Source of the DNA: Cochleicola gelatinilyticus
GTDB lineage: Bacteria; Bacteroidota; Bacteroidia; Flavobacteriales; Flavobacteriaceae
Direction: 5' to 3'
Assembly (NCBI RefSeq): GCF_001637325.1
Contig: NZ_LRXL01000026.1
Span: forward strand, 248,001-312,000
Length of the DNA stretch: 64,000 nt
Under the pieces are notes generated by a model that worked only from the letters and a program-made list of their open reading frames with translations, was not told where the DNA came from and searched no databases. The translations under genes were made by a program, and so were the position numbers. Shown here one piece after another: positions 1-64,000 of the stretch (positions are counted from its first letter, which is position 1; every line of letters begins with the position of its first letter).

Positions 1-2
1 AA

Positions 3-233
3 AATGGGCGTGTTGTACTTAATATGCCGGTTGCAAGTTTTCACAATAAAGATAGTGGAAGCACAGAACATGATAATTTTACTTTCGTAGGATCATTATT
101 ATACATTACAGATGATACAGATTTTACCGTAAGTTTTAAGTTTCCAAGAGGGGTAGCCATGCCAGCTGGTGAAACCACAAACTATTCTTATGCAGAATTA
201 AGAATGGCGGGCCACCGAACTATCAAAAAATAA
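3..233 (+). CDS. 3' end of a beta-rich structural-type protein (partial)
   Basis: The reading frame is open from the window edge to the stop at 231-233, so this is the C-terminal end of a longer gene rather than a small gene starting at the internal ATG at 24. The visible 76 residues alternate polar and hydrophobic positions, rich in T, S, F and Y, with no transmembrane segment, and look like beta-sheet. A strong hairpin terminator follows at once, as often found after highly expressed virion genes. Together with the two small beta-rich proteins downstream it is a candidate capsid or spike component, but this is inference from position and composition only; no family is recognised. Confidence 0.6.
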   Translation, partial: NGRVVLNMPVASFHNKDSGSTEHDNFTFVGSLLYITDDTDFTVSFKFPRGVAMPAGETTNYSYAELRMAGHRTIKK

Positions 234-255
234 GTTGAGTTAGTTAGTTAAGTTG

Positions 256-294
256 AAAAGCCTTGTCTTAAAATAGTTAGGCAAGGCTTTTTTT
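256..294 (+). terminator. Rho-independent terminator
   Basis: Arms AAAGCCTTG (257-265) and CAAGGCTTT (282-290) pair perfectly over 9 bp with a 16-nt loop and are followed by further T residues to 294. It separates the partial upstream gene from the run starting at 313. Confidence 0.85.
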
Positions 295-312
295 AATCCT
301 TTATAAGAAAAC

Positions 313-714
313 ATGAAAAATCCAAAACACGAACAGGCGATCGTTGCAATATTAGAAGGTGAACGAGTTGGGGAAGCCCGAATTTCAATTCCTTCACGAA
401 AAGATGTGTTCGGTATTGCTACTAGAAATATTACCCCATTAGTAGAAGGAAATCACGGCGATGTATCTATACTAGATGGAGCAACCGAAATGATGCGGCC
501 ACTTGATTTATCGATTACAGAAACTTCTACTAATAGTGGATTTAGCGATAAAGTAGTACCGGTAAAAATTACTAATCCTGGTGATATTACTGTACGCATT
601 AGTGTAGGTGATGCAATCCCCCAAGGCGAAAAATTTAAAGCAAAAGTTATTTTGTTTTACGATGATGATGCTTATAGCAAAGAAAACTACAGCGCAACAA
701 CAGATCACTGTTAA
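313..714 (+). CDS. Small beta-rich protein of the element, candidate virion protein
   Basis: 133 residues, no signal peptide and no membrane segment. The N-terminal half has alternating short strands with glycines; the second half (about 75-122) has strands separated by G/N/D turns, as in a jelly-roll or Ig-like fold, and ends in an acidic D-D-D-A-Y stretch. It is the first gene after the terminator and lies 10 bp before the next beta-rich gene. I do not recognise a family. By position and composition it could be a small capsid or vertex protein; 133 residues would be enough for a single jelly roll. That assignment is inference and needs structure prediction. Confidence 0.7.
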   Translation: MKNPKHEQAIVAILEGERVGEARISIPSRKDVFGIATRNITPLVEGNHGDVSILDGATEMMRPLDLSITETSTNSGFSDKVVPVKITNPGDITVRISVGDAIPQGEKFKAKVILFYDDDAYSKENYSATTDHC

Positions 715-724
715 AAATTAAATT

Positions 725-997
725 ATGGCATTCCCTACAGGCAAATTTAACACACGTTTTTTCACCGATAAGAATAACACTATCGAAATGAAAAAATGGG
801 TTACTCCTACTCTAAACAATATTGGTACTACTTCTGTTTTTATTAACGATCAAGAAGTAGAACCAAAAGGGTTTTTTGAGTTTGGCCCCCAGGGAGTTGC
901 TATTACAGGAAGTATCTCATTACGTTTCGAGGGCACCGGCAAAAGCCGTATTGCGATGAATTATGTAATGATCGATGAACCAAAAAAATGCAACTAA
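725..997 (+). CDS. Small beta-rich protein of the element
   Basis: 90 residues, basic N-terminus, no membrane segment. The sequence is a run of short predicted strands with a G-x-F-F-E-F-G-P-Q-G turn near the middle and ends in K-K-C-N. It sits between the 133-residue beta-rich protein and the coiled-coil protein with very short gaps, so all three are probably one transcript. No family recognised. Size and composition would fit a minor capsid or spike-base protein, which is inference from context only. Confidence 0.68.
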   Translation: MAFPTGKFNTRFFTDKNNTIEMKKWVTPTLNNIGTTSVFINDQEVEPKGFFEFGPQGVAITGSISLRFEGTGKSRIAMNYVMIDEPKKCN

Positions 998-1009
998 TCC
1001 CCCCTAGTA

Positions 1010-1822
1010 ATGCAAAAAAAAGAACTTGAAAATTTAGCAATTGCCTTAAAAAACAACTCTTTACAGTTGTTTAGGGTAATGAATTGCGCTACAGAACAAT
1101 TTATCGACGGTTATATTTTTCAGAAAAATTTGGATGAAAAATATAATGGCGATATTTCCCAATACTTAAATTCCCTTAAAAGTCGTGGAATAAAAAAAGT
1201 ACAATTATTTCCGTACATCAAAAATGGCAGCGGTATTAAAAATCCTTCCCCGGTGATTACCGTTCTTTTAGAGGGTGCTGCAGCAACACCAAAACCAGCG
1301 TTACAAGACCCACAAACACCTTCAACGGGCCTTATGGCTTCGATGGGATTAAACGCAATGGATGTTTTTAGAGGACAAACCGCCATCGACGAAGTAAAGA
1401 AAAAGGATACAGAAATACAAGAGTTAAAAGCTGAAATAGAACGGCAAAAATCTAGTAAAAAGAAGTACCGGAAAATCTGTCAAGATTACGAAATTGAGAA
1501 AAAAACCCAACCGGGTGCTGCCGCTACCATGTTAAACGGTTTAGCTGAAAATCCATCGATAGCAATGGATTTAATAAATAAAGTACTAGCCGGAAGAAAT
1601 GGCGGGTTACAAGCTGCCAATCCAGCCCAAAATCAAAACACACAGCATTTATCACCAGTACAAAAAATATTAATTCAGTCTATAGAAACAGTACCGGATG
1701 AATATTGCGCGAAACTCATGGAAGTTTTAAAGTGGTATAATAATAATGAAACTTCAAAAATTGAAGTAGTAGAAAGTTTACTTTCCGAACCAATTTTAAA
1801 AAAAGTAGATCACAATGGCTAA
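1010..1822 (+). CDS. Coiled-coil protein of the element, unknown function
   Basis: 270 residues. An N-terminal alpha/beta part (1-95) is followed by a Pro/Ala/Thr-rich linker (about 90-110), a highly charged coiled coil (about 128-165) and a C-terminal helical part containing an Asn/Gln-rich stretch (about 198-212). No signal peptide or membrane span. The last codons overlap the start of the next small gene by 8 bases, so translation is probably coupled. The architecture (globular head, linker, coiled coil) would suit a scaffold or DNA-condensing virion protein, but nothing in the sequence proves that and I recognise no family. Confidence 0.72.
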   Translation: MQKKELENLAIALKNNSLQLFRVMNCATEQFIDGYIFQKNLDEKYNGDISQYLNSLKSRGIKKVQLFPYIKNGSGIKNPSPVITVLLEGAAATPKPALQDPQTPSTGLMASMGLNAMDVFRGQTAIDEVKKKDTEIQELKAEIERQKSSKKKYRKICQDYEIEKKTQPGAAATMLNGLAENPSIAMDLINKVLAGRNGGLQAANPAQNQNTQHLSPVQKILIQSIETVPDEYCAKLMEVLKWYNNNETSKIEVVESLLSEPILKKVDHNG

Positions 1823-1982
1823 GACACTAACTATTACTAGCGATAATGGAGCAATGGACGAAAGCAAGCGTTTTGAAGCATTAAAAGCGCTTCAAGAGAA
1901 TGCAAATACCCAAGAATTGCAAAAATTACAAAAAGCCCTTAAAGATCCTAAGTTAAGAAACCTTTTAAAATTTATCAATTAA
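1815..1982 (+). CDS. Small helical protein, 55 residues
   Basis: An ATG at 1815 overlaps the previous stop by 8 bases and opens a 55-codon frame ending in TAA at 1980-1982, one base before the next ATG. The product starts MAKTLTITSDNG and is then almost wholly amphipathic helix rich in K, L, Q and E, with no membrane segment. Tight packing between two genes in the same direction makes it likely to be real. Function unknown; small helical proteins in virion operons can be scaffolding or minor structural proteins. Confidence 0.65.
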   Translation: MAKTLTITSDNGAMDESKRFEALKALQENANTQELQKLQKALKDPKLRNLLKFIN

Positions 1983-1983
1983 C

Positions 1984-2499
1984 ATGAAATCAATTGCCAA
2001 CAAAATACCATCGAAAAATCAAGCTGTAAAAAAAACAGCTGAATTTGCTTCTAATAATTCAAAAGAACTTTTGATTTTATTAGGAATTGCCGTTGGTGGC
2101 TATATGTTATATAAAACGGTTAAAGGAATTAGTAATGCTGTTCAAGTTGAAAACGATCCTGATGCTGGAAGTGGCAATATGGGAACAACCAATGCCGATA
2201 ATACCGTACAAATAGGCGGCACCATTACTAAAAATCAAGCAAAGATCGCAGCTTCAAGGTTATTAAATGCCATGAATATAGTGGGTACCGATGTTTCTAC
2301 GATATATGCGGTCCTAGAAGATAAAACGGCCAAAGATTACGCCTTAATAAGTAATGAATTTGGAGAGGAAAGATATACCGGTATTGCAAAAGGCCCCTGG
2401 CCTAACAAGTTCCGAAACCTTGCTTATTGGCTACAATCGGAACTATCTAACAATCAATATGAAACCTTAAAACAAAAAATGCCTAACGTATTAGTTTAA
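1984..2499 (+). CDS. Single-span membrane protein of the element
   Basis: 171 residues. A basic, Asn/Lys-rich N-terminus (1-27) precedes one hydrophobic span (about 28-47). A Gly/Asn/Asp-rich linker follows (about 55-75), then a C-terminal globular part (about 78-171) of helical character with conserved-looking W and G positions. N-in/C-out topology is expected from the positive residues before the span. It starts two bases after the previous gene. No family recognised. It belongs to a run of seven predicted membrane-associated proteins in this element, which suggests virion membrane or host-envelope roles. Confidence 0.7.
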   Translation: MKSIANKIPSKNQAVKKTAEFASNNSKELLILLGIAVGGYMLYKTVKGISNAVQVENDPDAGSGNMGTTNADNTVQIGGTITKNQAKIAASRLLNAMNIVGTDVSTIYAVLEDKTAKDYALISNEFGEERYTGIAKGPWPNKFRNLAYWLQSELSNNQYETLKQKMPNVLV

Positions 2500-2509
2500 A
2501 ACCCACACC

Positions 2510-3043
2510 ATGAACAATAACATAAACACACAAATCCTACTAGAAGAATTTTTCCCCACATTTCCAACCATGCCCGCGACCCAAGACATGCCGTACAATA
2601 CAGGTATTACCGGCGGTCTAATTAAATCTATACAAGTTGTTGATGTTACAGGGAACCCATTAGAAGGGGTACATGTAAGCTGGGATCGTAAAGGGGTAGT
2701 TACAGATGCCAATGGAAATGCAACAATCAATGCTACAACCCCCGCAGACATCATTACAATTTCTTATACAGGCAAAAAGACAATACAAGCCAGGTTGAGC
2801 GATCTAGGCGGTTTACAAACCATGCAAGACGAAGTAATTACCAATGATGAAGTTGTGCTAACTAAACAGCAAAAAGCCAACAGAAGCCTTTTAATTGGTG
2901 TTTTGGGAGCCGCGGCGATATTTTACTTTTCTTACAGAACTACCAAGCCTAAAAAAGCAAAGGGATTGGCGGGTGTTAAAACTAAAGCCAAGAAAAAAAA
3001 GAAAGCTAGTAAAACCGCTAAAAATAAAGTAATAACAGTATAA
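2510..3043 (+). CDS. Carboxypeptidase-regulatory-like domain protein with C-terminal anchor
   Basis: 177 residues. Residues about 33-85 fit the carboxypeptidase-regulatory-like beta-sandwich found in many Bacteroidota surface proteins: a V-x-D-x-x-G-N-P-L-E-G-V strand-turn, then G-V-V-T-D-A-N-G-N-A and an I-T-I-S-Y-T-G strand. A membrane span follows at about 126-143, then a lysine-rich tail with runs of K-K-K-K-K. The tail predicts a cytoplasmic or DNA-facing C-terminus. There is no N-terminal signal peptide, so a tail-anchored topology is likely. It may be a membrane protein of the particle whose basic tail touches the genome (inference). Confidence 0.7.
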   Translation: MNNNINTQILLEEFFPTFPTMPATQDMPYNTGITGGLIKSIQVVDVTGNPLEGVHVSWDRKGVVTDANGNATINATTPADIITISYTGKKTIQARLSDLGGLQTMQDEVITNDEVVLTKQQKANRSLLIGVLGAAAIFYFSYRTTKPKKAKGLAGVKTKAKKKKKASKTAKNKVITV

Positions 3044-3046
3044 GCA

Positions 3047-3676
3047 ATGGCAAACTTTAATTCGTACATACCGAAACTTCGAAATGCCGAAGGTGGCTTC
3101 CAGGACAACCCGGAAGATGCCGGCAATTATAATAGCTTAAAAGTTTTAGTAGGTACAAATTATGGAATTTCAGCACGTTTCTATGAAACTGTTATAGGCA
3201 GACCGCCATCGCGCCAAGATATGCTAAGTATTTCACAAGCAAATGCAACCGAATTATTTCGGGTATATTTTTGGAATAAAGCGAGAGCCAACGAAATTAA
3301 AAGTCAAGCAGTTGCCGATACCGTTGTAGATCATTTTGTTAATGCTGGCAATGGTATAAGATTGGCCCAACAAGTACTAAACGATAATTTTGGAAAAAAC
3401 CTTGCAACCGATAACGGAATGGGTCCAAAGACATTAGCAGCAATAAACAGCGTTAATCCGGTAGATTTTGTCACACTTTACAATAGAGAACGCGAAAACT
3501 ACTATCGAAGGTTAAGCAACAGCCCAACCTTTTTAAATGGCTGGCTTACAAGATTACAGGATTTTGCAGCGCATAATAGCGGTAAAATAATATCCTCACA
3601 ATTAATCCTTTTATCCGCAGTAATTATTTACGGCGTATATAGTTTAAATCAACCAACAAATTTAAAAACAGCATAA
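3047..3676 (+). CDS. GH108-type muramidase with C-terminal membrane anchor
   Basis: 209 residues. The N-terminus matches the glycoside hydrolase 108 (N-acetylmuramidase) family: the catalytic glutamate is expected in the A-E-G-G-F motif (E15), followed by the family's D-x-G-x-x-T/N-Y-G-I segment around 25-42. Residues about 95-150 resemble the associated peptidoglycan-binding domain (D-N-G-M-G-P-K-T-L-A-A-I). A hydrophobic span at about 180-200 anchors the C-terminus, which soluble endolysins usually lack. A peptidoglycan-cutting enzyme held in a membrane could act during entry as part of a virion membrane, or at release from the inner membrane. It follows the tail-anchored protein by 3 bases. 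Confidence 0.85.
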   Translation: MANFNSYIPKLRNAEGGFQDNPEDAGNYNSLKVLVGTNYGISARFYETVIGRPPSRQDMLSISQANATELFRVYFWNKARANEIKSQAVADTVVDHFVNAGNGIRLAQQVLNDNFGKNLATDNGMGPKTLAAINSVNPVDFVTLYNRERENYYRRLSNSPTFLNGWLTRLQDFAAHNSGKIISSQLILLSAVIIYGVYSLNQPTNLKTA

Positions 3677-3678
3677 TA

Positions 3679-5790
3679 ATGGGTCCAAGAAATTTAGTTT
3701 CTGTAACGAATGTATATGAAGGACTTGACGAAAGGTTAACAGATCTTGCTGTGGATTTAACCGAAACTGAAAAAACGTCCGTCCTTCAAAAACAAGGAGA
3801 TATTGTTTCGTCAGAAAATCAAAGAGGGGTACACTATACGTCTTCATCATTTGATTGGGAAAATATTGATGAAAAATACAAGAACACAATATTGATTATT
3901 AGACAATCTCGAGATTTAGGAGGTGCCCAAATTATACTTCCCAAAGGATCGGAAATTAAAGAAGAAGGAGGAAGATTATCAAACTGTACCATTATCGGAA
4001 ATAAATCGACTGTGAGCGATACGTTAAACCCAATTTTTGGGGATGATGTTAATATTGATGGTACGTGGTATGTTGGAACTTCCCGCCCGCAATGGTTTGG
4101 CGGTTTAAATGGGGTGGATGATTTTAAAGCAATTACGTTAGCCGGGGAAATGTTACGTGAAACAGGCGGTAATATTTCTTTGATCTCTGGGGATTGGTTT
4201 ACTTCAAAAGAAATAAAACTTCCCTTATATGTAGGAATTTCGGGGGCTGGAAGTATGAGCACCAATTTATATTCTATTATTCCAGCATTAGATGAACTAA
4301 ACACAAAAAAAGATCATATTGTTAGTCTTTTAGGAAACAATACAGCAAGTGATTCGAGTAGGGTTATTTATGGAATTAAATTTATTGATGATCGGCCGAA
4401 TGACGAAAAAAACTATGGCTATGCAATTTATAATGAAGGGGTTTTAAATGTTGATATAAAAAATTGTGAATTTATAAATTTAGGAGGTGGTGCTATTAAA
4501 ACAGTTCGACAAAGCCACTTAAATGTATATAGTATTTATGCTTTTGGCTGTGGAAAGCGGGTAGAGTTTAGAAATAATGATGTAGATATTGAGAATGGAA
4601 TTATTCATATCGATAGGAAAAACACATTCAGTAATACGATGTCTTTAAATGAATGCTATATTTCTAACTGTTCTTATAATACAGGGATTTACGCCGCCAC
4701 GCATGCAATTAGATTAAATGGGTGTAGTGTAGAATCTTGTCATACATTATTAAGGATTGGAGATAGTCTTACTACTTCGCGAAGTATTACAGTTAATGGT
4801 TTGTATTTAGAAAATGCCCGAACAAATGGAATAGTTTTACAGAACGTTTCGGGTGTAACTTTTAATAATACATACTTTAACGATAGTGGTGATGATACTG
4901 AATATTCACACAAATTTACTAACTGTAGAAATGTAAAATTTAATTCTTGTGATTTAGGTGTTAACCCTTTTAGTGTAGAAGGTCCAATGTCAAATATACA
5001 ATTTGATGAAAATTGTAGAGGAGTTTTACCCCCTCAAGGTATTTCCGGTTTTAATGACAAGCATTTTATAAAACATAATGAATTTAATTCCCTGGGAGTA
5101 GGATTAGCAAAAAATTTAATTGCAAATTCCGAAGATATAGCTGCCTGGCAAGGTAACGCGGTAATAACAAAAGAAAATAACTTTTTAGAAGGTAAGGTTT
5201 CAAACCTTGTAACTAAAACAGTTGGATCTCACGATACATATTATTCAATTTTTAAAGCATTCAATACAGGGAGTAAATGTTGCTTTTCTTTTTGGCTACG
5301 CGGCAAAGCTACTGCAAAAATCAGAGCGCGAAGATCTTCCGATGGTACCTATGTTGATATTGTAAACAATGCTTTTTCGAACAATCATTCTAGCGAATGG
5401 AAAAGATACTATATATCAGCAGAAGCAACGGAAGATTTTAATTTGTATTTATTAAGGATAACCCCCGAAACCTATTCTGTAGCATCCGCAAGCTGTGAAG
5501 TGGCAAAAGTTCAGTTTCAAGATAATGCAATTGAACCAGGGGCCTATATTAAAACAGGACCCCAAAAGGCTGAAAACACAGCGTTTGTTTCTATTAACGA
5601 GCCATTTTACCTAAATGGAAATTTTATTGATTTTGGGGCTACTCCACCAACTACCGGAACCTATAATGTAGGTGATACAAGGATTAATAATACAGCTACA
5701 ATTGGAGAATATAGAAAATTTGTATGTGTTGAATCGGGTACTCCTGGAACATGGGGGCAAACTGAATTAATTGAAGCGATAAGCGTATAA
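3679..5790 (+). CDS. Right-handed beta-helix protein, probable receptor-binding/spike protein
   Basis: 703 residues, the second-largest product of the visible element. Residues 1-60 form a charged N-terminal part that may attach to the particle. A pectate-lyase-like beta-helix covers about 130-450, seen as repeated N-G/N-C/S-x-N turns about every 20-25 residues (C-x-F-x-N, C-x-I-S-N-C). A beta-sandwich domain at about 480-640 resembles carbohydrate-binding modules, and a short T-G-T-Y-N-V-G-D motif domain closes the C-terminus, as in other phage spike tips. This order is typical of phage host-recognition proteins. No catalytic residues can be assigned from sequence alone. It directly follows the muramidase. 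Confidence 0.72.
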   Translation: MGPRNLVSVTNVYEGLDERLTDLAVDLTETEKTSVLQKQGDIVSSENQRGVHYTSSSFDWENIDEKYKNTILIIRQSRDLGGAQIILPKGSEIKEEGGRLSNCTIIGNKSTVSDTLNPIFGDDVNIDGTWYVGTSRPQWFGGLNGVDDFKAITLAGEMLRETGGNISLISGDWFTSKEIKLPLYVGISGAGSMSTNLYSIIPALDELNTKKDHIVSLLGNNTASDSSRVIYGIKFIDDRPNDEKNYGYAIYNEGVLNVDIKNCEFINLGGGAIKTVRQSHLNVYSIYAFGCGKRVEFRNNDVDIENGIIHIDRKNTFSNTMSLNECYISNCSYNTGIYAATHAIRLNGCSVESCHTLLRIGDSLTTSRSITVNGLYLENARTNGIVLQNVSGVTFNNTYFNDSGDDTEYSHKFTNCRNVKFNSCDLGVNPFSVEGPMSNIQFDENCRGVLPPQGISGFNDKHFIKHNEFNSLGVGLAKNLIANSEDIAAWQGNAVITKENNFLEGKVSNLVTKTVGSHDTYYSIFKAFNTGSKCCFSFWLRGKATAKIRARRSSDGTYVDIVNNAFSNNHSSEWKRYYISAEATEDFNLYLLRITPETYSVASASCEVAKVQFQDNAIEPGAYIKTGPQKAENTAFVSINEPFYLNGNFIDFGATPPTTGTYNVGDTRINNTATIGEYRKFVCVESGTPGTWGQTELIEAISV

Positions 5791-5795
5791 AAATT

Positions 5796-6236
5796 ATGGA
5801 AACTCATTTTAATATAGCAAAAATAGCCGCAATGGTAATTACCGCACTAGGCATGTTGTGTTTTGTGTTGATTGGTCGTTACGTAATAAAATCCCACAAA
5901 GGAGATAAAAACTATAAACGTAGAAAAACGGTATCAATATTTAATTGGTTGTTTGCGCTTTTGGCAATTTCCGAAATTCTTACTGTTTTATATATTTTAT
6001 TTTATATCAATCCCTATGTTACCTCATTTTTTTTAATGTTAAAAGCAATTTTAATAATTGCAACGGTAACAACTTATTATTTATCGATTCCAAAATTTGT
6101 TGAAAAAAACATAAGCATCATCGATCATAAAAATACTGTAGAAAACTTAAAAACCATTGCAAAAATTCAAATTGAACAATTAAACATAAGCAAGGAAACA
6201 AAAAAACAGATCGCCGCAAACATCGATATACAGTAA
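5796..6236 (+). CDS. Three-span membrane protein of the element
   Basis: 146 residues with hydrophobic spans at about 9-30, 50-70 and 75-97. A strongly basic loop between the first two spans (K-S-H-K-G-D-K-N-Y-K-R-R-K) should lie in the cytoplasm. The C-terminal 45 residues are a soluble amphipathic helix. It is 5 bases after the beta-helix gene and 9 before another small membrane protein. Size, span number and position before spanin-like and DUF5675 genes would suit a holin or holin partner, but no family signature is visible. Confidence 0.62.
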   Translation: METHFNIAKIAAMVITALGMLCFVLIGRYVIKSHKGDKNYKRRKTVSIFNWLFALLAISEILTVLYILFYINPYVTSFFLMLKAILIIATVTTYYLSIPKFVEKNISIIDHKNTVENLKTIAKIQIEQLNISKETKKQIAANIDIQ

Positions 6237-6245
6237 TGCTTACAC

Positions 6246-6548
6246 ATGACAAACGAAACACTTGGAATTATTGCTTCCTCAATTGTAGGATTAACCGGGG
6301 CTTTTGGGCTTCCCGAGATCATTAAATCCTGGCGTTTAAAAAAAGAAGCTAAACAGGAAAATTTAAGAGGTAGGCTGGAAAAAACGGAAAAGGAATTATT
6401 AAGGCATAAGCAATTCCAAATTGAAATGTCTGCAATGCTTCCCCTTATTGAAATACCATTACGGCGAATTGAAGATAATGATGCAGTAGAAATGATCGAG
6501 CATTTAAAGCAACGAATTAATGCAAATGTTACCCCAGCACAAACATAA
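6246..6548 (+). CDS. Small membrane/coiled-coil protein, candidate holin
   Basis: 100 residues. A single hydrophobic segment (about 6-26, rich in G, A, I and L) is followed by a charged amphipathic helix (about 30-60), then a second helix. One span plus a charged cytoplasmic helix is common among small phage holins, and the gene lies in the same run as the muramidase, DUF5675 and spanin-like genes. No family motif is recognised, so the holin suggestion is from layout only. Confidence 0.6.
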   Translation: MTNETLGIIASSIVGLTGAFGLPEIIKSWRLKKEAKQENLRGRLEKTEKELLRHKQFQIEMSAMLPLIEIPLRRIEDNDAVEMIEHLKQRINANVTPAQT

Positions 6549-6554
6549 AACACT

Positions 6555-6992
6555 ATGAAAACTGTACAAATATACCGAACCTGGCACGATAAAAGTGAAC
6601 CAACAAGTAAACAAACACTTGGTTTTATGACCGTTCAAGATGAATTTGGCAGGCCTTTATTTGCGGGTATATGTATGGAGCGCGGTTGGGTTGATAATAA
6701 AAAAATGGTGAGTTGTATTCCTGTAGGTTTATACGAAATACGTTTAGAAAAATCCCCGAGATTTAATCGATTGTTATGGGAAGTTTATGGAGTTGAAAAC
6801 CGTAGTGAGTGTAAATTTCATGCAGCAAATTATTGGTTTCAATTAAATGGTTGCATCGCCCCAGGGCAGCTTTTAAAAGATATTAATAAAGATGGTTATT
6901 ACGATGTAACAAATAGCCGAAATACACTAAATAATTTTCATGCTGCAATGGGGAACGATACCCGGGCAATATTACATATAAGCAATAAATAA
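6555..6992 (+). CDS. DUF5675 family protein
   Basis: 145 residues. The start (V-Q-I-Y-R-T-W followed by a T-x-G-x-M-T-V region), C-M-E-R-G-W near 47, I-P-x-G-x-Y-E-I-R-L-E-K-S-P-R-F near 65-80 and C-I-A-P-G near 100 match DUF5675, a family common in phages and prophages of Bacteroidota and often found among lysis genes. The cysteine and histidine residues (F-H-A-A-N-Y-W-F-Q-L-N-G-C) could form an active site; some annotators suggest an L,D-transpeptidase-like fold, which I cannot confirm. It overlaps the next start by one base (TAATG). Confidence 0.8.
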   Translation: MKTVQIYRTWHDKSEPTSKQTLGFMTVQDEFGRPLFAGICMERGWVDNKKMVSCIPVGLYEIRLEKSPRFNRLLWEVYGVENRSECKFHAANYWFQLNGCIAPGQLLKDINKDGYYDVTNSRNTLNNFHAAMGNDTRAILHISNK

Positions 6993-7552
6993 TGAAGTAT
7001 TCCCCTAATTATTTTAAAGTGTATGTTACAATCTATAAGATAGGTTTTTTAATATTATTTATAATTTCACTTCTAATGTCCTCATGTGCTATTACTAGCA
7101 AAAAAGGGGGTGAATTCAAAAGTGAAGATACTGCAGCAACTTCTAAAAATGAAAACACTACAAAGAACATCACTGCATTTGACTTTAGCAAAATTCGCGA
7201 GCATGATATTTCGGGAAATTGGGTGCCAATAGATCCAAGCAAGCCTATGAGCGTTTCAACCGTTGATGGCACAACCGTTTCACAAAACGCAAAACACAGC
7301 TACAATAACAATAAGAAAGCTACAGACAAGAATATTGAAACCAACATAGAGGAAACAAAAGATTCCGAAGAAATTTCAGAAAAGACAAAAATAGAGCAAC
7401 GCAGCTGGTGGCAAAAATTAAAAATTTCCGTTCCCTGGTATGTGTTCTTTTTTGGTTTTCTTTTTTTGGCAGTTTTCGGATTTATGTATTTACAAAGCCG
7501 TAAAACTTCTGCTATTGTAAAACTCTTAAAAGCTAAAACCCCCGAACTATGA
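6992..7552 (+). CDS. Putative unimolecular spanin (lipoprotein with C-terminal transmembrane span)
   Basis: 186 residues. The N-terminus has basic residues, a hydrophobic core (about 17-29) and the lipobox-like L-M-S-S-C with C32 as the lipidation site. The middle (about 40-135) is polar, rich in K, E, T, S and N. A clear transmembrane span lies near the end (about 149-167, rich in F and L), followed by a short basic tail. An outer-membrane lipid anchor at one end and an inner-membrane span at the other is the defining architecture of unimolecular spanins such as T1 gp11. The gene overlaps DUF5675 by one base and the next gene by four. The function is inferred from architecture; there is no sequence match I can name. 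Confidence 0.65.
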   Translation: MKYSPNYFKVYVTIYKIGFLILFIISLLMSSCAITSKKGGEFKSEDTAATSKNENTTKNITAFDFSKIREHDISGNWVPIDPSKPMSVSTVDGTTVSQNAKHSYNNNKKATDKNIETNIEETKDSEEISEKTKIEQRSWWQKLKISVPWYVFFFGFLFLAVFGFMYLQSRKTSAIVKLLKAKTPEL

Positions 7553-7989
7553 AACTACTTAAATATGCAGCAATCGCCTATGCTACTTATTATGTTTTCG
7601 GTAAAGCATCGAATGCATATAGTGTTTATAAGAATATAAAAACTAGAATAATTGGAGTTAAAAATGTAGCTATAACCGGTAGAGTGATTACTTTAAATGT
7701 AGATGTTGCGGTATCAAACCCAACCCCCAACCCATTTAGTTTAAACGCTGGCGGCTTAGTAACCATTTCTAAAGTTAATATTTATTCAAAAAACAAAATT
7801 TATATTGGATCTGCACGCCCCAATGTTAGTAGTTTAGAGATCCCCGCATACGGAACCACTATTTTAGAAGCTGTACCCGCGACGATCGAAACTACTAACA
7901 TGGTGCAGATCATTACCCAATTAGATCAGCTTTCGGAACTAATTACCACCGTCGAGATCCAAGCGGCTGGACAAACCATCGTAGTTTAA
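7549..7989 (+). CDS. LEA14/WHy-like beta-sandwich protein with N-terminal membrane helix
   Basis: 146 residues. One N-terminal helix (about 4-20) is weakly hydrophobic and may anchor the protein. The rest is a single beta-sandwich. The V-A-V-S-N-P-T-P-N-P-F strand-turn near 53-63, followed by strands and then I-P-A-Y-G-T-T near 109-115, is the pattern of LEA type 2 (LEA14/WHy) domains. These occur in some bacterial and viral proteins with largely unknown roles. It overlaps the spanin-like gene by four bases (ATGA), implying coupled translation. A virion or periplasmic role is possible. Confidence 0.66.
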   Translation: MKLLKYAAIAYATYYVFGKASNAYSVYKNIKTRIIGVKNVAITGRVITLNVDVAVSNPTPNPFSLNAGGLVTISKVNIYSKNKIYIGSARPNVSSLEIPAYGTTILEAVPATIETTNMVQIITQLDQLSELITTVEIQAAGQTIVV

Positions 7990-8004
7990 TAAAATCCCCC
8001 AACC

Positions 8005-10563
8005 ATGAGCAACGCAGTTAAAAAATTCAACGGCCTTAACGGTTCCATTATTGATACTCAAACCCTTGAAAGTTTATTAAAATTAGCTAATTCAGAAGGA
8101 CAACAATACCTTGAAAACAGAATAAAAAAAGCTATTGAAGCTGCAAAAGCGGCCGGTATCAATGAATTTAAAACGGGTGGGAATGTTATTGAGCAAGTAC
8201 CTCAAAATTCGTTACCCGGTATCGATGTGGTTCCTAGTTATATTGGTGAAAGTGAAATTTCGGGTTTAAATAAAGCGGTGTCACCGGATGATATTTATCA
8301 GTATATAACCGATATGATGATAAATACAATTAAAGAAGTAGGTCATTTGCCTTGGCAACGAAATTGGGATAAAACAATTACACTTTGGGATGGCGGACAA
8401 GCTGTAAATTTTGAAAGTAAAAAACCCTATCGGGGCGTAAATTATTGGATGGTTAATTTTAAACCGGAAAAAAAAGGGGATAAATGGGTACTTGTTGAGC
8501 GCGACTTAACCAATCCGTATTTTTTAACTCTTAATCAAATCAAGAAAAACAAGGGTAAAATAAAAAAGGGAGCACAAGCCACAAGAGTAGTTTATTTTAC
8601 AAAACTGTACACGCACACACAACAAAATGAAAATGGTAATAATTTAACAATCAGCACCTATAATAAAGCCAAATTTTTAGCCTGGATCAAGAAGTATCAA
8701 AAACAGCTACGAGCACTAAAAAACATGTCGATAGAAAGACTTGCAAATTCTTACATTCCAATCTTAAAGTATTATAATGTTTTTCATGGTGCCGATGTAA
8801 CCGGAATAGAATGGCCCAAGGCTGTAAAAAATACAAATTACACCAAAACAGAAAAGCAACGTTACGAAGTTGCAGAAAGGGTAATTGAATTAATGCCAAA
8901 GAAACCGGAGATAATTTACGGAGGTAATCAGCCAGCATACTATCCTAGTTACGATCATGTACGAATGACACCTATAACAGCATTTAAAGATGAAAATACC
9001 TATTACAGTACTTTATTTCATGAATTAGTTCACAGTACCGGCCACCCTAATAGATTAAATAGATCTACAATGAGTGTATATATAAAACCCTCAAAGACCG
9101 ATTATGCAAAGGAAGAACTAGTTGCAGAAATGGGAGCTGTTTTTTTATGTGCTGAAACAGGGATTTTATTTTCGGTTATAGAAAATAGTGCAAAATATCT
9201 TGCTGGATGGAGTAGAAGAATTGTAAAAAACATGGAAGATGATAACCGATTCTTTTTTCGTGCTTCAAGTAAAGCCCAGGAAGCTGCCGATTTTATACTT
9301 GATAAAAATAAGGAAGGAGCTCCAGCATATTTTTATAAGAAAAACACTTCCCTCACCACCAAAAAAAAAGATACTCGAGCACCAAAAAAAAATACGGTAG
9401 TAGTTTCAAAGTTTAAAAATGGTGACGTCGTTACTTTATTAAAACAATGGGGTAATGTAAAGCCTGGTGATATTGGTAAAATTAGTGAGCGAAAAGAGCG
9501 AAAAGCATCGAATGGAGAGCCAATGCACCGAGTTATTTTTAATGGAAAAGTAGGAGTATTCCCTGCTAAAATTATTACTACTGTAAAACCGCAGCCAAAT
9601 AGAAAACCAAAAAGGGAAAATAAAGACCCCCAGCAATTAGCACTATTGGGAGCTGCAAAATCAAAAAACCGTTCCAAAAAACAGAAAATCGTACCAAAAA
9701 TCAAGAAAACTGTACCAAAAAAGAAACAAAACGGACTTAAAGCCGTAGAAACCGAACCAATAAACACAGCGACCGGGAAAGAAGTTTCGGGGGGAACTTC
9801 CCGGGCGGCTGTTTCGGTACCACCTTCAAAAAGAGGGAATATTTTAACCGCTTCGGAAGTAGGAGCGATGGAATTTGAAATTTTACAATTAGATGAAGGC
9901 TGGGAGAATTTATTTCAAACCCCGGCAAAGAATATGAATATGGCTGTATGGGCCGGTCCTAAAAACGGAAAGACGGTCAGCTGTTTACAAATTGCCAGCT
10001 ACTTTACAAAATTTGGTCCTACTCTATATAATTTTGCCGATCAAGGCATTAGTTTAAGTACTAAAAAACTCATTAAATTAAGTGGCCTAGATCAAAAACA
10101 AAATGCCTATGTAACTACTTCTGTAACCCTGGAAGATCTGCACCAGGATATACAGCAAGTAAACCCGCAATTTGTCTTTATTGATATGATTAATCAATTT
10201 ATCGATAGCACGGGAATTAAGGCCCACGAGTTTAAAGATCAGTTTTTGCGCCGTTATCCCGACACTTCTTTCATTTTAGTATTCGAAGTAACCAAAGATG
10301 GTAATTTTAAAGGGGATCAAGCCTGGACGCACGTAGTCGATCAGTTATTAACTTTAGATAATTATATTATGGATAGTAAGGGGCGGTACGGTACCGGCGA
10401 GCGTATTATGTGGGATGAAGGAGCCAAAAAATACAATCCGAAACGCTACGCTCAAATTATGGAAGATCTAAAACAAGAAAATGAAAGTAGTATAGATACC
10501 AAAACTGAAGCAACCCCAAAAACATCGGTGCCGGATCTAAAATATAATTTTGAAACTGTTTAA
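8005..10563 (+). CDS. ArdC-like zincin protein fused to a RadA/RecA-like ATPase
   Basis: 852 residues in three parts. Residues about 90-430 match ArdC-type proteins: an ssDNA-binding N-domain (L-P-W-Q-R-N-W and P-Y-R-G-V-N-Y-W motifs) and a zincin peptidase with H-E-L-V-H-S-T-G-H (339-347) and a likely third ligand in E-E-L-V-A-E (370-375). Residues about 470-535 look like a small KOW/SH3-type domain, followed by a very basic linker (about 540-590). Residues about 610-830 form a P-loop ATPase: Walker A G-P-K-N-G-K-T (651-657), Walker B F-V-F-I-D (723-727), and a V-T-K-D-G-N-F-K-G segment close to the RadA/Sms V-T-K-E-G-x-I-A-G motif. It probably handles element DNA in replication, packaging or entry. 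The fusion is unusual. Confidence 0.82.
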   Translation: MSNAVKKFNGLNGSIIDTQTLESLLKLANSEGQQYLENRIKKAIEAAKAAGINEFKTGGNVIEQVPQNSLPGIDVVPSYIGESEISGLNKAVSPDDIYQYITDMMINTIKEVGHLPWQRNWDKTITLWDGGQAVNFESKKPYRGVNYWMVNFKPEKKGDKWVLVERDLTNPYFLTLNQIKKNKGKIKKGAQATRVVYFTKLYTHTQQNENGNNLTISTYNKAKFLAWIKKYQKQLRALKNMSIERLANSYIPILKYYNVFHGADVTGIEWPKAVKNTNYTKTEKQRYEVAERVIELMPKKPEIIYGGNQPAYYPSYDHVRMTPITAFKDENTYYSTLFHELVHSTGHPNRLNRSTMSVYIKPSKTDYAKEELVAEMGAVFLCAETGILFSVIENSAKYLAGWSRRIVKNMEDDNRFFFRASSKAQEAADFILDKNKEGAPAYFYKKNTSLTTKKKDTRAPKKNTVVVSKFKNGDVVTLLKQWGNVKPGDIGKISERKERKASNGEPMHRVIFNGKVGVFPAKIITTVKPQPNRKPKRENKDPQQLALLGAAKSKNRSKKQKIVPKIKKTVPKKKQNGLKAVETEPINTATGKEVSGGTSRAAVSVPPSKRGNILTASEVGAMEFEILQLDEGWENLFQTPAKNMNMAVWAGPKNGKTVSCLQIASYFTKFGPTLYNFADQGISLSTKKLIKLSGLDQKQNAYVTTSVTLEDLHQDIQQVNPQFVFIDMINQFIDSTGIKAHEFKDQFLRRYPDTSFILVFEVTKDGNFKGDQAWTHVVDQLLTLDNYIMDSKGRYGTGERIMWDEGAKKYNPKRYAQIMEDLKQENESSIDTKTEATPKTSVPDLKYNFETV

Positions 10564-10578
10564 TTAAAAAATATCCCT

Positions 10579-10740
10579 ATGCCTTCATACAAATGGAATT
10601 TTTACAAAGATAATAGCGGAGAACACCGCTGGAAAAAAACCAGCATCGACAACGGAAAAATTGTAGGTGCCAGCTCCGAAGGGTTTTCAAGCAAACAAAA
10701 AGCAAAAGAAAACGCGCGGATTATGGGATATAAGAATTAA
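10579..10740 (+). CDS. YegP-like (DUF1508) small protein
   Basis: 53 residues, ATG at 10579, 15 bases after the ATPase fusion gene. The W-N-F-Y-K-D-N-S-G-E-H-R-W-K start, then G-K-I-V-G-A-S-S-E-G-F-S-S-K and a final K-A-K-E-N-A-R-I-M-G helix are the DUF1508/YegP beta-beta-beta-alpha unit. E. coli YegP carries two such units; this has one. The function of the family is poorly known. It ends the long rightward gene run of the element, with hairpins downstream. Confidence 0.8.
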   Translation: MPSYKWNFYKDNSGEHRWKKTSIDNGKIVGASSEGFSSKQKAKENARIMGYKN

Positions 10741-10815
10741 CAAATAATATCATAACCATGTCACAGACAAATTATATATTTGTAACATACAACAATAAAT
10801 TTTGTTAAAAATTAA

Positions 10816-10846
10816 GAGGAGTATCGCTTCTAAACAAATACTCCTC
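10816..10846 (+). repeat. Inverted repeat, possible terminator or operator
   Basis: GAGGAGTAT (10816-10824) pairs with ATACTCCTC (10838-10846) over 9 bp with a 13-nt loop. A T-rich stretch follows only about 12 bases later (10858-10863), so it may be a weak terminator for the run ending at 10740. Confidence 0.5.
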
Positions 10847-10893
10847 AGGTTTAACAATTTTTTCTAGTCCTTAACTAGAAATTCTAAAATGGT

Positions 10894-10949
10894 AAATAAA
10901 GCATTAGATAGGCTAAAAATAAAGCCAATTAATGCTTTATTTTTTTTTA
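10894..10949 (+). terminator. Strong terminator hairpin
   Basis: AAATAAAGCATTA (10894-10906) and TAATGCTTTATTT (10930-10942) pair perfectly over 13 bp. An inner GGCT/AGCC stem lies inside the loop and a run of T follows to 10948. It ends transcription of the rightward gene run. Because it spans an apparent open frame at 10889-11092, that frame is not accepted as a gene. Confidence 0.85.
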
Positions 10950-11020
10950 ACCACTTTCGAATACTCTTTAGCAGTTTAAACATAAAAAAAATATTATGCC
11001 GTGGTCAAGGTGGCATTATT

Positions 11021-11076
11021 AATATCTCATCTTACTGCGGAATTTTGAGATATTTAACCAATTATAATCATATCTC
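11021..11076. repeat. Triplet of GAGATAT-type half-sites
   Basis: AATATCTCA (11021-11029) is inverted to TGAGATATT (11046-11054), and a further ATATCTC (11070-11076) can pair with the middle copy. Either arrangement makes a hairpin, so this may be an alternative-structure element or an operator with three half-sites. Confidence 0.4.
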
Positions 11077-11254
11077 GAGTTTTTTGGTTTAGTCAAAGAT
11101 AAAATATAATAGATTCAATTTATGTATATAGTTTTCAATGGTTGTTAACAAATTTGAAGAAAAAAACATCGGGATTAGGGAAACAAATTGTTCATAAAGA
11201 TTAAAATTAAAAATTAAACAAATTTATCAGAAGAGTTTTAAGTAAATTAAAATT

Positions 11255-11287
11255 GGAAATATTCCTATTTTTGTGGAAATATTCCTA
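11255..11287 (+). promoter_or_regulatory. Promoter overlapped by two GGAA-N3-TTCC palindromes
   Basis: The Bacteroidota -7 box TATTTTTG lies at 11266-11273. Two identical 13-mers GGAAATATTCCTA, each containing the palindrome GGAA-N3-TTCC, start at 11255 and 11275, exactly 20 bp apart (about two helical turns). They flank and overlap the -7 box and the expected transcription start (about 11277-11280). Repression by a dimeric regulator binding both sites on one DNA face is the natural reading. No regulator gene is identifiable in the visible part of the element. Confidence 0.65.
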
Positions 11288-11290
11288 GAT

Positions 11291-11545
11291 ATGAAATACA
11301 CCGATTACTTTTCATTCTATCTAAAAAATTACGGAGTTCCCGATCTTAGTGCGGAACAATGGCAACGCTTACTAAATATCGTTTTTATGGAATCTTTAAT
11401 CGTTTCATCTTCTGAAACTCAACAAATTTCTAAAAATCACAACAAGACATATAGACAAACAAAATCTTTAAATTCATTAACTGGGCGAAAAGAACCAATA
11501 CTATTAATGAAGGAAATGCTTAAATTGTCTAAAAAAGTAAAATAA
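11291..11545 (+). CDS. Small hypothetical protein in an operon with SRAP
   Basis: 84 residues from the ATG at 11291. A GTG at 11273 is in frame but overlaps the -7 box, so it would precede the transcription start and is rejected. The first half (Y-T-D-Y-F-S-F-Y-L-K-N-Y-G-V-P-D-L) looks like a small helical domain; the C-terminal third is basic (R-K-E, K-L-S-K-K-V-K). No helix-turn-helix can be confirmed. Its stop overlaps the SRAP start by one base, so the two are one operon under the double-palindrome promoter. Confidence 0.6.
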   Translation: MKYTDYFSFYLKNYGVPDLSAEQWQRLLNIVFMESLIVSSSETQQISKNHNKTYRQTKSLNSLTGRKEPILLMKEMLKLSKKVK

Positions 11546-12267
11546 TGTGTTACGAAACTTCTTCAACCAAGATTAAGCAACAAATGGAAGATTATTCCGG
11601 TGCAAATTTTGCGGTTCCATTAGAATACGAACCCTTCTATCATAGATCAGCATTTGGATATCCGAATTTGCAAATAATAAAAATGGAAGATCCTTCACAC
11701 ATTTTCCCAGCTACTTGGGGTTTTATTCCCGAATGGGCCATGAAAAATATAGATGGTTTCAGAAAAAAATACAACACATTTAATGCTAAAAGTGAAACGA
11801 TTTTGACCTCGGGAACCTATAAAAATAGTGCGCGAGATAAACGCTGTTTAATACTTTCAGATGGGTTTTTCGAACCCCACAAGGAGAAAGGAATATCGGT
11901 TCCAAATTACTGCTATATTCCTAGCGATAAATACAAAGATGGTCGTGATATATTCGTATTTGCCGGTCTGTATTCAGAAATTGATGAATTTGCATATTCC
12001 TGTACTATATTAACTAAAGATGCAAATGATTTTTTTGCAAAGGTTCACAACGTAAAAAAAAGAATGCCCATCGTTTTAGATGAAGAATTAAAAAAGGAAT
12101 GGTTAAGTGATGCGTTACACGAGAAGAATATCCTAGAAATAATGGAAAATGGTTTTACTTCAAAAGAATTTAGGGCGCATTCTGTTAGCAGAGATTTATA
12201 CAAACGTTCTATTGATACAAATAAACCCTATATTCTTGATCCAGTAAATAATCAATCGTTATTTTAA
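11545..12267 (+). CDS. SRAP-domain protein (HMCES/YedK family)
   Basis: 240 residues. Cys2 right after the initiator Met is the catalytic residue that in this family becomes the N-terminal amino acid and crosslinks to abasic sites in single-stranded DNA. Other family motifs are visible: F-N-A-K-S-E-T near 77, G-F-F-E-P-H near 110 with the active-site glutamate, and V-H-N-V-K-K-R-M-P near 170 with the active-site histidine. Known role: protecting abasic sites in ssDNA from strand breakage. On a mobile element it may guard single-stranded intermediates. It is co-transcribed with the preceding small gene and meets the integrase tail to tail with a 4-base overlap. Confidence 0.9.
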   Translation: MCYETSSTKIKQQMEDYSGANFAVPLEYEPFYHRSAFGYPNLQIIKMEDPSHIFPATWGFIPEWAMKNIDGFRKKYNTFNAKSETILTSGTYKNSARDKRCLILSDGFFEPHKEKGISVPNYCYIPSDKYKDGRDIFVFAGLYSEIDEFAYSCTILTKDANDFFAKVHNVKKRMPIVLDEELKKEWLSDALHEKNILEIMENGFTSKEFRAHSVSRDLYKRSIDTNKPYILDPVNNQSLF

Positions 12268-13559
12268 AAATCGATTGTAATATTTTTGCTGTAATCTCCT
12301 GGCATTAGCGCGCCAATATCTCGCAAGTAATTACGAAGGCCCGACACACTCTTATGCCTTGTAATAGGCAACATTTTTAATTCAGCTTCCGCGGTTGTAG
12401 CACCAGCAGCAATAAATGAGTTATATAAATTTACTGAAAAACTATGTCGAAGGGAATAAATACCGTAGCGGTGATCGAATTGCATGCTTTTTTTTACCTG
12501 GGCGAATTGCGATGTAAACCAATCACGGCGGCCCGCTTCTTTAACGGTTTTGCCCCTGTAGGTGTAAGGACCAGGCGTACCGGATGAAGTAAACAAAAAA
12601 TCTTCCGGGTTGTAGGTGTCCTGGTTTAATATTTCAGTAAGATAGTTTTTAAGCTGCGGGATTAGTCGAACCGTTGCATTATTTTCGGTTTTAGTTCGCA
12701 CGGTAAGTTTCGATCCTTCTAAGTCTATATCCTTAATTCGAATGCGTACCACTTCAACCGGGCGCAAAAACGCCAGGGCTACAAATCGCATGAATAAAAG
12801 TAAATCGGGATTTTCTTTGGATAGCTTGGTTTTAATATCCTGGATCTCCCCAGGGGTGAAAGGTTTATTTTTGGTAGGATTTTCTTTGCGTTTTTTTATA
12901 GCAGTTACCGGGTTGGAACTAATTACGGTATCATTGAGTAATTTAGAAAACAAACTTCCCAAACAGGATCTAAAATTATTGATCGATTTTCCACTTTGGT
13001 CTAATTGGTTTAAAAACATTATCACATGACGTGGTTTAATATCGTCCGCTGGTAATTGATCGAATCCCTGTAATTTGGCGTAGATTAAAAACGCTTTAAG
13101 ACGGTATTTCCAATCGCTAAAGGTATTGGGTGCTAATTCTGCTTTTTTCTGTTTTAATGCATCGTTAAGAGCAGCTGAAACAGAAACACTAGGATCATAA
13201 TAATTGAAATTTGGGGGGAATGTTTTTTCATACGGATTAAACCCTTCCGATAATAGCCGGGTATAAGCACGAACTAATGATTTTCCGAAGGCCTTGCGTT
13301 GTGCTACCGTTTTATACCTATTAATCCCATGCTTAAAGTCAAATTTACTTCGGCTATCAAATTTGCCGGTATCGGGATTGCGATAGTAAAAATATACATA
13401 CCAACGCGCCCCTGGAGCAACACTAGGAACCTTTTTACCATTTACCATGGTTTTAGGTATATGTAATTTTACTTCTGAATACTCCATTTTCACAATTTCC
13501 ACGACCAAACTAGGGGCGTTTGTAGGGGCGTTTGTTAAAGGAATGATTTTTTTAGGCAT
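12264..13559 (-). CDS. Tyrosine recombinase/integrase
   Basis: 431 residues from the ATG at 13559. It has an Arm-DNA-binding-type N-terminus (W-Y-V-Y-F-Y-Y-R-N-P near 50-60), a SAM-like core-binding domain (about 125-225) and a phage-integrase catalytic domain (about 235-415). Catalytic positions: Arg in the L-R-P-V-E-V box (about 267), R371 in Y-S-L-R-H, H402 in R-H-K-S-V and nucleophile Y411 in N-Y-L-R-D. The usual H of HxxR is Tyr here (Y368), a substitution I believe occurs in other integrases of this phylum. It lies 45 bp from the tRNA-fMet 3' end and so should catalyse integration there. A second plausible start is the Met codon at 13487, which would leave the 12-bp tandem repeats non-coding. 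Confidence 0.93.
   Translation of the reverse strand: MPKKIIPLTNAPTNAPSLVVEIVKMEYSEVKLHIPKTMVNGKKVPSVAPGARWYVYFYYRNPDTGKFDSRSKFDFKHGINRYKTVAQRKAFGKSLVRAYTRLLSEGFNPYEKTFPPNFNYYDPSVSVSAALNDALKQKKAELAPNTFSDWKYRLKAFLIYAKLQGFDQLPADDIKPRHVIMFLNQLDQSGKSINNFRSCLGSLFSKLLNDTVISSNPVTAIKKRKENPTKNKPFTPGEIQDIKTKLSKENPDLLLFMRFVALAFLRPVEVVRIRIKDIDLEGSKLTVRTKTENNATVRLIPQLKNYLTEILNQDTYNPEDFLFTSSGTPGPYTYRGKTVKEAGRRDWFTSQFAQVKKSMQFDHRYGIYSLRHSFSVNLYNSFIAAGATTAEAELKMLPITRHKSVSGLRNYLRDIGALMPGDYSKNITIDF
13511..13534. repeat. Perfect tandem 12-bp repeat near the attachment site
   Basis: TAGGGGCGTTTG occurs twice head to tail (13511-13522 and 13523-13534), about 70-95 bp from the tRNA 3' end. Tyrosine integrases of this type bind short direct repeats beside the core site (arm-type sites), so these are candidates. 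They also encode N-A-P-T-N-A-P if the upstream integrase start is used. Confidence 0.5.
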
Positions 13560-13596
13560 AAAAAAAGGCTGCTTAATTGTTGTTAAACAGCCCTTT
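13560..13596 (-). terminator. Terminator of tRNA-fMet, element-side
   Basis: On the minus strand AAAGGGCTG (13596-13588) pairs with CAGCCTTTT (13571-13563), 9 bp including one G-U, ending in a T run that touches the integrase ATG. It stops tRNA transcripts just before the integrase. Since it lies on the element side of the attachment site, the element itself appears to provide the tRNA gene's terminator. Confidence 0.7.
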
Positions 13597-13603
13597 AAGC
13601 TAG

Positions 13604-13676
<73 letters not shown>

Positions 13677-13743
13677 ATGTATGCTCCAACATTCTCTTAG
13701 CTTTTAACTTTCGGTTCATAATGCCGACAGAAATATTGGACTG

Positions 13744-13773
13744 CAAAGATACAAAGGATTTTGTCTTCTGCAA
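13744..13773 (-). promoter_or_regulatory. Promoter of tRNA-fMet
   Basis: On the minus strand TTG (13773-13771) is followed after 19 bases by TATCTTTG (13751-13744), a full match to the Bacteroidota TTG-N19-TAnnTTTG promoter. Expected start of transcription is about 13737-13740, some 60 bases before the mature tRNA 5' end. Confidence 0.8.
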
Positions 13774-13847
13774 GCATTGTTTTGTTTAATTTTAACTAAA
13801 ATTCATAAACATTTCGCTGGCAGTGCTTTGTTCCCTATTTTTACGTG

Positions 13848-15410
13848 ATGAATAAAAATCTACGACTCTTCCTCCTTATTTTCATCGGAATTCTAATTAT
13901 TAGCATAGGCATATGGATTGCGAGTAATATAATTCTTAAAAATAAAGCAGAAAATTTCTTAGCTACTCGTATTCCACCTAATATTTCAGCTACCTATTCA
14001 GACTTAACCCTAAATATATTTCAAGGCACTCTTACTTTTAATGAAGTTTCAGTCGTGCTTAAAAATAAAATAGATGATAAAGTTCATACTCAAGTAGCCG
14101 TAGATAAATTTATTATTGAAGACATTAGTTATATGGATTATGTCTTTCAGAAAGAAATACATATTGAAGATATTAAACTTAAAAGCCCCATTATTAAGTA
14201 TTACTCTCACATGCTTAGCCCCTCTAAAGATTCAGTAAGGAAAAGCCCAATTACCTTGTATAAACCAGTGCTAATTGATGAACTGAGCATTGACAATGCA
14301 ACGCTACATATCTATGACGGAACTAAAGACTCGATATCGCTATATGGTAAAAATATCACTGTAGAGATCGACGATATTTTAGTGAACCGGGAAACATTGC
14401 AAAAACGATTGCCTATAACTTTCAGCGATTATGAAGCCGAAGGAGATTCTATTTTTTTAAAAGCAGGACCATACGAAAACCTTTCTTCTGGGGATTTCTT
14501 CATAAAAAAAGGTAAAGGGGAATTTAACTCGTTATCCTTACAAACAAAATATTCGAAAACGAGACTTTCACAACTTATATCTAAAGAACGAGATCACTTT
14601 AATTTGATAATTCCTAAAATTACTCTTGATGGGATCAACTTCGGATTCAAAAATCGAGTTCTATTTGCAGGAAGCACTTCTATGACCATAGAACAACCCA
14701 ATCTGAAAATTTTTAGAGATAAAACAGTTGCAGATGATCTAACAAGAAAACCACTCTATAGCGAAATGCTTCGCACACTCCCTTTTCAGCTTACAATGGA
14801 AAAGATCGCAATTAAAAATGCGGCAATTGCATATACCGAAAAAGTAAAAGACGATAATTCGGGAGGTACAATTAACTTCGATAATCTTTATGCAAACATT
14901 CAAAATGCAAGCAATACTTACCCTAAAGGCACCAGAACAACACTCGATATTAAATCTAATTTTATGGAGAATACATCTATTGCCGTAGATTGGGATTTCG
15001 ATGTGAATAACACAGCAGATACTTTTATTTTTAAAGCAGATATAGGCAAACTTTCGGCAGAAAAATTAAACAAATTTACCGTTCCAAATCTAAAAGTGAT
15101 GATGGAAGGCGAAGTTGAAAAAACCTATTTTACAATTTCAGGGGATCATACCCGTTCGCATGTAGATATGAAAATGCGCTATGATGATTTTAAAGTTTCG
15201 GTATTAAACAAAGAGGGGAATAAAAAGAACAAATTTTTATCGGCTATTGTAAACATTTTTATAAAAAAAGAAAGCGATGAAAATAGTGAAGACTTTAGAG
15301 AAGGAAGTGCTACTGTATCTCGAGATAAAACTAAATCGATATTTAATTATTTTTGGTTGAATACTCGCGACGGATTAAAAAGCATCCTTACTGGTAACGA
15401 TAAAAATTAA
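13848..15410 (+). CDS. AsmA-like / DUF748-type inner-membrane protein
   Basis: 520 residues. One N-terminal span (about 5-28) is followed by a long, repetitive, mostly beta region typical of the AsmA/DUF748 group (inner-membrane anchored bridge-like proteins projecting into the periplasm). Recurrent units of the type V-D-x-x-I-I-E-D-I and L-S-I-D-N-A-T-L are visible, and the C-terminal part has the D-I-K-S-N-F-M-E-N / M-M-E-G-E-V-E pattern common in these proteins. The GTG at 13845 is only three bases upstream; the ATG is preferred. First chromosomal gene after the element. Members are tied to outer-membrane biogenesis or lipid movement; the specific role is unknown. Confidence 0.72.
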   Translation: MNKNLRLFLLIFIGILIISIGIWIASNIILKNKAENFLATRIPPNISATYSDLTLNIFQGTLTFNEVSVVLKNKIDDKVHTQVAVDKFIIEDISYMDYVFQKEIHIEDIKLKSPIIKYYSHMLSPSKDSVRKSPITLYKPVLIDELSIDNATLHIYDGTKDSISLYGKNITVEIDDILVNRETLQKRLPITFSDYEAEGDSIFLKAGPYENLSSGDFFIKKGKGEFNSLSLQTKYSKTRLSQLISKERDHFNLIIPKITLDGINFGFKNRVLFAGSTSMTIEQPNLKIFRDKTVADDLTRKPLYSEMLRTLPFQLTMEKIAIKNAAIAYTEKVKDDNSGGTINFDNLYANIQNASNTYPKGTRTTLDIKSNFMENTSIAVDWDFDVNNTADTFIFKADIGKLSAEKLNKFTVPNLKVMMEGEVEKTYFTISGDHTRSHVDMKMRYDDFKVSVLNKEGNKKNKFLSAIVNIFIKKESDENSEDFREGSATVSRDKTKSIFNYFWLNTRDGLKSILTGNDKN

Positions 15411-15411
15411 T

Positions 15412-15771
15412 TTATTTTTTTTGAGCAATCCAAGCAATGGCATCCATTCGATCTTCTGAATCGAAGTTTTTTATCTCTGCATCCATAATTATTCCTTCAA
15501 TTTTACCACATAACTGCACCCATTTACGGTCTGATACCAACGCAATTTTGTAAAAGCGTTTTGAATGCTCCATTTTAAAAATAATTTCTTTAATTAAAGC
15601 CAAGATTGAGAAGTCTTCGATGTTGCTATCTTCGAGATAAAGGTTAATACGATCAAAATGTTCTAATTTTTCAGAAATTCGTTTGGTTAAATTTTCAACA
15701 AGGGAATCGTCGAATTTCCCTTCAATAAGAAATCCTACGGTATCATCGGCAAAACTAAAACTTGAAAGCAC
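15412..15771 (-). CDS. SpoIIAA-like (STAS/SEC14-type) protein
   Basis: 119 residues with the SpoIIAA-like fold: an N-terminal strand pair (V-G-F-L-I-E-G-K-F-D), a central helix, I-N-L-Y-L-E-D strand, K-I-A-L-V-S-D-R-K-W near 84-93 and a C-terminal F-D-S-E-D-R-M-D-A-I-A-W-I helix. The S-D-R-K-W and D-R-x-x-A-x-x-W-I motifs are characteristic of this family (formerly DUF3478), which is distinct from sporulation regulators. Soluble, cytoplasmic, function unclear. Ends 2 bp from the convergent AsmA-like gene. Confidence 0.8.
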   Translation of the reverse strand: MLSSFSFADDTVGFLIEGKFDDSLVENLTKRISEKLEHFDRINLYLEDSNIEDFSILALIKEIIFKMEHSKRFYKIALVSDRKWVQLCGKIEGIIMDAEIKNFDSEDRMDAIAWIAQKK

Positions 15772-15863
15772 GAGGGGGTTGTTTGATTTGGTTTGTCAAC
15801 TAAAGGTAGTAAAAACAAACTCATTATCTTATATGAGACAAAAGTTTATTTGATGTCGTTAAA

Positions 15864-16046
15864 TTATTGCTCGATATTTTCTGCAGTAAATACTACTAGT
15901 TCGGCATCGTCAAAATGGGCAGTAATTTGAATAGGGTTACAACAAACTTCACAGTCTTCAATATACGTTTGTTGTGAGACTGAAGCATCCAAAAGCATTG
16001 ATATTTCTTCCCAGCAGTAAGGACATTGAAAAAAATGTTCAAACAT
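15864..16046 (-). CDS. CPXCG-motif cysteine-rich small protein
   Basis: 60 residues from the ATG at 16046; an in-frame ATG three codons upstream (16055) is less likely because family members start next to E-H-F-F-x-C-P-Y-C. The motif C-P-Y-C-W and later C-E-V-C-C-N-P form a zinc-ribbon-like pair of cysteine knuckles; the second is C-x-x-C-C rather than the family's usual C-x-V-C-C-x-P spacing variants. Conserved acidic C-terminal part. Function of the family is unknown. Confidence 0.82.
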   Translation of the reverse strand: MFEHFFQCPYCWEEISMLLDASVSQQTYIEDCEVCCNPIQITAHFDDAELVVFTAENIEQ

Positions 16047-16113
16047 ACATCTCAAGTTTATTGGTTAAAAATTCATTTTACAATAATCATCTTATGCCAT
16101 TTAAAAACACTAT

Positions 16114-17436
16114 CTACCACTCAATATTCAACAATTGTCCAGTTAATTGAAGTAGTTCTAATTCTGCCAATTTAGCCTCATATTTGGCTTGATTTTTATT
16201 GGTTTGTGCATTTAAAAGGTTAATCTGTGCCTGTCGTAATTCTACAGAGCTTATTTGCCCTACTTTATAACGTTCGTTACTGCGATCAAAATTATTTCTA
16301 GCGGTAGTGACATTTTGTTCTTGTAACCGAAAAACCGCCAATCTATTGGTATAATTTCCTTCTGCATTGGCAATATCTCTTTTTACTTCAGTAATAAGTT
16401 GCCGTTTAATTATCTCTGTATTTTCAACTTGTATTTTAGCATTTTTCACATTGGTAATTCCGCCTCCGCCGTCGAACAAACTCCATGTAAGTGCTAGACC
16501 AGCAGAAAAACCAGTAGTAGTATTGCTCCGTGCAAAACTCGTCGACGGAAAATTACCTTCATTCCATCCATAAGATCCAGTAAGTCCCACATTGGGTAGA
16601 AAAACCGATTTACTGGCTTTATAATTAAACTCATTAATACGTTTGTTTGCGTTTGCTTGAAGAAGTCGTACGTTGTTGGTGTCCGATTGCTGTATAAAAT
16701 CTTCAAGTATTAGAGGACTCGAAAAAACCACCATCGTATCTACTCTAAAATTACGCTCTAGGTTCTCATGATTCACCACCACATTTAGATCACGTTTTGT
16801 GTTTCTAAGTTGTTGCCGGGTGTTTAAAAGGTTTGTACTGTCGGTTACAATATCTACTTCTGCGTTGAGTACTTCCAACTTATTTACTTGTCCGTAATCG
16901 AACGCATATTGAGCCCGTTCTAATCGTTTTTTTGTATTCTGAAAGGTTTCTTCTAATACAGAAACATTTTCGGTAAGACGTGCGACCTCGTAGTACACAG
17001 AGAACAACTGAAGCACTGTAGTTTCAATAGTTTCTCTCGCTTCTAATTGGCTTAAGTTGTACGTTTCTTTTAAAAGCTTGTAGTTATAAAAACGCCCCAA
17101 ACCATCAAATAATGTATAATTTAAATCTACTGAAGCATTGTACCTTGTGGTTTCTGCATTGGTAATATCAGATACCGATCCGTCTTGAAACTCTACTGTT
17201 TGGTCTTCAATATTATATCCTGCACCCGCATTTCCAGTTAAGGAGGGTAAATATCCAGAGTTTAAAATTCCTGCATTATTTTCGGAAATGGCGACATTGT
17301 TTTGTGCAATTATAATTCCGAAATTTTCTTTTAATGTTTCTGAAACTGCCTCCTCTTTACTTAAAAGATTCACTTGCCCGAAAATGCTTCCGAAGCAACC
17401 CAAAAAGATTCCAATAAAATTAATGCTCGTCTTCAT
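16114..17436 (-). CDS. TolC-like outer-membrane efflux protein
   Basis: 440 residues. Signal peptide (about 1-20, ending near F-G-Q) and two repeats of the outer-membrane efflux protein family, each with long helical hairpins and a short beta-barrel insertion (V-D-L-N-Y-T-L-F-D-G near 110 and L-A-L-T-W-S-L-F-D-G-G near 312). It forms the exit duct of the tripartite pump. Last gene of the operon adaptor-RND-TolC; its start overlaps the RND gene by 17 bases, so translation is coupled. Confidence 0.93.
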   Translation of the reverse strand: MKTSINFIGIFLGCFGSIFGQVNLLSKEEAVSETLKENFGIIIAQNNVAISENNAGILNSGYLPSLTGNAGAGYNIEDQTVEFQDGSVSDITNAETTRYNASVDLNYTLFDGLGRFYNYKLLKETYNLSQLEARETIETTVLQLFSVYYEVARLTENVSVLEETFQNTKKRLERAQYAFDYGQVNKLEVLNAEVDIVTDSTNLLNTRQQLRNTKRDLNVVVNHENLERNFRVDTMVVFSSPLILEDFIQQSDTNNVRLLQANANKRINEFNYKASKSVFLPNVGLTGSYGWNEGNFPSTSFARSNTTTGFSAGLALTWSLFDGGGGITNVKNAKIQVENTEIIKRQLITEVKRDIANAEGNYTNRLAVFRLQEQNVTTARNNFDRSNERYKVGQISSVELRQAQINLLNAQTNKNQAKYEAKLAELELLQLTGQLLNIEW

Positions 17437-20400
17437 GTTCTTCTTTAATAGCGCGTTCTACTTCTTCTTTTGTGACTTTAGATCCCGTTGCCAACCATTT
17501 TGATCCTGTTTTTACAGAATTGGTAAAAGACAACAACAAAGGCAAAATTAACAGGGTTAAGACCGTGGCAATACCAATACCATAAGCAATCGAAATTGCC
17601 ATAGGTTTTAAAAATTGCGCTTGTCGGCTCTTTTCTAATAGCAACGGAGCGATTCCTGCAATGGTAGTAAGTGAGGTTAAAAATATGGCTCTAAAACGTG
17701 CCCTTCCTGCTTCATATAATGCTTCATCGAATTTCATTCCTTCTCGTAAAAATGAATTGAACTTTCCAATGAGAACTAGTCCGTCGTTTACCATAATTCC
17801 TATTAAAGCGATAATTCCTAATGCTGATAAAATATTAATAGGAAAATCATGAATCCAGTGTCCCCAACCTACAGCAATAAAACTAAACGGAATCATAATA
17901 ATTAATAACAGCGGCTGACTGTAACTTCGAAATGTAAAGGCAATAACAATGTAAATTAAGAAAATAACAATTGGCACTACAGTACCTGCGGAGTCGGTTA
18001 ATTTTTTAGCTTCTCGATTCTGTCCCTCATATAAAACACTAACGGTAGGGTATTTTGAGAGTAAATCGGGCATGACTTTCTCTTGAATTTCCGCTAGAAT
18101 TTCGGTGGGACTTCCTTTAGGGTCGGTAAGATCTGCATTTACTTGTATCTCCCGTTGTCCATTTAAGTGACTAATGGACTCATCACCTCTTTCAATTTTA
18201 TAGGTTGCGATCTCTCTAAATGGCACCCGCTCTCCGCCTGGGGTTACAATTCGCATGTCGTCCAGGTTATTAATCGACTCTCTATTTTCTCGACTATATC
18301 GCACCCATACTCTAATTTCATCCTGTCCTCGCTGAAACCGCTGTGCTTGTAAACCAAAAAATCCTGCGCGTACTTGGCTCATTACGTCTCGTAAATTAAG
18401 CCCTAATGCGTAAGCTGTTTCATTAAGTTCTACATAAATTTCCTTAATTCCTTCTGGATCGGTATCGGTAACATCGGCAAGTAACGGATTGTTTTCAAGC
18501 ACTGCTCGAAGCTCCTCTTTTGCCGCTTTTAGTTCGTCGGTGGTATTACCTAAAAGAGAGATAGAAACAGGACTTCCTCCAAAGTTTCCTCCAGATCCAA
18601 AGGTAAGTCGCTCGACTCCAAAAACGGGACCTACTTCTTCTCGTATCGAATTTGTAATGTCTGGAGAAGAAAAATCACGTTCCTCCCCGGGGAGTAAATT
18701 AACTTGCAGTGAAGCCTTGTTGTTCCCAGGCCCTACACGTTTAATAATATTCTCTACCACTTGTTTGTTTCCGCTTTGTCGTGCTGTGTAATCTTTATTT
18801 ACGCGCCAAGCAGCATCCTCTACTAAAGTAATAATAGAGTCTGTTATCTTCGGGTTGGTTCCTTCGGGCATAAGAAGGTCTATACTAACCCGGTCACTGG
18901 CAATACTTGGAAAAAATGCAGTACGTATTATTCCACCTTCTAACGATCCAATAGTAAGAATCATTAACGCCGCCATAATTGCAAACGTGATAAATCGCTG
19001 CTTCAAGGCGAATCGTAGCATAGGACTATAAATAGTGTCTCGGCAATACGCCATAAAACGATCTCCATACTCATTAATAACCCGTAGTTTAGAAAAGACT
19101 TTAGCGATTCCTTTTTTATTTTTTCGTTCTTCTTCGGTTTCTGAAACTAGTGCTTTTGAATGCGCAATGTGAGCAGGCAAAATAATAAGTGCTTCAACTA
19201 GCGAGACAATTAACGTAAGAATCACAATGACTGAAACTTCACTAAAGAAATTACCTATTCTTCCTTCAAGAAAAAGAAAGGTTGAAAATGCCAATACTGT
19301 GGTGGTGATAGCAGCAATAATTGGTGGCAACACTTCCATCGTACCATCTATTGCTGCTTGTATTCTTGGTTTCCCTTTTTCGTAATGTTGGTAGATATTT
19401 TCAGAAATAACAATTCCGTCGTCGACCAATATTCCTATTACGATGATCATTCCGAAGAGGGACAATACATTTATGGTAACACCGAAAAGGTCGGCGAATA
19501 TAAACATTCCTAAAAATGAAATTGGGAGTCCGAATGCCACCCAAAATGCTAACCGTGTATTTAGAAAAAAGGAAAGAAACAATAATACTAAAAGTATCCC
19601 TACTGCCCCATTTTCTAATAAAAGGGCGGTTCTTTGTTCGAGCCGAATGGAAGAATCGCTTACCACGGCAATTTCCACCCCCGTATACTTCTGATTAAAT
19701 TCCTCGATATATGCATTTACTTGCTCGGCTGTAGAAATAAGATCTTCGCTATTGGTGTTGGTGATCTCGATATTAACCGCTACGTTTCCATTAAAGAAAG
19801 AAGCATTGGGAGTTTCTGAAAAACGATCTTTTATGGTTGCAACATCTTGAAGCAACACCAAAGTTCCATTTTGTTGCGAACGCACAACTAGATTGTTCAA
19901 TTCATCTCCATAATACGATCGATTGCTGGCTCTAATAAGATAATCTTCAGCTTCGGTCTTTATATTTCCACCAGTGGTAAGAATATTTGCTTGTGCTACT
20001 GCGTTGGCTACTTCAGTAAATGTAAGATTGTACGCCAAAAGGTCGTTTTCACGAACTGCAATTTCGATTTCTTCCTCAGGATATCCTGAAACTGAAATTT
20101 GAGAGATTCCTTCCATCGCTCTCAAATCATTTTCAATTTGTCTTCCTATTTGTTTAAGAACCCCTAACTCGATTGCCTCTCCACTTATTGAAAAATCGAT
20201 GGTTTGTCGTATCTGTTCCTGTTTAGCAACAACAAGAGGTTCCATTCCTGTGGGAAAATTAGGAACTCGATCTACCGCATTTTTAACTTCGGCAAGCATC
20301 GCATTAATATCTTCATCACTTTCAATTTCTACCGTAATGCTTCCGCCACTTTCTCGAGAAACCGATGTCACACGTTCTACACCAATAAGTCCCTTTAGAT

Positions 20401-20611
20401 TGTCTTCAATTTTTAAAACAACTCCTTCTTCAATCTCTTGAGGTGCTGCCCCAGGATAGGCTATATTAATGGTAATAATTTCGGCATCCTGCAAAGGAAA
20501 AAAAGACGATTTTAACTGAAAAATCCCAATAACTCCAAAAATTATAAATCCGAGGATAAGCACGTTGGTAGCTACCTCGTATTTAATAAAATAACTTATA
20601 ATTTTTTTCAT
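17420..20611 (-). CDS. RND efflux transporter (AcrB/HAE-type)
   Basis: 1063 residues, the normal length. Twelve membrane spans in the 1+5+1+5 pattern with two large periplasmic loops. The proton-relay aspartates are in G-I-L-V-D-D-G-I-V-I-S-E-N near 400-412, and the second half has the matching M-V-N-D-G-L-V-L-I. It starts with K-K-I-I-S-Y-F-I-K-Y as in many Bacteroidota members. Substrate cannot be told; drug, bile or lipid-like compounds are typical. Overlaps the adaptor gene by 4 bases. Confidence 0.95.
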   Translation of the reverse strand: MKKIISYFIKYEVATNVLILGFIIFGVIGIFQLKSSFFPLQDAEIITINIAYPGAAPQEIEEGVVLKIEDNLKGLIGVERVTSVSRESGGSITVEIESDEDINAMLAEVKNAVDRVPNFPTGMEPLVVAKQEQIRQTIDFSISGEAIELGVLKQIGRQIENDLRAMEGISQISVSGYPEEEIEIAVRENDLLAYNLTFTEVANAVAQANILTTGGNIKTEAEDYLIRASNRSYYGDELNNLVVRSQQNGTLVLLQDVATIKDRFSETPNASFFNGNVAVNIEITNTNSEDLISTAEQVNAYIEEFNQKYTGVEIAVVSDSSIRLEQRTALLLENGAVGILLVLLFLSFFLNTRLAFWVAFGLPISFLGMFIFADLFGVTINVLSLFGMIIVIGILVDDGIVISENIYQHYEKGKPRIQAAIDGTMEVLPPIIAAITTTVLAFSTFLFLEGRIGNFFSEVSVIVILTLIVSLVEALIILPAHIAHSKALVSETEEERKNKKGIAKVFSKLRVINEYGDRFMAYCRDTIYSPMLRFALKQRFITFAIMAALMILTIGSLEGGIIRTAFFPSIASDRVSIDLLMPEGTNPKITDSIITLVEDAAWRVNKDYTARQSGNKQVVENIIKRVGPGNNKASLQVNLLPGEERDFSSPDITNSIREEVGPVFGVERLTFGSGGNFGGSPVSISLLGNTTDELKAAKEELRAVLENNPLLADVTDTDPEGIKEIYVELNETAYALGLNLRDVMSQVRAGFFGLQAQRFQRGQDEIRVWVRYSRENRESINNLDDMRIVTPGGERVPFREIATYKIERGDESISHLNGQREIQVNADLTDPKGSPTEILAEIQEKVMPDLLSKYPTVSVLYEGQNREAKKLTDSAGTVVPIVIFLIYIVIAFTFRSYSQPLLLIIMIPFSFIAVGWGHWIHDFPINILSALGIIALIGIMVNDGLVLIGKFNSFLREGMKFDEALYEAGRARFRAIFLTSLTTIAGIAPLLLEKSRQAQFLKPMAISIAYGIGIATVLTLLILPLLLSFTNSVKTGSKWLATGSKVTKEEVERAIKEEHEDEH

Positions 20612-21768
20612 TCTTGAACTGCTTTAGTCGCTGAAGTATCTTTAGAAGGCGTAAAATTTTCTTCATCCCCAACTTTCACAAGCATTCCAGCATATGCCCC
20701 CGGCACAGGCCTAGAAAGGATTTTTGTTCCATTAGGCACTCCTTTTACTACCATATTCTCTGGCGAGAAATAAACGGGATCTATTTCTATTAACCCCAAA
20801 ACACTATCCTTTAATATAAATAGTTTATTCTCATCTACAAGTAGTTTTCGCGCTACTCTAATGGCATTTTCTTCTTTATCGGCTTCCAATTGTGCTTCGA
20901 GATACATTCCTTCTTTAAGGTCATCTCCATTTACTTCCACAAAAACCTTGATGGTTTGCGTTGCTTGATCAATTCTTCCATTTACCCGAACTACTTTTCC
21001 TGTATAGGCTTTATTTGTTTCGATGGTTTTAAGTTGTACCGATTCACCTATTTTTAATAGGTCACTAAATTTTTTTGCTACAGAAAGTTCTAATTCGAAC
21101 ACAGAGGTGTCGATAAACTCTCCAAGTTTTTGACCCGATCGAATAAGTGTCCCACGGGTTACAAGAGCTTCGGTAACAATCCCATCGAAAGGAGCTCGAA
21201 TGCTATACTTTCCTAAGCGTTGTTCTAGATTTTTCACATTAAAATAAGAAGAAGAAACACCACGACCTGTAATGAAATAATTTACTTTCTCGGAAGACAT
21301 TTTAGGAAGTTCTGGAACCGATTTAGTCATGTCAAAATTTGCAAGGTATGTATTCCAGACAGGAAAAGCATCTGGATAATCTAACCGAAGGTCGGGCATC
21401 AAGGAAGTAACGAGGTTGTAAAATTCACTTCTGGCAGCTTGCACCGACGCATAATATTCTGAAGAATTCATGCGAATTAACGTTTGTCCTTTTCGGTAGC
21501 GTTGCCCGGGTTTAAAATCGTTCGAGCTAGATTCGAAAACACCCTGTACCTCGCTGTATAATTCAAGTCGGTTTTTTGCGACTAAGTTTCCGTTGGCAGG
21601 TAAAACAATAGGTACCGTACCATTTTTCACTTCTTCAACAAAAACTGTTTTAACTACTTTCTTAGCTTCGGGTTTTACCTTTTCGTTGCTTTTAATAATG
21701 TAATTCGCGCCAACAACAGCTACAACTAGAATTACAACACCGATGGCAAAAAGTATAATTTTTCGCAT
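20608..21768 (-). CDS. RND periplasmic adaptor subunit (HlyD/AcrA family)
   Basis: 386 residues. N-terminal signal anchor (about 4-22), a lipoyl/barrel-sandwich domain split around a helical hairpin (L-V-A-K-N-R-L-E-L-Y-S-E-V-Q-G near 62-77 and Y-S-I-R-A-P-F-D-G-I-V near 190-200), then beta-barrel and membrane-proximal domains. It joins the RND pump to the TolC-like duct. First gene of the operon; a TATTTTTG box lies just upstream. Confidence 0.92.
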   Translation of the reverse strand: MRKIILFAIGVVILVVAVVGANYIIKSNEKVKPEAKKVVKTVFVEEVKNGTVPIVLPANGNLVAKNRLELYSEVQGVFESSSNDFKPGQRYRKGQTLIRMNSSEYYASVQAARSEFYNLVTSLMPDLRLDYPDAFPVWNTYLANFDMTKSVPELPKMSSEKVNYFITGRGVSSSYFNVKNLEQRLGKYSIRAPFDGIVTEALVTRGTLIRSGQKLGEFIDTSVFELELSVAKKFSDLLKIGESVQLKTIETNKAYTGKVVRVNGRIDQATQTIKVFVEVNGDDLKEGMYLEAQLEADKEENAIRVARKLLVDENKLFILKDSVLGLIEIDPVYFSPENMVVKGVPNGTKILSRPVPGAYAGMLVKVGDEENFTPSKDTSATKAVQE

Positions 21769-21793
21769 TATAAATATGTTTACCTTTTGCTTT

Positions 21794-21801
21794 CAAAAAT
21801 A
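21794..21801 (-). promoter_or_regulatory. Probable -7 box of the RND operon
   Basis: The minus strand reads TATTTTTG 26-33 bases before the adaptor ATG. No clear TTG at the -33 position. Confidence 0.5.
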
Positions 21802-21850
21802 GGGTTGCGAATTTTTGCATTTGTTAAAACTTTCCTAAATAACTAATTTT

Positions 21851-23767
21851 CTATCCCAATTCTTCCAACTGAAGCGTGATCTTCTCCCACTGTTCCATCT
21901 GTTCACTTAGCTTGTCTTTTTTAGCTTGGTAGCTATCGAAGAAATTTGGTTTGGCAATGGTCTGGTCGTAATTTATAGCCAGCTCAACATCGATGGCTTT
22001 AATTTCACGTTCTAATTTATTGATATTCGCTTCGGTTTTACTCAGACGGTTCGTGAGCGATTTAAATTTCTTCTGATTTTCGTACGATTGCTTCCCGCTA
22101 CTTTCTTTTGATGAACCTTCCGAAGCTATAACAGTACGTTTTTCTGCCTCCCGAAGATTTTGAAGATTCCTCTGTTCTAAGAAATAATCGATGTCACCAA
22201 GATATTCTTTTATTTTATGATCTTTAAATTCATAAACCTTATCGGTTAAACCTTGTAGAAAATCCCTATCGTGAGAAACTAAAAGCAACGTACCTTCAAA
22301 ATTCTTTAATGCATCTTTAAGAACGTTTTTCGACTTAATATCTAAGTGGTTTGTCGGCTCGTCCATTACAAGCACATTAAAGGGTTGTAGTAGTAACTTA
22401 GCCAATGCTAATCGATTGCGTTCTCCTCCACTTAACACCCTAACATATTTGTCTACTTCTTCTCCTCTAAAAAGAAAGGAGCCTAAAATATCTCGAACTT
22501 TACTTCGGTTTTTTTCATTTGCAGCATCGATCATGGTGTCGAGTACGGTTTTGCTTCCGTCGAGGTATTCTGCTTGGTTCTGTGCAAAATATGCAATCTG
22601 AACATTATGACCCAGTTTCAGTACGCCACCGTGTGGTATTTCATTAACGATGATTTTTGCGAGGGTAGACTTTCCTTGTCCGTTTTGACCCACAAAAGCA
22701 ATCTTGCTATCGCGTTCTACAGTAAGACTCACATTTTTTAATACTTGTTTTTCATCGTAATTTTTTGAAATCTTTTCAGCTTCGACAACCACTTTTCCTG
22801 GGGTTACAGACACTGGAAAATTTAACGTCATTACACTATTATCATCTTCATCTACTTCAATACGGTCGATCTTATCAAGTTTCTTTATTAACGATTGCGC
22901 CATTGTTGCTTTACTAGCCTTGGCACGAAACTTTTCGATAAGTTTTTCGGTTTGCTCGATCTGTTTTTGTTGATTTTTCTGAGAAGCCAATTGTTGTTCC
23001 CGAAGCTCTTCTCGCTGTACTAAATATTTTGAATACGGTTTATTATAATCGTAGATCTTTCCGAGGGAAATCTCAATAGTTCGATTGGTTACATTATCGA
23101 GAAACATTTTATCGTGAGACACAACGACCACAGCTCCGGGATATCCTGTTAAAAATTCTTCCAACCAAAGAATCGATTCGATATCGAGGTGGTTGGTAGG
23201 TTCATCGAGCAATAAAATATCATTATTTTGAAGTAACAATTTTGCTAATTCGATTCGCATACGCCATCCTCCAGAAAACGTATCGGTGGCTTTATCAAAA
23301 TCTTCGCGCTGAAACCCTAATCCTAACAGAATTCTTTCGGTTTCTCCTTGATAGTTGTAACCTCCGTGAATCTCGTATTGGTGCTGCACTTCATTAAGAT
23401 CGACCATGAGTTGGTGATAGCCTTCACTTTCATAATCGGTTCTTTCTGCTAATTGCGTATTAATTTTCTCTAATTGTTTTTCGAGTGCTTTAATTTCAAC
23501 AAAAGCTTCATACGACTCTTCCAATACCGTACGACCCATTACAAAGTCGATATCTTGCTTTAAAAACCCAATAGACACTTCTTTGTCCATTGCAATCGCT
23601 CCTTCATCGTATTCTTGTTCTCCAGAAATAACCTTAAGCAATGTGGACTTTCCGGCTCCATTTTTCCCTACCAATCCCACACGAGTTCCTGCGCCTAGTT
23701 GAAACGTTATCTTCTCGAATAAATAGTCTCCTTGAAAGGAAACGGAAAGGTTATGTATATTCAGCAT
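21851..23767 (-). CDS. ABC-F family ATPase
   Basis: 638 residues with two ABC domains and no membrane span. Domain 1: G-K-N-G-A-G-K-S-T, F-S-G-G-W-R-M-R and D-E-P-T-N-H-L-D. Domain 2: G-Q-N-G-Q-G-K-S-T, L-S-G-G-E-R-N-R and D-E-P-T-N-H-L-D. A linker helix pair (about 240-300) lies between them and a C-terminal coiled coil (about 570-638) follows, as in Uup/YdiF-type proteins. ABC-F proteins act on the ribosome or, for Uup-like members, on branched DNA; this C-terminal coiled coil favours the Uup/YdiF side. Confidence 0.93.
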   Translation of the reverse strand: MLNIHNLSVSFQGDYLFEKITFQLGAGTRVGLVGKNGAGKSTLLKVISGEQEYDEGAIAMDKEVSIGFLKQDIDFVMGRTVLEESYEAFVEIKALEKQLEKINTQLAERTDYESEGYHQLMVDLNEVQHQYEIHGGYNYQGETERILLGLGFQREDFDKATDTFSGGWRMRIELAKLLLQNNDILLLDEPTNHLDIESILWLEEFLTGYPGAVVVVSHDKMFLDNVTNRTIEISLGKIYDYNKPYSKYLVQREELREQQLASQKNQQKQIEQTEKLIEKFRAKASKATMAQSLIKKLDKIDRIEVDEDDNSVMTLNFPVSVTPGKVVVEAEKISKNYDEKQVLKNVSLTVERDSKIAFVGQNGQGKSTLAKIIVNEIPHGGVLKLGHNVQIAYFAQNQAEYLDGSKTVLDTMIDAANEKNRSKVRDILGSFLFRGEEVDKYVRVLSGGERNRLALAKLLLQPFNVLVMDEPTNHLDIKSKNVLKDALKNFEGTLLLVSHDRDFLQGLTDKVYEFKDHKIKEYLGDIDYFLEQRNLQNLREAEKRTVIASEGSSKESSGKQSYENQKKFKSLTNRLSKTEANINKLEREIKAIDVELAINYDQTIAKPNFFDSYQAKKDKLSEQMEQWEKITLQLEELG

Positions 23768-23820
23768 ATGTCTATTTGAAAAATTTATTCTTTATTGATT
23801 TTGAGGACTGCAAAGATGCT

Positions 23821-23828
23821 TAAATTTG
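23821..23828 (+). promoter_or_regulatory. Probable promoter of the DUF983 gene
   Basis: TAAATTTG matches the -7 box TAnnTTTG, with TTG at 23801-23803 (17-base gap). The start codon is about 41 bases downstream. Confidence 0.55.
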
Positions 23829-23869
23829 TAATGCAAAAAAAACGAACTACTACCTTCTAGCACAAACTC

Positions 23870-24244
23870 ATGAAAGACTCTAAACTCTACAGCATATTCA
23901 CTAGTACTTGTCCAGTATGTCATACCGGAAAAATGTATAAAAAACCCAATCCGTATGTTTTTTCAGAAACATTAAAAATGAATGACCGTTGTCCGCATTG
24001 TGACACAAAATTTAAAATTGAACCATCCTTCTTTTACGGCGCAATGTATGTAAGTTACGGAGTCGGGGTTGCGATTGCCATTGCTGCATTTATTCTTGCC
24101 TTTTTTGTTTTTGGACTGGATCGACTACAAACCTTTTTTGTAATCATGATTACGTTGCTTGTTTCTTTCCCGTTAATTCTGCGATTGTCTCGAAATATCT
24201 GGATCAACATGTTTTTTACATACGACCCAGAGAAAGCTAATTAA
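23870..24244 (+). CDS. DUF983 membrane protein
   Basis: 124 residues. An N-terminal zinc-ribbon-like pair C-P-V-C (18-21) and C-P-H-C (43-46) is followed by two membrane spans (about 61-83 and 88-107). The C-x-x-C-H-T-G-K-M-Y and C-P-H-C-D-T-K-F motifs define DUF983. Function unknown; cytoplasmic zinc site next to the inner membrane expected. Transcribed divergently from the ABC-F gene. Confidence 0.88.
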   Translation: MKDSKLYSIFTSTCPVCHTGKMYKKPNPYVFSETLKMNDRCPHCDTKFKIEPSFFYGAMYVSYGVGVAIAIAAFILAFFVFGLDRLQTFFVIMITLLVSFPLILRLSRNIWINMFFTYDPEKAN

Positions 24245-24280
24245 ATTAAGAAATTTCGCTTAAGAAAATAATAAGCAGTA

Positions 24281-24311
24281 CGATCATAATAGTCTAAAAC
24301 TATTGTGATCG
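24281..24311. terminator. Inverted repeat between convergent genes
   Basis: CGATCATAATAG (24281-24292) and CTATTGTGATCG (24300-24311) form a 12-bp stem with one T-G pair. It overlaps the stop codon of the minus-strand M23 gene and is followed on the plus strand by GTTGTTTTT, so it may be a two-way terminator. Confidence 0.5.
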
Positions 24312-24893
24312 GTTGTTTTTAATAAATACTGTTGGGTCTAAATAACCTTTAGTATTGGTTGAATATCCACCGCCAATGGGTAACCCAACTTCGTCTCTTA
24401 TTTCTAAATGTAAATGAGCTAGATAATATCCATTATTAGTACCAATAGTTCCAATCTTATCTCCTTTACTTACATAGCTCCCTTTTTTAACGTTGATCGC
24501 AAGACAATGAGCATACAGTGATTCAATCTGCTTCCCGTCTTGTATGTAATGAGTAATTCTAATTACATTGCCCCATCCACCTCCAACATTTTCAGCAAAC
24601 GAGACGTATCCATTTGCAACAGAATAAATTGCATCCCCTAAATCTAAATTCCCTCCATTTACGCCATTCCAGTCGTCACCGAGGTGGTTATTTTCTTGAA
24701 ACTTTTGCGCATTATAATATCCTTTAGCATCTGGTTTTCCAACAGGAAAGTCAAATCCGTTTGCTTTCTTTAAGGTATCCGCCTGTACTTTTAAACTTGT
24801 TTCTTGAATACTAATTTTATTTTTATGAGCCCCTTCAGTTTTGCAGCCTAAAGCCACTAATACTATAATTAAACCAAGTAGGGTGTTTTTCAT
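24300..24893 (-). CDS. M23-family peptidase lipoprotein
   Basis: 197 residues. Lipoprotein signal with L-V-A-L-G-C (lipid on C17). The M23 metalloprotease zinc motif H-L-G-D-D (H-x-x-x-D) lies near 70 and H-L-H-L-E (H-x-H) near 160; G-N-V-I-R-I-T-H and L-Y-A-H-C are also typical. It should cut peptide crosslinks in peptidoglycan or act as a LytM-type factor, held in a membrane facing the periplasm. The zinc motifs appear intact. Confidence 0.9.
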   Translation of the reverse strand: MKNTLLGLIIVLVALGCKTEGAHKNKISIQETSLKVQADTLKKANGFDFPVGKPDAKGYYNAQKFQENNHLGDDWNGVNGGNLDLGDAIYSVANGYVSFAENVGGGWGNVIRITHYIQDGKQIESLYAHCLAINVKKGSYVSKGDKIGTIGTNNGYYLAHLHLEIRDEVGLPIGGGYSTNTKGYLDPTVFIKNNRSQ

Positions 24894-24909
24894 AACGAAT
24901 AATTATTGC

Positions 24910-25953
24910 TCAAGCCAGTCTCGTAATATCAATTTCTGAAGGCAGTCGCATATCCATTTCTGTATAATTATATAAAATTTCTGAAAGTAATGGCGCCATT
25001 AAAATACCTCGCGTGCCCAATCCATTAAAGAATATTTTTTTTGAATCTGCTGGTAAAGCTCCCAAGAGTGGTTTTCTGTCTTTGGTTGTGGGACGCACCC
25101 CTGCAACTTGATCGATCACCTTAAAAGGACAAGAAATCATTTTTTTAAGCTTGGTGCTAATTTGTTCTTTTGCTTCGGAAGTAGGGTGATGCGAATAATC
25201 CTCCCGACTATAAGTAGCCCCTACTTTATACCTGTCTTCTCCTAACGGAATAATAAAAAGGGGCCCTTTTAGAATTTCTTCTAACTGAAGCGTTGGAGCG
25301 TGTATAATAAGATATTCTCCTTTATTTCCAATAAGAAAAGATGTTGGAAAAAACGGATTTTTAACTACGGAAGCACCTTCACAAAAAACAATTTTTGAGG
25401 CTGAAATAGCTTTATACTGAAGGTAATTTGTTTCGGAAACAAGCAACTCATACTGAAATGCTTCAGAAACGAGTTGATCGTTCTCTTTTAAATAGCTTCG
25501 GTAGGTTTCAAGTAATTGCTTCGGAAAGATCCTTCCACTTCCTATAACTTTTCCGAAGCCATGTTTTGCCTTTATTGAAGGATTAGAATTTGGAACGACT
25601 TCCGAAGAAAGATACGCAGCCAGTTCGTTTTTATCACTAGCAACAAACCAATCGTTCTGCTCTTCTACGGTATTAAAAATTCGTAACACTGGAGTTGACT
25701 CAATAAAAGGAACTTTTAATTTTTTAGCAATATTCTCATAAAATGGTACTGCTACGTCAAGATGTTGAGAGGCATTCCAGGCTTTAGTGAAGCGTTTTAA
25801 CACTACAGGATTAAAGACTCCACCAGAAACAGCGGTGGATGATCTAGCGTTATGATCGATAACTACAAACGACTTTTTATGCTTTTGCAATTGCTCACAA
25901 AAAGCCACACCGGCGATGCCCAGTCCTACAATAATGTAATCCACATTTTTCAT
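24910..25953 (-). CDS. FAD-dependent oxidoreductase (DAO family)
   Basis: 347 residues. The FAD-binding start is D-Y-I-I-V-G-L-G-I-A-G (G-x-G-x-x-G), followed by V-V-I-D near 30 and the substrate/FAD segment G-A-T-Y-S-R-E near 242. The C-terminal G-V-R-P-T-T-K-D-R-K-P and G-L-G-T-R-G-I pair is characteristic of the D-amino-acid-oxidase/MnmC2-like group. Substrate unknown; it lacks the methyltransferase half of MnmC. Start lies 17 bases upstream of the M23 gene's on the same strand, likely co-transcribed. Confidence 0.85.
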   Translation of the reverse strand: MKNVDYIIVGLGIAGVAFCEQLQKHKKSFVVIDHNARSSTAVSGGVFNPVVLKRFTKAWNASQHLDVAVPFYENIAKKLKVPFIESTPVLRIFNTVEEQNDWFVASDKNELAAYLSSEVVPNSNPSIKAKHGFGKVIGSGRIFPKQLLETYRSYLKENDQLVSEAFQYELLVSETNYLQYKAISASKIVFCEGASVVKNPFFPTSFLIGNKGEYLIIHAPTLQLEEILKGPLFIIPLGEDRYKVGATYSREDYSHHPTSEAKEQISTKLKKMISCPFKVIDQVAGVRPTTKDRKPLLGALPADSKKIFFNGLGTRGILMAPLLSEILYNYTEMDMRLPSEIDITRLA

Positions 25954-26034
25954 ACGACAAAGATACGAGGAAAGGAGTTTATCCTAGAAGAAAACGAGTG
26001 AGAAACCGTGCATAGTACGTTATAATGAAACTAT

Positions 26035-26070
26035 AAAAAAACCCTCCAAGAAAATTCCTTAGAGGGTTTT
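26035..26070 (-). terminator. Terminator of the gld operon
   Basis: Read on the minus strand, AAAACCCTC pairs with GAGGGTTTT (26062-26070 with 26038-26046), with a partly paired loop, and ends in a T run. It lies about 24 bases beyond the gldN stop. Confidence 0.88.
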
Positions 26071-26093
26071 AGTTTATACTTTAAAATAAGAAT

Positions 26094-26996
26094 TTAGTAA
26101 TTCCAAAGATCAATTTCGATGTTACGAATACCCTCTTTAATCCGTTCAGATTCCAAGAGTTGCATTAATGCATTGTCATTGATATATGCATTCACGCTTC
26201 GATCGCCTTGCACGTTGTCTTCTTTATAAATAACAGCATTAAAGCGTCTTGAATTAAGGAGATGATCGTACGAAATAGGTTGCGATGTGTTCTTTCGATT
26301 GAATGCTTTCGCATTATGTAATACATCACGAGCACCAGGGAACCAGATCCAGAACAATTCTACCTTTGAATCCACACCAGTGTCTTCAAATGCTTTTGAT
26401 CGTGCTTCTCCAGCAACAGGGCAAAGACCTAATAAACGATATTTTAATTCTCCTTGACGTTTATCAACATACCAGTATCCTCGAATTCTCCATTCTTCGA
26501 TATCTCCTGCATCTAATGTAAATTCACGAATGTACTCACGATCTACAAAACCTTCTGCATTGTATTGTTCAATACCAAGATCGGTAGTATCACGATATAC
26601 TAAAGATGCACTAATGTCATCTAGTGTACGTTTTTCAGTAAAATACGAATCGGTATAGACATCTTCAATTTCACCATCTTTAATCGCACGTACTAACACA
26701 TCGTATAGAGAGCGTCTATCGGAACCAATGTTGTTTGTATCTATAGGATAGTACAACGGGAAATTTACACGTTCATCAAGATCGATGATCTCCCAAGTGG
26801 TTCTTGACCATAACACGTCACGCTCATCGACGTACCCGTAAGGTAACGGTTCATCGTTGTCGTAGGCGATCTGTGCCTCTGTCTTTTTCCCTATATCTTC
26901 AGGTGTTTTTGCATTTAAGACATTTACCTGTGCGTGTACACCGGACATCCCAAAAAGCACCCCTAAAGTACATAGAACAACATTTGCATATTTCAT
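26094..26996 (-). CDS. gldN: Gliding motility / T9SS protein GldN
   Basis: 300 residues, signal peptide (about 1-22, cut near H-A-Q). The W-S-R-T-T-W-E-I-I-D-L-D-E-R-V-N motif and later L-L-G-L-C-P-V and W-I-W-F-P motifs match GldN/PorN, a periplasmic partner of the GldK ring in the type IX secretion system. Last gene of the conserved order gldK-gldL-gldM-gldN. Confidence 0.96.
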   Translation of the reverse strand: MKYANVVLCTLGVLFGMSGVHAQVNVLNAKTPEDIGKKTEAQIAYDNDEPLPYGYVDERDVLWSRTTWEIIDLDERVNFPLYYPIDTNNIGSDRRSLYDVLVRAIKDGEIEDVYTDSYFTEKRTLDDISASLVYRDTTDLGIEQYNAEGFVDREYIREFTLDAGDIEEWRIRGYWYVDKRQGELKYRLLGLCPVAGEARSKAFEDTGVDSKVELFWIWFPGARDVLHNAKAFNRKNTSQPISYDHLLNSRRFNAVIYKEDNVQGDRSVNAYINDNALMQLLESERIKEGIRNIEIDLWNY

Positions 26997-27012
26997 AAAT
27001 TCCTTTTTAATT

Positions 27013-28569
27013 TTAATTTGTCAATTCAATAACTACTGGAGCTGTTTTCTTAAGCTTTACACCGCTTCCTTTAAGCGCAGTATTGATATCGAATATTTGT
27101 ACAGTCTCTCCTCGTTTTGCTCTTTTAAGCGCAGATTTTGCTTGTGCGTTTAAACGACCTCCGTTTACTTTTACAGTTGGTTGCCCAGAAACTCTAAAGC
27201 TAAATCCAGTAACACTTAATCCAAGATCAAATTCAAAGTCTGGCAAATCTGCTCCAATACTAGAGATTTCAAGACCTTGACGTTGCATCTTTACAATACC
27301 CGATTCTCCTCGAATGGTTCCGATAGGTGCTGGAATATCCTTAATACGGAATTCATTTCCACTACTTACCTTTTGACCATCAGGTAATGTCCCACTTGCA
27401 GAAATAGTAACCGTTCTTCCCGTTGTTGGACGCATTACGTATTTACTACCAGAAACTTTTGAAAGACCTGCACCTGATGCGCTCACCTTATTATCTGGAA
27501 TACCTGGAATAGAAACTGTCATTGGGTTATCCACACCACGGTATACAACATTCATTTTGTCTGCAGAAATTACAGCAGCATTTGGCTTAGAGATTGTAGC
27601 AAATCCTGTATTTACAGGCACTTCAATTTCTTTACCACCTTCACCGTAATACAAGAAACCTTCGATCTTATGATCACCAGGACTTCCTGCTCCAACTTTA
27701 AGAACAATTCTACCACCTTGAATGTCGTAGTCTTTTCCTTTTTCTAACTTTCTACCGTCCAATTTAAGATCTTCTCTTTGTGGCACCGTACTCGCATCGG
27801 TTCTACCTAATAAAATAGCTCCATTAAAAGTTTCACCTGGATAGAAAGCTGATTTTGGAACGTCCATAAAAGTGTTGTAATTACTCAATGAAAGTGCCGA
27901 CGCTTGTTGTCCAGCTAACATTTTTTGCAACACTTCACTTTTGGTTGTTTTAATATCTGCTTGAACTTGTGTCAACTTAGTTAAAGATGCAATTAAAGGA
28001 AATCCTTCATAATTGTAATTTAACCATTCTACTTGTTTTCCATCACGGTTCGTTTCTTCTGCGGTAGAAAAATTCTGAGCGATTGCCTTCTTTACATTAG
28101 GGAACGAACTGTCTGGTAATACTGCCATCATTTTGGTGCGATACTCATTCATCTTATCGATAAACTCTTGCCCTTCCGGTTTGTAATTATCTCCTGTAAA
28201 AAACAAGTTGTTGAAATGATCGGGTTTATCCATAACTTCATAATCTGATGGATCTTCCAAATCTGCTATTGCAGCTGTTTTTAACGATTGAATATACGTA
28301 TCTAATTCTTGTGAAATCTCAGATACTTTATCTGCATTTTGTTTTACAGCCGCATATTGTTCGGGAGCATCGTTTGCTTTTTCAGCTAAATTTGCCATAA
28401 AAGCATCGTTCCTTTCTGAAGTAGCCGTATTGGCTTCCGAGATCTTTTTGTCTAACAGTCCGAAAGCAGATAATACTTCTTTGGACATGTTAAGTGCTAA
28501 CATAGCGATGAAAACCAAATACATTAGGTTAATCATCTTCTGTCTTGGGGATTGTTTTCCTCCTGCCAT
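27013..28569 (-). CDS. gldM: Gliding motility / T9SS motor protein GldM
   Basis: 518 residues. Starts M-A-G-G-K-Q-S-P-R-Q-K-M-I-N-L-M-Y-L-V, with a single membrane span at about 13-32 and then a long periplasmic region of four domains, as known for GldM/PorM. The single helix packs with the five-GldL helix bundle to form the proton-driven rotary motor that powers secretion and gliding. It follows gldL after 41 bases. Confidence 0.97.
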   Translation of the reverse strand: MAGGKQSPRQKMINLMYLVFIAMLALNMSKEVLSAFGLLDKKISEANTATSERNDAFMANLAEKANDAPEQYAAVKQNADKVSEISQELDTYIQSLKTAAIADLEDPSDYEVMDKPDHFNNLFFTGDNYKPEGQEFIDKMNEYRTKMMAVLPDSSFPNVKKAIAQNFSTAEETNRDGKQVEWLNYNYEGFPLIASLTKLTQVQADIKTTKSEVLQKMLAGQQASALSLSNYNTFMDVPKSAFYPGETFNGAILLGRTDASTVPQREDLKLDGRKLEKGKDYDIQGGRIVLKVGAGSPGDHKIEGFLYYGEGGKEIEVPVNTGFATISKPNAAVISADKMNVVYRGVDNPMTVSIPGIPDNKVSASGAGLSKVSGSKYVMRPTTGRTVTISASGTLPDGQKVSSGNEFRIKDIPAPIGTIRGESGIVKMQRQGLEISSIGADLPDFEFDLGLSVTGFSFRVSGQPTVKVNGGRLNAQAKSALKRAKRGETVQIFDINTALKGSGVKLKKTAPVVIELTN

Positions 28570-28610
28570 TTTTTAGTCTTTTTTAAAGATTAATAGTTAG
28601 TTGAAAACAA

Positions 28611-29258
28611 TTAGTTTCTGTTCATTGCAGAAAGCATTCCACCGTATACTCCATTTAAAGAAGAAAGGTTTGTTGCCAAGTGTTCCATTTGCTGCTTTAA
28701 TTGGGTTGCATTTTGAGCTACTTGCTCATTTACTTCCGCTTGTCGGCTTGTAGATTCCACCTGTACTTTATAAAGACTATTTAATGATTCCATTTGTGCT
28801 GCAGCTAAAGCCATTTCTTCGCTGTATTTCTTAGTAGAGCTCATAGCTTCGGCAGTAGGTGCCATTCCTTTAGCAGCTCCTTCAAAAGAACGAATGCTGT
28901 CTGTAAGACTATTCATTAATTCTGAATCGATCTTCGCATCTTTTAACATTTCATCTAATTTTTTAGATAATAGTCCGTCAGCGTCGTCTTGAGCTACTAC
29001 GGCCTTTTTAGTAGAAGATGCACCTCCTGCTAATTCAGGATACACTAAAGACCAGTCAAGATCGTCATCTACCGGTTCGAAAGCAGAAATTGCAAAAATG
29101 ATTGCTTCCGTAATTAGACCGATTGCTAAAAGGATTCCACCATTAAGGGGACCTAATTCCCAGTGAAGAATCTTGAATAAAGCTCCAATAATAACGATGG
29201 AAGCTCCTAGCCCGTAGGCCATATTAAATAATTTTTTAGAGGATCTTGATTGTGCCAT
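28611..29258 (-). CDS. gldL: Gliding motility / T9SS motor protein GldL
   Basis: 215 residues. Two membrane helices near the N-terminus (about 13-32 and 38-57) containing the glutamates needed for proton flow (candidate in the second helix, L-I-T-E-A), then a cytoplasmic helical domain. Partner of GldM in the motor. Note the Asn/Asp- and Gln-rich C-terminal coiled part. Confidence 0.97.
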   Translation of the reverse strand: MAQSRSSKKLFNMAYGLGASIVIIGALFKILHWELGPLNGGILLAIGLITEAIIFAISAFEPVDDDLDWSLVYPELAGGASSTKKAVVAQDDADGLLSKKLDEMLKDAKIDSELMNSLTDSIRSFEGAAKGMAPTAEAMSSTKKYSEEMALAAAQMESLNSLYKVQVESTSRQAEVNEQVAQNATQLKQQMEHLATNLSSLNGVYGGMLSAMNRN

Positions 29259-29316
29259 AATACTAGTTTTAGTTTAGTTAAGATTTATTAATATAGTAAG
29301 TTAAGGGGTATTAAAT

Positions 29317-30690
29317 TTAGCGGGCGTCTCCAAATTGTTGGTTTAATACAACATCTGTTCCCATATAATCTTGAACAGTTCTGAAGCCAATATAACTACG
29401 TGCTGAGTCAGCGTACTCATAGTCTCGTGTACTAACTTGAAGGAAATATGCAACGTCTTTCCAGGATCCTCCTCGAACTACTTTTCGCATATTGTTTTCA
29501 TCATTCACATTAGGGTTCATTGTAGAGGTGTATTCATAAGATGCGGGATCGTAAGAAGAAGCTACCCATTCTGCAACGTTTCCTGCCATATTATAAAGGT
29601 TAAAGTCATTCGGCTCGTAAGCATCAGCTTCGACTGTGTATAAGGCTTGATCGGCAGCATAGTCTCCACGAAGCGGTTTAAAGTTTGCCAAGAAACAACC
29701 TCTGTCGTTTTTAGCATAAGGACCACCCCAAGGGTAGGTTGCTGATTCCAGTCCACCACGGGCAGCATATTCCCATTCTGCTTCTCCAGGTAATCTGAAA
29801 GAGTTTACGAACTCTCTATCTCTTGACTTTTGGTATCCGTTTTTATACAACGTTCTCCATGCACAAAATGCTTTTGCTTGTTTCCATGTAACACCAACCA
29901 CGGGATACTCTCCATAAGCTTCGTGCCAGAAATAATCATTATGCATTGGTTCGTTGTATGAATAATTAAAATCTTTAATCCATACCGCAGTATCTGGATA
30001 GATATTAACTTCTTCTTTTTTAATAAAGTCTTTTCTTCGCTTATCTTTATTACGTGCCGCAGCTTGAATATCCATATAAGAATACTGGAAATTCAACTTA
30101 CTCACATCTATAGTACGTTGCCCATTATAAGCTTCTTCAGAAGGTATATACATACTATCCATTACCTCTACATAATACTCATCAGGGTATTCTGCTGTAT
30201 CCCAAATAAGGTCTATATCATGATTAATTTTACGACCGGCATAAAAGTCTTCACCCATCCCGTAATAGTTATCGTACATGTATTGATCGTACGGTGTCAT
30301 TTCTTCGTTCTCTTGATCAACAAAAGCAAAATCACCAATACCACCATCTCCGGGTGTAGAACCAACTTCGTCCGCAAGAATCGCTAAACGCAAGCGAATG
30401 GTCGAATCACGAACCCATTCTACAAATTGTCTGTATTCGGCATTAGTAATTTCTGTCTCATCCATATAAAATGAACGAACAGTAACAGTCTTAGTAGGGG
30501 CATCATCCACGGCAACAAAATCATCATCGGCTTTACCCATAATGAAAGATCCACCAGGGATAAGCGTCATACCATAAGGCTTTTCGGGATACCATTTTTT
30601 ACCTTTTGCTCCAACAAGTTCTCCTCTGTCACCAGAGTTACAACTAAACATAAAGGCAACAATCGCAGTAAATGCAATAAACTTCTTCAT
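29317..30690 (-). CDS. gldK: Gliding motility / T9SS lipoprotein GldK
   Basis: 457 residues. Lipoprotein signal with F-M-F-S-C (C17) and a formylglycine-generating-enzyme/SumF fold: L-I-P-G-G-S-F-I-M-G near 43, F-Y-M-D-E-T-E-I-T-N near 76, A-G-N-V-A-E-W-V near 370, V-R-G-G-S-W near 405. The FGE catalytic cysteines are not evident, consistent with the structural role of GldK/PorK in the outer-membrane-associated ring with GldN. First gene of the operon. Confidence 0.97.
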   Translation of the reverse strand: MKKFIAFTAIVAFMFSCNSGDRGELVGAKGKKWYPEKPYGMTLIPGGSFIMGKADDDFVAVDDAPTKTVTVRSFYMDETEITNAEYRQFVEWVRDSTIRLRLAILADEVGSTPGDGGIGDFAFVDQENEEMTPYDQYMYDNYYGMGEDFYAGRKINHDIDLIWDTAEYPDEYYVEVMDSMYIPSEEAYNGQRTIDVSKLNFQYSYMDIQAAARNKDKRRKDFIKKEEVNIYPDTAVWIKDFNYSYNEPMHNDYFWHEAYGEYPVVGVTWKQAKAFCAWRTLYKNGYQKSRDREFVNSFRLPGEAEWEYAARGGLESATYPWGGPYAKNDRGCFLANFKPLRGDYAADQALYTVEADAYEPNDFNLYNMAGNVAEWVASSYDPASYEYTSTMNPNVNDENNMRKVVRGGSWKDVAYFLQVSTRDYEYADSARSYIGFRTVQDYMGTDVVLNQQFGDAR

Positions 30691-30764
30691 AGGTATTTAG
30701 GTTAAATTTCGAGATTCAAGGGCGTAAACCTATTTATAAATTTTTTAAAAAACAACATTTTTTT

Positions 30765-30772
30765 CAAAAATA
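30765..30772 (-). promoter_or_regulatory. Probable -7 box of the gldKLMN operon
   Basis: Minus strand TATTTTTG, 75-82 bases before the gldK ATG. A matching TTG is not clear at the -33 position. Confidence 0.5.
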
Positions 30773-30804
30773 CTCCTTTAAATCTGTTAGTTAGCTAGTT
30801 TGAT

Positions 30805-31968
30805 TTATACTTCATTCTTTCGGCGTGCTTTAAACCACCGTTCAGGAATTTCCTGATTGCATGCACCCAAATATTCGCCATAAGTGCAAGGTAATAACGT
30901 TCTCCTTTTTAATTTATTATTAACATTTGAAATAAAAGGTAATTCTATCCACCATCGCCCCGTTTTATGGCTCTTTTTAAACACCAACACCTCTTCTTCT
31001 ACCGGCACTTTATAGGTTGTAAAAAGCATTTCATCGTCAAAATCTTCGTCATCAACTCTAAAATTAACTCCTTCTATAAAATACCAAAGCATTTGTGCCA
31101 CTAAAACAGCACCACCTTTTGCCAGAGTTACATCACCTAATTCATACACACCAAATGAGCTTACTTTATTACTAATACCTGCATAGCGAGCAATGGCACA
31201 TATTTCCCTGCCGTCGAATCCATTAGGACCCGTATTATTTGTGTAATTTACCTCTCCCCCCTTTATTGCGGTAATATCTACAGAGACTAGATCTGCATTA
31301 CGCATGATAGGTTCTGTTATGGTAATATCTGATGTTATTTCGCCCAATCTATACGCATCGAAATACAATTTTTCCATTAATGAAATTTCTTGCGGCGGAT
31401 TAAAATAAGATTGATATCCGAGGGTACTGTAATTAAATAAATTATAAGGTTTTTCAATTATAAGCTTTCCGACATAAGACACGTTCGAAATTGGTTTTTC
31501 GGCATCGCCAAGATCAAATCGGGAATCAACATTTACAAAATTGATCATTTTACTAAGCACATCGTAAGCTCGGTATTGCGCATACACCAAGTCTTGACTC
31601 CCTCCTAAAAGCAAAGGAATAATATTTTCTTTTAATAACGCACCCACTACAGTTTTTACTGCATAGTAAGTATCTGCTACAGTATCTCCTTCTTGAATAT
31701 CTCCCAAATCAGCAATAGTGTGAATCCAATTCCCAGGATATAGCGCATAGAATGCTTTTCTATACTCATCGAAATTTACCGAAGCACCTATATAATTTAC
31801 ATCGTTTCTATTCTCACAAATCCCTAACAATGCAAACTTTACGTTTTTAAGATCAGGGAGTTCACCCGACTTAGAATGTATCTTAATTTGTTTGGCCAGT
31901 ACTCCCTCAGGAAGCACTTCTTTATGAGCTTGTACAGATTTAGAAACAGGGGATAAAAATTCGATCAT
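30805..31968 (-). CDS. Arginase/formimidoylglutamase-fold protein with degenerate metal site
   Basis: 387 residues with the arginase fold: L-L-G-G-S-Q-D near 121, V-N-V-D-S-R-F-D near 144, D-L-V-S-V-D-I-T near 226. In active enzymes these are G-G-D-H, D-A-H-x-D and S-x-D-x-D. Here H is Q, the middle H is R and the last D is T, so about half of the six manganese ligands are gone while the surrounding fold is kept. It is often labelled formimidoylglutamase in this position, but catalysis as usually understood is unlikely. Ends one base inside topA's stop (shared base), between topA and gldK, suggesting coupling to topA. Confidence 0.82.
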   Translation of the reverse strand: MIEFLSPVSKSVQAHKEVLPEGVLAKQIKIHSKSGELPDLKNVKFALLGICENRNDVNYIGASVNFDEYRKAFYALYPGNWIHTIADLGDIQEGDTVADTYYAVKTVVGALLKENIIPLLLGGSQDLVYAQYRAYDVLSKMINFVNVDSRFDLGDAEKPISNVSYVGKLIIEKPYNLFNYSTLGYQSYFNPPQEISLMEKLYFDAYRLGEITSDITITEPIMRNADLVSVDITAIKGGEVNYTNNTGPNGFDGREICAIARYAGISNKVSSFGVYELGDVTLAKGGAVLVAQMLWYFIEGVNFRVDDEDFDDEMLFTTYKVPVEEEVLVFKKSHKTGRWWIELPFISNVNNKLKRRTLLPCTYGEYLGACNQEIPERWFKARRKNEV

Positions 31969-34499
31969 TACTTTTTCTTCGCAGTAGTTTTTTTCTTAGC
32001 CGTGGTTTTCTTTTTGGCAGTCTTCTTCTTCTTGGTCGTTTTCTTCTTAGGTGCTTTCTTTTCTAAAATCGCCTGTGCTTCTTCTAACGTAATCTTTTCA
32101 GCTTTCGTTGTTTTTGGCAATTCTACTTTCGTTTTTCCTTTTATAAGGTTAAAACGACCCCAACGAGCTTTCTCTAAACGAATTCCTTCATCTGGCCATT
32201 CGTTAATAAGCTTATCTATTTCTTTTTGTTTTTTAACTTCAATAAGTTCTATAATATCTTCTTCGGAAAGATTATCGAAATCATATTTTTTATTCACGTT
32301 AATAAACATGTCATTCCATTTTATAAATGGACCAAATCTTCCTTTTCCTTTCTGAACCGGAAGTCCTTCGTATTCATAAATTGGGGCATCGGCTTTTTTC
32401 TTTTCTTCAATAAGTTCTTTTGCCAGTGTCATATCTACATCTAAAGGGTCTGTTCCCTTCGGAAGCGAAATAAACGTTTTTCCTAACCTTACGTACGGCC
32501 CAAACCTTCCGTTATTTACCTCTACTTCTTCTCCATCGTATACTCCTAAGGTTTTCGGAAGCTTAAACAAATCCATTACTTCTTCAAAAGTAACTAGGTG
32601 TAATTGTTGGTCGGGGCGTAAGCTTGCAAATTTTTTCTCTTCGTCATCTGGAGCTCCGATTTGCGCCATAGGTCCAAATTTTCCTAATCGCACTAACACA
32701 GGTCTCCCTGTTTCGGGATCATCTCCTAAAATACGTTCTCCACTTTCTCGGTCTGCATTTTCCTGTACATTTTCTACTTGCGGATGAAAGGTTCCGTAGA
32801 AATCTTTCATCATTTTTTTCCATTCTTCTTTGCCTTCTGCTATGTCATCGAAATCTTCTTCTACCTTGGCTGTAAAATTATAATCAAGAATGTTTCCGAA
32901 GTGATCCACTAAGAAATCGTTTACAATAAGCCCAACATCTGTCGGAACCAATTTCCCTTTGTCGGACCCTACAGTCTCAGTAAGTGATTGGTCTTTTAGC
33001 GTGTCGTTTTCTAACGTTAGCTGAAGATAGGTTCGCTCTGTCCCGTCGATTGTTCCTTTTTCCACATAGTTTCTACTAATTATGGTAGAAATTGTGGGAG
33101 CATAAGTAGAGGGTCGGCCGATACCCAATTCTTCGAGTTGCTTTACTAAAGAAGCTTCTGTAAAGCGATACGGAGGTCTTGTAAATCGTTCGGTCGCTGT
33201 AATATAATTATTATCTAGGTTGTCTCCTTTGCTTAATTTAGGCAACATTCCATCTTGTTCTTCGTCTTCGAAATCGGTTCCTTCGAGATACACTTTTAGA
33301 AAACCGTCGAATTTTATCATCTCTCCGTTTGCCGTGAATTGCTCTGAAACAGATGACTTTCCATTCACTGCGATCTTCACATTGGTACGTTCTAATTGCG
33401 CATCACTCATCTGAGATGCAAGAGTTCGTTTCCAGATAAGGTCGTACAAACGTTCTTGATCGCGATCTCCGCTAATGGAATGCAAAGACATATCGGTGGG
33501 ACGTATCGCCTCATGCGCTTCTTGAGCACCTTTCGATTTCCCTTTATAGTTTCGAGGTTTGCTGTATTCGCTTCCGTAGGATTTTGTGATTTCTTTTTCT
33601 GCCGCTGCTTTTGCATCGTTTGAAAGATTCACACTATCGGTTCTCATATAGGTAATGCGACCTGCTTCGTAGAGTCGTTGTGCGATCGTCATCGTTTTTC
33701 CTACTGAAAAATATAATTTTCGAGCTGCTTCCTGTTGAAGCGTCGATGTTGTAAAGGGTGCTGCTGGTGATTTTTTTGCTGGTTTTTTAGTTAAGTCTGC
33801 AATAGAATAAGATGCCCCTAGGTTCTTTTTTAGAAATTCTCGTGCTTCGTCTTCGGTATCGAAGTTCTTCGGAAGTTTTGCTTTAAAACTACTTCCGTCG
33901 GCAGTACTAAATTCTGCATCGATGCGGTAGGATCTAACAGGACTGAAAGCTTCTATTTCTCGCTCCCGCTCTACAATTAAACGTACAGCCACACTTTGAA
34001 CCCGGCCTGCTGAAAGCCCTCCTTTTACTTTTCTCCAAAGCACAGGAGACAATTCATATCCAACAAGACGATCTAATACGCGTCGTGCTTGTTGTGCATT
34101 TACAAGGTTATAGTCTATTTTTCTGGGATTCTCGATTGCTTTTAGAATTGCTGTTTTGGTGATCTCATGAAAAACGATTCTTTTGGTTTTTTCATCTTTA
34201 AGATCTAACTCTTCGGCTAAATGCCATGCAATTGCTTCTCCTTCTCGATCCTCATCACTCGCTAGCCAGACCATTTCAGCTTTCTTCGCAAGTGCCTTTA
34301 ATTCTTTTACAATGCTCTTCTTATCACTCGACACTATGTATTTAGGTGTAAAATCCCCATCAACATCCACACCCAATTCCTTGGAGGGTAAATCTGCAAT
34401 ATGCCCAAAACTTGAGGACACCTTGTAGTCTTTTCCGAGAAATTTTTCGATGGTTTTCGCTTTTGCGGGGGACTCAACAATTACTAAATTCTTTGCCAT
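31968..34499 (-). CDS. topA: DNA topoisomerase I
   Basis: 843 residues from the ATG at 34499 (M-A-K-N-L-V-I-V-E-S-P-A-K-A-K). The open frame continues upstream, but the -7 box at 34519-34526 would fall inside such an extension, so the shorter start is chosen. TOPRIM with E near 9 and D-E-D-R-E-G-E near 100; catalytic Tyr in the I-T-Y-M-R-T-D-S segment. Several C-terminal repeats and an unusually long K-K-x-T tail (about 820-843) replace the zinc fingers of the E. coli enzyme, as commonly seen in Bacteroidota. Relaxes negative supercoils. Confidence 0.97.
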   Translation of the reverse strand: MAKNLVIVESPAKAKTIEKFLGKDYKVSSSFGHIADLPSKELGVDVDGDFTPKYIVSSDKKSIVKELKALAKKAEMVWLASDEDREGEAIAWHLAEELDLKDEKTKRIVFHEITKTAILKAIENPRKIDYNLVNAQQARRVLDRLVGYELSPVLWRKVKGGLSAGRVQSVAVRLIVEREREIEAFSPVRSYRIDAEFSTADGSSFKAKLPKNFDTEDEAREFLKKNLGASYSIADLTKKPAKKSPAAPFTTSTLQQEAARKLYFSVGKTMTIAQRLYEAGRITYMRTDSVNLSNDAKAAAEKEITKSYGSEYSKPRNYKGKSKGAQEAHEAIRPTDMSLHSISGDRDQERLYDLIWKRTLASQMSDAQLERTNVKIAVNGKSSVSEQFTANGEMIKFDGFLKVYLEGTDFEDEEQDGMLPKLSKGDNLDNNYITATERFTRPPYRFTEASLVKQLEELGIGRPSTYAPTISTIISRNYVEKGTIDGTERTYLQLTLENDTLKDQSLTETVGSDKGKLVPTDVGLIVNDFLVDHFGNILDYNFTAKVEEDFDDIAEGKEEWKKMMKDFYGTFHPQVENVQENADRESGERILGDDPETGRPVLVRLGKFGPMAQIGAPDDEEKKFASLRPDQQLHLVTFEEVMDLFKLPKTLGVYDGEEVEVNNGRFGPYVRLGKTFISLPKGTDPLDVDMTLAKELIEEKKKADAPIYEYEGLPVQKGKGRFGPFIKWNDMFINVNKKYDFDNLSEEDIIELIEVKKQKEIDKLINEWPDEGIRLEKARWGRFNLIKGKTKVELPKTTKAEKITLEEAQAILEKKAPKKKTTKKKKTAKKKTTAKKKTTAKKK

Positions 34500-34518
34500 G
34501 TTCATTTTATTAGGGCTA

Positions 34519-34526
34519 CAAAAGTA
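34519..34526 (-). promoter_or_regulatory. -7 box of topA
   Basis: Minus strand TACTTTTG (TAnnTTTG), 20-27 bases before the preferred topA ATG; its position decides the start codon. Confidence 0.65.
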
Positions 34527-34643
34527 TATTATTTTTTTAACACGATATTTTAAATCTTCATTTTCTACAAATTTGTGATTTACAAAAACTGTGATTTGAT
34601 ACTGTTTCTTGCACATAATTAAATAGTAAGATTCTAAGCAAAC

Positions 34644-34674
34644 TTGCCATATCGCATTTAAAATTGTAATCTTG
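34644..34674 (+). promoter_or_regulatory. Probable promoter of the DUF4956-CotH-VTC cassette
   Basis: TTG (34644-34646), a 20-base gap, then TAATCTTG (34667-34674), one mismatch from TAnnTTTG. Leader of about 50 bases to the ATG at 34732. Confidence 0.55.
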
Positions 34675-34731
34675 CACAAAATTTACCATTACATAACCAT
34701 CTCGTAACATCAATTTATTGCAGCCTTTCTT

Positions 34732-35409
34732 ATGGAAGAATTATTAAATCAGTTCAACGCGAATTCAGAAGCTACTTTTTCTCTAATTAACTATTTGCTA
34801 AATATTGCCATATGTAGTGTTTTATTATTTATTCTCTCTTTTGTATATATCCGCTATGGCAAATCGATCTCTAATCGATCACAACTTTCTAAAGTACTTA
34901 TTGTAGTAGGGCTTACTACCTTTATTATTATTTCGATTGTAAAGTCCTCACTAGCCCTCTCTTTAGGTCTGGTAGGTGCCTTATCGATTGTTCGTTTTCG
35001 TACTGCGATAAAAGAACCAGAAGAATTAGGGTACTTTTTTATTGCAATTGCTATGGGATTAGGTATGGGTGCAGGACAACTCTACCCTACCATCGTAGGA
35101 TTTTTCGTTGTGTGCATTATTGTAATCGTACTTAACAAAAGAAATGTAAGGTCTGCCATTACCCAAAATCTTCTTATTGCTGTTCCAACCACAAACGAAC
35201 AAAAAACAAAAATCGCAGATCAAATTACAGATGTAATTATGAAGCAATCCAATCAAGTAGATTTAAAACGTTTAAAATTTAACGAGGATACAGTGCACTT
35301 AAATTTTCTTGTTAATGTATCTTCTATAAAAAAATTGAACACTATAAACGAGGACCTAATGGCAATAGACAATACAATGGACATAACGTTTATAGATACT
35401 CAATTATAA
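34732..35409 (+). CDS. DUF4956 membrane protein
   Basis: 225 residues. Four membrane spans (about 20-42, 57-78, 80-97, 107-133). The motif G-L-V-G-A-L-S-I-V-R-F-R-T-A-I-K-E-P-E-E-L marks DUF4956, which contains conserved polar residues between spans 3 and 4. A C-terminal cytoplasmic ferredoxin-like domain (about 140-225) follows, resembling the soluble domain of MgtC-like proteins. DUF4956 genes are known to sit beside VTC and CotH genes. First gene of the cassette. Confidence 0.88.
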   Translation: MEELLNQFNANSEATFSLINYLLNIAICSVLLFILSFVYIRYGKSISNRSQLSKVLIVVGLTTFIIISIVKSSLALSLGLVGALSIVRFRTAIKEPEELGYFFIAIAMGLGMGAGQLYPTIVGFFVVCIIVIVLNKRNVRSAITQNLLIAVPTTNEQKTKIADQITDVIMKQSNQVDLKRLKFNEDTVHLNFLVNVSSIKKLNTINEDLMAIDNTMDITFIDTQL

Positions 35410-35427
35410 TATGTGTAGTACTGAATT

Positions 35428-38400
35428 ATGAGGATTGAAAATAAAAAAAAACGGATTACAAATTCGACACTATTTTATTTTAGTGCAGGGATCCTTCTAT
35501 TAGTTACGCTAATCATTTTACACTTTACCTGGGGAGCTCCAAAAAAAGTAAACTTAGCAGTAGATGAGCTAGACACCCCTACCACACTCATTACCGAAAC
35601 AACCTACGAACGAATGATCGAGGCAGACATCAATCTCATTCATCGTGATTCAGAATTTTCGATATATGCGAATGAAGTTCGGGGCAAGGCAGAACTTATT
35701 TATGTGTATAAAGCGCCTTTATTAGGTCGTAAAAAAACCGATAAATTTTTTCTTCACCTCTTTATTAACGATTCATTAAAAACAAAATCAAGTTCTTCTA
35801 AAGAGCCTTTTCTCGGATTAGATTTTTTTCCATCAGACAACGCTACAGAGTACACCGTTGATGGAACCAAGTATATATTCTTTACTAGACAACTTCATCA
35901 CTATGCTTTCGAAGGAAAAGACATCCCTTTTAATGCAATAGAATATATTAATACTGGAAGATTTGCATCTGGCGAAGGACGTTCGCACGGTGTAAATGAT
36001 TTAAAAATTAGTGCTAAAAAAACAGAAGAGAGCATTAATAAGGAATCTGAACGTTTACTCTCCATTTACATTTCTGAGAAAAGTTATAACAAAATAAAAA
36101 CTCAACGAAAAGCCGCACTAGAAAAAGGCATCCTTTTTTCGGGTGATGATGATATTGTAAAAACAAAGGTAACGCTACAAGATGAAAATGGAACCACCGC
36201 CCCACTAAAAGCAGACTTGCGGTTAAAAGGCGACTTTACAGATCATTTAAAGCATCCCAATAAATGGTCGTATCGTGTTATTTTAGATGGAAATAAAACA
36301 CTCTTCGGAATGCGTAAATTCTCGGTACAACACCCACGTACCCGAAACTATAGCTGGGAGTGGCTGTTCAACAAATTGGTTAAAGATGCTGGGCTTATTG
36401 GACTTCGATATGAATTTGTACCCGCAAACCTTTATATTGATAGAAGCGGAAGTAACGAACCAATTTCTATGGGCTATATGGCTATTGAAGAATCGTTCGA
36501 TAAAATACTTATCGAAAACAATAACCGCAGAGAAGGCTTAATTCTTGGTTTTGAAGAATCTCTTATCTGGAACGACAGAGCCCAAAAGAACGAACTCAAC
36601 CTAGACATCGACGAAACAGCTGCCGATGGTGATTTTTATCGCGCAAATCTGCCTATTAAAGTTTATAATGAAAACAAAGTGCTTGGTGACCCTAAATTAA
36701 CTAAGCAGTTTGAGACTGCAAAAAGCTTGCTTGAAGGAGTACGAACTAAAAAATTAAAAGTCTCAGAAGTCTTCGATCTTGATAAATTAACCACATATGT
36801 CGCATTAGCGAACTTATTTGGAGGCAAACATGGATTGATTTTTCACAATCTAAGAATATATTACAATCCAGTAACTGGTAAATTAGAACCTGTTTCGTTC
36901 GATTCGAATGCGGGAAACAGACTCCTTGATCTAGCATATTTCCCATACGTATCTAATGATACGAAGTACGAGGAAATGCTAAACAAAAAACTTCGCCTTG
37001 TGAGTAGTGAAAGTTTTATTAAAAATCAAGTTCTTCCCTATGTGTCACAATTAGAACAACTAGACCGGCAAGTCATGTCTGAGTTCAATTGGAAAATAAA
37101 TCTTGCAGTCTTAGAACATAACAGCAACTTTATTAAAAAGAAACTCAATCCATCGAACACCCTTTTAACCAGTCTGGCCGATCATTCCAAAAATGTGATG
37201 AAGGTGAATGTAAAAAATGTTTCGGGTATGCCTATCGACATTACTGGTCTTACCCACGAAGACGGAAAAAAACTAGACAAGAATTTCCCTATTACTCGTC
37301 TTTTACCCGATGAGGAAAAGATAATTTCATTTCCGCTTAACAGATCGTTCGACAATGCATTTGTTTCAAAAAAAACAAAAAAAGCAGGTTTCAGATACCC
37401 GAAAGATGTGTCTAAATTGCGCATAATTCATCATATCCCGGGAATTTCTATCGAAAAATCTGTGATGATTGCTTCCTTTGGAAAAAACCCTAACTTAGAT
37501 GAGAATCTCGATAATTATTCCGACTTCCGAAGCAGTAACGCTACTACTTTTAAGTTCGTGAGTATTGACGATGCAACCCAAACCGTACGACTTAAAAAAG
37601 GATCTTTCGAAATACAACAAGACCTCAAAATTCCCGCTGGATACACCGTGATTATTGAGCCCGGATTCACCCTGGACTTAAAAAACAACGCTTCATTTAT
37701 CTCTTACAGTGCCATTGAAGCTAAAGGAACAAAAACACTACCTATTACATTTAAAAGCAGTAACAACTCGGGAGCTGGAATATTTGTTACCAACACCATC
37801 AAATCATCTACACTCGACCATTGTATCTTTATGAATCTTTCAAATCCCACCAACGACTTGTGGGAGTTATCGGGAGCGGTAAATTTTAACGAAAGTGAGG
37901 TCGCCATTTCAAACTCTGTATTTGAAGGCAATCGTTGTGAAGATGGACTAAATGTAATTCGCTCTAAATTTTCGGTGACAGATTGTACTTTTAAAAATAC
38001 ATTTTCAGATGCCTTCGACGGGGATTTTGTTGAGGGAAGCATTACCAATTCCTTATTTATTAACTCTGGTAACGACGGAATTGACGTCTCGGGAACTACA
38101 CTGTATTTAGAAAACATTCGTATTGAAAATCCTTCAGACAAGGCGATAAGCGCTGGTGAAGACAGCCAAATCACAGGAAAAAATATTCAGGTTACAGGAG
38201 GAGAAATTGGTATTGTAAGCAAAGATCTCTCTTCAGTTACGTTTGAAAATGTGATTATAAAAGACACCCATCTTGCCCTATCGGCTTTTCAGAAAAAAAC
38301 AGAATATGGCACAGGCACCCTTACCATTTCTGAAGCCACCTTGCAAAATAACGAACTGGACCACCTCATCGAAACCGGCTCACACCTTACACTCAACAAT

Positions 38401-38475
38401 ATCGCTGTTGAAACTGTAACCAATAATGTAATCGACAAAATGTATGGAAATGAATATGGGAAAAGCAGTCGATAA
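35428..38475 (+). CDS. CotH-kinase-like protein with C-terminal beta-helix
   Basis: 1015 residues. One N-terminal span (about 14-32) leaves the rest outside the cytoplasm. A CotH-type kinase domain covers about 190-560: L-R-L-K-G-D-F-T-D-H-L near 272, K-W-S-Y-R-V near 287, F-G-M-R-K-F-S-V-Q-H-P near 298, and V-S-F-D-S-N-A-G-N-R near 490. CotH proteins are atypical protein kinases. From about 690 to 1000 there is a right-handed beta-helix with repeated N-S-x-F-x-N-S-G-N-D-G-I-D-V-type turns, likely a surface carbohydrate- or polymer-binding scaffold. Downstream of DUF4956 by 18 bases and overlapping the VTC gene by 32. Confidence 0.85.
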   Translation: MRIENKKKRITNSTLFYFSAGILLLVTLIILHFTWGAPKKVNLAVDELDTPTTLITETTYERMIEADINLIHRDSEFSIYANEVRGKAELIYVYKAPLLGRKKTDKFFLHLFINDSLKTKSSSSKEPFLGLDFFPSDNATEYTVDGTKYIFFTRQLHHYAFEGKDIPFNAIEYINTGRFASGEGRSHGVNDLKISAKKTEESINKESERLLSIYISEKSYNKIKTQRKAALEKGILFSGDDDIVKTKVTLQDENGTTAPLKADLRLKGDFTDHLKHPNKWSYRVILDGNKTLFGMRKFSVQHPRTRNYSWEWLFNKLVKDAGLIGLRYEFVPANLYIDRSGSNEPISMGYMAIEESFDKILIENNNRREGLILGFEESLIWNDRAQKNELNLDIDETAADGDFYRANLPIKVYNENKVLGDPKLTKQFETAKSLLEGVRTKKLKVSEVFDLDKLTTYVALANLFGGKHGLIFHNLRIYYNPVTGKLEPVSFDSNAGNRLLDLAYFPYVSNDTKYEEMLNKKLRLVSSESFIKNQVLPYVSQLEQLDRQVMSEFNWKINLAVLEHNSNFIKKKLNPSNTLLTSLADHSKNVMKVNVKNVSGMPIDITGLTHEDGKKLDKNFPITRLLPDEEKIISFPLNRSFDNAFVSKKTKKAGFRYPKDVSKLRIIHHIPGISIEKSVMIASFGKNPNLDENLDNYSDFRSSNATTFKFVSIDDATQTVRLKKGSFEIQQDLKIPAGYTVIIEPGFTLDLKNNASFISYSAIEAKGTKTLPITFKSSNNSGAGIFVTNTIKSSTLDHCIFMNLSNPTNDLWELSGAVNFNESEVAISNSVFEGNRCEDGLNVIRSKFSVTDCTFKNTFSDAFDGDFVEGSITNSLFINSGNDGIDVSGTTLYLENIRIENPSDKAISAGEDSQITGKNIQVTGGEIGIVSKDLSSVTFENVIIKDTHLALSAFQKKTEYGTGTLTISEATLQNNELDHLIETGSHLTLNNIAVETVTNNVIDKMYGNEYGKSSR

Positions 38476-39166
38476 AAACGCTTATTACAACCTTCGTTTC
38501 GAACGAAAATTTGTATTCACCAACCAGTCTCTAGAAGATGTTCTTAATTTCACGGTACATACCAACTCATTTCTTTTTAGCGAGATCTTTCATGAACGAA
38601 CGGTAAATAATATCTATTTCGACGATGGCGATCTTACCTGTTACAAACAAAATGTTTCTGGAGTGGATATTCGCGAGAAATACCGATTACGCTGGTATGG
38701 AAAAGAGTTTCATGCCATCGAAAAATCGACGTTAGAAGTAAAGAAGAAATTTGGTGATGTGGGTGATAAAATTTCTTTTAAACTGAAAGATTTTAATGTT
38801 GACCTTCGCACCCAATCAGCAGACGCAGTTCACAATCAACTGTTACAACGTATTTCTGAAGAAAACAATCCTGCATTGCTGGGAAAACTTCAAAATTTAT
38901 TTCCTACTTTGTACAACAGTTACGATCGAAGGTATTTTTTATCGCAGTGCGGCAACTTCAGAATTACATTAGATTATCACATGAAGTTCTATAATCCGAA
39001 CTACGCTGATTTTTATGCTTCAGAAATGACTACCAATGACGTCGTGCTCGAATTAAAATACAATCGAGAACACGATGATGAAAGCAGACTACTAAGTCAG
39101 GAAATTAATTCCCGATTATCTAAAAACTCTAAATATGTACGTGGTGTGGAGGCTATTTCTTTTTAG
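38444..39166 (+). CDS. VTC-domain polyphosphate polymerase-like protein
   Basis: 240 residues, no membrane span. The VTC tunnel motifs are present: L-R-F-E-R-K-F-V near 18 (E-R-K), I-R-E-K-Y-R-L-R-W-Y near 77 (basic, phosphate-binding), L-E-V-K-K-K near 97, and V-V-L-E-L-K-Y-N near 200. These residues contact polyphosphate and nucleotide in yeast Vtc4, where the domain makes polyphosphate from ATP. Bacterial VTC homologues coupled with CotH and DUF4956 have unproven roles. Three possible starts (38444, 38450, 38456) all overlap the CotH stop. Confidence 0.86.
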   Translation: MEMNMGKAVDKNAYYNLRFERKFVFTNQSLEDVLNFTVHTNSFLFSEIFHERTVNNIYFDDGDLTCYKQNVSGVDIREKYRLRWYGKEFHAIEKSTLEVKKKFGDVGDKISFKLKDFNVDLRTQSADAVHNQLLQRISEENNPALLGKLQNLFPTLYNSYDRRYFLSQCGNFRITLDYHMKFYNPNYADFYASEMTTNDVVLELKYNREHDDESRLLSQEINSRLSKNSKYVRGVEAISF

Positions 39167-40007
39167 TCTATTTATAATAGGATACAGTTGCGAAAAAAGA
39201 TCTGAAATCGATCAAACTGCCACTCCTATATACTACCTCTATATTTCTCACACGCGCTTAGAAACGAACGACAGCATCTACAATAAGATTTACGGTATAG
39301 ATTTCGATCGATATTCGGCGACTCTTTTAGGAGGAGATCTTGCTAAAACAACGTTCGCTAATGACACAATACAAAACCATCTCGATGCGGTATTTAATTT
39401 TAAACATAAAGCAACACTTTGGAGCATTGGCAATCACGACAGAACCTCCAATGAAAAATTTAGAGCGCTAACAGGGAAAAATAAGTTTCACCACTATCAA
39501 CAAGACGATGCAAGCTTTATCACCTTAGACTCTCAAGACAGCTTGAGCTCGATCGTTGGAGCACAAAAAGAATTTCTTCTTACAACTCTCGACACCCTTA
39601 CAACCAAAAATGTTGTAATTCTATGTCATAAACTCATATTCATGGATAAGCACCATATCATGGATCCACTTATTAATGAAACTAGTAACGGAAGAAAGGG
39701 GGATTGTTTTTATTGCTTAAACCCGAACAACTTTCAAGCAGAAATATATCCTGAACTTTTAAAAATAAAAAACAAAGGCAAAAATATTTTTTGGATTGGA
39801 GGCGATCTGGGCTACAAAACATCATCTTTTGAATATGTCGACACAAACGGAATTACCTTTTTAGGAAATGGAGTGTGGCACCCGAGAGAAGAAAACAAAG
39901 CGCTGCTATTTAAAAATCAGGGTAACGAAATAACCTATCGATTTACTCATATCGACAGTCTGTTAAAGCATGAAAGCAACCCTAAATATTTCTTCGGAAA
40001 CAAATAA
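39135..40007 (+). CDS. Metallophosphoesterase-like lipoprotein
   Basis: 290 residues. Lipoprotein signal: a hydrophobic core then I-I-G-Y-S-C (C19). Calcineurin-type motifs are partly present: G-G-D-L (about 73-76), I-G-N-H-D (about 98-102), V-V-I-L-C-H (about 160) and I-G-G-D-L-G near the end. The first D-x-H motif and the final G-H-x-H motif are not obvious, so activity is uncertain. The start overlaps the VTC stop by 32 bases, tying it to the cassette. Probably faces the periplasm or surface. Confidence 0.75.
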   Translation: MYVVWRLFLFSLFIIGYSCEKRSEIDQTATPIYYLYISHTRLETNDSIYNKIYGIDFDRYSATLLGGDLAKTTFANDTIQNHLDAVFNFKHKATLWSIGNHDRTSNEKFRALTGKNKFHHYQQDDASFITLDSQDSLSSIVGAQKEFLLTTLDTLTTKNVVILCHKLIFMDKHHIMDPLINETSNGRKGDCFYCLNPNNFQAEIYPELLKIKNKGKNIFWIGGDLGYKTSSFEYVDTNGITFLGNGVWHPREENKALLFKNQGNEITYRFTHIDSLLKHESNPKYFFGNK

Positions 40008-40035
40008 TAAAAAACATTTTTCTGAAACAACATTT

Positions 40036-40632
40036 ATGAAACAATTCCTTTTTTCTATTAGTGTACTCATCCTGTTTTCTTGTTGTAGTTCTTCAGAAAA
40101 ATACACCGTGCTCACCACCCTTTCTGAAGCCGATACAGTAACTTGTGTCATTGAAATTCCAGCAGGTACTAATAAAAAGATTGAACAAAACAAACAAACC
40201 TATCGTTTTGAGATCGATCAACGGGATGGCAAAGACCGAGTGATTCAATTCCTGCCCTACCCTGGAAATTACGGATACATTGCAGGCACTTATTCCGATC
40301 CTGAGAAAGGTGGCGATGGTGACGCACTAGATGTTTTGGTGATTGCCGAAACCCTTCCGTCGGGCACAATTTTACAAACCATTCCCTTAGGTGTTTTAAA
40401 ACTTATAGATGATGGAGAAGAAGATTATAAAATTCTTGCCATTCCTTCAGATCCTGCTTTGCAAACAGTGACGGCTAAAACCTTTAGTGAATTTAAAAGC
40501 AACTATCCACAGGCTGTTGAGATTATTCAGCTTTGGTTTTTAAATTATGACACAGAACCTATTAAAGTTTTAGGCTGGGGTGATGAGATCGAAGCTCTTT
40601 CAGAAATAAAGAAAACAATTGTTGTTATATAG
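40036..40632 (+). CDS. Inorganic pyrophosphatase lipoprotein
   Basis: 198 residues from the ATG at 40036. Lipoprotein signal F-S-C-C-S-S (lipid on C16 or C17), then a family I soluble pyrophosphatase: Y-P-G-N-Y-G-Y-I near 75, D-G-D-A-L-D-V-L-V near 95 with the metal aspartates, and D-G-E-E-D-Y-K near 130 with further ligands. All main catalytic residues appear present. Exported lipid-anchored pyrophosphatase is unusual, since the classic enzyme is cytosolic, and it follows a phosphoesterase-like lipoprotein and a VTC gene. Confidence 0.9.
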   Translation: MKQFLFSISVLILFSCCSSSEKYTVLTTLSEADTVTCVIEIPAGTNKKIEQNKQTYRFEIDQRDGKDRVIQFLPYPGNYGYIAGTYSDPEKGGDGDALDVLVIAETLPSGTILQTIPLGVLKLIDDGEEDYKILAIPSDPALQTVTAKTFSEFKSNYPQAVEIIQLWFLNYDTEPIKVLGWGDEIEALSEIKKTIVVI

Positions 40633-40646
40633 CACTAAAAATAACC

Positions 40647-41423
40647 TTAAAGCTTTAAAGTTTCATTGTTCATTTCAAAATCTGTTTCTTCAAAACCTAC
40701 AGTGTCTTTATACACATAATACATAGCTATATGTACATACGAGACCGTTGCTAGAATACCAATACCGCAAGCAATAATTCCCAGTTCAGCAATAAGCCCC
40801 GAAACCAGCATCATGGCAAAAAGCAATAACCAGAATTTATTTCCAAGTTTAAATGATGCTTTAAGTAGTTCCGAAACAGTTAGTTTGGGATTAAACGCTA
40901 AGATTACAATAGCTAAATTTAAAGGGACTATTACATAAAATAAAGGAAGGTAGCACAAGAGCATTGCTGCAATAGATATTCCCACAACAGCGAGTTGAAG
41001 CATAAAAATTTTCATGAAAGTTGCTTCTTTTATAAAACTAAAATAGCCCCCGATAGGTTCTTGTATGCCCATATCTTCTTTTTTACAAAGCCTGAAGAAA
41101 TGGACCGTTATTGAGGTTACAAAAACCTGAAGGACTAAAATAAGTGCAAATACAAGGATAAAATAACCAATCATCCACACCACAGGAAACGCAACAAAAG
41201 GATTAAATTCACTTGCATACGTTGTTTCTTGTGCATTTAGTAATAGAGGGATCAGCGGTGCATATACAATGAGAAGAATAGGGAGAACCACCGCAATAGA
41301 CAGTAATATATGGATCAATCCTTCGACCCATATTTTTTTAAAAAGTTCAAAACTTTTGGAAAGCACATCACCAAAATCGAAAGTCGTAGCTCGTTCAATT
41401 CGTTGAAAAATGGTTGTCTTCAT
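40647..41423 (-). CDS. Multi-span membrane protein, unknown function
   Basis: 258 residues with about six membrane spans grouped in pairs (about 35-60, 75-100, 120-140, 145-165, 185-210, 215-240) after a short soluble N-terminus (F-D-F-G-D-V-L-S-K-S-F). It resembles the membrane proteins annotated as DUF4013-like or glycerophosphodiester-phosphodiesterase membrane-domain-like, but I cannot fix the family. Transcribed opposite to the pyrophosphatase and divergently from miaB. Confidence 0.7.
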   Translation of the reverse strand: MKTTIFQRIERATTFDFGDVLSKSFELFKKIWVEGLIHILLSIAVVLPILLIVYAPLIPLLLNAQETTYASEFNPFVAFPVVWMIGYFILVFALILVLQVFVTSITVHFFRLCKKEDMGIQEPIGGYFSFIKEATFMKIFMLQLAVVGISIAAMLLCYLPLFYVIVPLNLAIVILAFNPKLTVSELLKASFKLGNKFWLLLFAMMLVSGLIAELGIIACGIGILATVSYVHIAMYYVYKDTVGFEETDFEMNNETLKL

Positions 41424-41479
41424 ATAACGTTGGTTATTTTTATAAAAGCGGTAAAGCTATAAAAAAGAAATCTGCCAGA

Positions 41480-41510
41480 TTGTCATAAGTGCATAAAATT
41501 TGTATCTTTG
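41480..41510 (+). promoter_or_regulatory. miaB promoter
   Basis: TTG (41480-41482), 20-base gap, TATCTTTG (41503-41510): a full Bacteroidota promoter. Transcription should start near 41514-41517, so miaB starts further upstream are excluded. Confidence 0.85.
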
Positions 41511-41538
41511 CATGTTCATTGATACAGGAATAGAAACT

Positions 41539-42990
41539 ATGTCGCGACAACCCACTATGGAAAAGATTATTGACGAAAAAAAACAGGGAACTACGCTCGT
41601 AACAGATGTAAAAGGCGACACGAGTCGCAAACTCTATATTGAAAGTTACGGATGCCAAATGAATTTCAGCGATAGTGAAATTGTAGCGTCTATTCTTACA
41701 AAACAAGGATATAGTACGACTCAAGATCTAAAAGAGGCCGACCTTGTTTTGGTAAATACCTGTTCCATTCGTGATAAAGCAGAACAAACCGTTCGCAAAC
41801 GTCTCGAAAAATTTAATGCTGTAAAGCGAGATCACAATCCGAAGATGAAAGTAGGAGTGCTTGGCTGTATGGCAGAGCGGTTAAAAAGCAAATTTCTCGA
41901 GGAAGAAAAAATTGTGGACATGGTTGTTGGTCCCGATGCGTATAAGGATCTACCTAATTTACTGGAAGAAGTGGACGAAGGTCGTGACGCAGTGAATGTA
42001 GTACTCTCGAAAGATGAGACCTATGGTGATATTGCTCCAGTACGTTTAGGCACAAATGGCATTACCGCCTTAGTTAGTATTACCCGGGGCTGTGATAACA
42101 TGTGCACCTTTTGTGTGGTTCCGTTTACACGCGGAAGAGAACGAAGTAGGGATCCACAAAGTATCTTAAAAGAAGTGAACGATCTGGCGGCGAAAGGGTA
42201 TAAAGAAATTACTTTACTTGGGCAGAACGTGGATAGTTATGTGTGGTATGGCGGCGGACTTAAAAAAGATTTTGAAAAGGCTTCGGAAATGCAAAAGGCA
42301 ACAGCAACGAGTTTTTCCGAATTATTAACGTTGGTCGCAGAAGCACAACCTAAAATGCGTATTCGTTTTTCAACTTCGAACCCACAAGACATGACCGAAG
42401 ATGTATTTCATGTCATGGCAGCACATGCTAATATTTGCAATCATATTCATCTACCTTTTCAGAGTGGTAGTGACCGCATGTTAAAAGCAATGAATCGCCA
42501 GCACACAGCAGCAGAATACTTAAAGTTGGTTAAAAGAATGTGGGAAATACTTCCCAACTGTACCATTTCGCAAGATATCATTGTAGGTTTTCCGGGTGAG
42601 ACCGAAGAGGATCACAACGATACGCTACGATTAATGGAGGAAGTAAAATTTATCTTCGGATACATGTATAAATATTCAGAACGTCCCGGAACCATGGCTG
42701 CAAGAAAATTTGAAGACGATATTCCTGAAGCAACAAAGAAAAGGAGACTGGTAGAAATAGTCGATGCCCAAAGAAAACATGGCGCTTATAGAACGCAACA
42801 ATTTGTTGGCAAAACTACCGAAGTATTAATTGAACGGGAATCAAAGAAAAACGAAAACGAATGGAGCGGTCGAAACGAGCAAAGCATCGTAGTTGTATTT
42901 CCTAAAGAACAGTATAAACCAGGAGATTTTGTAAAAGTAAAGATAAACGACTGCACCAGCGCCACACTCATAGGAGAGGCTGTTGAATAG
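41539..42990 (+). CDS. miaB: tRNA-2-methylthio-N6-isopentenyladenosine37 synthase MiaB
   Basis: 483 residues from the ATG at 41539. UPF0004 domain with the auxiliary-cluster cysteines (Y-G-C-Q-M-N, N-T-C-S-I-R, G-C-M-A-E-R), radical SAM core with C-D-N-M-C-T-F-C, and a C-terminal TRAM domain. It adds the methylthio group to i6A37 of tRNAs reading UNN codons. Starts at earlier codons are ruled out by the promoter at 41480-41510; a further ATG at 41557 is possible. Confidence 0.97.
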   Translation: MSRQPTMEKIIDEKKQGTTLVTDVKGDTSRKLYIESYGCQMNFSDSEIVASILTKQGYSTTQDLKEADLVLVNTCSIRDKAEQTVRKRLEKFNAVKRDHNPKMKVGVLGCMAERLKSKFLEEEKIVDMVVGPDAYKDLPNLLEEVDEGRDAVNVVLSKDETYGDIAPVRLGTNGITALVSITRGCDNMCTFCVVPFTRGRERSRDPQSILKEVNDLAAKGYKEITLLGQNVDSYVWYGGGLKKDFEKASEMQKATATSFSELLTLVAEAQPKMRIRFSTSNPQDMTEDVFHVMAAHANICNHIHLPFQSGSDRMLKAMNRQHTAAEYLKLVKRMWEILPNCTISQDIIVGFPGETEEDHNDTLRLMEEVKFIFGYMYKYSERPGTMAARKFEDDIPEATKKRRLVEIVDAQRKHGAYRTQQFVGKTTEVLIERESKKNENEWSGRNEQSIVVVFPKEQYKPGDFVKVKINDCTSATLIGEAVE

Positions 42991-43021
42991 TAAGACAAAC
43001 ATTAAAATTAAAATTATTCGT

Positions 43022-43906
43022 ATGCTACAAAAAATATTTATTTTCCTTACTGCAATTATCGTATTTAGTTGTTCAAGCGATGATGATAACAATAGTAATA
43101 ATCAGGAAGATCCACAAAATTTAATTTTAAAAAAATTTACATATAAGAATGTGGATTTTGATAATTCATCAGTTCTATATTTTAATACAAATGGAACATT
43201 AGAAAAATCTTTAAGTCTTTTTTCAAATATAACTGAAGATAATGCTGGTTATAATATTTATGAATATAATGAACAAGGAAACCTAATTGCAAAAAAAATA
43301 TTTAACTCTGACAACGAATTTATTCGAAATGAACGTGTTTATATGTACAATTCTCAGAATATATTAACATCGGTAATCGACTATGGTGATGGGGAGAACG
43401 GACCTTATACCACGTCTTTTTCTTATTCTAATAATAGAATTGACTATGTTGAAGTGGAAACCAATAAAACTGGTTATATTCTTTTAGATGATTTAGGCAG
43501 AATTTCAAAAACAGGTCATACCGCAGGACCAAGTGGGATTATTGAACAAGAGCTTATTTATGAAAACAACAAAGTATCTGAAGTAAGAATACCATATCAG
43601 CAAGGGTCTTATGTATTCATTTACGAAACAGATGACAATACCAACCCACTTTTTGACACACTTTTTTTCGAAAAACCTTTACAGTACATAATTTTAAATC
43701 ATAGTTTACAGGATATTGATTTTACTGGAATCTACAGTCATCTGCAGGGTAATATTACACGAGAAACAATACACGATACGTTTTACAACAATTCTTATAT
43801 AAATAGAGAAGTTTCCAATACGTATAATGACAGCGGATATCTGGTAAATGCGACAGTAAGTAAATTTGATGAGACCACAGAGGAATTTACTTTTGAATAT
43901 TACTAA
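43022..43906 (+). CDS. Hypothetical lipoprotein with YD-like repeats
   Basis: 294 residues from the ATG at 43022. Lipoprotein signal ending I-V-F-S-C (C17), then S-S-D-D-D-N-N, a linker typical of Bacteroidota surface lipoproteins. The rest shows repeated Y-x-Y-N-E-Q-G-N-L-I / Y-N-S-Q-N-I-L-T-S-V-I-type motifs, as in the cell-wall-related YD/RHS-like or DUF4595 repeats. Surface exposure is likely. Function unknown; it lies between miaB and the sigma-54 activator, same strand. Confidence 0.78.
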   Translation: MLQKIFIFLTAIIVFSCSSDDDNNSNNQEDPQNLILKKFTYKNVDFDNSSVLYFNTNGTLEKSLSLFSNITEDNAGYNIYEYNEQGNLIAKKIFNSDNEFIRNERVYMYNSQNILTSVIDYGDGENGPYTTSFSYSNNRIDYVEVETNKTGYILLDDLGRISKTGHTAGPSGIIEQELIYENNKVSEVRIPYQQGSYVFIYETDDNTNPLFDTLFFEKPLQYIILNHSLQDIDFTGIYSHLQGNITRETIHDTFYNNSYINREVSNTYNDSGYLVNATVSKFDETTEEFTFEYY

Positions 43907-43944
43907 CAATAGCTATTAAACTCTCAAGAAACATTTGACGGCCT

Positions 43945-45225
43945 ATGGAAAGTGTACAAGCAACAAAACAGCGATTTGGAATTATAGGAAACGATCCTAA
44001 GTTAAATCGCGCCGTAGAAAAAGCGATTCAGGTTGCACCAACCGACATTTCGGTGTTAGTAACTGGAGAAAGTGGTGTGGGTAAAGAAAGTATTCCAAAG
44101 ATTATTCATTCCCTTTCCCATCGAAAACACGGAAAATACATTGCCGTGAACTGTGGTGCCATCCCCGAGGGGACAATCGACAGTGAGCTATTTGGTCATG
44201 AGAAGGGAGCCTTTACAGGAGCTACCGCAACTCGTAACGGATATTTTGAAGTTGCCGACGGGGGAACTATATTTTTAGATGAAGTTGGAGAGCTTCCGTT
44301 GCCAACACAAGTACGTTTGCTTCGGGTGTTAGAAAATGGTGAGTTCTTAAAAGTGGGGTCTTCTAAACTTCAAAAGACCGACGTACGTATTGTTGCGGCA
44401 ACCAATGTAAAAATGGTAGAAGCCATTCAGAAAGAAAAATTTAGAGAAGATCTTTTTTATCGTTTAAGCACTGTCGACATTAACATTCCACCCTTACGGG
44501 AACGAAGCGAAGACATTCATTTATTATTTCGAAAATTTGCTTCAGACTTTGCACAAAAATATAAAATGCCCACAATCCGGTTGGATGAGCAGGCGACACA
44601 ATTGCTATTAAAATACCGTTGGAGTGGGAACATTCGTCAATTACGCAATGTAGCCGAGCAAATTTCGGTGCTGGAGCAAGATCGGGAAATTAATTACCAG
44701 ACACTGCGCCACTACCTCCCCGACATGGGAAGTAATCTACCTGCTGTGATCTCTTCTAAAAAATCTGAAAGCGATTTTAGTAGTGAACGAGAGATTCTTT
44801 ACAAAGTATTGTTCGATATGCAACGCGACGTGAACGACCTTAAAAAGTTAACACTCGAATTAATGAAAAATGGCAATGCTGCGAAAGTGAAAGAAGAAAA
44901 TTCGGGCCTTATCAATAAAATTTATGAGGATAATAATCATGAAGAAGAGTTGGCTTCATTTGTAGAAGATAGCGATACCGAACAATCTTCTAACGACGTG
45001 GAGGTATTAGGACTTTCATCGGGAGGCACTTTAGAGGGAAAGAAAAGCAAGTATGATTTTGCAGAAGAAATAGAAGAAGAAGAAAACCTTTCTTTGCAGG
45101 AAAAAGAATTAGAACTTATTAAAAAGTCGCTTGAAAAATATCAAGGGAAACGAAAAGATGCCGCTGACGAACTAGGGATTTCCGAACGCACGCTCTACCG
45201 TAAAATTAAACAATATAATTTATAA
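43945..45225 (+). CDS. Sigma-54-dependent transcriptional activator without receiver domain
   Basis: 426 residues. The AAA+ domain starts almost at the N-terminus: Walker A G-E-S-G-V-G-K-E (41-48), the sigma-54-contacting G-A-F-T-G-A (88-93) and Walker B G-G-T-I-F-L-D-E (106-113). The C-terminal Fis-type helix-turn-helix (D-A-A-D-E-L-G-I-S-E-R-T-L-Y-R, about 404-420) closes it. No response-regulator or sensor domain is present, so control must come through another route, for instance expression level, a partner or a metabolite. An acidic, variable segment (about 310-380) lies before the HTH. It starts 38 bases after the lipoprotein gene and is followed 30 bases later by lptE. Confidence 0.94.
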   Translation: MESVQATKQRFGIIGNDPKLNRAVEKAIQVAPTDISVLVTGESGVGKESIPKIIHSLSHRKHGKYIAVNCGAIPEGTIDSELFGHEKGAFTGATATRNGYFEVADGGTIFLDEVGELPLPTQVRLLRVLENGEFLKVGSSKLQKTDVRIVAATNVKMVEAIQKEKFREDLFYRLSTVDINIPPLRERSEDIHLLFRKFASDFAQKYKMPTIRLDEQATQLLLKYRWSGNIRQLRNVAEQISVLEQDREINYQTLRHYLPDMGSNLPAVISSKKSESDFSSEREILYKVLFDMQRDVNDLKKLTLELMKNGNAAKVKEENSGLINKIYEDNNHEEELASFVEDSDTEQSSNDVEVLGLSSGGTLEGKKSKYDFAEEIEEEENLSLQEKELELIKKSLEKYQGKRKDAADELGISERTLYRKIKQYNL

Positions 45226-45255
45226 ATTGAAAGCACGTATCTTTCAGAAATATTT

Positions 45256-45768
45256 ATGAAATACCTCATTCAACTTTTTTGCATACTTAGTATTACAGCC
45301 TTATTTCAAGGGTGTGGCGCCTATTCTTTTACGGGTGCTGACATCGATTATTCGAAAACAAAGACCTTTCAGGTTAATTATTTTCAGAACAATGCTGCAC
45401 AGGTAGAGCCCGGTATTGCAAGAGATTTTACAATTTTACTGCAAGATCTTTTATTAAATCAAACCAGCCTCGATCTGGTAAATAATAATGGCGATCTTGT
45501 GTATGAAGGGGAAATCGTTGAATATTACACTGCGCCCATCACAGCCACATCGCAAAGTACCGCTGCCCAAAACCGATTAACTATTATTGTAAATGTGCGG
45601 TTTTTTAACACCAAGAACGCTGAAAAAGATTTTGAGCAACGCTTTTCATTTTATTTCGATTACAACGGACAAAACCTTTTAACGGGCAGTCAGTTAAACG
45701 ACGCTATAGCTGTAATCTTCGAACGAATTACACAAGATATTTTCAACAAATCACTCGCAAATTGGTAG
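45256..45768 (+). CDS. lptE: LPS assembly lipoprotein LptE
   Basis: 170 residues. Lipoprotein signal with F-Q-G-C-G-A-Y-S-F (C20) and the beta-rich LptE/RlpB fold (F-Q-V-N-Y-F-Q-N-N-A near 37 and I-V-E-Y-Y near 92 are conserved in Bacteroidota members). It sits inside the LptD barrel at the outer membrane and is needed for LPS export. It precedes a small repeat protein and secG on the same strand. Confidence 0.9.
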   Translation: MKYLIQLFCILSITALFQGCGAYSFTGADIDYSKTKTFQVNYFQNNAAQVEPGIARDFTILLQDLLLNQTSLDLVNNNGDLVYEGEIVEYYTAPITATSQSTAAQNRLTIIVNVRFFNTKNAEKDFEQRFSFYFDYNGQNLLTGSQLNDAIAVIFERITQDIFNKSLANW

Positions 45769-45771
45769 CTT

Positions 45772-46761
45772 TTGAATAAAGATCAATACACATACCTGCT
45801 CGCCCATCCGCAACATCTTTCTAAGACGCATCAACAAGCGTTGGCAGAAGTGATCGAAAAATACCCGTATGTTCAAAGTGCAAGAGCGTTGCAGTTAAAA
45901 AGTTTAAAAGATCAAAACAGTTTTTTATACAATGATGCACTTAAGGTAACCGCTGCTTACACCACCGATCGCGATATTTTGTTTGAATATATTACTTCGG
46001 AAAGTTTTGTGCAAAATGAAATTTCTCAACAAATTCTACAGCACGACGAAGCTGTAAACACATTAGAAGTGATTTCTGAAAATGTTTCGGAACAAGTAAG
46101 TATCGAAATCGACAACAGTCTTAAAGCGGAATTAAAGAAAGCAGAAGCGATCTTGAATCCAGAATTGTTTCAACGAAAAAAAGAAGCTGTTTCAGAAATG
46201 ACTGAAACAAATTTACCTCCTGAAAATACTTCCGAAGCAACAACAAGTACTAGTGGGACGGTTTCCGAAACACCTAAAAAAAACACACCAACACAGGAAA
46301 GGACAAAAGAAACCTCCTCTTCTCTTGAGCTTGACACTCCATTGCCTTTTACCAAAAAAGATACGCACTCCTTTAGCGAATGGTTAAAACTTACGCGCGC
46401 CAAACCTATCGACAGATCTCCATCTAAGACGATTGCCATTATTGAGGATAGTTTAGAAAGTGACGAAGTAAAAGATATTAAAGTGCGAAAGTTCGAACTC
46501 ATCGATAAGTTTATTCAGGAAAAACCAAAAATGGAGCCTAAACCAATTTCGAACGACAATAAAAATCTGGCGAAACCTTTTACACAATCGCCAGACGCCC
46601 TAATGACAGAGACTTTAGCCAAGGTATATCTGCAACAAAAGAATTATAAAAAAGCGATTCAAGCATATAAAATTTTAATTTTGAAAAATCCCGAAAAAAG
46701 TGGTTTCTTTGCAGACCAAATTCGGGCAATAGAAAAATTGACAAATACTGAAGAGAAATGA
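45772..46761 (+). CDS. TPR-like hypothetical protein
   Basis: 329 residues starting with TTG at 45772, three bases after lptE. N-terminal helical hairpins (about 1-80) and a C-terminal T-L-A-K-V-Y-L-Q-Q-K-N-Y-K-K-A-I-Q-A-Y-K-I-L repeat (about 280-302) are tetratricopeptide-like. Between them lies a long acidic, Ser/Thr/Pro-rich segment (about 135-205) expected to be disordered. No signal peptide, so probably cytoplasmic. A gene of this type commonly sits between lptE and secG in flavobacteria; its role is unknown. Confidence 0.82.
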   Translation: MNKDQYTYLLAHPQHLSKTHQQALAEVIEKYPYVQSARALQLKSLKDQNSFLYNDALKVTAAYTTDRDILFEYITSESFVQNEISQQILQHDEAVNTLEVISENVSEQVSIEIDNSLKAELKKAEAILNPELFQRKKEAVSEMTETNLPPENTSEATTSTSGTVSETPKKNTPTQERTKETSSSLELDTPLPFTKKDTHSFSEWLKLTRAKPIDRSPSKTIAIIEDSLESDEVKDIKVRKFELIDKFIQEKPKMEPKPISNDNKNLAKPFTQSPDALMTETLAKVYLQQKNYKKAIQAYKILILKNPEKSGFFADQIRAIEKLTNTEEK

Positions 46762-47096
46762 GCACGTTTACAATATTTTTGATCTTAATTATTTTAGTGG
46801 CCTTTTTACTGGTCGTAGTTATCATGGTACAAAACCCTAAAGGTGGTGGTTTATCTACTTCTTTTGGTGGAGGTGGAACACAGCAATTAGGAGGTGTAAA
46901 AAAGACAGGAGACTTTTTAGATAAAAGTACTTGGACCCTAGCTACCTTAATGCTTGCACTTATTTTATTATCGAACATCCCGATCATGGGTGGAAACGGA
47001 GTAGCAGAGTCGAAAGCATTCGATGAAGATGCAGTACAAACTACTCTTCCGGTAACTCCTCCAGCAGACACTTCTACCGGTACAGAAGAGAACTAG
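46758..47096 (+). CDS. secG: Preprotein translocase subunit SecG
   Basis: 112 residues, two membrane spans (about 2-21 and 55-75), with the Q-N-P-K-G-G-G-L-S-T-S-F-G-G-G motif between them that defines SecG. The C-terminal acidic/Thr-Pro tail (about 90-112) is longer than in E. coli. Helps the SecYEG channel move proteins across the inner membrane. Overlaps the TPR-like gene by four bases. Confidence 0.95.
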   Translation: MSTFTIFLILIILVAFLLVVVIMVQNPKGGGLSTSFGGGGTQQLGGVKKTGDFLDKSTWTLATLMLALILLSNIPIMGGNGVAESKAFDEDAVQTTLPVTPPADTSTGTEEN

Positions 47097-47118
47097 TACT
47101 TTACAACATAAATTACAC

Positions 47119-47151
47119 AAATGCCAGCTTGTCACAAAGCTGGCATTTTTT
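47119..47151 (+). terminator. Terminator after secG
   Basis: ATGCCAGCTT (47121-47130) pairs with AAGCTGGCAT (47137-47146), extended by flanking AA/TT, followed by T residues. It separates the lptE-secG run from groESL. Confidence 0.9.
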
Positions 47152-47177
47152 GTTTCAATATGTCAGATAACAGGCAG

Positions 47178-47192
47178 TGGCATAGTTTCTGC
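47178..47192 (+). promoter_or_regulatory. Possible sigma-54 (-24/-12) promoter of groESL
   Basis: TGGCATAGTTTCTGC fits the sigma-54 pattern: GG (47179-47180) and GC (47191-47192) are separated by exactly 10 bases, with TGGCA matching the -24 box and CTGC one mismatch from the -12 TTGC. It partly overlaps an inverted repeat AGGCAG (47172-47177)/CTGCCT (47189-47194). The groES ATG is about 52 bases downstream. No CIRCE (HrcA) element was seen. Confidence 0.45.
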
Positions 47193-47244
47193 CTTATGGG
47201 AAGGACAAAAGAAACATTAATTAACTACTAAAAATACAATTGAA

Positions 47245-47520
47245 ATGGCATTAAAAATTCAACCACTTTCAGACCGGGTTTTGGTGGAGCCTCAAGAAGC
47301 CGAAACCAAGACAGCATCGGGATTATATATTCCAGATTCTGCTAAAGAAAAACCTCAACAAGGAACTGTTGCAGCTGTAGGAAAAGGAAAAGAAGATTAC
47401 AAAATGACTGTAAAAGTTGGTGATACTGTTCTCTACGGAAAGTATTCAGGAAGTGAATTAAAGTATGAGGGTAAAGATTACCTAATCATGAAGGAAGAAG
47501 ATATTCTTGCAATTATTTAA
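47245..47520 (+). CDS. groS: Co-chaperonin GroES
   Basis: 91 residues, normal length. [11 protein letters not shown] near the start, a mobile loop with [10 protein letters not shown] near 22-31 and a C-terminal Y-G-K-Y-S-G-S-E region. Caps the GroEL cage during protein folding. 82 bases before groEL. Confidence 0.98.
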
Positions 47521-47590
47521 TGGCTCGAGGCTGAAAATTTATTCACTCAAACAAAAATTAATAGCCTAAAGCATACCGCTTATGGCATAA

Positions 47591-49234
<1,644 letters not shown>

Positions 49235-49265
49235 TCTAATTTTAGATCATCACATTTATCACTTA

Positions 49266-49297
49266 AAAAGTCTCTGTTAATAACAGAGACTTTTTTT
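49266..49297 (+). terminator. Terminator after groEL
   Basis: AAAAGTCTCTGTT and AACAGAGACTTTT form a perfect stem with a very short loop followed by a T run (49291-49297). Confidence 0.92.
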
Positions 49298-49322
49298 ATG
49301 GTTCTAACATTCTAAAAAATAT

Positions 49323-49353
49323 AAAACCACCTTTTTTAGGAGGTGGTTTTTTT
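49323..49353. terminator. Second terminator, works on either strand
   Basis: AAAACCACCT (49323-49332) and AGGTGGTTTT (49341-49350) pair fully and are followed by T residues; A residues on the other side allow use on the minus strand too. Between groEL and the convergent small gene at 49,407. Confidence 0.8.
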
Positions 49354-49406
49354 CTAATTTCTTATTAATTGAAATCAGGTCTGTTCGAAACAAACCTCTT
49401 CGCAAA

Positions 49407-49502
49407 TTACTTCTTTTTAGGAGCAGTCTGCGGTGCCTTATTAGCCTGTTTTTTAGGCTGAGCCTGTTTAGGCTGCGGCTTGCTGTTTGACTTTTGTGCC
49501 AT
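49407..49502 (-). CDS. Small basic Lys/Gln/Pro-rich protein
   Basis: 31 residues from the ATG at 49502 (or 35 from the in-frame ATG at 49514), ending in K-K-K. The product (M-A-Q-K-S-N-S-K-P-Q-P-K...) is made almost only of K, Q, P, A, N, S and T with no hydrophobic core, so it should be disordered and may bind nucleic acid or acidic polymers. Strong codon structure and flanking terminator suggest a real gene too short for many gene callers. Function unknown. Confidence 0.6.
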   Translation of the reverse strand: MAQKSNSKPQPKQAQPKKQANKAPQTAPKKK

Positions 49503-49583
49503 AATTATATTCATTTAAGAATAGAATAAATGTACATCGCAGTTTTCAATTTTCAATTTTTATTAGCTAATATTTAACTAAAA

Positions 49584-49943
49584 CTAGTCGTTTTTATGAT
49601 CACTCTTTACATCCTCATCTCGATATAAACAACATGGATGCACACTGTTATATGCTTCATCGGTTGCTTTAACTTCTTTAGTATCGTGTCCAACCGCTGC
49701 GATATTAGCATTAATGGTTGCTAGGTCGGTTTTTCGCTCATCGAAAATAACTTTTAGCTCGTGGGTTTCTACATCCCATACGGCAGACTTCACTCCCTTA
49801 GTTTTAATAGATGCTTTTTCTATTCGTTCTTTACACATCATACATACGCCATCTACTTCTAATGTCGCTTTCGCATTCTTATTCTGTGCATATGTAGTGA
49901 TGCTCAAACAAATTAATAATGTTGTAATTACTAGCTTCTTCAT
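49584..49943 (-). CDS. Heavy-metal-associated (HMA) domain protein, secreted
   Basis: 119 residues from the ATG at 49943; the frame is open further upstream, but the signal peptide M-K-K-L-V-I-T-T-L-L begins here. HMA fold with V-D-G-V-C-M-M-C-K near 31-39: the metal-binding pair is C-M-M-C, close to the M-x-C-x-x-C of copper chaperones. A C-terminal H-P-C-C-L-Y segment adds possible ligands. Likely periplasmic copper (or related metal) binding. Ends just before the TonB receptor gene. Confidence 0.88.
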   Translation of the reverse strand: MKKLVITTLLICLSITTYAQNKNAKATLEVDGVCMMCKERIEKASIKTKGVKSAVWDVETHELKVIFDERKTDLATINANIAAVGHDTKEVKATDEAYNSVHPCCLYRDEDVKSDHKND

Positions 49944-49956
49944 AATTTTATAGTTT

Positions 49957-52191
49957 TTATAATTTATATCGTAATCCTGCGTAGTACGTACTTCCAAAAA
50001 TCGGACCATACACAAATGTGGAATCGAAATTGGGTCTAAACGGATCTTCAGCACTAAGAATAGGATTATTTTGTTTTGTATCTGTAATATTTTCGCCTCC
50101 TAAATATACTTCAAATTTTGGAGAAAACACTTTGGTAACTTGAGCGTTTAAAGTACCAACCGTGGGCGAATATTCTGGTAAACGAAAGTCAGCTGTATTT
50201 TGGCTCGTATTCGAAAATCGTTGTTCTCCCAGCCAATTATAAGTAACATCAAACTTCCAGCGTGATCCTTTTAAAGTAATGGGAGTTTCATACCCTATAT
50301 TACCAAAAATTCGATGCTTTGGAGTTAGTGGCTTTTCAAATCTACCAGAATTATAATCGGTTTGTACATCATAATACTTATACGCCGATCTTAGATCTAA
50401 CCCTTTTAATAAATTGATGTTGAACTCGAACTGAAAGCTATTGGCGAAACTGGAACCCTTCAGATTATAAAATCGAATTTCTCGTGTATTCTCCCAATCT
50501 ACTACCACTTGATTCTGAAAATCGGTACGATAAAAATCGAACGCTACATCTGCTTTTCTTCCGAAGAGATTAAATCCTTGTAAATAGGAAATCCCATAAT
50601 TCCATGCAATCTCGGGATCAAGCCCATAAATAGAACCTCCAGAGTTTTCAATAACTATCGCTCTTGATGTTGAGAATAAACTTTGATTTTCAGTAAATAT
50701 ATTTGCGCTCTTCTTTCCTCGTCCTGCAGAAACTCGTAGGGCAGCTTTTTCCCAAGGGGTGTATCGGGCGTGAACTCTTGGAGTTATAAAAGTACCTAAC
50801 AAATTATGCGTGTCTACACGAAGTCCCGCAGTTGCTGTAAAATCTTCAAGATCATCATAAGCATATTCAAAAAAGGCACCCAAAGAATTTTCGGTTCTAT
50901 TGTAACCCTCGATATCTGCAAATTCTTTGTAGTCATCATGTGTGGCGCTAATCCCTGTTTTAAAATTATGTCGTGAGTCGCCAATAATAGATTTAAAAAT
51001 TACATTACCATAGGCACTACTATGTTCTATATTGTAAGGTCTTAAACCAAAATAAGATTCTTGATCGTGGTGACTGTAAGCGAGTTGTACGCCAATGTTT
51101 TGATAAGGAGCTTCCGGGAATACATACCCCAATTTTCCTGCAACTTCAAAGCGTTCTGTATTAATTTCGCCTCCCCATGCATTGGTTGTAAAACGATCTT
51201 CATTTGGGTTAAAATCTGTTTGCCCGACTTGCTTTTCATCTTTTAAATATCTAAAATTAAAAAAAGTAACAAATCCCTTTTCGGCATCGGTATACTGCCA
51301 GCGATTTAACAGGTTAATTTGATTTGCAAGTGGTGTATCTAGAAAGCCATCATCATTTTTATCGAATTTTGTATCCCTTATATTTCCATGCATATAAAGT
51401 CCTGTAGACCAACGCTCACTTAGTTGAGTATTAATATGCGTATTAATCTCATACCTGCCATTTGTCGCGCCGTAAAGGTTTACAAGCAACTTATCATCTT
51501 TTGAAGGTTTTTGCAATTCAGCATTAATTTGTCCAGCAATACTTTCGAATCCGTTCACAACACTTCCAGCGCCTTTCGTAATTTGAATACTTTCCACCCA
51601 TGTTCCTGGAATAAAACTAAATCCGTATGCTTGTGCAGCTCCTCGTATTGCAGGGATATTCTCGAGGGTAATTAATGTATAGGGTGTGGTTAATCCCAGC
51701 ATTTTTATTTGTCTAGTTCCCGTGATTGCATCGGCGAAATTAACATCGATCGATGGGTTGGTTTCAAAGCTTTCTGAGAGGTTGCAGCAAGCTGCTTTCA
51801 ACAACTCATCGCTACTTACATTTAATACATTTTGTGATTGTAAGAAAGATCTGGAGCTGGCTTTTTGTTCTGATCGAATTACAATTTCATCAAGGCTCCC
51901 TTTTGGGGATAGTTGATGGCGAACCATTTTTTTTGTAGTAACGGTGAGCGTGTCTGTTTCGTAACCAACATAACTAACAACCAATTTTTTCTGTTGAGAA
52001 TTATAGGGAATGCTAAAATTACCATCGAGATCGGTAACCGTTCCAATAGATGTGTTTAACCAATACACATTCGCACCCGACAATCCAATTTCAGAATCAT
52101 TTTCATCGACTTCAAAAATCACCCCATTGAGTGAATCTTGAGCAAACAAAAGGGCTGGAAAGAATAAAAATATATATTTTAGAATCTTCAT
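49957..52191 (-). CDS. TonB-dependent outer-membrane receptor
   Basis: 744 residues from the ATG at 52191, where a signal peptide (I-L-K-Y-I-F-L-F-F-P-A-L-L-F-A-Q) starts. A carboxypeptidase-regulatory-like N-domain (about 20-100), TonB plug with G-A-G-S-V-V-N-G-F-E-S near 220-230 and a large beta-barrel follow. The plug carries a C-C pair (A-A-C-C-N-L-S-E-S), which with the neighbouring HMA protein suggests metal or metal-complex uptake, copper being a candidate (inference). Minus strand, 10 bases from the NHL lipoprotein gene. Confidence 0.9.
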   Translation of the reverse strand: MKILKYIFLFFPALLFAQDSLNGVIFEVDENDSEIGLSGANVYWLNTSIGTVTDLDGNFSIPYNSQQKKLVVSYVGYETDTLTVTTKKMVRHQLSPKGSLDEIVIRSEQKASSRSFLQSQNVLNVSSDELLKAACCNLSESFETNPSIDVNFADAITGTRQIKMLGLTTPYTLITLENIPAIRGAAQAYGFSFIPGTWVESIQITKGAGSVVNGFESIAGQINAELQKPSKDDKLLVNLYGATNGRYEINTHINTQLSERWSTGLYMHGNIRDTKFDKNDDGFLDTPLANQINLLNRWQYTDAEKGFVTFFNFRYLKDEKQVGQTDFNPNEDRFTTNAWGGEINTERFEVAGKLGYVFPEAPYQNIGVQLAYSHHDQESYFGLRPYNIEHSSAYGNVIFKSIIGDSRHNFKTGISATHDDYKEFADIEGYNRTENSLGAFFEYAYDDLEDFTATAGLRVDTHNLLGTFITPRVHARYTPWEKAALRVSAGRGKKSANIFTENQSLFSTSRAIVIENSGGSIYGLDPEIAWNYGISYLQGFNLFGRKADVAFDFYRTDFQNQVVVDWENTREIRFYNLKGSSFANSFQFEFNINLLKGLDLRSAYKYYDVQTDYNSGRFEKPLTPKHRIFGNIGYETPITLKGSRWKFDVTYNWLGEQRFSNTSQNTADFRLPEYSPTVGTLNAQVTKVFSPKFEVYLGGENITDTKQNNPILSAEDPFRPNFDSTFVYGPIFGSTYYAGLRYKL

Positions 52192-52201
52192 TTGAGATGA
52201 C

Positions 52202-53041
52202 TTATTTTTCCGAAGTAATATGAGATTGAGGTAATTGAAAAATATTGAGTTCTCCATTTTTACCATTAATTACATAGAGTTTACCTTCGATAATTAAAAC
52301 ATCTGAAGGAGCTTTAATGTGTTCTGTAATTTCATGTAGCAAATTCCCTTTTAAATCGAATACCAAAACCCGATCATTCCCGGTATCGGAAACAAAAACA
52401 TTAGTTTCATTTACAAAAAGTCCCTTAGGATGCTTCAGTTTGTTATCCTCACCAATTAGTAACATTGAATTTCCGCTCTTATCGAAAGCCTGAATACGGT
52501 TATTTCCGGTATCTGCAATCCATATTTTATCGGTAGAAATATGTACATCGGATGGATTTAATAACTCTCCTTTTTTATTTCCTTTGCTACCAATACTATT
52601 CCATATTTGGCCGTCTGTAGAAAATAAAATCCTATGGTTATTTTGATCGGAAATCCCCATTTCTCGCTGATACACAGAAACCGACGAAGGAGCATTCAAC
52701 TTCTCTTCCATAGGAACCACTCCACTGTTTACACCATCGGTCATGGTAATTTGTGCACTTCCTGATAGGGGAATAAAAATAAAACGTCCATCGCTAGCAA
52801 GGTGCATGGGTTTATTTAATGAGTCTTCTGTTCTCTTAATGACACCTTCAGAATCAATTAAAACTAGACGATTTTTATTCGGATCACTCAACCAGATTCC
52901 AATATCTGAATTAATAATTCCTTCTGGCTGAACTCCTTCTGTCTTTATAGTCTTAACATATTGCCAAACTATGCTTTCTGATGATTTATTACAGCCCATT
53001 AACAACAAAATGGTTACCGTTACAAATAAGATTTTTTTCAT
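52202..53041 (-). CDS. NHL-repeat lipoprotein
   Basis: 279 residues. Lipoprotein signal L-L-L-M-G-C (C17), then a beta-propeller of NHL repeats: recurrent W-I-A-D-T-G-N-N-R-I-Q-A-F-D and V-F-V-S-D-T-G-N-D-R-V-L-V-F-D units near 190-240. Such propellers bind ligands or partners. Same strand and very close to the TonB receptor, so probably an accessory surface or periplasmic component of that uptake system. Confidence 0.85.
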   Translation of the reverse strand: MKKILFVTVTILLLMGCNKSSESIVWQYVKTIKTEGVQPEGIINSDIGIWLSDPNKNRLVLIDSEGVIKRTEDSLNKPMHLASDGRFIFIPLSGSAQITMTDGVNSGVVPMEEKLNAPSSVSVYQREMGISDQNNHRILFSTDGQIWNSIGSKGNKKGELLNPSDVHISTDKIWIADTGNNRIQAFDKSGNSMLLIGEDNKLKHPKGLFVNETNVFVSDTGNDRVLVFDLKGNLLHEITEHIKAPSDVLIIEGKLYVINGKNGELNIFQLPQSHITSEK

Positions 53042-53171
53042 AACATTAAAAATTAAAAAAATATATAGGTTTAAAACTCCTTCTTGAAGTTCTGTTTTTG
53101 TAATTATTAAAGTGTACTAGAATTTTCGAACGATAAATACGTATTCGTGAAAATTCAATTAAAAAAAGAAA

Positions 53172-53576
53172 TCAAATAAGGAAGGTACTGAACAAGATAA
53201 GAAGGTTTTGCTCTAACGGTGGCGGATGATTTTCCGCATAAGAAAGTAATGATGCATTGTATTGTATTTCGCTCTGCAACTCATAAACAGGAACGGATGA
53301 AGTAATATAAATTGTAGTAAAATCGACCTGAAATTGCACTTTTGCAAAATGATCGTCGGTACTAATACTGGTGTAATGATTATCGCAACAATTGTGACTT
53401 GAAACCTTCATATCACAATTAGGACCTTTCATGTCTATTCCACAAGAAAGTTCTTTTTTACCAAAAGTTATTTCTGAAAGAATTTCAAAATCACCGCAAA
53501 AATGTTGTGCGTACGAAATACCTGTACTGCTTGTGAGCAGCAAAAGAATCATTACTATGGAAATAATTTTTTTCAC
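53172..53576 (-). CDS. HYC_CC_PP-type secreted protein
   Basis: 134 residues from the GTG at 53576 (a TTG one codon earlier overlaps the expected transcription start). Signal peptide with cleavage near Y-A-Q, then H-F-C, C-x-I-D-M-K-G-P-N-C, H-N-C-C-D-N-H and a final N-H-P-P-P-L motif: this spacing matches the HYC_CC_PP family, known from Bacteroidota next to TonB receptors for metals. Many His/Cys pairs suggest metal binding. Probably part of the same uptake cluster. Confidence 0.75.
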   Translation of the reverse strand: MKKIISIVMILLLLTSSTGISYAQHFCGDFEILSEITFGKKELSCGIDMKGPNCDMKVSSHNCCDNHYTSISTDDHFAKVQFQVDFTTIYITSSVPVYELQSEIQYNASLLSYAENHPPPLEQNLLILFSTFLI

Positions 53577-53581
53577 CAATG

Positions 53582-53589
53582 CAAAGATA
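53582..53589 (-). promoter_or_regulatory. -7 box before the HYC_CC_PP-type gene
   Basis: Minus strand TATCTTTG ends 6 bases before the GTG start, so the transcript is nearly leaderless. A TTG -33 element is not clear. Confidence 0.5.
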
Positions 53590-53643
53590 TAAAACTAAAC
53601 TTACTTTAAATAAGCGAAGAAACTCCTTTTAAATTATAGTCTT

Positions 53644-54189
53644 TTATTCAATCTTAGATTCTACTCTACCACATTTTAGCATTTTATCACCAAAGTATGG
53701 ATTTCTAATTTCCTTGCTCTCACTTAACCAATAGGCTCCAGTATTCCCAAAAGCCATTGGACAATATTGTTTATAAATTGTACCTGAAGTTAAGGCCCCA
53801 TCGATCATTTTCTCAACCCCTTTAGTAATTGAAACAAATTCTTTGCGTTGTACTTCTACATCCGCAGCATCTTGAAGGTTTTGAGTAGCTTGAAGTAACT
53901 CTTTATCTACACCAACATTTGCAAAGGCCGTCATTAAGTTTGATGCGGCTGCCGAAGCTTTTACATTATCGGTATAAACTAATGCTTTTTTAAGATTAAT
54001 GTAAGCAGTATAAGCACTTCCAATTTTGGGATCTTCAAATTCCACTCCCGTTACCGCTGCCACATCTTTGTCTTTCTCAAGGGTAGTTTCTACAGTTTTA
54101 ATTTCGGGAGTTGCTTCTTTGGTTTCATTTTTACACCCAATAAAAACAAGTGAACTAACCAAAAAAGTAATAAAGATATAATTTTTCAT
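53644..54189 (-). CDS. DUF3347 lipoprotein
   Basis: 181 residues. Lipoprotein signal L-V-F-I-G-C (C19), then the DUF3347 helical domain: Y-T-A-Y-I-N-L-K-K-A-L near 62-72 and the C-terminal Y-C-P-M-A-F-G-N-T-G-A-Y-W-L-S and G-D-K-M-L-K-C-G motifs. The C-P-M and M-L-K-C motifs are likely metal ligands; the domain occurs in copper/silver efflux adaptors. Likely a copper-handling periplasmic protein. Confidence 0.88.
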   Translation of the reverse strand: MKNYIFITFLVSSLVFIGCKNETKEATPEIKTVETTLEKDKDVAAVTGVEFEDPKIGSAYTAYINLKKALVYTDNVKASAAASNLMTAFANVGVDKELLQATQNLQDAADVEVQRKEFVSITKGVEKMIDGALTSGTIYKQYCPMAFGNTGAYWLSESKEIRNPYFGDKMLKCGRVESKIE

Positions 54190-54209
54190 AGTGCGTTTCT
54201 TTAGCTTTT

Positions 54210-54217
54210 CAAAGATA
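54210..54217 (-). promoter_or_regulatory. Probable -7 box of the DUF3347 gene
   Basis: Minus strand TATCTTTG, 21-28 bases before the ATG at 54189. Confidence 0.55.
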
Positions 54218-54227
54218 CCAAAATTTT

Positions 54228-54656
54228 CTACTTCTTACTAAGTTGAAAATAAAATGCAGGCACTAAAAGAAGTAATAATATTGGCTGAATTAAAAAGCGC
54301 CTTATATAAAACAATGCCATATACTCACCTGTTTCTGAAGTGAAAAGAAAAAATAAAAATAACAGCAAAAGCACCCCAAAAAACAAAATGTACATTACTA
54401 CGGAAAATAATAGAATTCCTTTTTTCTGAAATAAAACGAAAAGAACGGCTAGCGAAAGAACCGTATTTAGAAAAAAGCGAAAACCAATATTTGCAATTAA
54501 TTTGAACGTATTCATATCTGGAAGTGATTGTTGGCTATAATCACTTCTGAAGAAGGCAAGCAAAGGATCATAAAAAAGAGATTCTTCGAACATACGTATC
54601 ACTAAAAATCCAAAACCTAAAAGTGCTAGAAACCCTATTTTTAAAATTTTATTCAT
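54228..54656 (-). CDS. Exosortase F system-associated membrane protein
   Basis: 142 residues from the ATG at 54656, which overlaps the xrtF 3' end by 8 bases. About four membrane spans (about 5-25, 50-72, 78-100, 115-138). Position and size match the membrane protein that always accompanies XrtF in flavobacteria; an R-M-F-E-E-S-L-F-Y-D-P segment after the first span is typical. Role in the exosortase pathway is unknown. Confidence 0.82.
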   Translation of the reverse strand: MNKILKIGFLALLGFGFLVIRMFEESLFYDPLLAFFRSDYSQQSLPDMNTFKLIANIGFRFFLNTVLSLAVLFVLFQKKGILLFSVVMYILFFGVLLLLFLFFLFTSETGEYMALFYIRRFLIQPILLLLLVPAFYFQLSKK

Positions 54657-55203
54657 TTTTTTCGACCGCATTTGTGTTTAACATTCGAATCCAAAAAACC
54701 CATAATAAAAACACCATTCCATAGATAAGCGCAGGAAACAAAACACCGTGTAATATTTTTTCGTGTTGTGGGTATGCATGTAGCGCTATAGCTAAAATGA
54801 TAATTCGGGCAATATTCATCGCGTAAATTAAAACCGCTCCTGTAACTAAGAATAGAAATGTTTTTTTAAAACCTTCTGCAAAAGCAACTACAAAAGCAAA
54901 AAACAAGATTATAATACTAACAGCATTACAACCTTCAACAATGCTAGCAAGATAAGTTCCATTCATATTTAAAACCATTTGAGGCTTAAACTCGTGAGGA
55001 AGAATTGTCGCATTATAACCAAATCCTTGGATGGCATTTGTGCTTTGCTTTGCTACTAAATGGGTAATAGGATCGGGATAATACATACTGTTTGTAGACA
55101 GGTGCAAGTACCCTGCATAAAGTAAGCTAAGTATTAGGTATGTTCCAAAAAACAACCCTATAAACCGAACAACGCTTGCATATTTTAAAAAGAGTGATTT
55201 CAA
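54649..55203 (-). CDS. xrtF: Exosortase XrtF
   Basis: 184 residues with about six membrane spans. The transpeptidase-like triad is present: C92 in V-E-G-C-N-A-V, R133 in N-I-A-R-I-I, and H152 in K-I-L-H-G-V-L-F-P. Exosortases cut C-terminal sorting signals and hand proteins on to the cell surface. No substrate with a visible PEP-CTERM-like tail is seen in this window. Divergent from the GAF gene. Confidence 0.93.
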   Translation of the reverse strand: MKSLFLKYASVVRFIGLFFGTYLILSLLYAGYLHLSTNSMYYPDPITHLVAKQSTNAIQGFGYNATILPHEFKPQMVLNMNGTYLASIVEGCNAVSIIILFFAFVVAFAEGFKKTFLFLVTGAVLIYAMNIARIIILAIALHAYPQHEKILHGVLFPALIYGMVFLLWVFWIRMLNTNAVEKNE

Positions 55204-55289
55204 TCGATTCTATGATTTTAACAAAAATACAGCATTCTATGTTGGCAGATGAAGCGTTTTTAAAATACATTTACTTAAAATTAGACACC

Positions 55290-55745
55290 ATGCCTTTTGA
55301 TGCTTTAAAACCTAAAGTAAATACAATTTTAGCGAACGACCGTGAAACTAGCGAGCAACGACTTATCGAAGTATGTGAGCTGCTACAAAGCTCTATTGGA
55401 TATTACGACTGGGTTGGATTTTATTTTGCGAACGAAGCCGAACGAACCTTGCACCTTAAAGCTTTTGCAGGTGAACCCACAGAACACACCGTTATTCCTT
55501 TTGGAAAAGGTATTTGTGGACAAGTTGCCGAAAGCAATGCAAATTTTGTAGTACCAGATGTAAAAGCACAAAACAACTACATCGCCTGCAATCTGTATGT
55601 AAAAGCTGAAATTGTGGTTCCTTTATTTAAAGACGGAGTGAATATTGGGCAAATAGATATTGATTCTCATATTGCCGATCCCTTTTCTATTGAAGACGAA
55701 CGATTTTTAGAATGGGTTAATGAAAAAGTAGCGTTGATTTTATAA
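55290..55745 (+). CDS. GAF-domain free methionine-(R)-sulfoxide reductase-like protein
   Basis: 151 residues from the ATG at 55290. Alignment by eye with the E. coli enzyme places W-V-G-F-Y-F, G-K-G-I-C-G and I-A-C-N-L-Y-V-K-A-E-I-V-V-P in register, so two catalytic cysteines are present. The enzyme reduces free methionine-R-sulfoxide. Longer frames start at 55212 or 55239, but the extra N-terminus has no counterpart in the family and would overlap the xrtF control region. Confidence 0.85.
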   Translation: MPFDALKPKVNTILANDRETSEQRLIEVCELLQSSIGYYDWVGFYFANEAERTLHLKAFAGEPTEHTVIPFGKGICGQVAESNANFVVPDVKAQNNYIACNLYVKAEIVVPLFKDGVNIGQIDIDSHIADPFSIEDERFLEWVNEKVALIL

Positions 55746-55816
55746 CTACTATAACAGCACCACTAGCTATTTTATCTGTACACTTCCATATTTTTAGTTT
55801 AAGCACTTGATCGAAC

Positions 55817-57073
55817 TTACATTCCTGTACGAATTGCTTCTACTGGATCTAATTTTGAAGCAGAAATCGCAGGTAGTATTCCCGCTATCAATCCAATTAT
55901 TGCAGAAATCGCTGTTCCTAAAAACATATTCCAGGGAGAAAGTACAAATTCGAAATCACCAGTAAACTGCGATGCCAGTAGCGAAACAAAAAACACTAAA
56001 ACAAGTCCAATTAATCCTCCAATAACTGCCAGGATCACTGCTTCAAATAAAAATTGAAACAGTATAAATTTGTTTTTGGCGCCCAATGATTTTTGAATTC
56101 CAATTAAATTCGTTCGTTCTTTTACACTTACAAACATGATATTGGCAATTCCGAAGCCACCTACTAACAATGAAAATCCGCTGATAAGCCATCCGATTGA
56201 ATTCATAGTACCCGTAATATCATCGATAAAATCTGCAAACCCTTGCAACTGATTCACAAAGAAAGTATTTCCCTCATCAGGCCGTAATCCTCGTTTTAAT
56301 CGTAGTTGCTGAGTTAATAAAGCTATAAACTCAGCATTATCGACACCTTTCTCAGGTTTCACAACAATTTGCGGAAAGGTACTTTTGTTATTATCGCCAA
56401 AAATACGACGCACCATATTCACAGGAATCCAAACTGAAGTATCTTTTGAGCCTCCAAACAAACCAGAGCCCTCTCTTTCCAGCACACCAATTACCGAAAA
56501 CTTTCTTCCGTAGAGCCGTATTTCATTACCTATTGCATTTTGTGCACCTCCAAATAATTCTTCAGCAATTTTATCTCCTAACACAACTACAGGAGAACCA
56601 CTGTTCGATTCAGATTCATTGAAAAAACGTCCCTCTGCAAGCTGAAGCGATTCGATATAATAATAACTATCGGTCACCGAAGCTACTGGTACATCATCTA
56701 CTTGTCGATCTTCATATTTAATAGTTTCATTGGGAACATTCATAGTAAATGTTGCGGCATCGAGATTAGGAGTATATCGTTCGATGTGTTGAAATTCTTC
56801 GTAAGTCACGTCTGGAAACTGTTGTGATTTCCATCGTGGAATATCAGTTTGACCAAAAGAAAAACGCATAATAATTATAGTACTAGTGTCTAAACTACTA
56901 ATACTTCCTTCAATTTCTTTTTTCAACGAATCGACTGCCGCCAGTACAGCAATAATAGAAAAGATACCAATTGTAACACCTACCAACGACAAAAATGTGC
57001 GTAGTTTGTTGTTTTTTAATGCGTTAATCGCAAAATTAAAACTTTCTTTAAGAACACGAAGATAAATTAGCAT
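55817..57073 (-). CDS. MacB/FtsX-type ABC transporter permease
   Basis: 418 residues. One N-terminal span (about 22-45, after K-N-N-K-L-R-T-F-L-S), a large periplasmic domain (about 50-280) and three C-terminal spans (about 285-310, 335-360, 375-400) with E-A-I-R-T-G-M at the end. This is the MacB-like permease fold. No ATPase or adaptor gene is adjacent, so its partners lie elsewhere or it belongs to a stand-alone pair. Substrate unknown. Confidence 0.9.
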   Translation of the reverse strand: MLIYLRVLKESFNFAINALKNNKLRTFLSLVGVTIGIFSIIAVLAAVDSLKKEIEGSISSLDTSTIIIMRFSFGQTDIPRWKSQQFPDVTYEEFQHIERYTPNLDAATFTMNVPNETIKYEDRQVDDVPVASVTDSYYYIESLQLAEGRFFNESESNSGSPVVVLGDKIAEELFGGAQNAIGNEIRLYGRKFSVIGVLEREGSGLFGGSKDTSVWIPVNMVRRIFGDNNKSTFPQIVVKPEKGVDNAEFIALLTQQLRLKRGLRPDEGNTFFVNQLQGFADFIDDITGTMNSIGWLISGFSLLVGGFGIANIMFVSVKERTNLIGIQKSLGAKNKFILFQFLFEAVILAVIGGLIGLVLVFFVSLLASQFTGDFEFVLSPWNMFLGTAISAIIGLIAGILPAISASKLDPVEAIRTGM

Positions 57074-57270
57074 GTGGGTTATACTGGTAATTGGTTAAAA
57101 TTATGCATTCATAGTTTAAGTGTAAAACCTTATTCTTTTTAATTCATTTCTGCTATTCGAAACATAGCGCACCTTCAATCTATAAAAACAGTAACATCAT
57201 CGAACAATAAAGTTATGAAACGTATGACGTTTTCTATTAACAATTGTTACAAAATTATACGTTGATTATG

Positions 57271-57278
57271 TATTTTTG
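57271..57278 (+). promoter_or_regulatory. Probable -7 box of purH
   Basis: TATTTTTG, 39-46 bases before the purH ATG. The best TTG lies 24 bases upstream, longer than usual. Confidence 0.55.
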
Positions 57279-57316
57279 CACCTTTTAAGACCAAAATTTC
57301 TTAACACATAACTTCC

Positions 57317-58849
57317 ATGAGTGCCACAAAAAAAATAACCTCAGCATTAATTTCTGTATTTCATAAAGACGGGCTTGCGCCTATTGTAAAAAAACTGGAC
57401 GAACTAGGTGTGATGATCTACTCTACAGGAGGTACTCAAAAATTTATTAATGATCTAGGAATTAATGTAATTCCTGTGGAGGATGTTACAGATTACCCTT
57501 CCATTCTAGGAGGACGGGTTAAAACATTGCACCCAAAAGTTTTTGGAGGAATTCTAAACCGTCAAGACAACGAGAATGATGTTCGGGAAATGGGGCAATA
57601 TAATATACCGCAATTAGATGTGGTAATTGTTGATCTATACCCTTTCGAAAAAACTGTAGCTTCAGGCGCTTCCGAAGCAGATATAATTGAAAAAATCGAT
57701 ATCGGCGGTATTTCATTAATTCGTGCTGCAGCAAAGAATTTTAAAGACACCGTCTGTGTATCTTCTATGGAAGATTATTCAGAATTCTTGGAAGCACTTT
57801 CAGAAGACCAAGGAAATATTTCATTAGCAACACGAAAAAAATTCGCTGCAAAAGCGTTTAATGTTTCTTCAAATTACGACACAGCGATTTTCAATTATTT
57901 CAATTTAGACCGTAGTATTCCTGCATTAAAGATAAGTGAGACGAATGGGAAAGTGTTGCGTTATGGAGAAAATCCACACCAAAAAGGATACTTCTTCGGT
58001 GATTTCGAAGCCATGTTCGACAAGCTTCACGGAAAAGAATTAAGTTATAACAATTTGTTAGATGTTGATGCCGCAGTAAATTTAATGAATGAATTTACCG
58101 GAGAAGATCCAACTTTTGCAATCTTAAAACACAACAATGCTTGTGGAATTGCTCAGCGGGACAGTATCCTTGAAGCGTATGAAGCAGCCTTAGCTGGAGA
58201 TTCAATTTCAGCATTTGGTGGAATTTTAATTTGTAATACTGAAATAGATGAACCTACCGCAGATGAAATACATAAATTATTTTGTGAAGTTGTAATCGCT
58301 CCTTCTTTTTCTGAAGCTGCTTTAAAAATATTAAAAGGAAAAAAGAACCGAATTTTATTAATTCAGAAAGAGACTGCCTTACCGCAAACTACCACACGGA
58401 GTTGCCTTAACGGAGCGCTCGTTCAAGATAAAGATAATATTACCGACAGCATTGACAGATTAACTCATGCAACTAACAATAAACCCGACGCAAATGAGTT
58501 AAAAGATTTGATCTTTGCATCTAAGGTTTGTAAACACACAAAATCTAATACAATTGTGCTCGCAAGAGGAAGGCAGTTGTGTGCAAGTGGTACGGGACAG
58601 ACCTCAAGAGTTGATGCCTTAAAGCAAGCTATAGAAAAAGCAAAATCGTTTAATTTCGACCTTAATGGAGCGGTGATGGCAAGTGATGCATTTTTCCCAT
58701 TTCCAGATTGTGTAGAAATAGCAGATAACGCAGGGATCACTGCAGTAATTCAGCCTGGAGGTTCTATTAAAGATCAGCAGAGCATCGATTATTGCAACGA
58801 ACATAAAATGGCGATGGTATTTACAGGTACTCGTCATTTTAAGCATTAA
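57317..58849 (+). CDS. purH: Bifunctional AICAR formyltransferase/IMP cyclohydrolase PurH
   Basis: 510 residues, full length. N-terminal MGS-like IMP cyclohydrolase domain (S-T-G-G-T near 33, G-R-V-K-T-L-H-P-K near 66), then the formyltransferase domain with K-H-N-N-A-C-G near 271 containing the catalytic lysine-histidine. Makes the last two steps of purine synthesis from AICAR to IMP. Its stop lies 8 bases before the mreB promoter. Confidence 0.98.
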   Translation: MSATKKITSALISVFHKDGLAPIVKKLDELGVMIYSTGGTQKFINDLGINVIPVEDVTDYPSILGGRVKTLHPKVFGGILNRQDNENDVREMGQYNIPQLDVVIVDLYPFEKTVASGASEADIIEKIDIGGISLIRAAAKNFKDTVCVSSMEDYSEFLEALSEDQGNISLATRKKFAAKAFNVSSNYDTAIFNYFNLDRSIPALKISETNGKVLRYGENPHQKGYFFGDFEAMFDKLHGKELSYNNLLDVDAAVNLMNEFTGEDPTFAILKHNNACGIAQRDSILEAYEAALAGDSISAFGGILICNTEIDEPTADEIHKLFCEVVIAPSFSEAALKILKGKKNRILLIQKETALPQTTTRSCLNGALVQDKDNITDSIDRLTHATNNKPDANELKDLIFASKVCKHTKSNTIVLARGRQLCASGTGQTSRVDALKQAIEKAKSFNFDLNGAVMASDAFFPFPDCVEIADNAGITAVIQPGGSIKDQQSIDYCNEHKMAMVFTGTRHFKH

Positions 58850-58856
58850 ATTTTAT

Positions 58857-58864
58857 TACATTTG
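58857..58864 (+). promoter_or_regulatory. -7 box of mreB operon
   Basis: TACATTTG (TAnnTTTG), 52-59 bases before the mreB ATG. -33 element unclear. Confidence 0.6.
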
Positions 58865-58915
58865 TGACATACAGAATTTTAACACGTTTTATCACCAATA
58901 CTGCACCAATAACTT

Positions 58916-59944
58916 ATGGGATTTTTTGACTTCTTAACCGAAGAAATAGCGATCGATTTAGGAACAGCCAATACACTTATTATTCATAATGATAAAGTTG
59001 TTGTTGACGCTCCATCCATTGTAGCACGCGACCGCACCACAGGCAAAATTATCGCAGTGGGAAGAGAGGCTGCGATGATGCAAGGAAAAACACACGAAAA
59101 CATTAAAACCATTCGTCCTTTAAAAGACGGTGTTATTGCCGATTTCGATGCCAGTGAGAAGATGATCAATATGTTCATTAAAGACATCCCTGCGCTAAAA
59201 AAGAAATGGTTAACCCCATCACTTCGTATGGTGATCTGTATTCCAAGTGGTATTACCGAAGTTGAAATGCGCGCAGTAAAAGAAAGTGCAGAACGAGTAA
59301 ACGGAAAAGAAGTATACCTCATTCACGAACCTATGGCTGCGGCTATTGGTATTGGAGTTGATATTATGCAACCCAAAGGAAATATGGTTGTAGATATAGG
59401 AGGTGGTACCACAGAGATCGCGGTAATCGCGCTGGGTGGTATTGTTTGTGACAAATCGGTTAAAATTGCAGGAGATGTATTCACCAACGACATTGTGTAT
59501 TACATGCGAACACAACACAATTTATACGTAGGAGAGCGTTCTGCTGAAAAAATTAAAATACAAATTGGTGCCGCTACTGAAGACCTTGAACTTCCTCCAG
59601 AAGATATGGCAGTGCAAGGACGTGATTTACTCACAGGAAAACCAAAACAAGTACAAGCCTCCTATCGTGAAATTGCAAAAGCATTAGACAAATCCATACT
59701 TCGAATTGAAGATGCAGTAATGGAAACCTTATCGCAAACACCACCCGAATTAGCCGCTGATATTTATAATACTGGAATCTATCTTGCTGGTGGTGGATCT
59801 ATGCTACGCGGACTAGACAAACGACTATCACAAAAAACAGATCTTCCTGTATATATTGCCGAAGATCCATTAAGAGCAGTAGTTCGTGGCACAGGAATCT
59901 GTCTTAAAAACCTAAGTAAATACAAGAGCGTATTGATCAAATAA
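58916..59944 (+). CDS. mreB: Actin-like cell-shape protein MreB
   Basis: 342 residues. Actin-fold phosphate loops: I-D-L-G-T-A-N-T near 12-19 and D-I-G-G-G-T-T-E near 160-167, plus the adenosine motif L-A-G-G-G-S near 285. Forms membrane-bound filaments that guide side-wall synthesis in rods. First gene of the mreBCD-mrdA-rodA operon. Confidence 0.98.
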   Translation: MGFFDFLTEEIAIDLGTANTLIIHNDKVVVDAPSIVARDRTTGKIIAVGREAAMMQGKTHENIKTIRPLKDGVIADFDASEKMINMFIKDIPALKKKWLTPSLRMVICIPSGITEVEMRAVKESAERVNGKEVYLIHEPMAAAIGIGVDIMQPKGNMVVDIGGGTTEIAVIALGGIVCDKSVKIAGDVFTNDIVYYMRTQHNLYVGERSAEKIKIQIGAATEDLELPPEDMAVQGRDLLTGKPKQVQASYREIAKALDKSILRIEDAVMETLSQTPPELAADIYNTGIYLAGGGSMLRGLDKRLSQKTDLPVYIAEDPLRAVVRGTGICLKNLSKYKSVLIK

Positions 59945-59984
59945 CAAGCTGATTAATTTACGTCACTGCTAAAACCCCTAAAGC

Positions 59985-60812
59985 GTGCAACAGATCATTT
60001 TCTTTTTTATTCGGAATAAGAACTTCCTGTTGTTTGCATTGCTTTTTTTTATCTCTTTTATTCTTACCGTTCAATCACACTCGTTTCATACTTCTAAATT
60101 TGTAAGTTCTGCGAATTTTTTTAGCGGCGGAATTTATTCTATTAGAAATAATGTGACCGATTATTTTAGACTAGGAGATGAGAATAAAAATCTGATCGAA
60201 GAAAATATGCGCCTTCGAAAGCAATTAGAAGGTTTTAAAAATGGAGAAATAAGTGTTAAAATCGATAGCAGCCTATTGCCTTCACGCTATATGTTTAGTA
60301 GCGCGAGAGTAATAAATAATTCGTATTCAAGATCTAAAAACTTTATTACACTAAATAAAGGGGCTTCCGATAGTTTAAAGGCCGATATGGGCGCCATTAC
60401 TTCAAAAGGTATTGTGGGTATAATTAATAAAACCTCTAAGAATTACGCTACAGTGCAATCGATTCTAAACACGAACAGCCAAATTAATGCGAAACTGAAA
60501 AAATCGAATCATTTTGGATCGTTGGTCTGGAATACTAAAGATCCAAATGTAGTACAACTTATTGATGTTCCTCGCTTAGCACCTGTGATGGTAGGCGATA
60601 CTATTGTTACTGGAGGACGCTCAACCATTTTCCCAAAAGGTATATTAATTGGAATTATCAAAGAATTTGAACTGGGGAAAGACGATAATTATTACGATCT
60701 GGATATATTATTATTTAACGACATGACTAGTATAGATCATGTTTACCTCATAAAGAACACCGAAGCGGAAGAGATTAAAGAACTGGAAAAATCGGTAAAC
60801 GATGCAGAATAG
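59985..60812 (+). CDS. mreC: Cell-shape protein MreC
   Basis: 275 residues starting with GTG at 59985 (Q-Q-I-I-F-F-F-I-R-N). N-terminal span (about 12-30), coiled coil (about 60-85), then the beta-barrel pair with G-I-V-G-I-I-N-K-T near 140 and D-T-I-V-T-G-G-R-S near 200. Periplasmic scaffold activating PBP2. Overlaps mreD by 11 bases. Confidence 0.95.
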   Translation: MQQIIFFFIRNKNFLLFALLFFISFILTVQSHSFHTSKFVSSANFFSGGIYSIRNNVTDYFRLGDENKNLIEENMRLRKQLEGFKNGEISVKIDSSLLPSRYMFSSARVINNSYSRSKNFITLNKGASDSLKADMGAITSKGIVGIINKTSKNYATVQSILNTNSQINAKLKKSNHFGSLVWNTKDPNVVQLIDVPRLAPVMVGDTIVTGGRSTIFPKGILIGIIKEFELGKDDNYYDLDILLFNDMTSIDHVYLIKNTEAEEIKELEKSVNDAE

Positions 60813-61308
60813 TGACATTATAACAAACTTGTTTCGATTTGTTGCTCTAGTATTGCTTCAAGCCCTGCTCTTAAACCATATTAATTTTTTAGGATACATT
60901 AACCCCTATCTTTATATTATTTTCATTTTAGTATTCCCCTTCGACGGAAACAAATCATTGCTAATATTTTTAAGCTTTTTACTAGGACTAAGTATCGACA
61001 TATTTAGTGATTCTGGAGGAGTTCATGCAGCCGCCTCCGTTTTTATCGCTTATATTCGCCCACTAGCCTTAAAGTTTTCGTTTGGAGTAAGTTACGAATA
61101 CAACATGATTAAATTAAACAAAGCCCCGGTAACCGAAAGAATTGTTTATATCACCATCATGGTACTGCTTCATCATTTCATTTTATTTATTTTTGAAATT
61201 TTTAGCCTTCAACACATACTCTTGATACTAAAATCTACGTTATTTTCAGGAGTATTCAGTACGATATTAATTTTGTGCACCTTACTTTTGTTCAGCCGCA
61301 AGAACTAA
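60802..61308 (+). CDS. mreD: Cell-shape protein MreD
   Basis: 168 residues with about five or six membrane spans. The P-F-D-G-N-K-S segment after the second span and G-L-S-I-D-I-F-S-D are typical of MreD. Works with MreC and RodA-PBP2. Starts inside the mreC 3' end. Confidence 0.92.
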   Translation: MQNSDIITNLFRFVALVLLQALLLNHINFLGYINPYLYIIFILVFPFDGNKSLLIFLSFLLGLSIDIFSDSGGVHAAASVFIAYIRPLALKFSFGVSYEYNMIKLNKAPVTERIVYITIMVLLHHFILFIFEIFSLQHILLILKSTLFSGVFSTILILCTLLLFSRKN

Positions 61309-61341
61309 TTTGAAAATCCCCGAAAATTACTTCGGAAACAA

Positions 61342-63210
61342 ATGAGAAAATTATTACTATTATCCCTAGTCTTAATCACTGGCGTTGTATTCGCGGGCAG
61401 ACTTTTCTATCTTCAAATTTACGACACGAGCTTTAAACAACTATCTGATAATAATGCGATTAAAGTAATATATGATTATCCACAACGCGGGTATGTATTC
61501 GATAGAAACGGGGACCTTTTAGTTTCGAATCAACCTTCTTATGATGTAATGGTGATTCCTAGAGAAGTACAACCTTTCGATACGCTAGAATTTTGTAATT
61601 TATTAAAACTAAATAAAGAAAGTTTAGAAACTATTCTTGAGAAGGCACGGGTATACTCTCCTCGTTTACCCTCTCCTGTTATTCCGCAATTAACAAAAGC
61701 GGAATATGCATATTTATCAGAAAAAATGCACAAATACGAAGGTTTTTATATTCAGAAAAGATCCCTTCGTGATTATCAAGTTTCTCATTCTGCCAACGTG
61801 TTGGGGTATATTGCTGAAGTAAACGATCGTATCATCGATAAAAATCCATACTATCAAATGGGAGACCTTATCGGGATGAATGGAATAGAACGCCAATATG
61901 AAGATGTGCTCCGTGGAGTTAAAGGTGTAAAGTACATTCAGAAAGATCGCTTCAATCGTGATATCGGTCCTTACAAAGATGGTATTTTCGACACCCTGCC
62001 CGAAAGAGGAAAAGACATCACACTTACTATTGATGCACAACTTCAGAAATATGCAGAAGAACTCATGGTCAACAAACGGGGGGGCATTGTTGCAATCGAA
62101 CCCGCTACCGGAGAAATACTTTCTTTGGTAACAGCGCCTTATTATGATCCTGCATTATTAGTAGGTCGAGAGCGCTCTAAAAATTTTACGAAACTCTATT
62201 ACGATACCATTGCAAAGCCACTATTCGATAGAGGACTCTCAGGAGAGTATCCTCCTGGATCGCCGTTTAAAACATTAACAGCACTTATTGGGTTAGAAGA
62301 AGGCGTTATAGACGCCGAAGAACGTATCTCTTGTCATGGTGGATATGTTTATGGCAGAGGCCGAAAACTAGGGTGTCACCATCATAGCAGTCCGTTAGCC
62401 ATGGTTGGTGGAATCGCTAATTCCTGTAACGCTTATTTCTGTACTGTGTATCGTAGGGCCGTCGAAAAATATCCAACTCCACAAGAAGGCATAGATAGGT
62501 GGAATAATCATTTAAGTAGTTTTGGTTTAGGAGATTTTTTAGGCTATGATCTACCCAGCGGACGACCCGGTTTTATTCCAGATGCTAAATATTACAACAA
62601 GATTCATGATTATCCAGAACGAAGATGGTATGCTACAGCAACCATCTCAAATGCGATAGGACAGGGTGAAATTTCATTAACCCCAATGCAAATGGCACAT
62701 TTTACTGCTACTATTGCAAATAGAGGCTGGTACTATAAACCACATATAATTAAGAATGTAGAAAAAGTAGACACTATCCCGAATGTGTACAAAGAGAAGC
62801 ACCATACCACGATCGATCCACAATATTTTACACCCGTGGTAGATGGAATGCACGATGTTTATAATAACGGGACCGCTACACGACTTCGTATTCCAGATAT
62901 TGAAATTTGTGGTAAAACAGGTACTGCCGAGAATTATACCAAAATTGATGGAAAAAGGGTTCAGCTCACCGACCATTCTATTTTTATTGCTTTCGCACCA
63001 AAAGACAATCCTAAAATCGCTATCGCAGTATTTGTAGAAAATGGATATTGGGGTTCAAGATGGGCTGGACGAATTGCCAGTTTAATGATTGAAAAATACA
63101 TTAAAGGCGAAATTACTCGTACCGATATGGAAAAGTTCGTGCTAGAAGGAAGTCTGGAAGAAGAATATGCCAAACCACATAGTGGCGAACCTTTTAGAAT
63201 AAATATCTAA
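61342..63210 (+). CDS. mrdA: Penicillin-binding protein 2
   Basis: 622 residues. N-terminal span (about 4-22), a pedestal/dimer domain, and a transpeptidase domain with S-P-F-K near 309 (catalytic Ser in G-S-P-F-K), S-N-A near 355-360 (S-C-N-A) and K-T-G-T-A near 525. Cross-links peptidoglycan for side-wall growth with RodA. Stop overlaps the rodA ATG by one base. Confidence 0.97.
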   Translation: MRKLLLLSLVLITGVVFAGRLFYLQIYDTSFKQLSDNNAIKVIYDYPQRGYVFDRNGDLLVSNQPSYDVMVIPREVQPFDTLEFCNLLKLNKESLETILEKARVYSPRLPSPVIPQLTKAEYAYLSEKMHKYEGFYIQKRSLRDYQVSHSANVLGYIAEVNDRIIDKNPYYQMGDLIGMNGIERQYEDVLRGVKGVKYIQKDRFNRDIGPYKDGIFDTLPERGKDITLTIDAQLQKYAEELMVNKRGGIVAIEPATGEILSLVTAPYYDPALLVGRERSKNFTKLYYDTIAKPLFDRGLSGEYPPGSPFKTLTALIGLEEGVIDAEERISCHGGYVYGRGRKLGCHHHSSPLAMVGGIANSCNAYFCTVYRRAVEKYPTPQEGIDRWNNHLSSFGLGDFLGYDLPSGRPGFIPDAKYYNKIHDYPERRWYATATISNAIGQGEISLTPMQMAHFTATIANRGWYYKPHIIKNVEKVDTIPNVYKEKHHTTIDPQYFTPVVDGMHDVYNNGTATRLRIPDIEICGKTGTAENYTKIDGKRVQLTDHSIFIAFAPKDNPKIAIAVFVENGYWGSRWAGRIASLMIEKYIKGEITRTDMEKFVLEGSLEEEYAKPHSGEPFRINI

Positions 63211-64000
63211 TGGCATTTGGCAAGAGCATTGTTCGTTTCGATTGGATCACTATAGTGTTATTTCTTGCTCTAGTAGCTATTGGATGGATGAATATTTACT
63301 CTGCTTCATTAAGTGATTCTACAGCGGGGTTTTTCGATATGAATCAGATCTATATAAAACAATTAGTTTGGATTGGATTAAGTATCGTGCTAATCATTTT
63401 TATACTCGCGCTCGACGCAAAATTTTATGAGCGCTTTGCTAGTATTATATATATCGTATCCCTCCTTTCGTTGATAGGACTTTTTGTTTTCGGAAAAAAC
63501 ATTTCTGGAGCCACCTCTTGGTATGTATTTGGAGGTGTTAGTTTACAGCCAAGTGAGTTTGCCAAAGCAGCAACCGCCTTAGCATTGGCGAAATATGTGA
63601 GTGACATACAAACAAATATGAATGAGTTTAGGCATCAGTTATTCGCATTCCTTATAATAGCTCTTCCTGCTTTGTTTATTGTTCCGCAACCCGACCCTGG
63701 AAGTGCTTTAGTATATGCTGCATTTGTCTTTCCACTCTATCGTGAAGGCCTACACTTCGTATACCTTTTATTAGGATTTTTTGCTGCTGCTTTATTTGTT
63801 TCAACACTTGCCTTTGGGGCCATTTGGGTAATGCTTGCCGTATTGCTTGCAACTGTATTAGTATTTTTGAAGAACCGTAAGCGCCGACCAAACCTTTTAA
63901 AATACGCTACAATTGCCATCGCGTGTATTGGATTTGCATTTTCGGTAAGTTATATTTTTAACAATGTATTCGAGCAACGTCACCGCGACCGATTTAATAT
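63210..64000 (+). CDS. rodA: Peptidoglycan glycosyltransferase RodA (partial, 3' end cut by window)
   Basis: The ATG at 63210 overlaps the mrdA stop (TAATGG). 263 residues are visible, with seven or more membrane spans and the SEDS motifs: I-Y-S-A-S near 28, S-W-Y-V-F-G-G-V-S-L-Q-P-S-E-F near 107-121 and Q-P-D-P-G-S-A near 155-161. RodA polymerises glycan chains and pairs with PBP2. The frame is still open at the window edge, so the last third is missing. Confidence 0.95.
   Translation, partial: MAFGKSIVRFDWITIVLFLALVAIGWMNIYSASLSDSTAGFFDMNQIYIKQLVWIGLSIVLIIFILALDAKFYERFASIIYIVSLLSLIGLFVFGKNISGATSWYVFGGVSLQPSEFAKAATALALAKYVSDIQTNMNEFRHQLFAFLIIALPALFIVPQPDPGSALVYAAFVFPLYREGLHFVYLLLGFFAAALFVSTLAFGAIWVMLAVLLATVLVFLKNRKRRPNLLKYATIAIACIGFAFSVSYIFNNVFEQRHRDRFN

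Follow-up and report, generated by a model that had tools for sequence, protein, structure and literature searches.

A conserved DUF4956, CotH-fold/beta-helix and VTC gene triad in Cochleicola gelatinilyticus: a possible cell-surface phospho-modification system

Five consecutive genes of Cochleicola gelatinilyticus combine a putative polyphosphate (polyP) polymerase, an exported kinase-like protein, a membrane protein and two lipoproteins of phosphate-hydrolysing families. Which of these genes belong together, and what phosphate chemistry might they serve? In the window, the whole stretch of DNA analysed (64 kb), the five open reading frames (ORFs) lie on the forward strand at 34732-35409, 35428-38475, 38444-39166, 39135-40007 and 40036-40632, which bears out the single-strand arrangement given in the initial annotation. 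A single 32-base overlap had been described. Overlaps of this length are present, but at two junctions, between genes 2 and 3 and between genes 3 and 4, the former being valid only when gene 3 starts on its first ATG (further ATGs at codons 3 and 5 would move the start to 38450 or 38456). The most likely start of gene 5 is 40036, which leaves 28 bases between it and the end of gene 4; a longer ORF, from 39970, begins within gene 4. A candidate Bacteroidetes-type promoter, TTG-N20-TAATCTTG (34644-34674, forward strand), resembling what we take to be the consensus of this group, is positioned upstream of gene 1. The promoter suggested earlier is recognizable in this pattern, but it is weak evidence because the relaxed pattern matches 15 times in the window, both strands combined.

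The conserved core of the locus is a triad of DUF4956, the exported CotH-fold/beta-helix protein and VTC. DUF4956 and VTC both occur in all 44 well-flanked homologous loci, which were retrieved via the beta-helix alone, and the triad gene kinds are adjacent in every one of them. The co-occurrence of DUF4956, CotH and VTC genes, cited earlier as known, is thus confirmed in these beta-helix-fetched loci; the five-gene cassette consists of real genes, but only three form the conserved core. This core recurs beyond chance and across phyla, in Bacteroidota (many marine), other FCB lineages and some Planctomycetota. Carriers with strain records include Dokdonia pacifica and Dokdonia sinensis. An earlier VTC-profile survey at the level of taxonomic order and phylum retrieved 20 loci, with the CotH-fold protein at five (one of these contigs is short); the pyrophosphatase (PPase) adjoins at one of the five and the phosphoesterase at none. 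Four stretches of viral contigs fit the VTC pattern and none encodes a relative, in a single-protein query reaching close relatives only. The plasmid search returned one distant match, a Pseudobutyrivibrio CotH-VTC-DUF4956 cluster amid glycosyltransferases.

Gene 2 (35428-38475, forward strand) encodes the exported CotH-fold and beta-helix protein of 1015 aa (model pLDDT 89.5, pTM 0.70), with an N-terminal helix (residues 12-35) read as a membrane anchor. The kinase-like domain (residues 207-602; 36046-37233, forward strand) matches B. cereus CotH (5jd9) both in its modelled structure (Foldseek E 1.1e-10; VIA Z 25.6 over 315 residues) and by the 51-row profile A7 (E 5.1e-8). The hhalign comparison of this profile with seven sequences from other VTC loci gave 96.2% (E 2e-9), and the Pfam CotH family (PF08757) is matched by all six of the seven that were scanned. 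Among 11 relatives scanned, the window's gene 2 included, none matches PF08757 above the cut-off. The kinase-like beta-helix protein of the initial annotation therefore stands on the model and the 51-row profile, but not on the Pfam CotH family.

The catalytic loop of this domain carries a His-for-Asp site (H468...N474; 36829-36849, forward strand). At the site of the CotH catalytic Asp228, H468 is found in 49/51 homologs and G469 in 31/51, and Asp occurs at columns 468 and 469 in none of the 51. N474 is conserved in 47/51 rows, and D492, the Asp251 counterpart, is Asp in 48/51 rows and Glu in three. Because the CotH catalytic Asp is absent, the CotH-fold domain may be a pseudokinase. It could then act as an inactive scaffold for a beta-helix that works on a secreted glycan as epimerase, lyase or hydrolase, with VTC and DUF4956 in regulatory roles (phosphate sensing, MgtC-like). 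The AlgG-like fold of the helix, with many invariant Asp, agrees with this, as does the S. intermedius DUF4956-type gene, which affects Pel amount and whose product was likened to MgtC/ACT by its authors (PMC12345266). We consider this reading unlikely: the persistence of H468, N474 and D492, together with retention of the motif in a separate partner where the two domains are split, indicates that the kinase-like domain is under selection.

The C-terminal part is a predicted right-handed beta-helix of alginate-epimerase-like fold (residues 696-1000; 37513-38427, forward strand), whose model matches AlgG (4ozz) with Z 27.0 and rmsd 2.7 over 276 aligned residues. The helix holds 28 of the 30 invariant residues, in rows that had been retrieved by the helix itself, which suggests a role beyond targeting. 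This distribution weighs against a surface protein kinase, in which the CotH-fold domain would phosphorylate proteins of the matrix or surface, much like CotH acting on CotB and CotG, the beta-helix merely targeting it to polysaccharide. The fold and profile matches favour such an enzyme, CotH itself being a Ser/Thr kinase (PMC7821199), but with the catalytic Asp replaced as well we regard it as unlikely.

Two long CotH-fold ORFs are found at 16 loci, of which three were excluded: L072 for a broken gene, L104 for carrying two cassettes and L126 because it is cut. In all 13 remaining loci, scored with a looser catalytic-loop pattern, the motif is confined to the partner that lacks the helix, and the beta-helix to the one that lacks the motif; the L109 helix is known from a search match rather than the pattern, and L127 and L128 are near copies. 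This division indicates that both modules seem to be needed.

Gene 3 (38444-39166, forward strand) encodes a VTC-type polyphosphate polymerase domain protein (PF09359, 100.4 bits, cut-off 23), in which inspection revealed neither a signal nor a membrane segment. The counterparts of Vtc4 R264, R266 and E426 are invariant in 9/9 VTC rows; in yeast, a triple mutant of these residues is impaired (PMC9911596). The genome also carries two PP_kinase genes, and ordinary polyP can therefore probably be made without VTC. Gene 1 (34732-35409, forward strand) encodes a DUF4956 membrane protein of 225 aa (PF16316, 70.7 bits, cut-off 30.6). Its model (pLDDT 80.4, pTM 0.58) has about five helices, which we read as lying in the membrane, and ends in a ferredoxin-like domain (143-222). 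In a fold search, compared for a Vtc1-like pore, this C-terminal domain took up the match list, with MgtC C-terminal domains at ranks 25 and 35. The hhalign probability against an MgtC profile, whose side held only two rows, is 0.5%. We propose DUF4956 as the polyP export partner.

Gene 4 (39135-40007, forward strand) encodes a metallophosphoesterase-related lipoprotein of the SHTR subtype. The Pfam scan of the window's gene 4 gave no PF00149 (Metallophos) match; two of the three rows in alignment A4 do match, and so does the protein of L123 (34.7 bits, cut-off 21.5). A degenerate phosphoesterase in the window was considered and dropped; its motif set H, GD, GNHD, H, GD is common to the conserved SHTR subtype in a 23-row alignment with a length limit of 250 aa, below which the fragments in L077 and L079 fall. 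Gene 5 (40036-40632, forward strand) encodes a family I inorganic PPase lipoprotein (PF00719, 106.7 bits, cut-off 23.5), characterized further by synteny and trees. The annotation of both products as lipoproteins agrees with a lipobox-like Cys at residue 19 (gene 4) and 16 (gene 5) under a loose rule.

The linkage of these two genes to VTC is recurrent but not fixed. At the well-flanked loci the exported PPase is present in 21/44 and the phosphoesterase in 15/44, with 9 and 8 changes, respectively, on a core tree built without the near copy L128, the two-cassette locus L104 and any locus flanked by less than 3 kb on one side. Either gene occurs at 27/44 loci (23 of the 30 labelled Flavobacteriaceae), and both are absent from 17/44. 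Exported-type PPases are more frequent in genomes with this VTC locus type (5/9) than in others (12/190; p 2.5e-4). Of the 199 family genomes, 12 have such a PPase but no VTC match, and in a thirteenth the two lie 57 kb apart. VTC polymerases move the terminal phosphate of ATP, leaving ADP. Since, in addition, the PPase appears exported while VTC has no signal or membrane segment, a PPase that drives polymerization by clearing PPi is unsupported.

The window's PPase may lie outside the cassette, as an earlier occupant of the topA-miaB interval beside which the core came to lie, a view toward which we lean slightly. Of the 13 family genomes whose exported-type PPase is unlinked, four have it alone between topA and miaB, and L132, the nearest core relative, occupies the same topA-miaB spot without a PPase. 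In the tree, the window's PPase falls near three topA-miaB residents and outside a 37-row set (87/95, not starred) to which the other 28 cassette PPases belong. Its own branch is likewise not starred, a single clade joining it to the three residents is permitted (p 0.355) without being demonstrated, the fourth resident, L172, is placed elsewhere, and an exported PPase adjoins the core in many other loci. A single clade for all cassette PPases was rejected by the tree test, to which the more distant exported type of L121 and L069 (141-143 bits) contributes. Rows excluded from these trees were four named copies of loci already represented, the short L173 and an odd row of low score; of the housekeeping enzymes, four were kept.

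The recurrence of both hydrolases would suit a cycle of polyP export and recovery, in which VTC and DUF4956 export polyP to store phosphate or bind cations, the lipoproteins are periplasmic polyphosphatases, as in yeast vacuoles, and the CotH-fold protein anchors polyP. The steady VTC-DUF4956 pairing and the coupling of polyP synthesis to a membrane channel in yeast VTC (PMC9911596) point the same way. Such a cycle is unlikely, however, given the loci where both hydrolases are missing, and it leaves the constant kinase/beta-helix protein and the polysaccharide neighbourhood unexplained.

That neighbourhood is seen in related loci. At least three polysaccharide or sulfation gene matches occur at 18/28 loci against 1/40 control stretches, with none at 8/28 loci; the loci are favoured by profiles derived from their own clusters, and relatedness among them inflates the test. 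APS-kinase-type genes are found at six loci and sulfotransferase-type genes at five, one example of each having been scanned. Near the window locus, polysaccharide genes gave no match within 27-47 kb. An extracytoplasmic-polymer setting, as proposed initially, is supported because polysaccharide genes surround related loci much more frequently than control stretches, but the window itself does not share this feature. In the literature available, the triad is chiefly described next to Pel loci (PMC12345266, PMC7112168), and the 2025 investigators stated that they had been unable to find it elsewhere (PMC12345266). Among 20 carrier genomes checked, the window's included, PelG over the cut-off was found in none, with one sub-cut-off match (E 7e-4). 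As described in the same partial source, deletion of the CotH or the DUF4956-like gene of S. intermedius alters Pel amount and aggregation, and after VTC deletion aggregation and Pel are still present, with no change reported (PMC12345266).

Tentatively, and with less than even confidence, we interpret the core as a cell-surface phospho-modification system that acts on secreted glycan or matrix and may draw on exported polyP. VTC, to judge from its conserved active site, would make polyP in the cytoplasm, and DUF4956, its constant membrane partner, would carry polyP or a signal over the inner membrane. ATP is scarce outside the membrane. There, the anchored CotH-fold domain may move phosphate onto a protein of the matrix or a secreted glycan, and the beta-helix, epimerase-like in its modelled fold, may bind or act on the glycan. 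The phosphoesterase and PPase lipoproteins, where present, would cut back phosphate and break down residual PPi or short polyP chains, substrates suggested by their families. This interpretation is supported by the constant DUF4956 and VTC, the retained VTC active site, the joining of a CotH fold to an AlgG fold within a single protein, the split loci, the polysaccharide and sulfation neighbours, the PPase-VTC co-occurrence, the S. intermedius CotH and DUF4956-like deletions and the two PP_kinase genes. Against it stand the S. intermedius VTC deletion, the lack of polysaccharide genes near the window locus and at 8/28 loci, the missing catalytic Asp, the loci with neither hydrolase and the low hydrolase counts of the VTC survey. 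A more specific version, which we hold to be improbable, is a polyP-powered extracytoplasmic kinase, in which the CotH-fold domain with His for Asp uses exported polyP instead of ATP on polysaccharide held by the beta-helix, the PPase destroying chain-end PPi.

A triad described in the literature found next to Pel loci is thus spread over Bacteroidota, other FCB lineages and some Planctomycetota, with PelG above the cut-off in none of the 20 carriers checked, and the CotH-fold/beta-helix fusion and the altered catalytic site are new relative to the Pel-linked form. Glycan kinases exist in the secretory pathway. If glycans are phosphorylated by the system described here, it would be a bacterial counterpart of those enzymes, and would raise the question of a phosphate donor working outside the cytoplasm.

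Among known systems, the Gram-positive Pel accessory genes (S. intermedius SIR_1594-1592) share CotH, VTC, a membrane protein with an ACT-like end and a polysaccharide setting (PMC12345266, PMC7112168); we read SIR_1592 as a DUF4956 protein. The locus studied here differs in the fusion of the CotH-fold to an epimerase-like beta-helix, the replaced catalytic Asp, the PPase and phosphoesterase lipoproteins and the PelG result (0/20). The CotH spore-coat kinase (5jd9/5jda) shares the fold over 315/358 residues, with D492 for Asp251, whereas the Asp228 counterpart here is His or Gly/Ala and PF08757 is not matched (0/11). With the yeast VTC complex, gene 3 shares the VTC domain family and the three active-site counterparts, but it has no visible SPX or membrane domain and is partnered by DUF4956 rather than Vtc1. 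The AlgG/AlgE mannuronan C5-epimerases resemble the beta-helix in fold (Z 25.6-27.0), by which alone they were compared; identity is 10-14%, and here the helix is fused to a CotH-fold domain. Finally, gene 5 resembles family I inorganic PPases in passing PF00719 and in conserved acidic and Lys positions, including those we take to be catalytic, that are invariant in 4/4; it differs from the housekeeping members as an extracytoplasmic lipoprotein, split from four housekeeping enzymes at 100/100.

The window carries five same-strand genes at positions 34732-40632, flanked by the divergent topA and miaB, in agreement with the initial annotation. The DUF4956 gene (34732-35409, + strand) passes the Pfam cut-off and is followed by a gene for an exported protein of 1015 aa (35428-38475, +) with a CotH fold and a beta-helix on the predicted model. 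The VTC gene (38444-39166, +) and the pyrophosphatase lipoprotein gene (40036-40632, +) also pass their Pfam cut-offs, and between them lies the gene for a phosphoesterase-like lipoprotein (39135-40007, +) whose relatives match Metallophos. Successive junctions measure +18, -32, -32 and +28 bases; the 32-base overlap described initially exists, but at two junctions rather than one. The listed topA ORF (31968-34679) begins at TTG. By eye, topA likely starts at an ATG near 34505, which would leave about 226 bases between it and the divergent DUF4956 gene. The topA-miaB interval (window 34505-41540) is variable across the Flavobacteriaceae, holding the pyrophosphatase (PPase) alone, the core of DUF4956, CotH-fold protein and VTC with the phosphoesterase, or both. 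Two PP_kinase (PF02503) genes were identified in the same genome (L230 and L231; G000:C36:600204 and G000:C25:222400), one of them about 60 kb from the cassette.

When genome contigs were searched using only the beta-helix, 193 relatives were retrieved, of which the best 80 were kept. These best 80 span Flavobacteriaceae, Saprospiraceae, Cytophagales, KSB1, Calditrichota, Delongbacteria, Planctomycetota and one Spongiibacteraceae MAG. DUF4956 was found at 73 and VTC at 72 of them, and both are present in all 44 loci of this set that are well flanked (3 kb or more on each side). The phosphoesterase occurs in 24 of the best 80 (15/44 well-flanked) and the two lipoproteins together in 11 (9/44). 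Their linkage to the core, proposed initially, is recurrent, with either one present in 41/80 and 27/44, but not fixed, as PPase is found in 28/80 and 21/44. Among the 30 well-flanked loci labelled Flavobacteriaceae, 20 carry PPase, 11 the phosphoesterase and 23 either; the six without a Bacteroidota label (two of which have no phylum label) have PPase in none and the phosphoesterase in one. Twelve gene-order arrangements occur across the 44 loci.

None of the 11 CotH-fold proteins scanned, including that of the window, matches Pfam CotH; one of them matches Pfam ILEI (E 2.4e-6). The model predicted from 54 sequences (pLDDT 89.5, pTM 0.70) has B. cereus CotH as its top Foldseek match (E 1.1e-10), with Z 25.6 across 315 residues. 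A 51-row profile of the kinase-like domain, compared with PDB sequences up to E 10, gave CotH as its sole match (E 5.1e-8), and profile comparison with CotH proteins from other VTC loci gave 96.2% (E 2e-9). The C-terminal beta-helix of the predicted model is closest to alginate epimerases (Z 27.0). In a 54-row alignment, 28 of the 30 invariant residues fall within it, many of them Asp. The rows of that alignment were retrieved via the helix, however, and in three of them the kinase domain is degenerate; taken by itself, the kinase-like domain shows 11 invariant residues across 51 rows. One locus, L104 (2619-11028), encodes two CotH-fold proteins of differing kinds, one a Pfam-recognisable CotH with a beta-helix. 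Its bridging protein matches Pfam CotH and the new profile alike, making this locus a bridge between families.

B. subtilis CotH is inactivated by substitution of Asp228 or Asp251, according to the accessible part of the source (PMC7821199); both were located on the B. cereus sequence through their 23-residue spacing, so the numbering is inferred. D492, the counterpart of Asp251, is retained in 48 of 51 rows. For Asp228 the two alignments disagree by one residue on the matching position (G469 in one vs H468 in the other). Asp is absent from both columns across the 51 rows, and column 468 holds His in 49 and Glu in 2. In other VTC loci, the CotH proteins carry Asp at this site (three shown; a Pseudobutyrivibrio one by eye). 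Because this Asp is missing despite the CotH fold of the model, the family is regarded as CotH-like by fold and is not classed as CotH kinase.

Two long CotH-fold ORFs occur in 16 loci, from which L072 (broken gene), L104 (two cassettes) and L126 (cut) were set aside. In 13 of the remaining 13, the H...N...EP motif lies in the helix-less partner and is missing from the helix-bearing protein; these include L109, where the helix pattern was missed and a beta-helix scan match lies, and the near copies L127 and L128. Among 60 loci with a single long protein, 55 show the motif, 57 the helix pattern and 52 both.

The nine-row VTC profile, window row included, matches the yeast Vtc2 and Vtc4 structures. 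A triple substitution of Vtc4 R264, R266 and E426 impairs the enzyme, as stated in the available text of PMC9911596. Counterparts of these three residues, placed by alignment position (chain number + 185), are invariant in all nine rows. The window phosphoesterase has no Pfam match of its own; both relatives in its alignment (2/2) and the protein at L123 match Metallophos. Its subfamily (39135-40007 and 22 relatives) has His in motif 1 and Asp in motif 5, against the canonical Asp and His, as if the metal ligands had been exchanged. A lipobox-like Cys was found, by a loose rule, in 28/28 PPases and 19/22 phosphoesterases.

Ten gene-family profiles for polysaccharide synthesis and sulfation were run on 28 Flavobacteriaceae core loci of about 20 kb and on 40 control stretches, taken at two fixed positions per genome from 20 family genomes that consist of one contig. 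At least three matches were found in 18/28 core loci, a generous figure since the profiles were drawn from the same loci, vs 1/40 controls (Fisher p 1.6e-8); 11/40 controls had at least one. Other VTC loci reached at least three in 0/10, and the window region had no match to these profiles. Pfam-confirmed examples include epimerase, glycosyltransferases, O-antigen ligase, MBOAT, flippase, sulfotransferase and APS kinase. Sulfate-activation-like genes lie near the cassette in six loci (L068, L098, L099, L103, L109, L113; the one scanned is APS kinase), hinting that glycans there are sulfated as well as phosphorylated. In a second VTC type of the family (L019-L025, L032, L045), VTC adjoins DUF4956, with a DUF2490 or canonical CotH protein nearby where scanned; it is loci of this type that reached three polysaccharide matches in 0/10.

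Exported-type PPase (above 130 bits, with a profile built from the four VTC-linked ones) was found in 17 of 199 family genomes, any-type VTC in 16, and VTC of the type accompanied by this CotH-fold protein in 9. PPase is close to VTC in four genomes (the window's, G008, G108 and G188); in G044 the two are separated by 57 kb, and the G187 contig stops directly past VTC. PPase co-occurs with this VTC type in 5/9 genomes vs 12/190 others (p 2.5e-4). Four of 13 unlinked PPases (L167, L168, L169, L172) occupy the topA-miaB interval by themselves, the spot also used in the window. L132, the core's nearest relative, occupies the same interval with the phosphoesterase and without PPase. In the PPase tree, L169 and L168 are nearest to the window PPase, which falls outside a 37-row set containing all 28 remaining cassette PPases (87/95, not starred). 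A single clade of all cassette PPases was rejected (p 7.9e-7); a clade of the window PPase with three of those standing alone was not (p 0.355). Recruitment of exported PPases next to the core thus seems to have happened repeatedly, which favours a functional tie, although in the window itself PPase may predate the cassette.

Gene linkage, model folds, the VTC active site, the changed catalytic site, domain splitting and neighbourhood bias were all computed here. In the proposed mechanism, VTC would synthesize polyphosphate, DUF4956 would provide its export route, phosphotransfer would take place outside the cell with a glycan as phosphate acceptor, and the lipoproteins may do the trimming. 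VTC gives off ADP, not PPi, so the suggestion that PPase pulls the reaction forward by removing PPi is unlikely.

In the accessible portions of the cited articles, a triad of CotH, VTC and DUF4956 genes adjoins Gram-positive Pel loci (PMC7112168, PMC12345266), and the authors of the latter did not find it outside Pel. The present core differs, with PelG above cut-off in 0 of its 20 checked genomes. The beta-helix fusion and the His site are undescribed in the available text of the literature found on DUF4956 or CotH-VTC/polyphosphate by searches not aimed at either feature. In S. intermedius, as far as the available text of PMC12345266 goes, Pel falls when the CotH gene is deleted and rises when the DUF4956-like gene is deleted, each with >50% less aggregation in one medium; after VTC deletion, aggregation and Pel are still present and no change is reported. 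Because that deletion was silent for the measured traits, the role of VTC is the weakest link of the mechanism. A C. perfringens locus combines CotH and polyphosphate-polymerase genes with glycosyltransferase and polysaccharide deacetylase genes, according to the part of PMC11677781 available.
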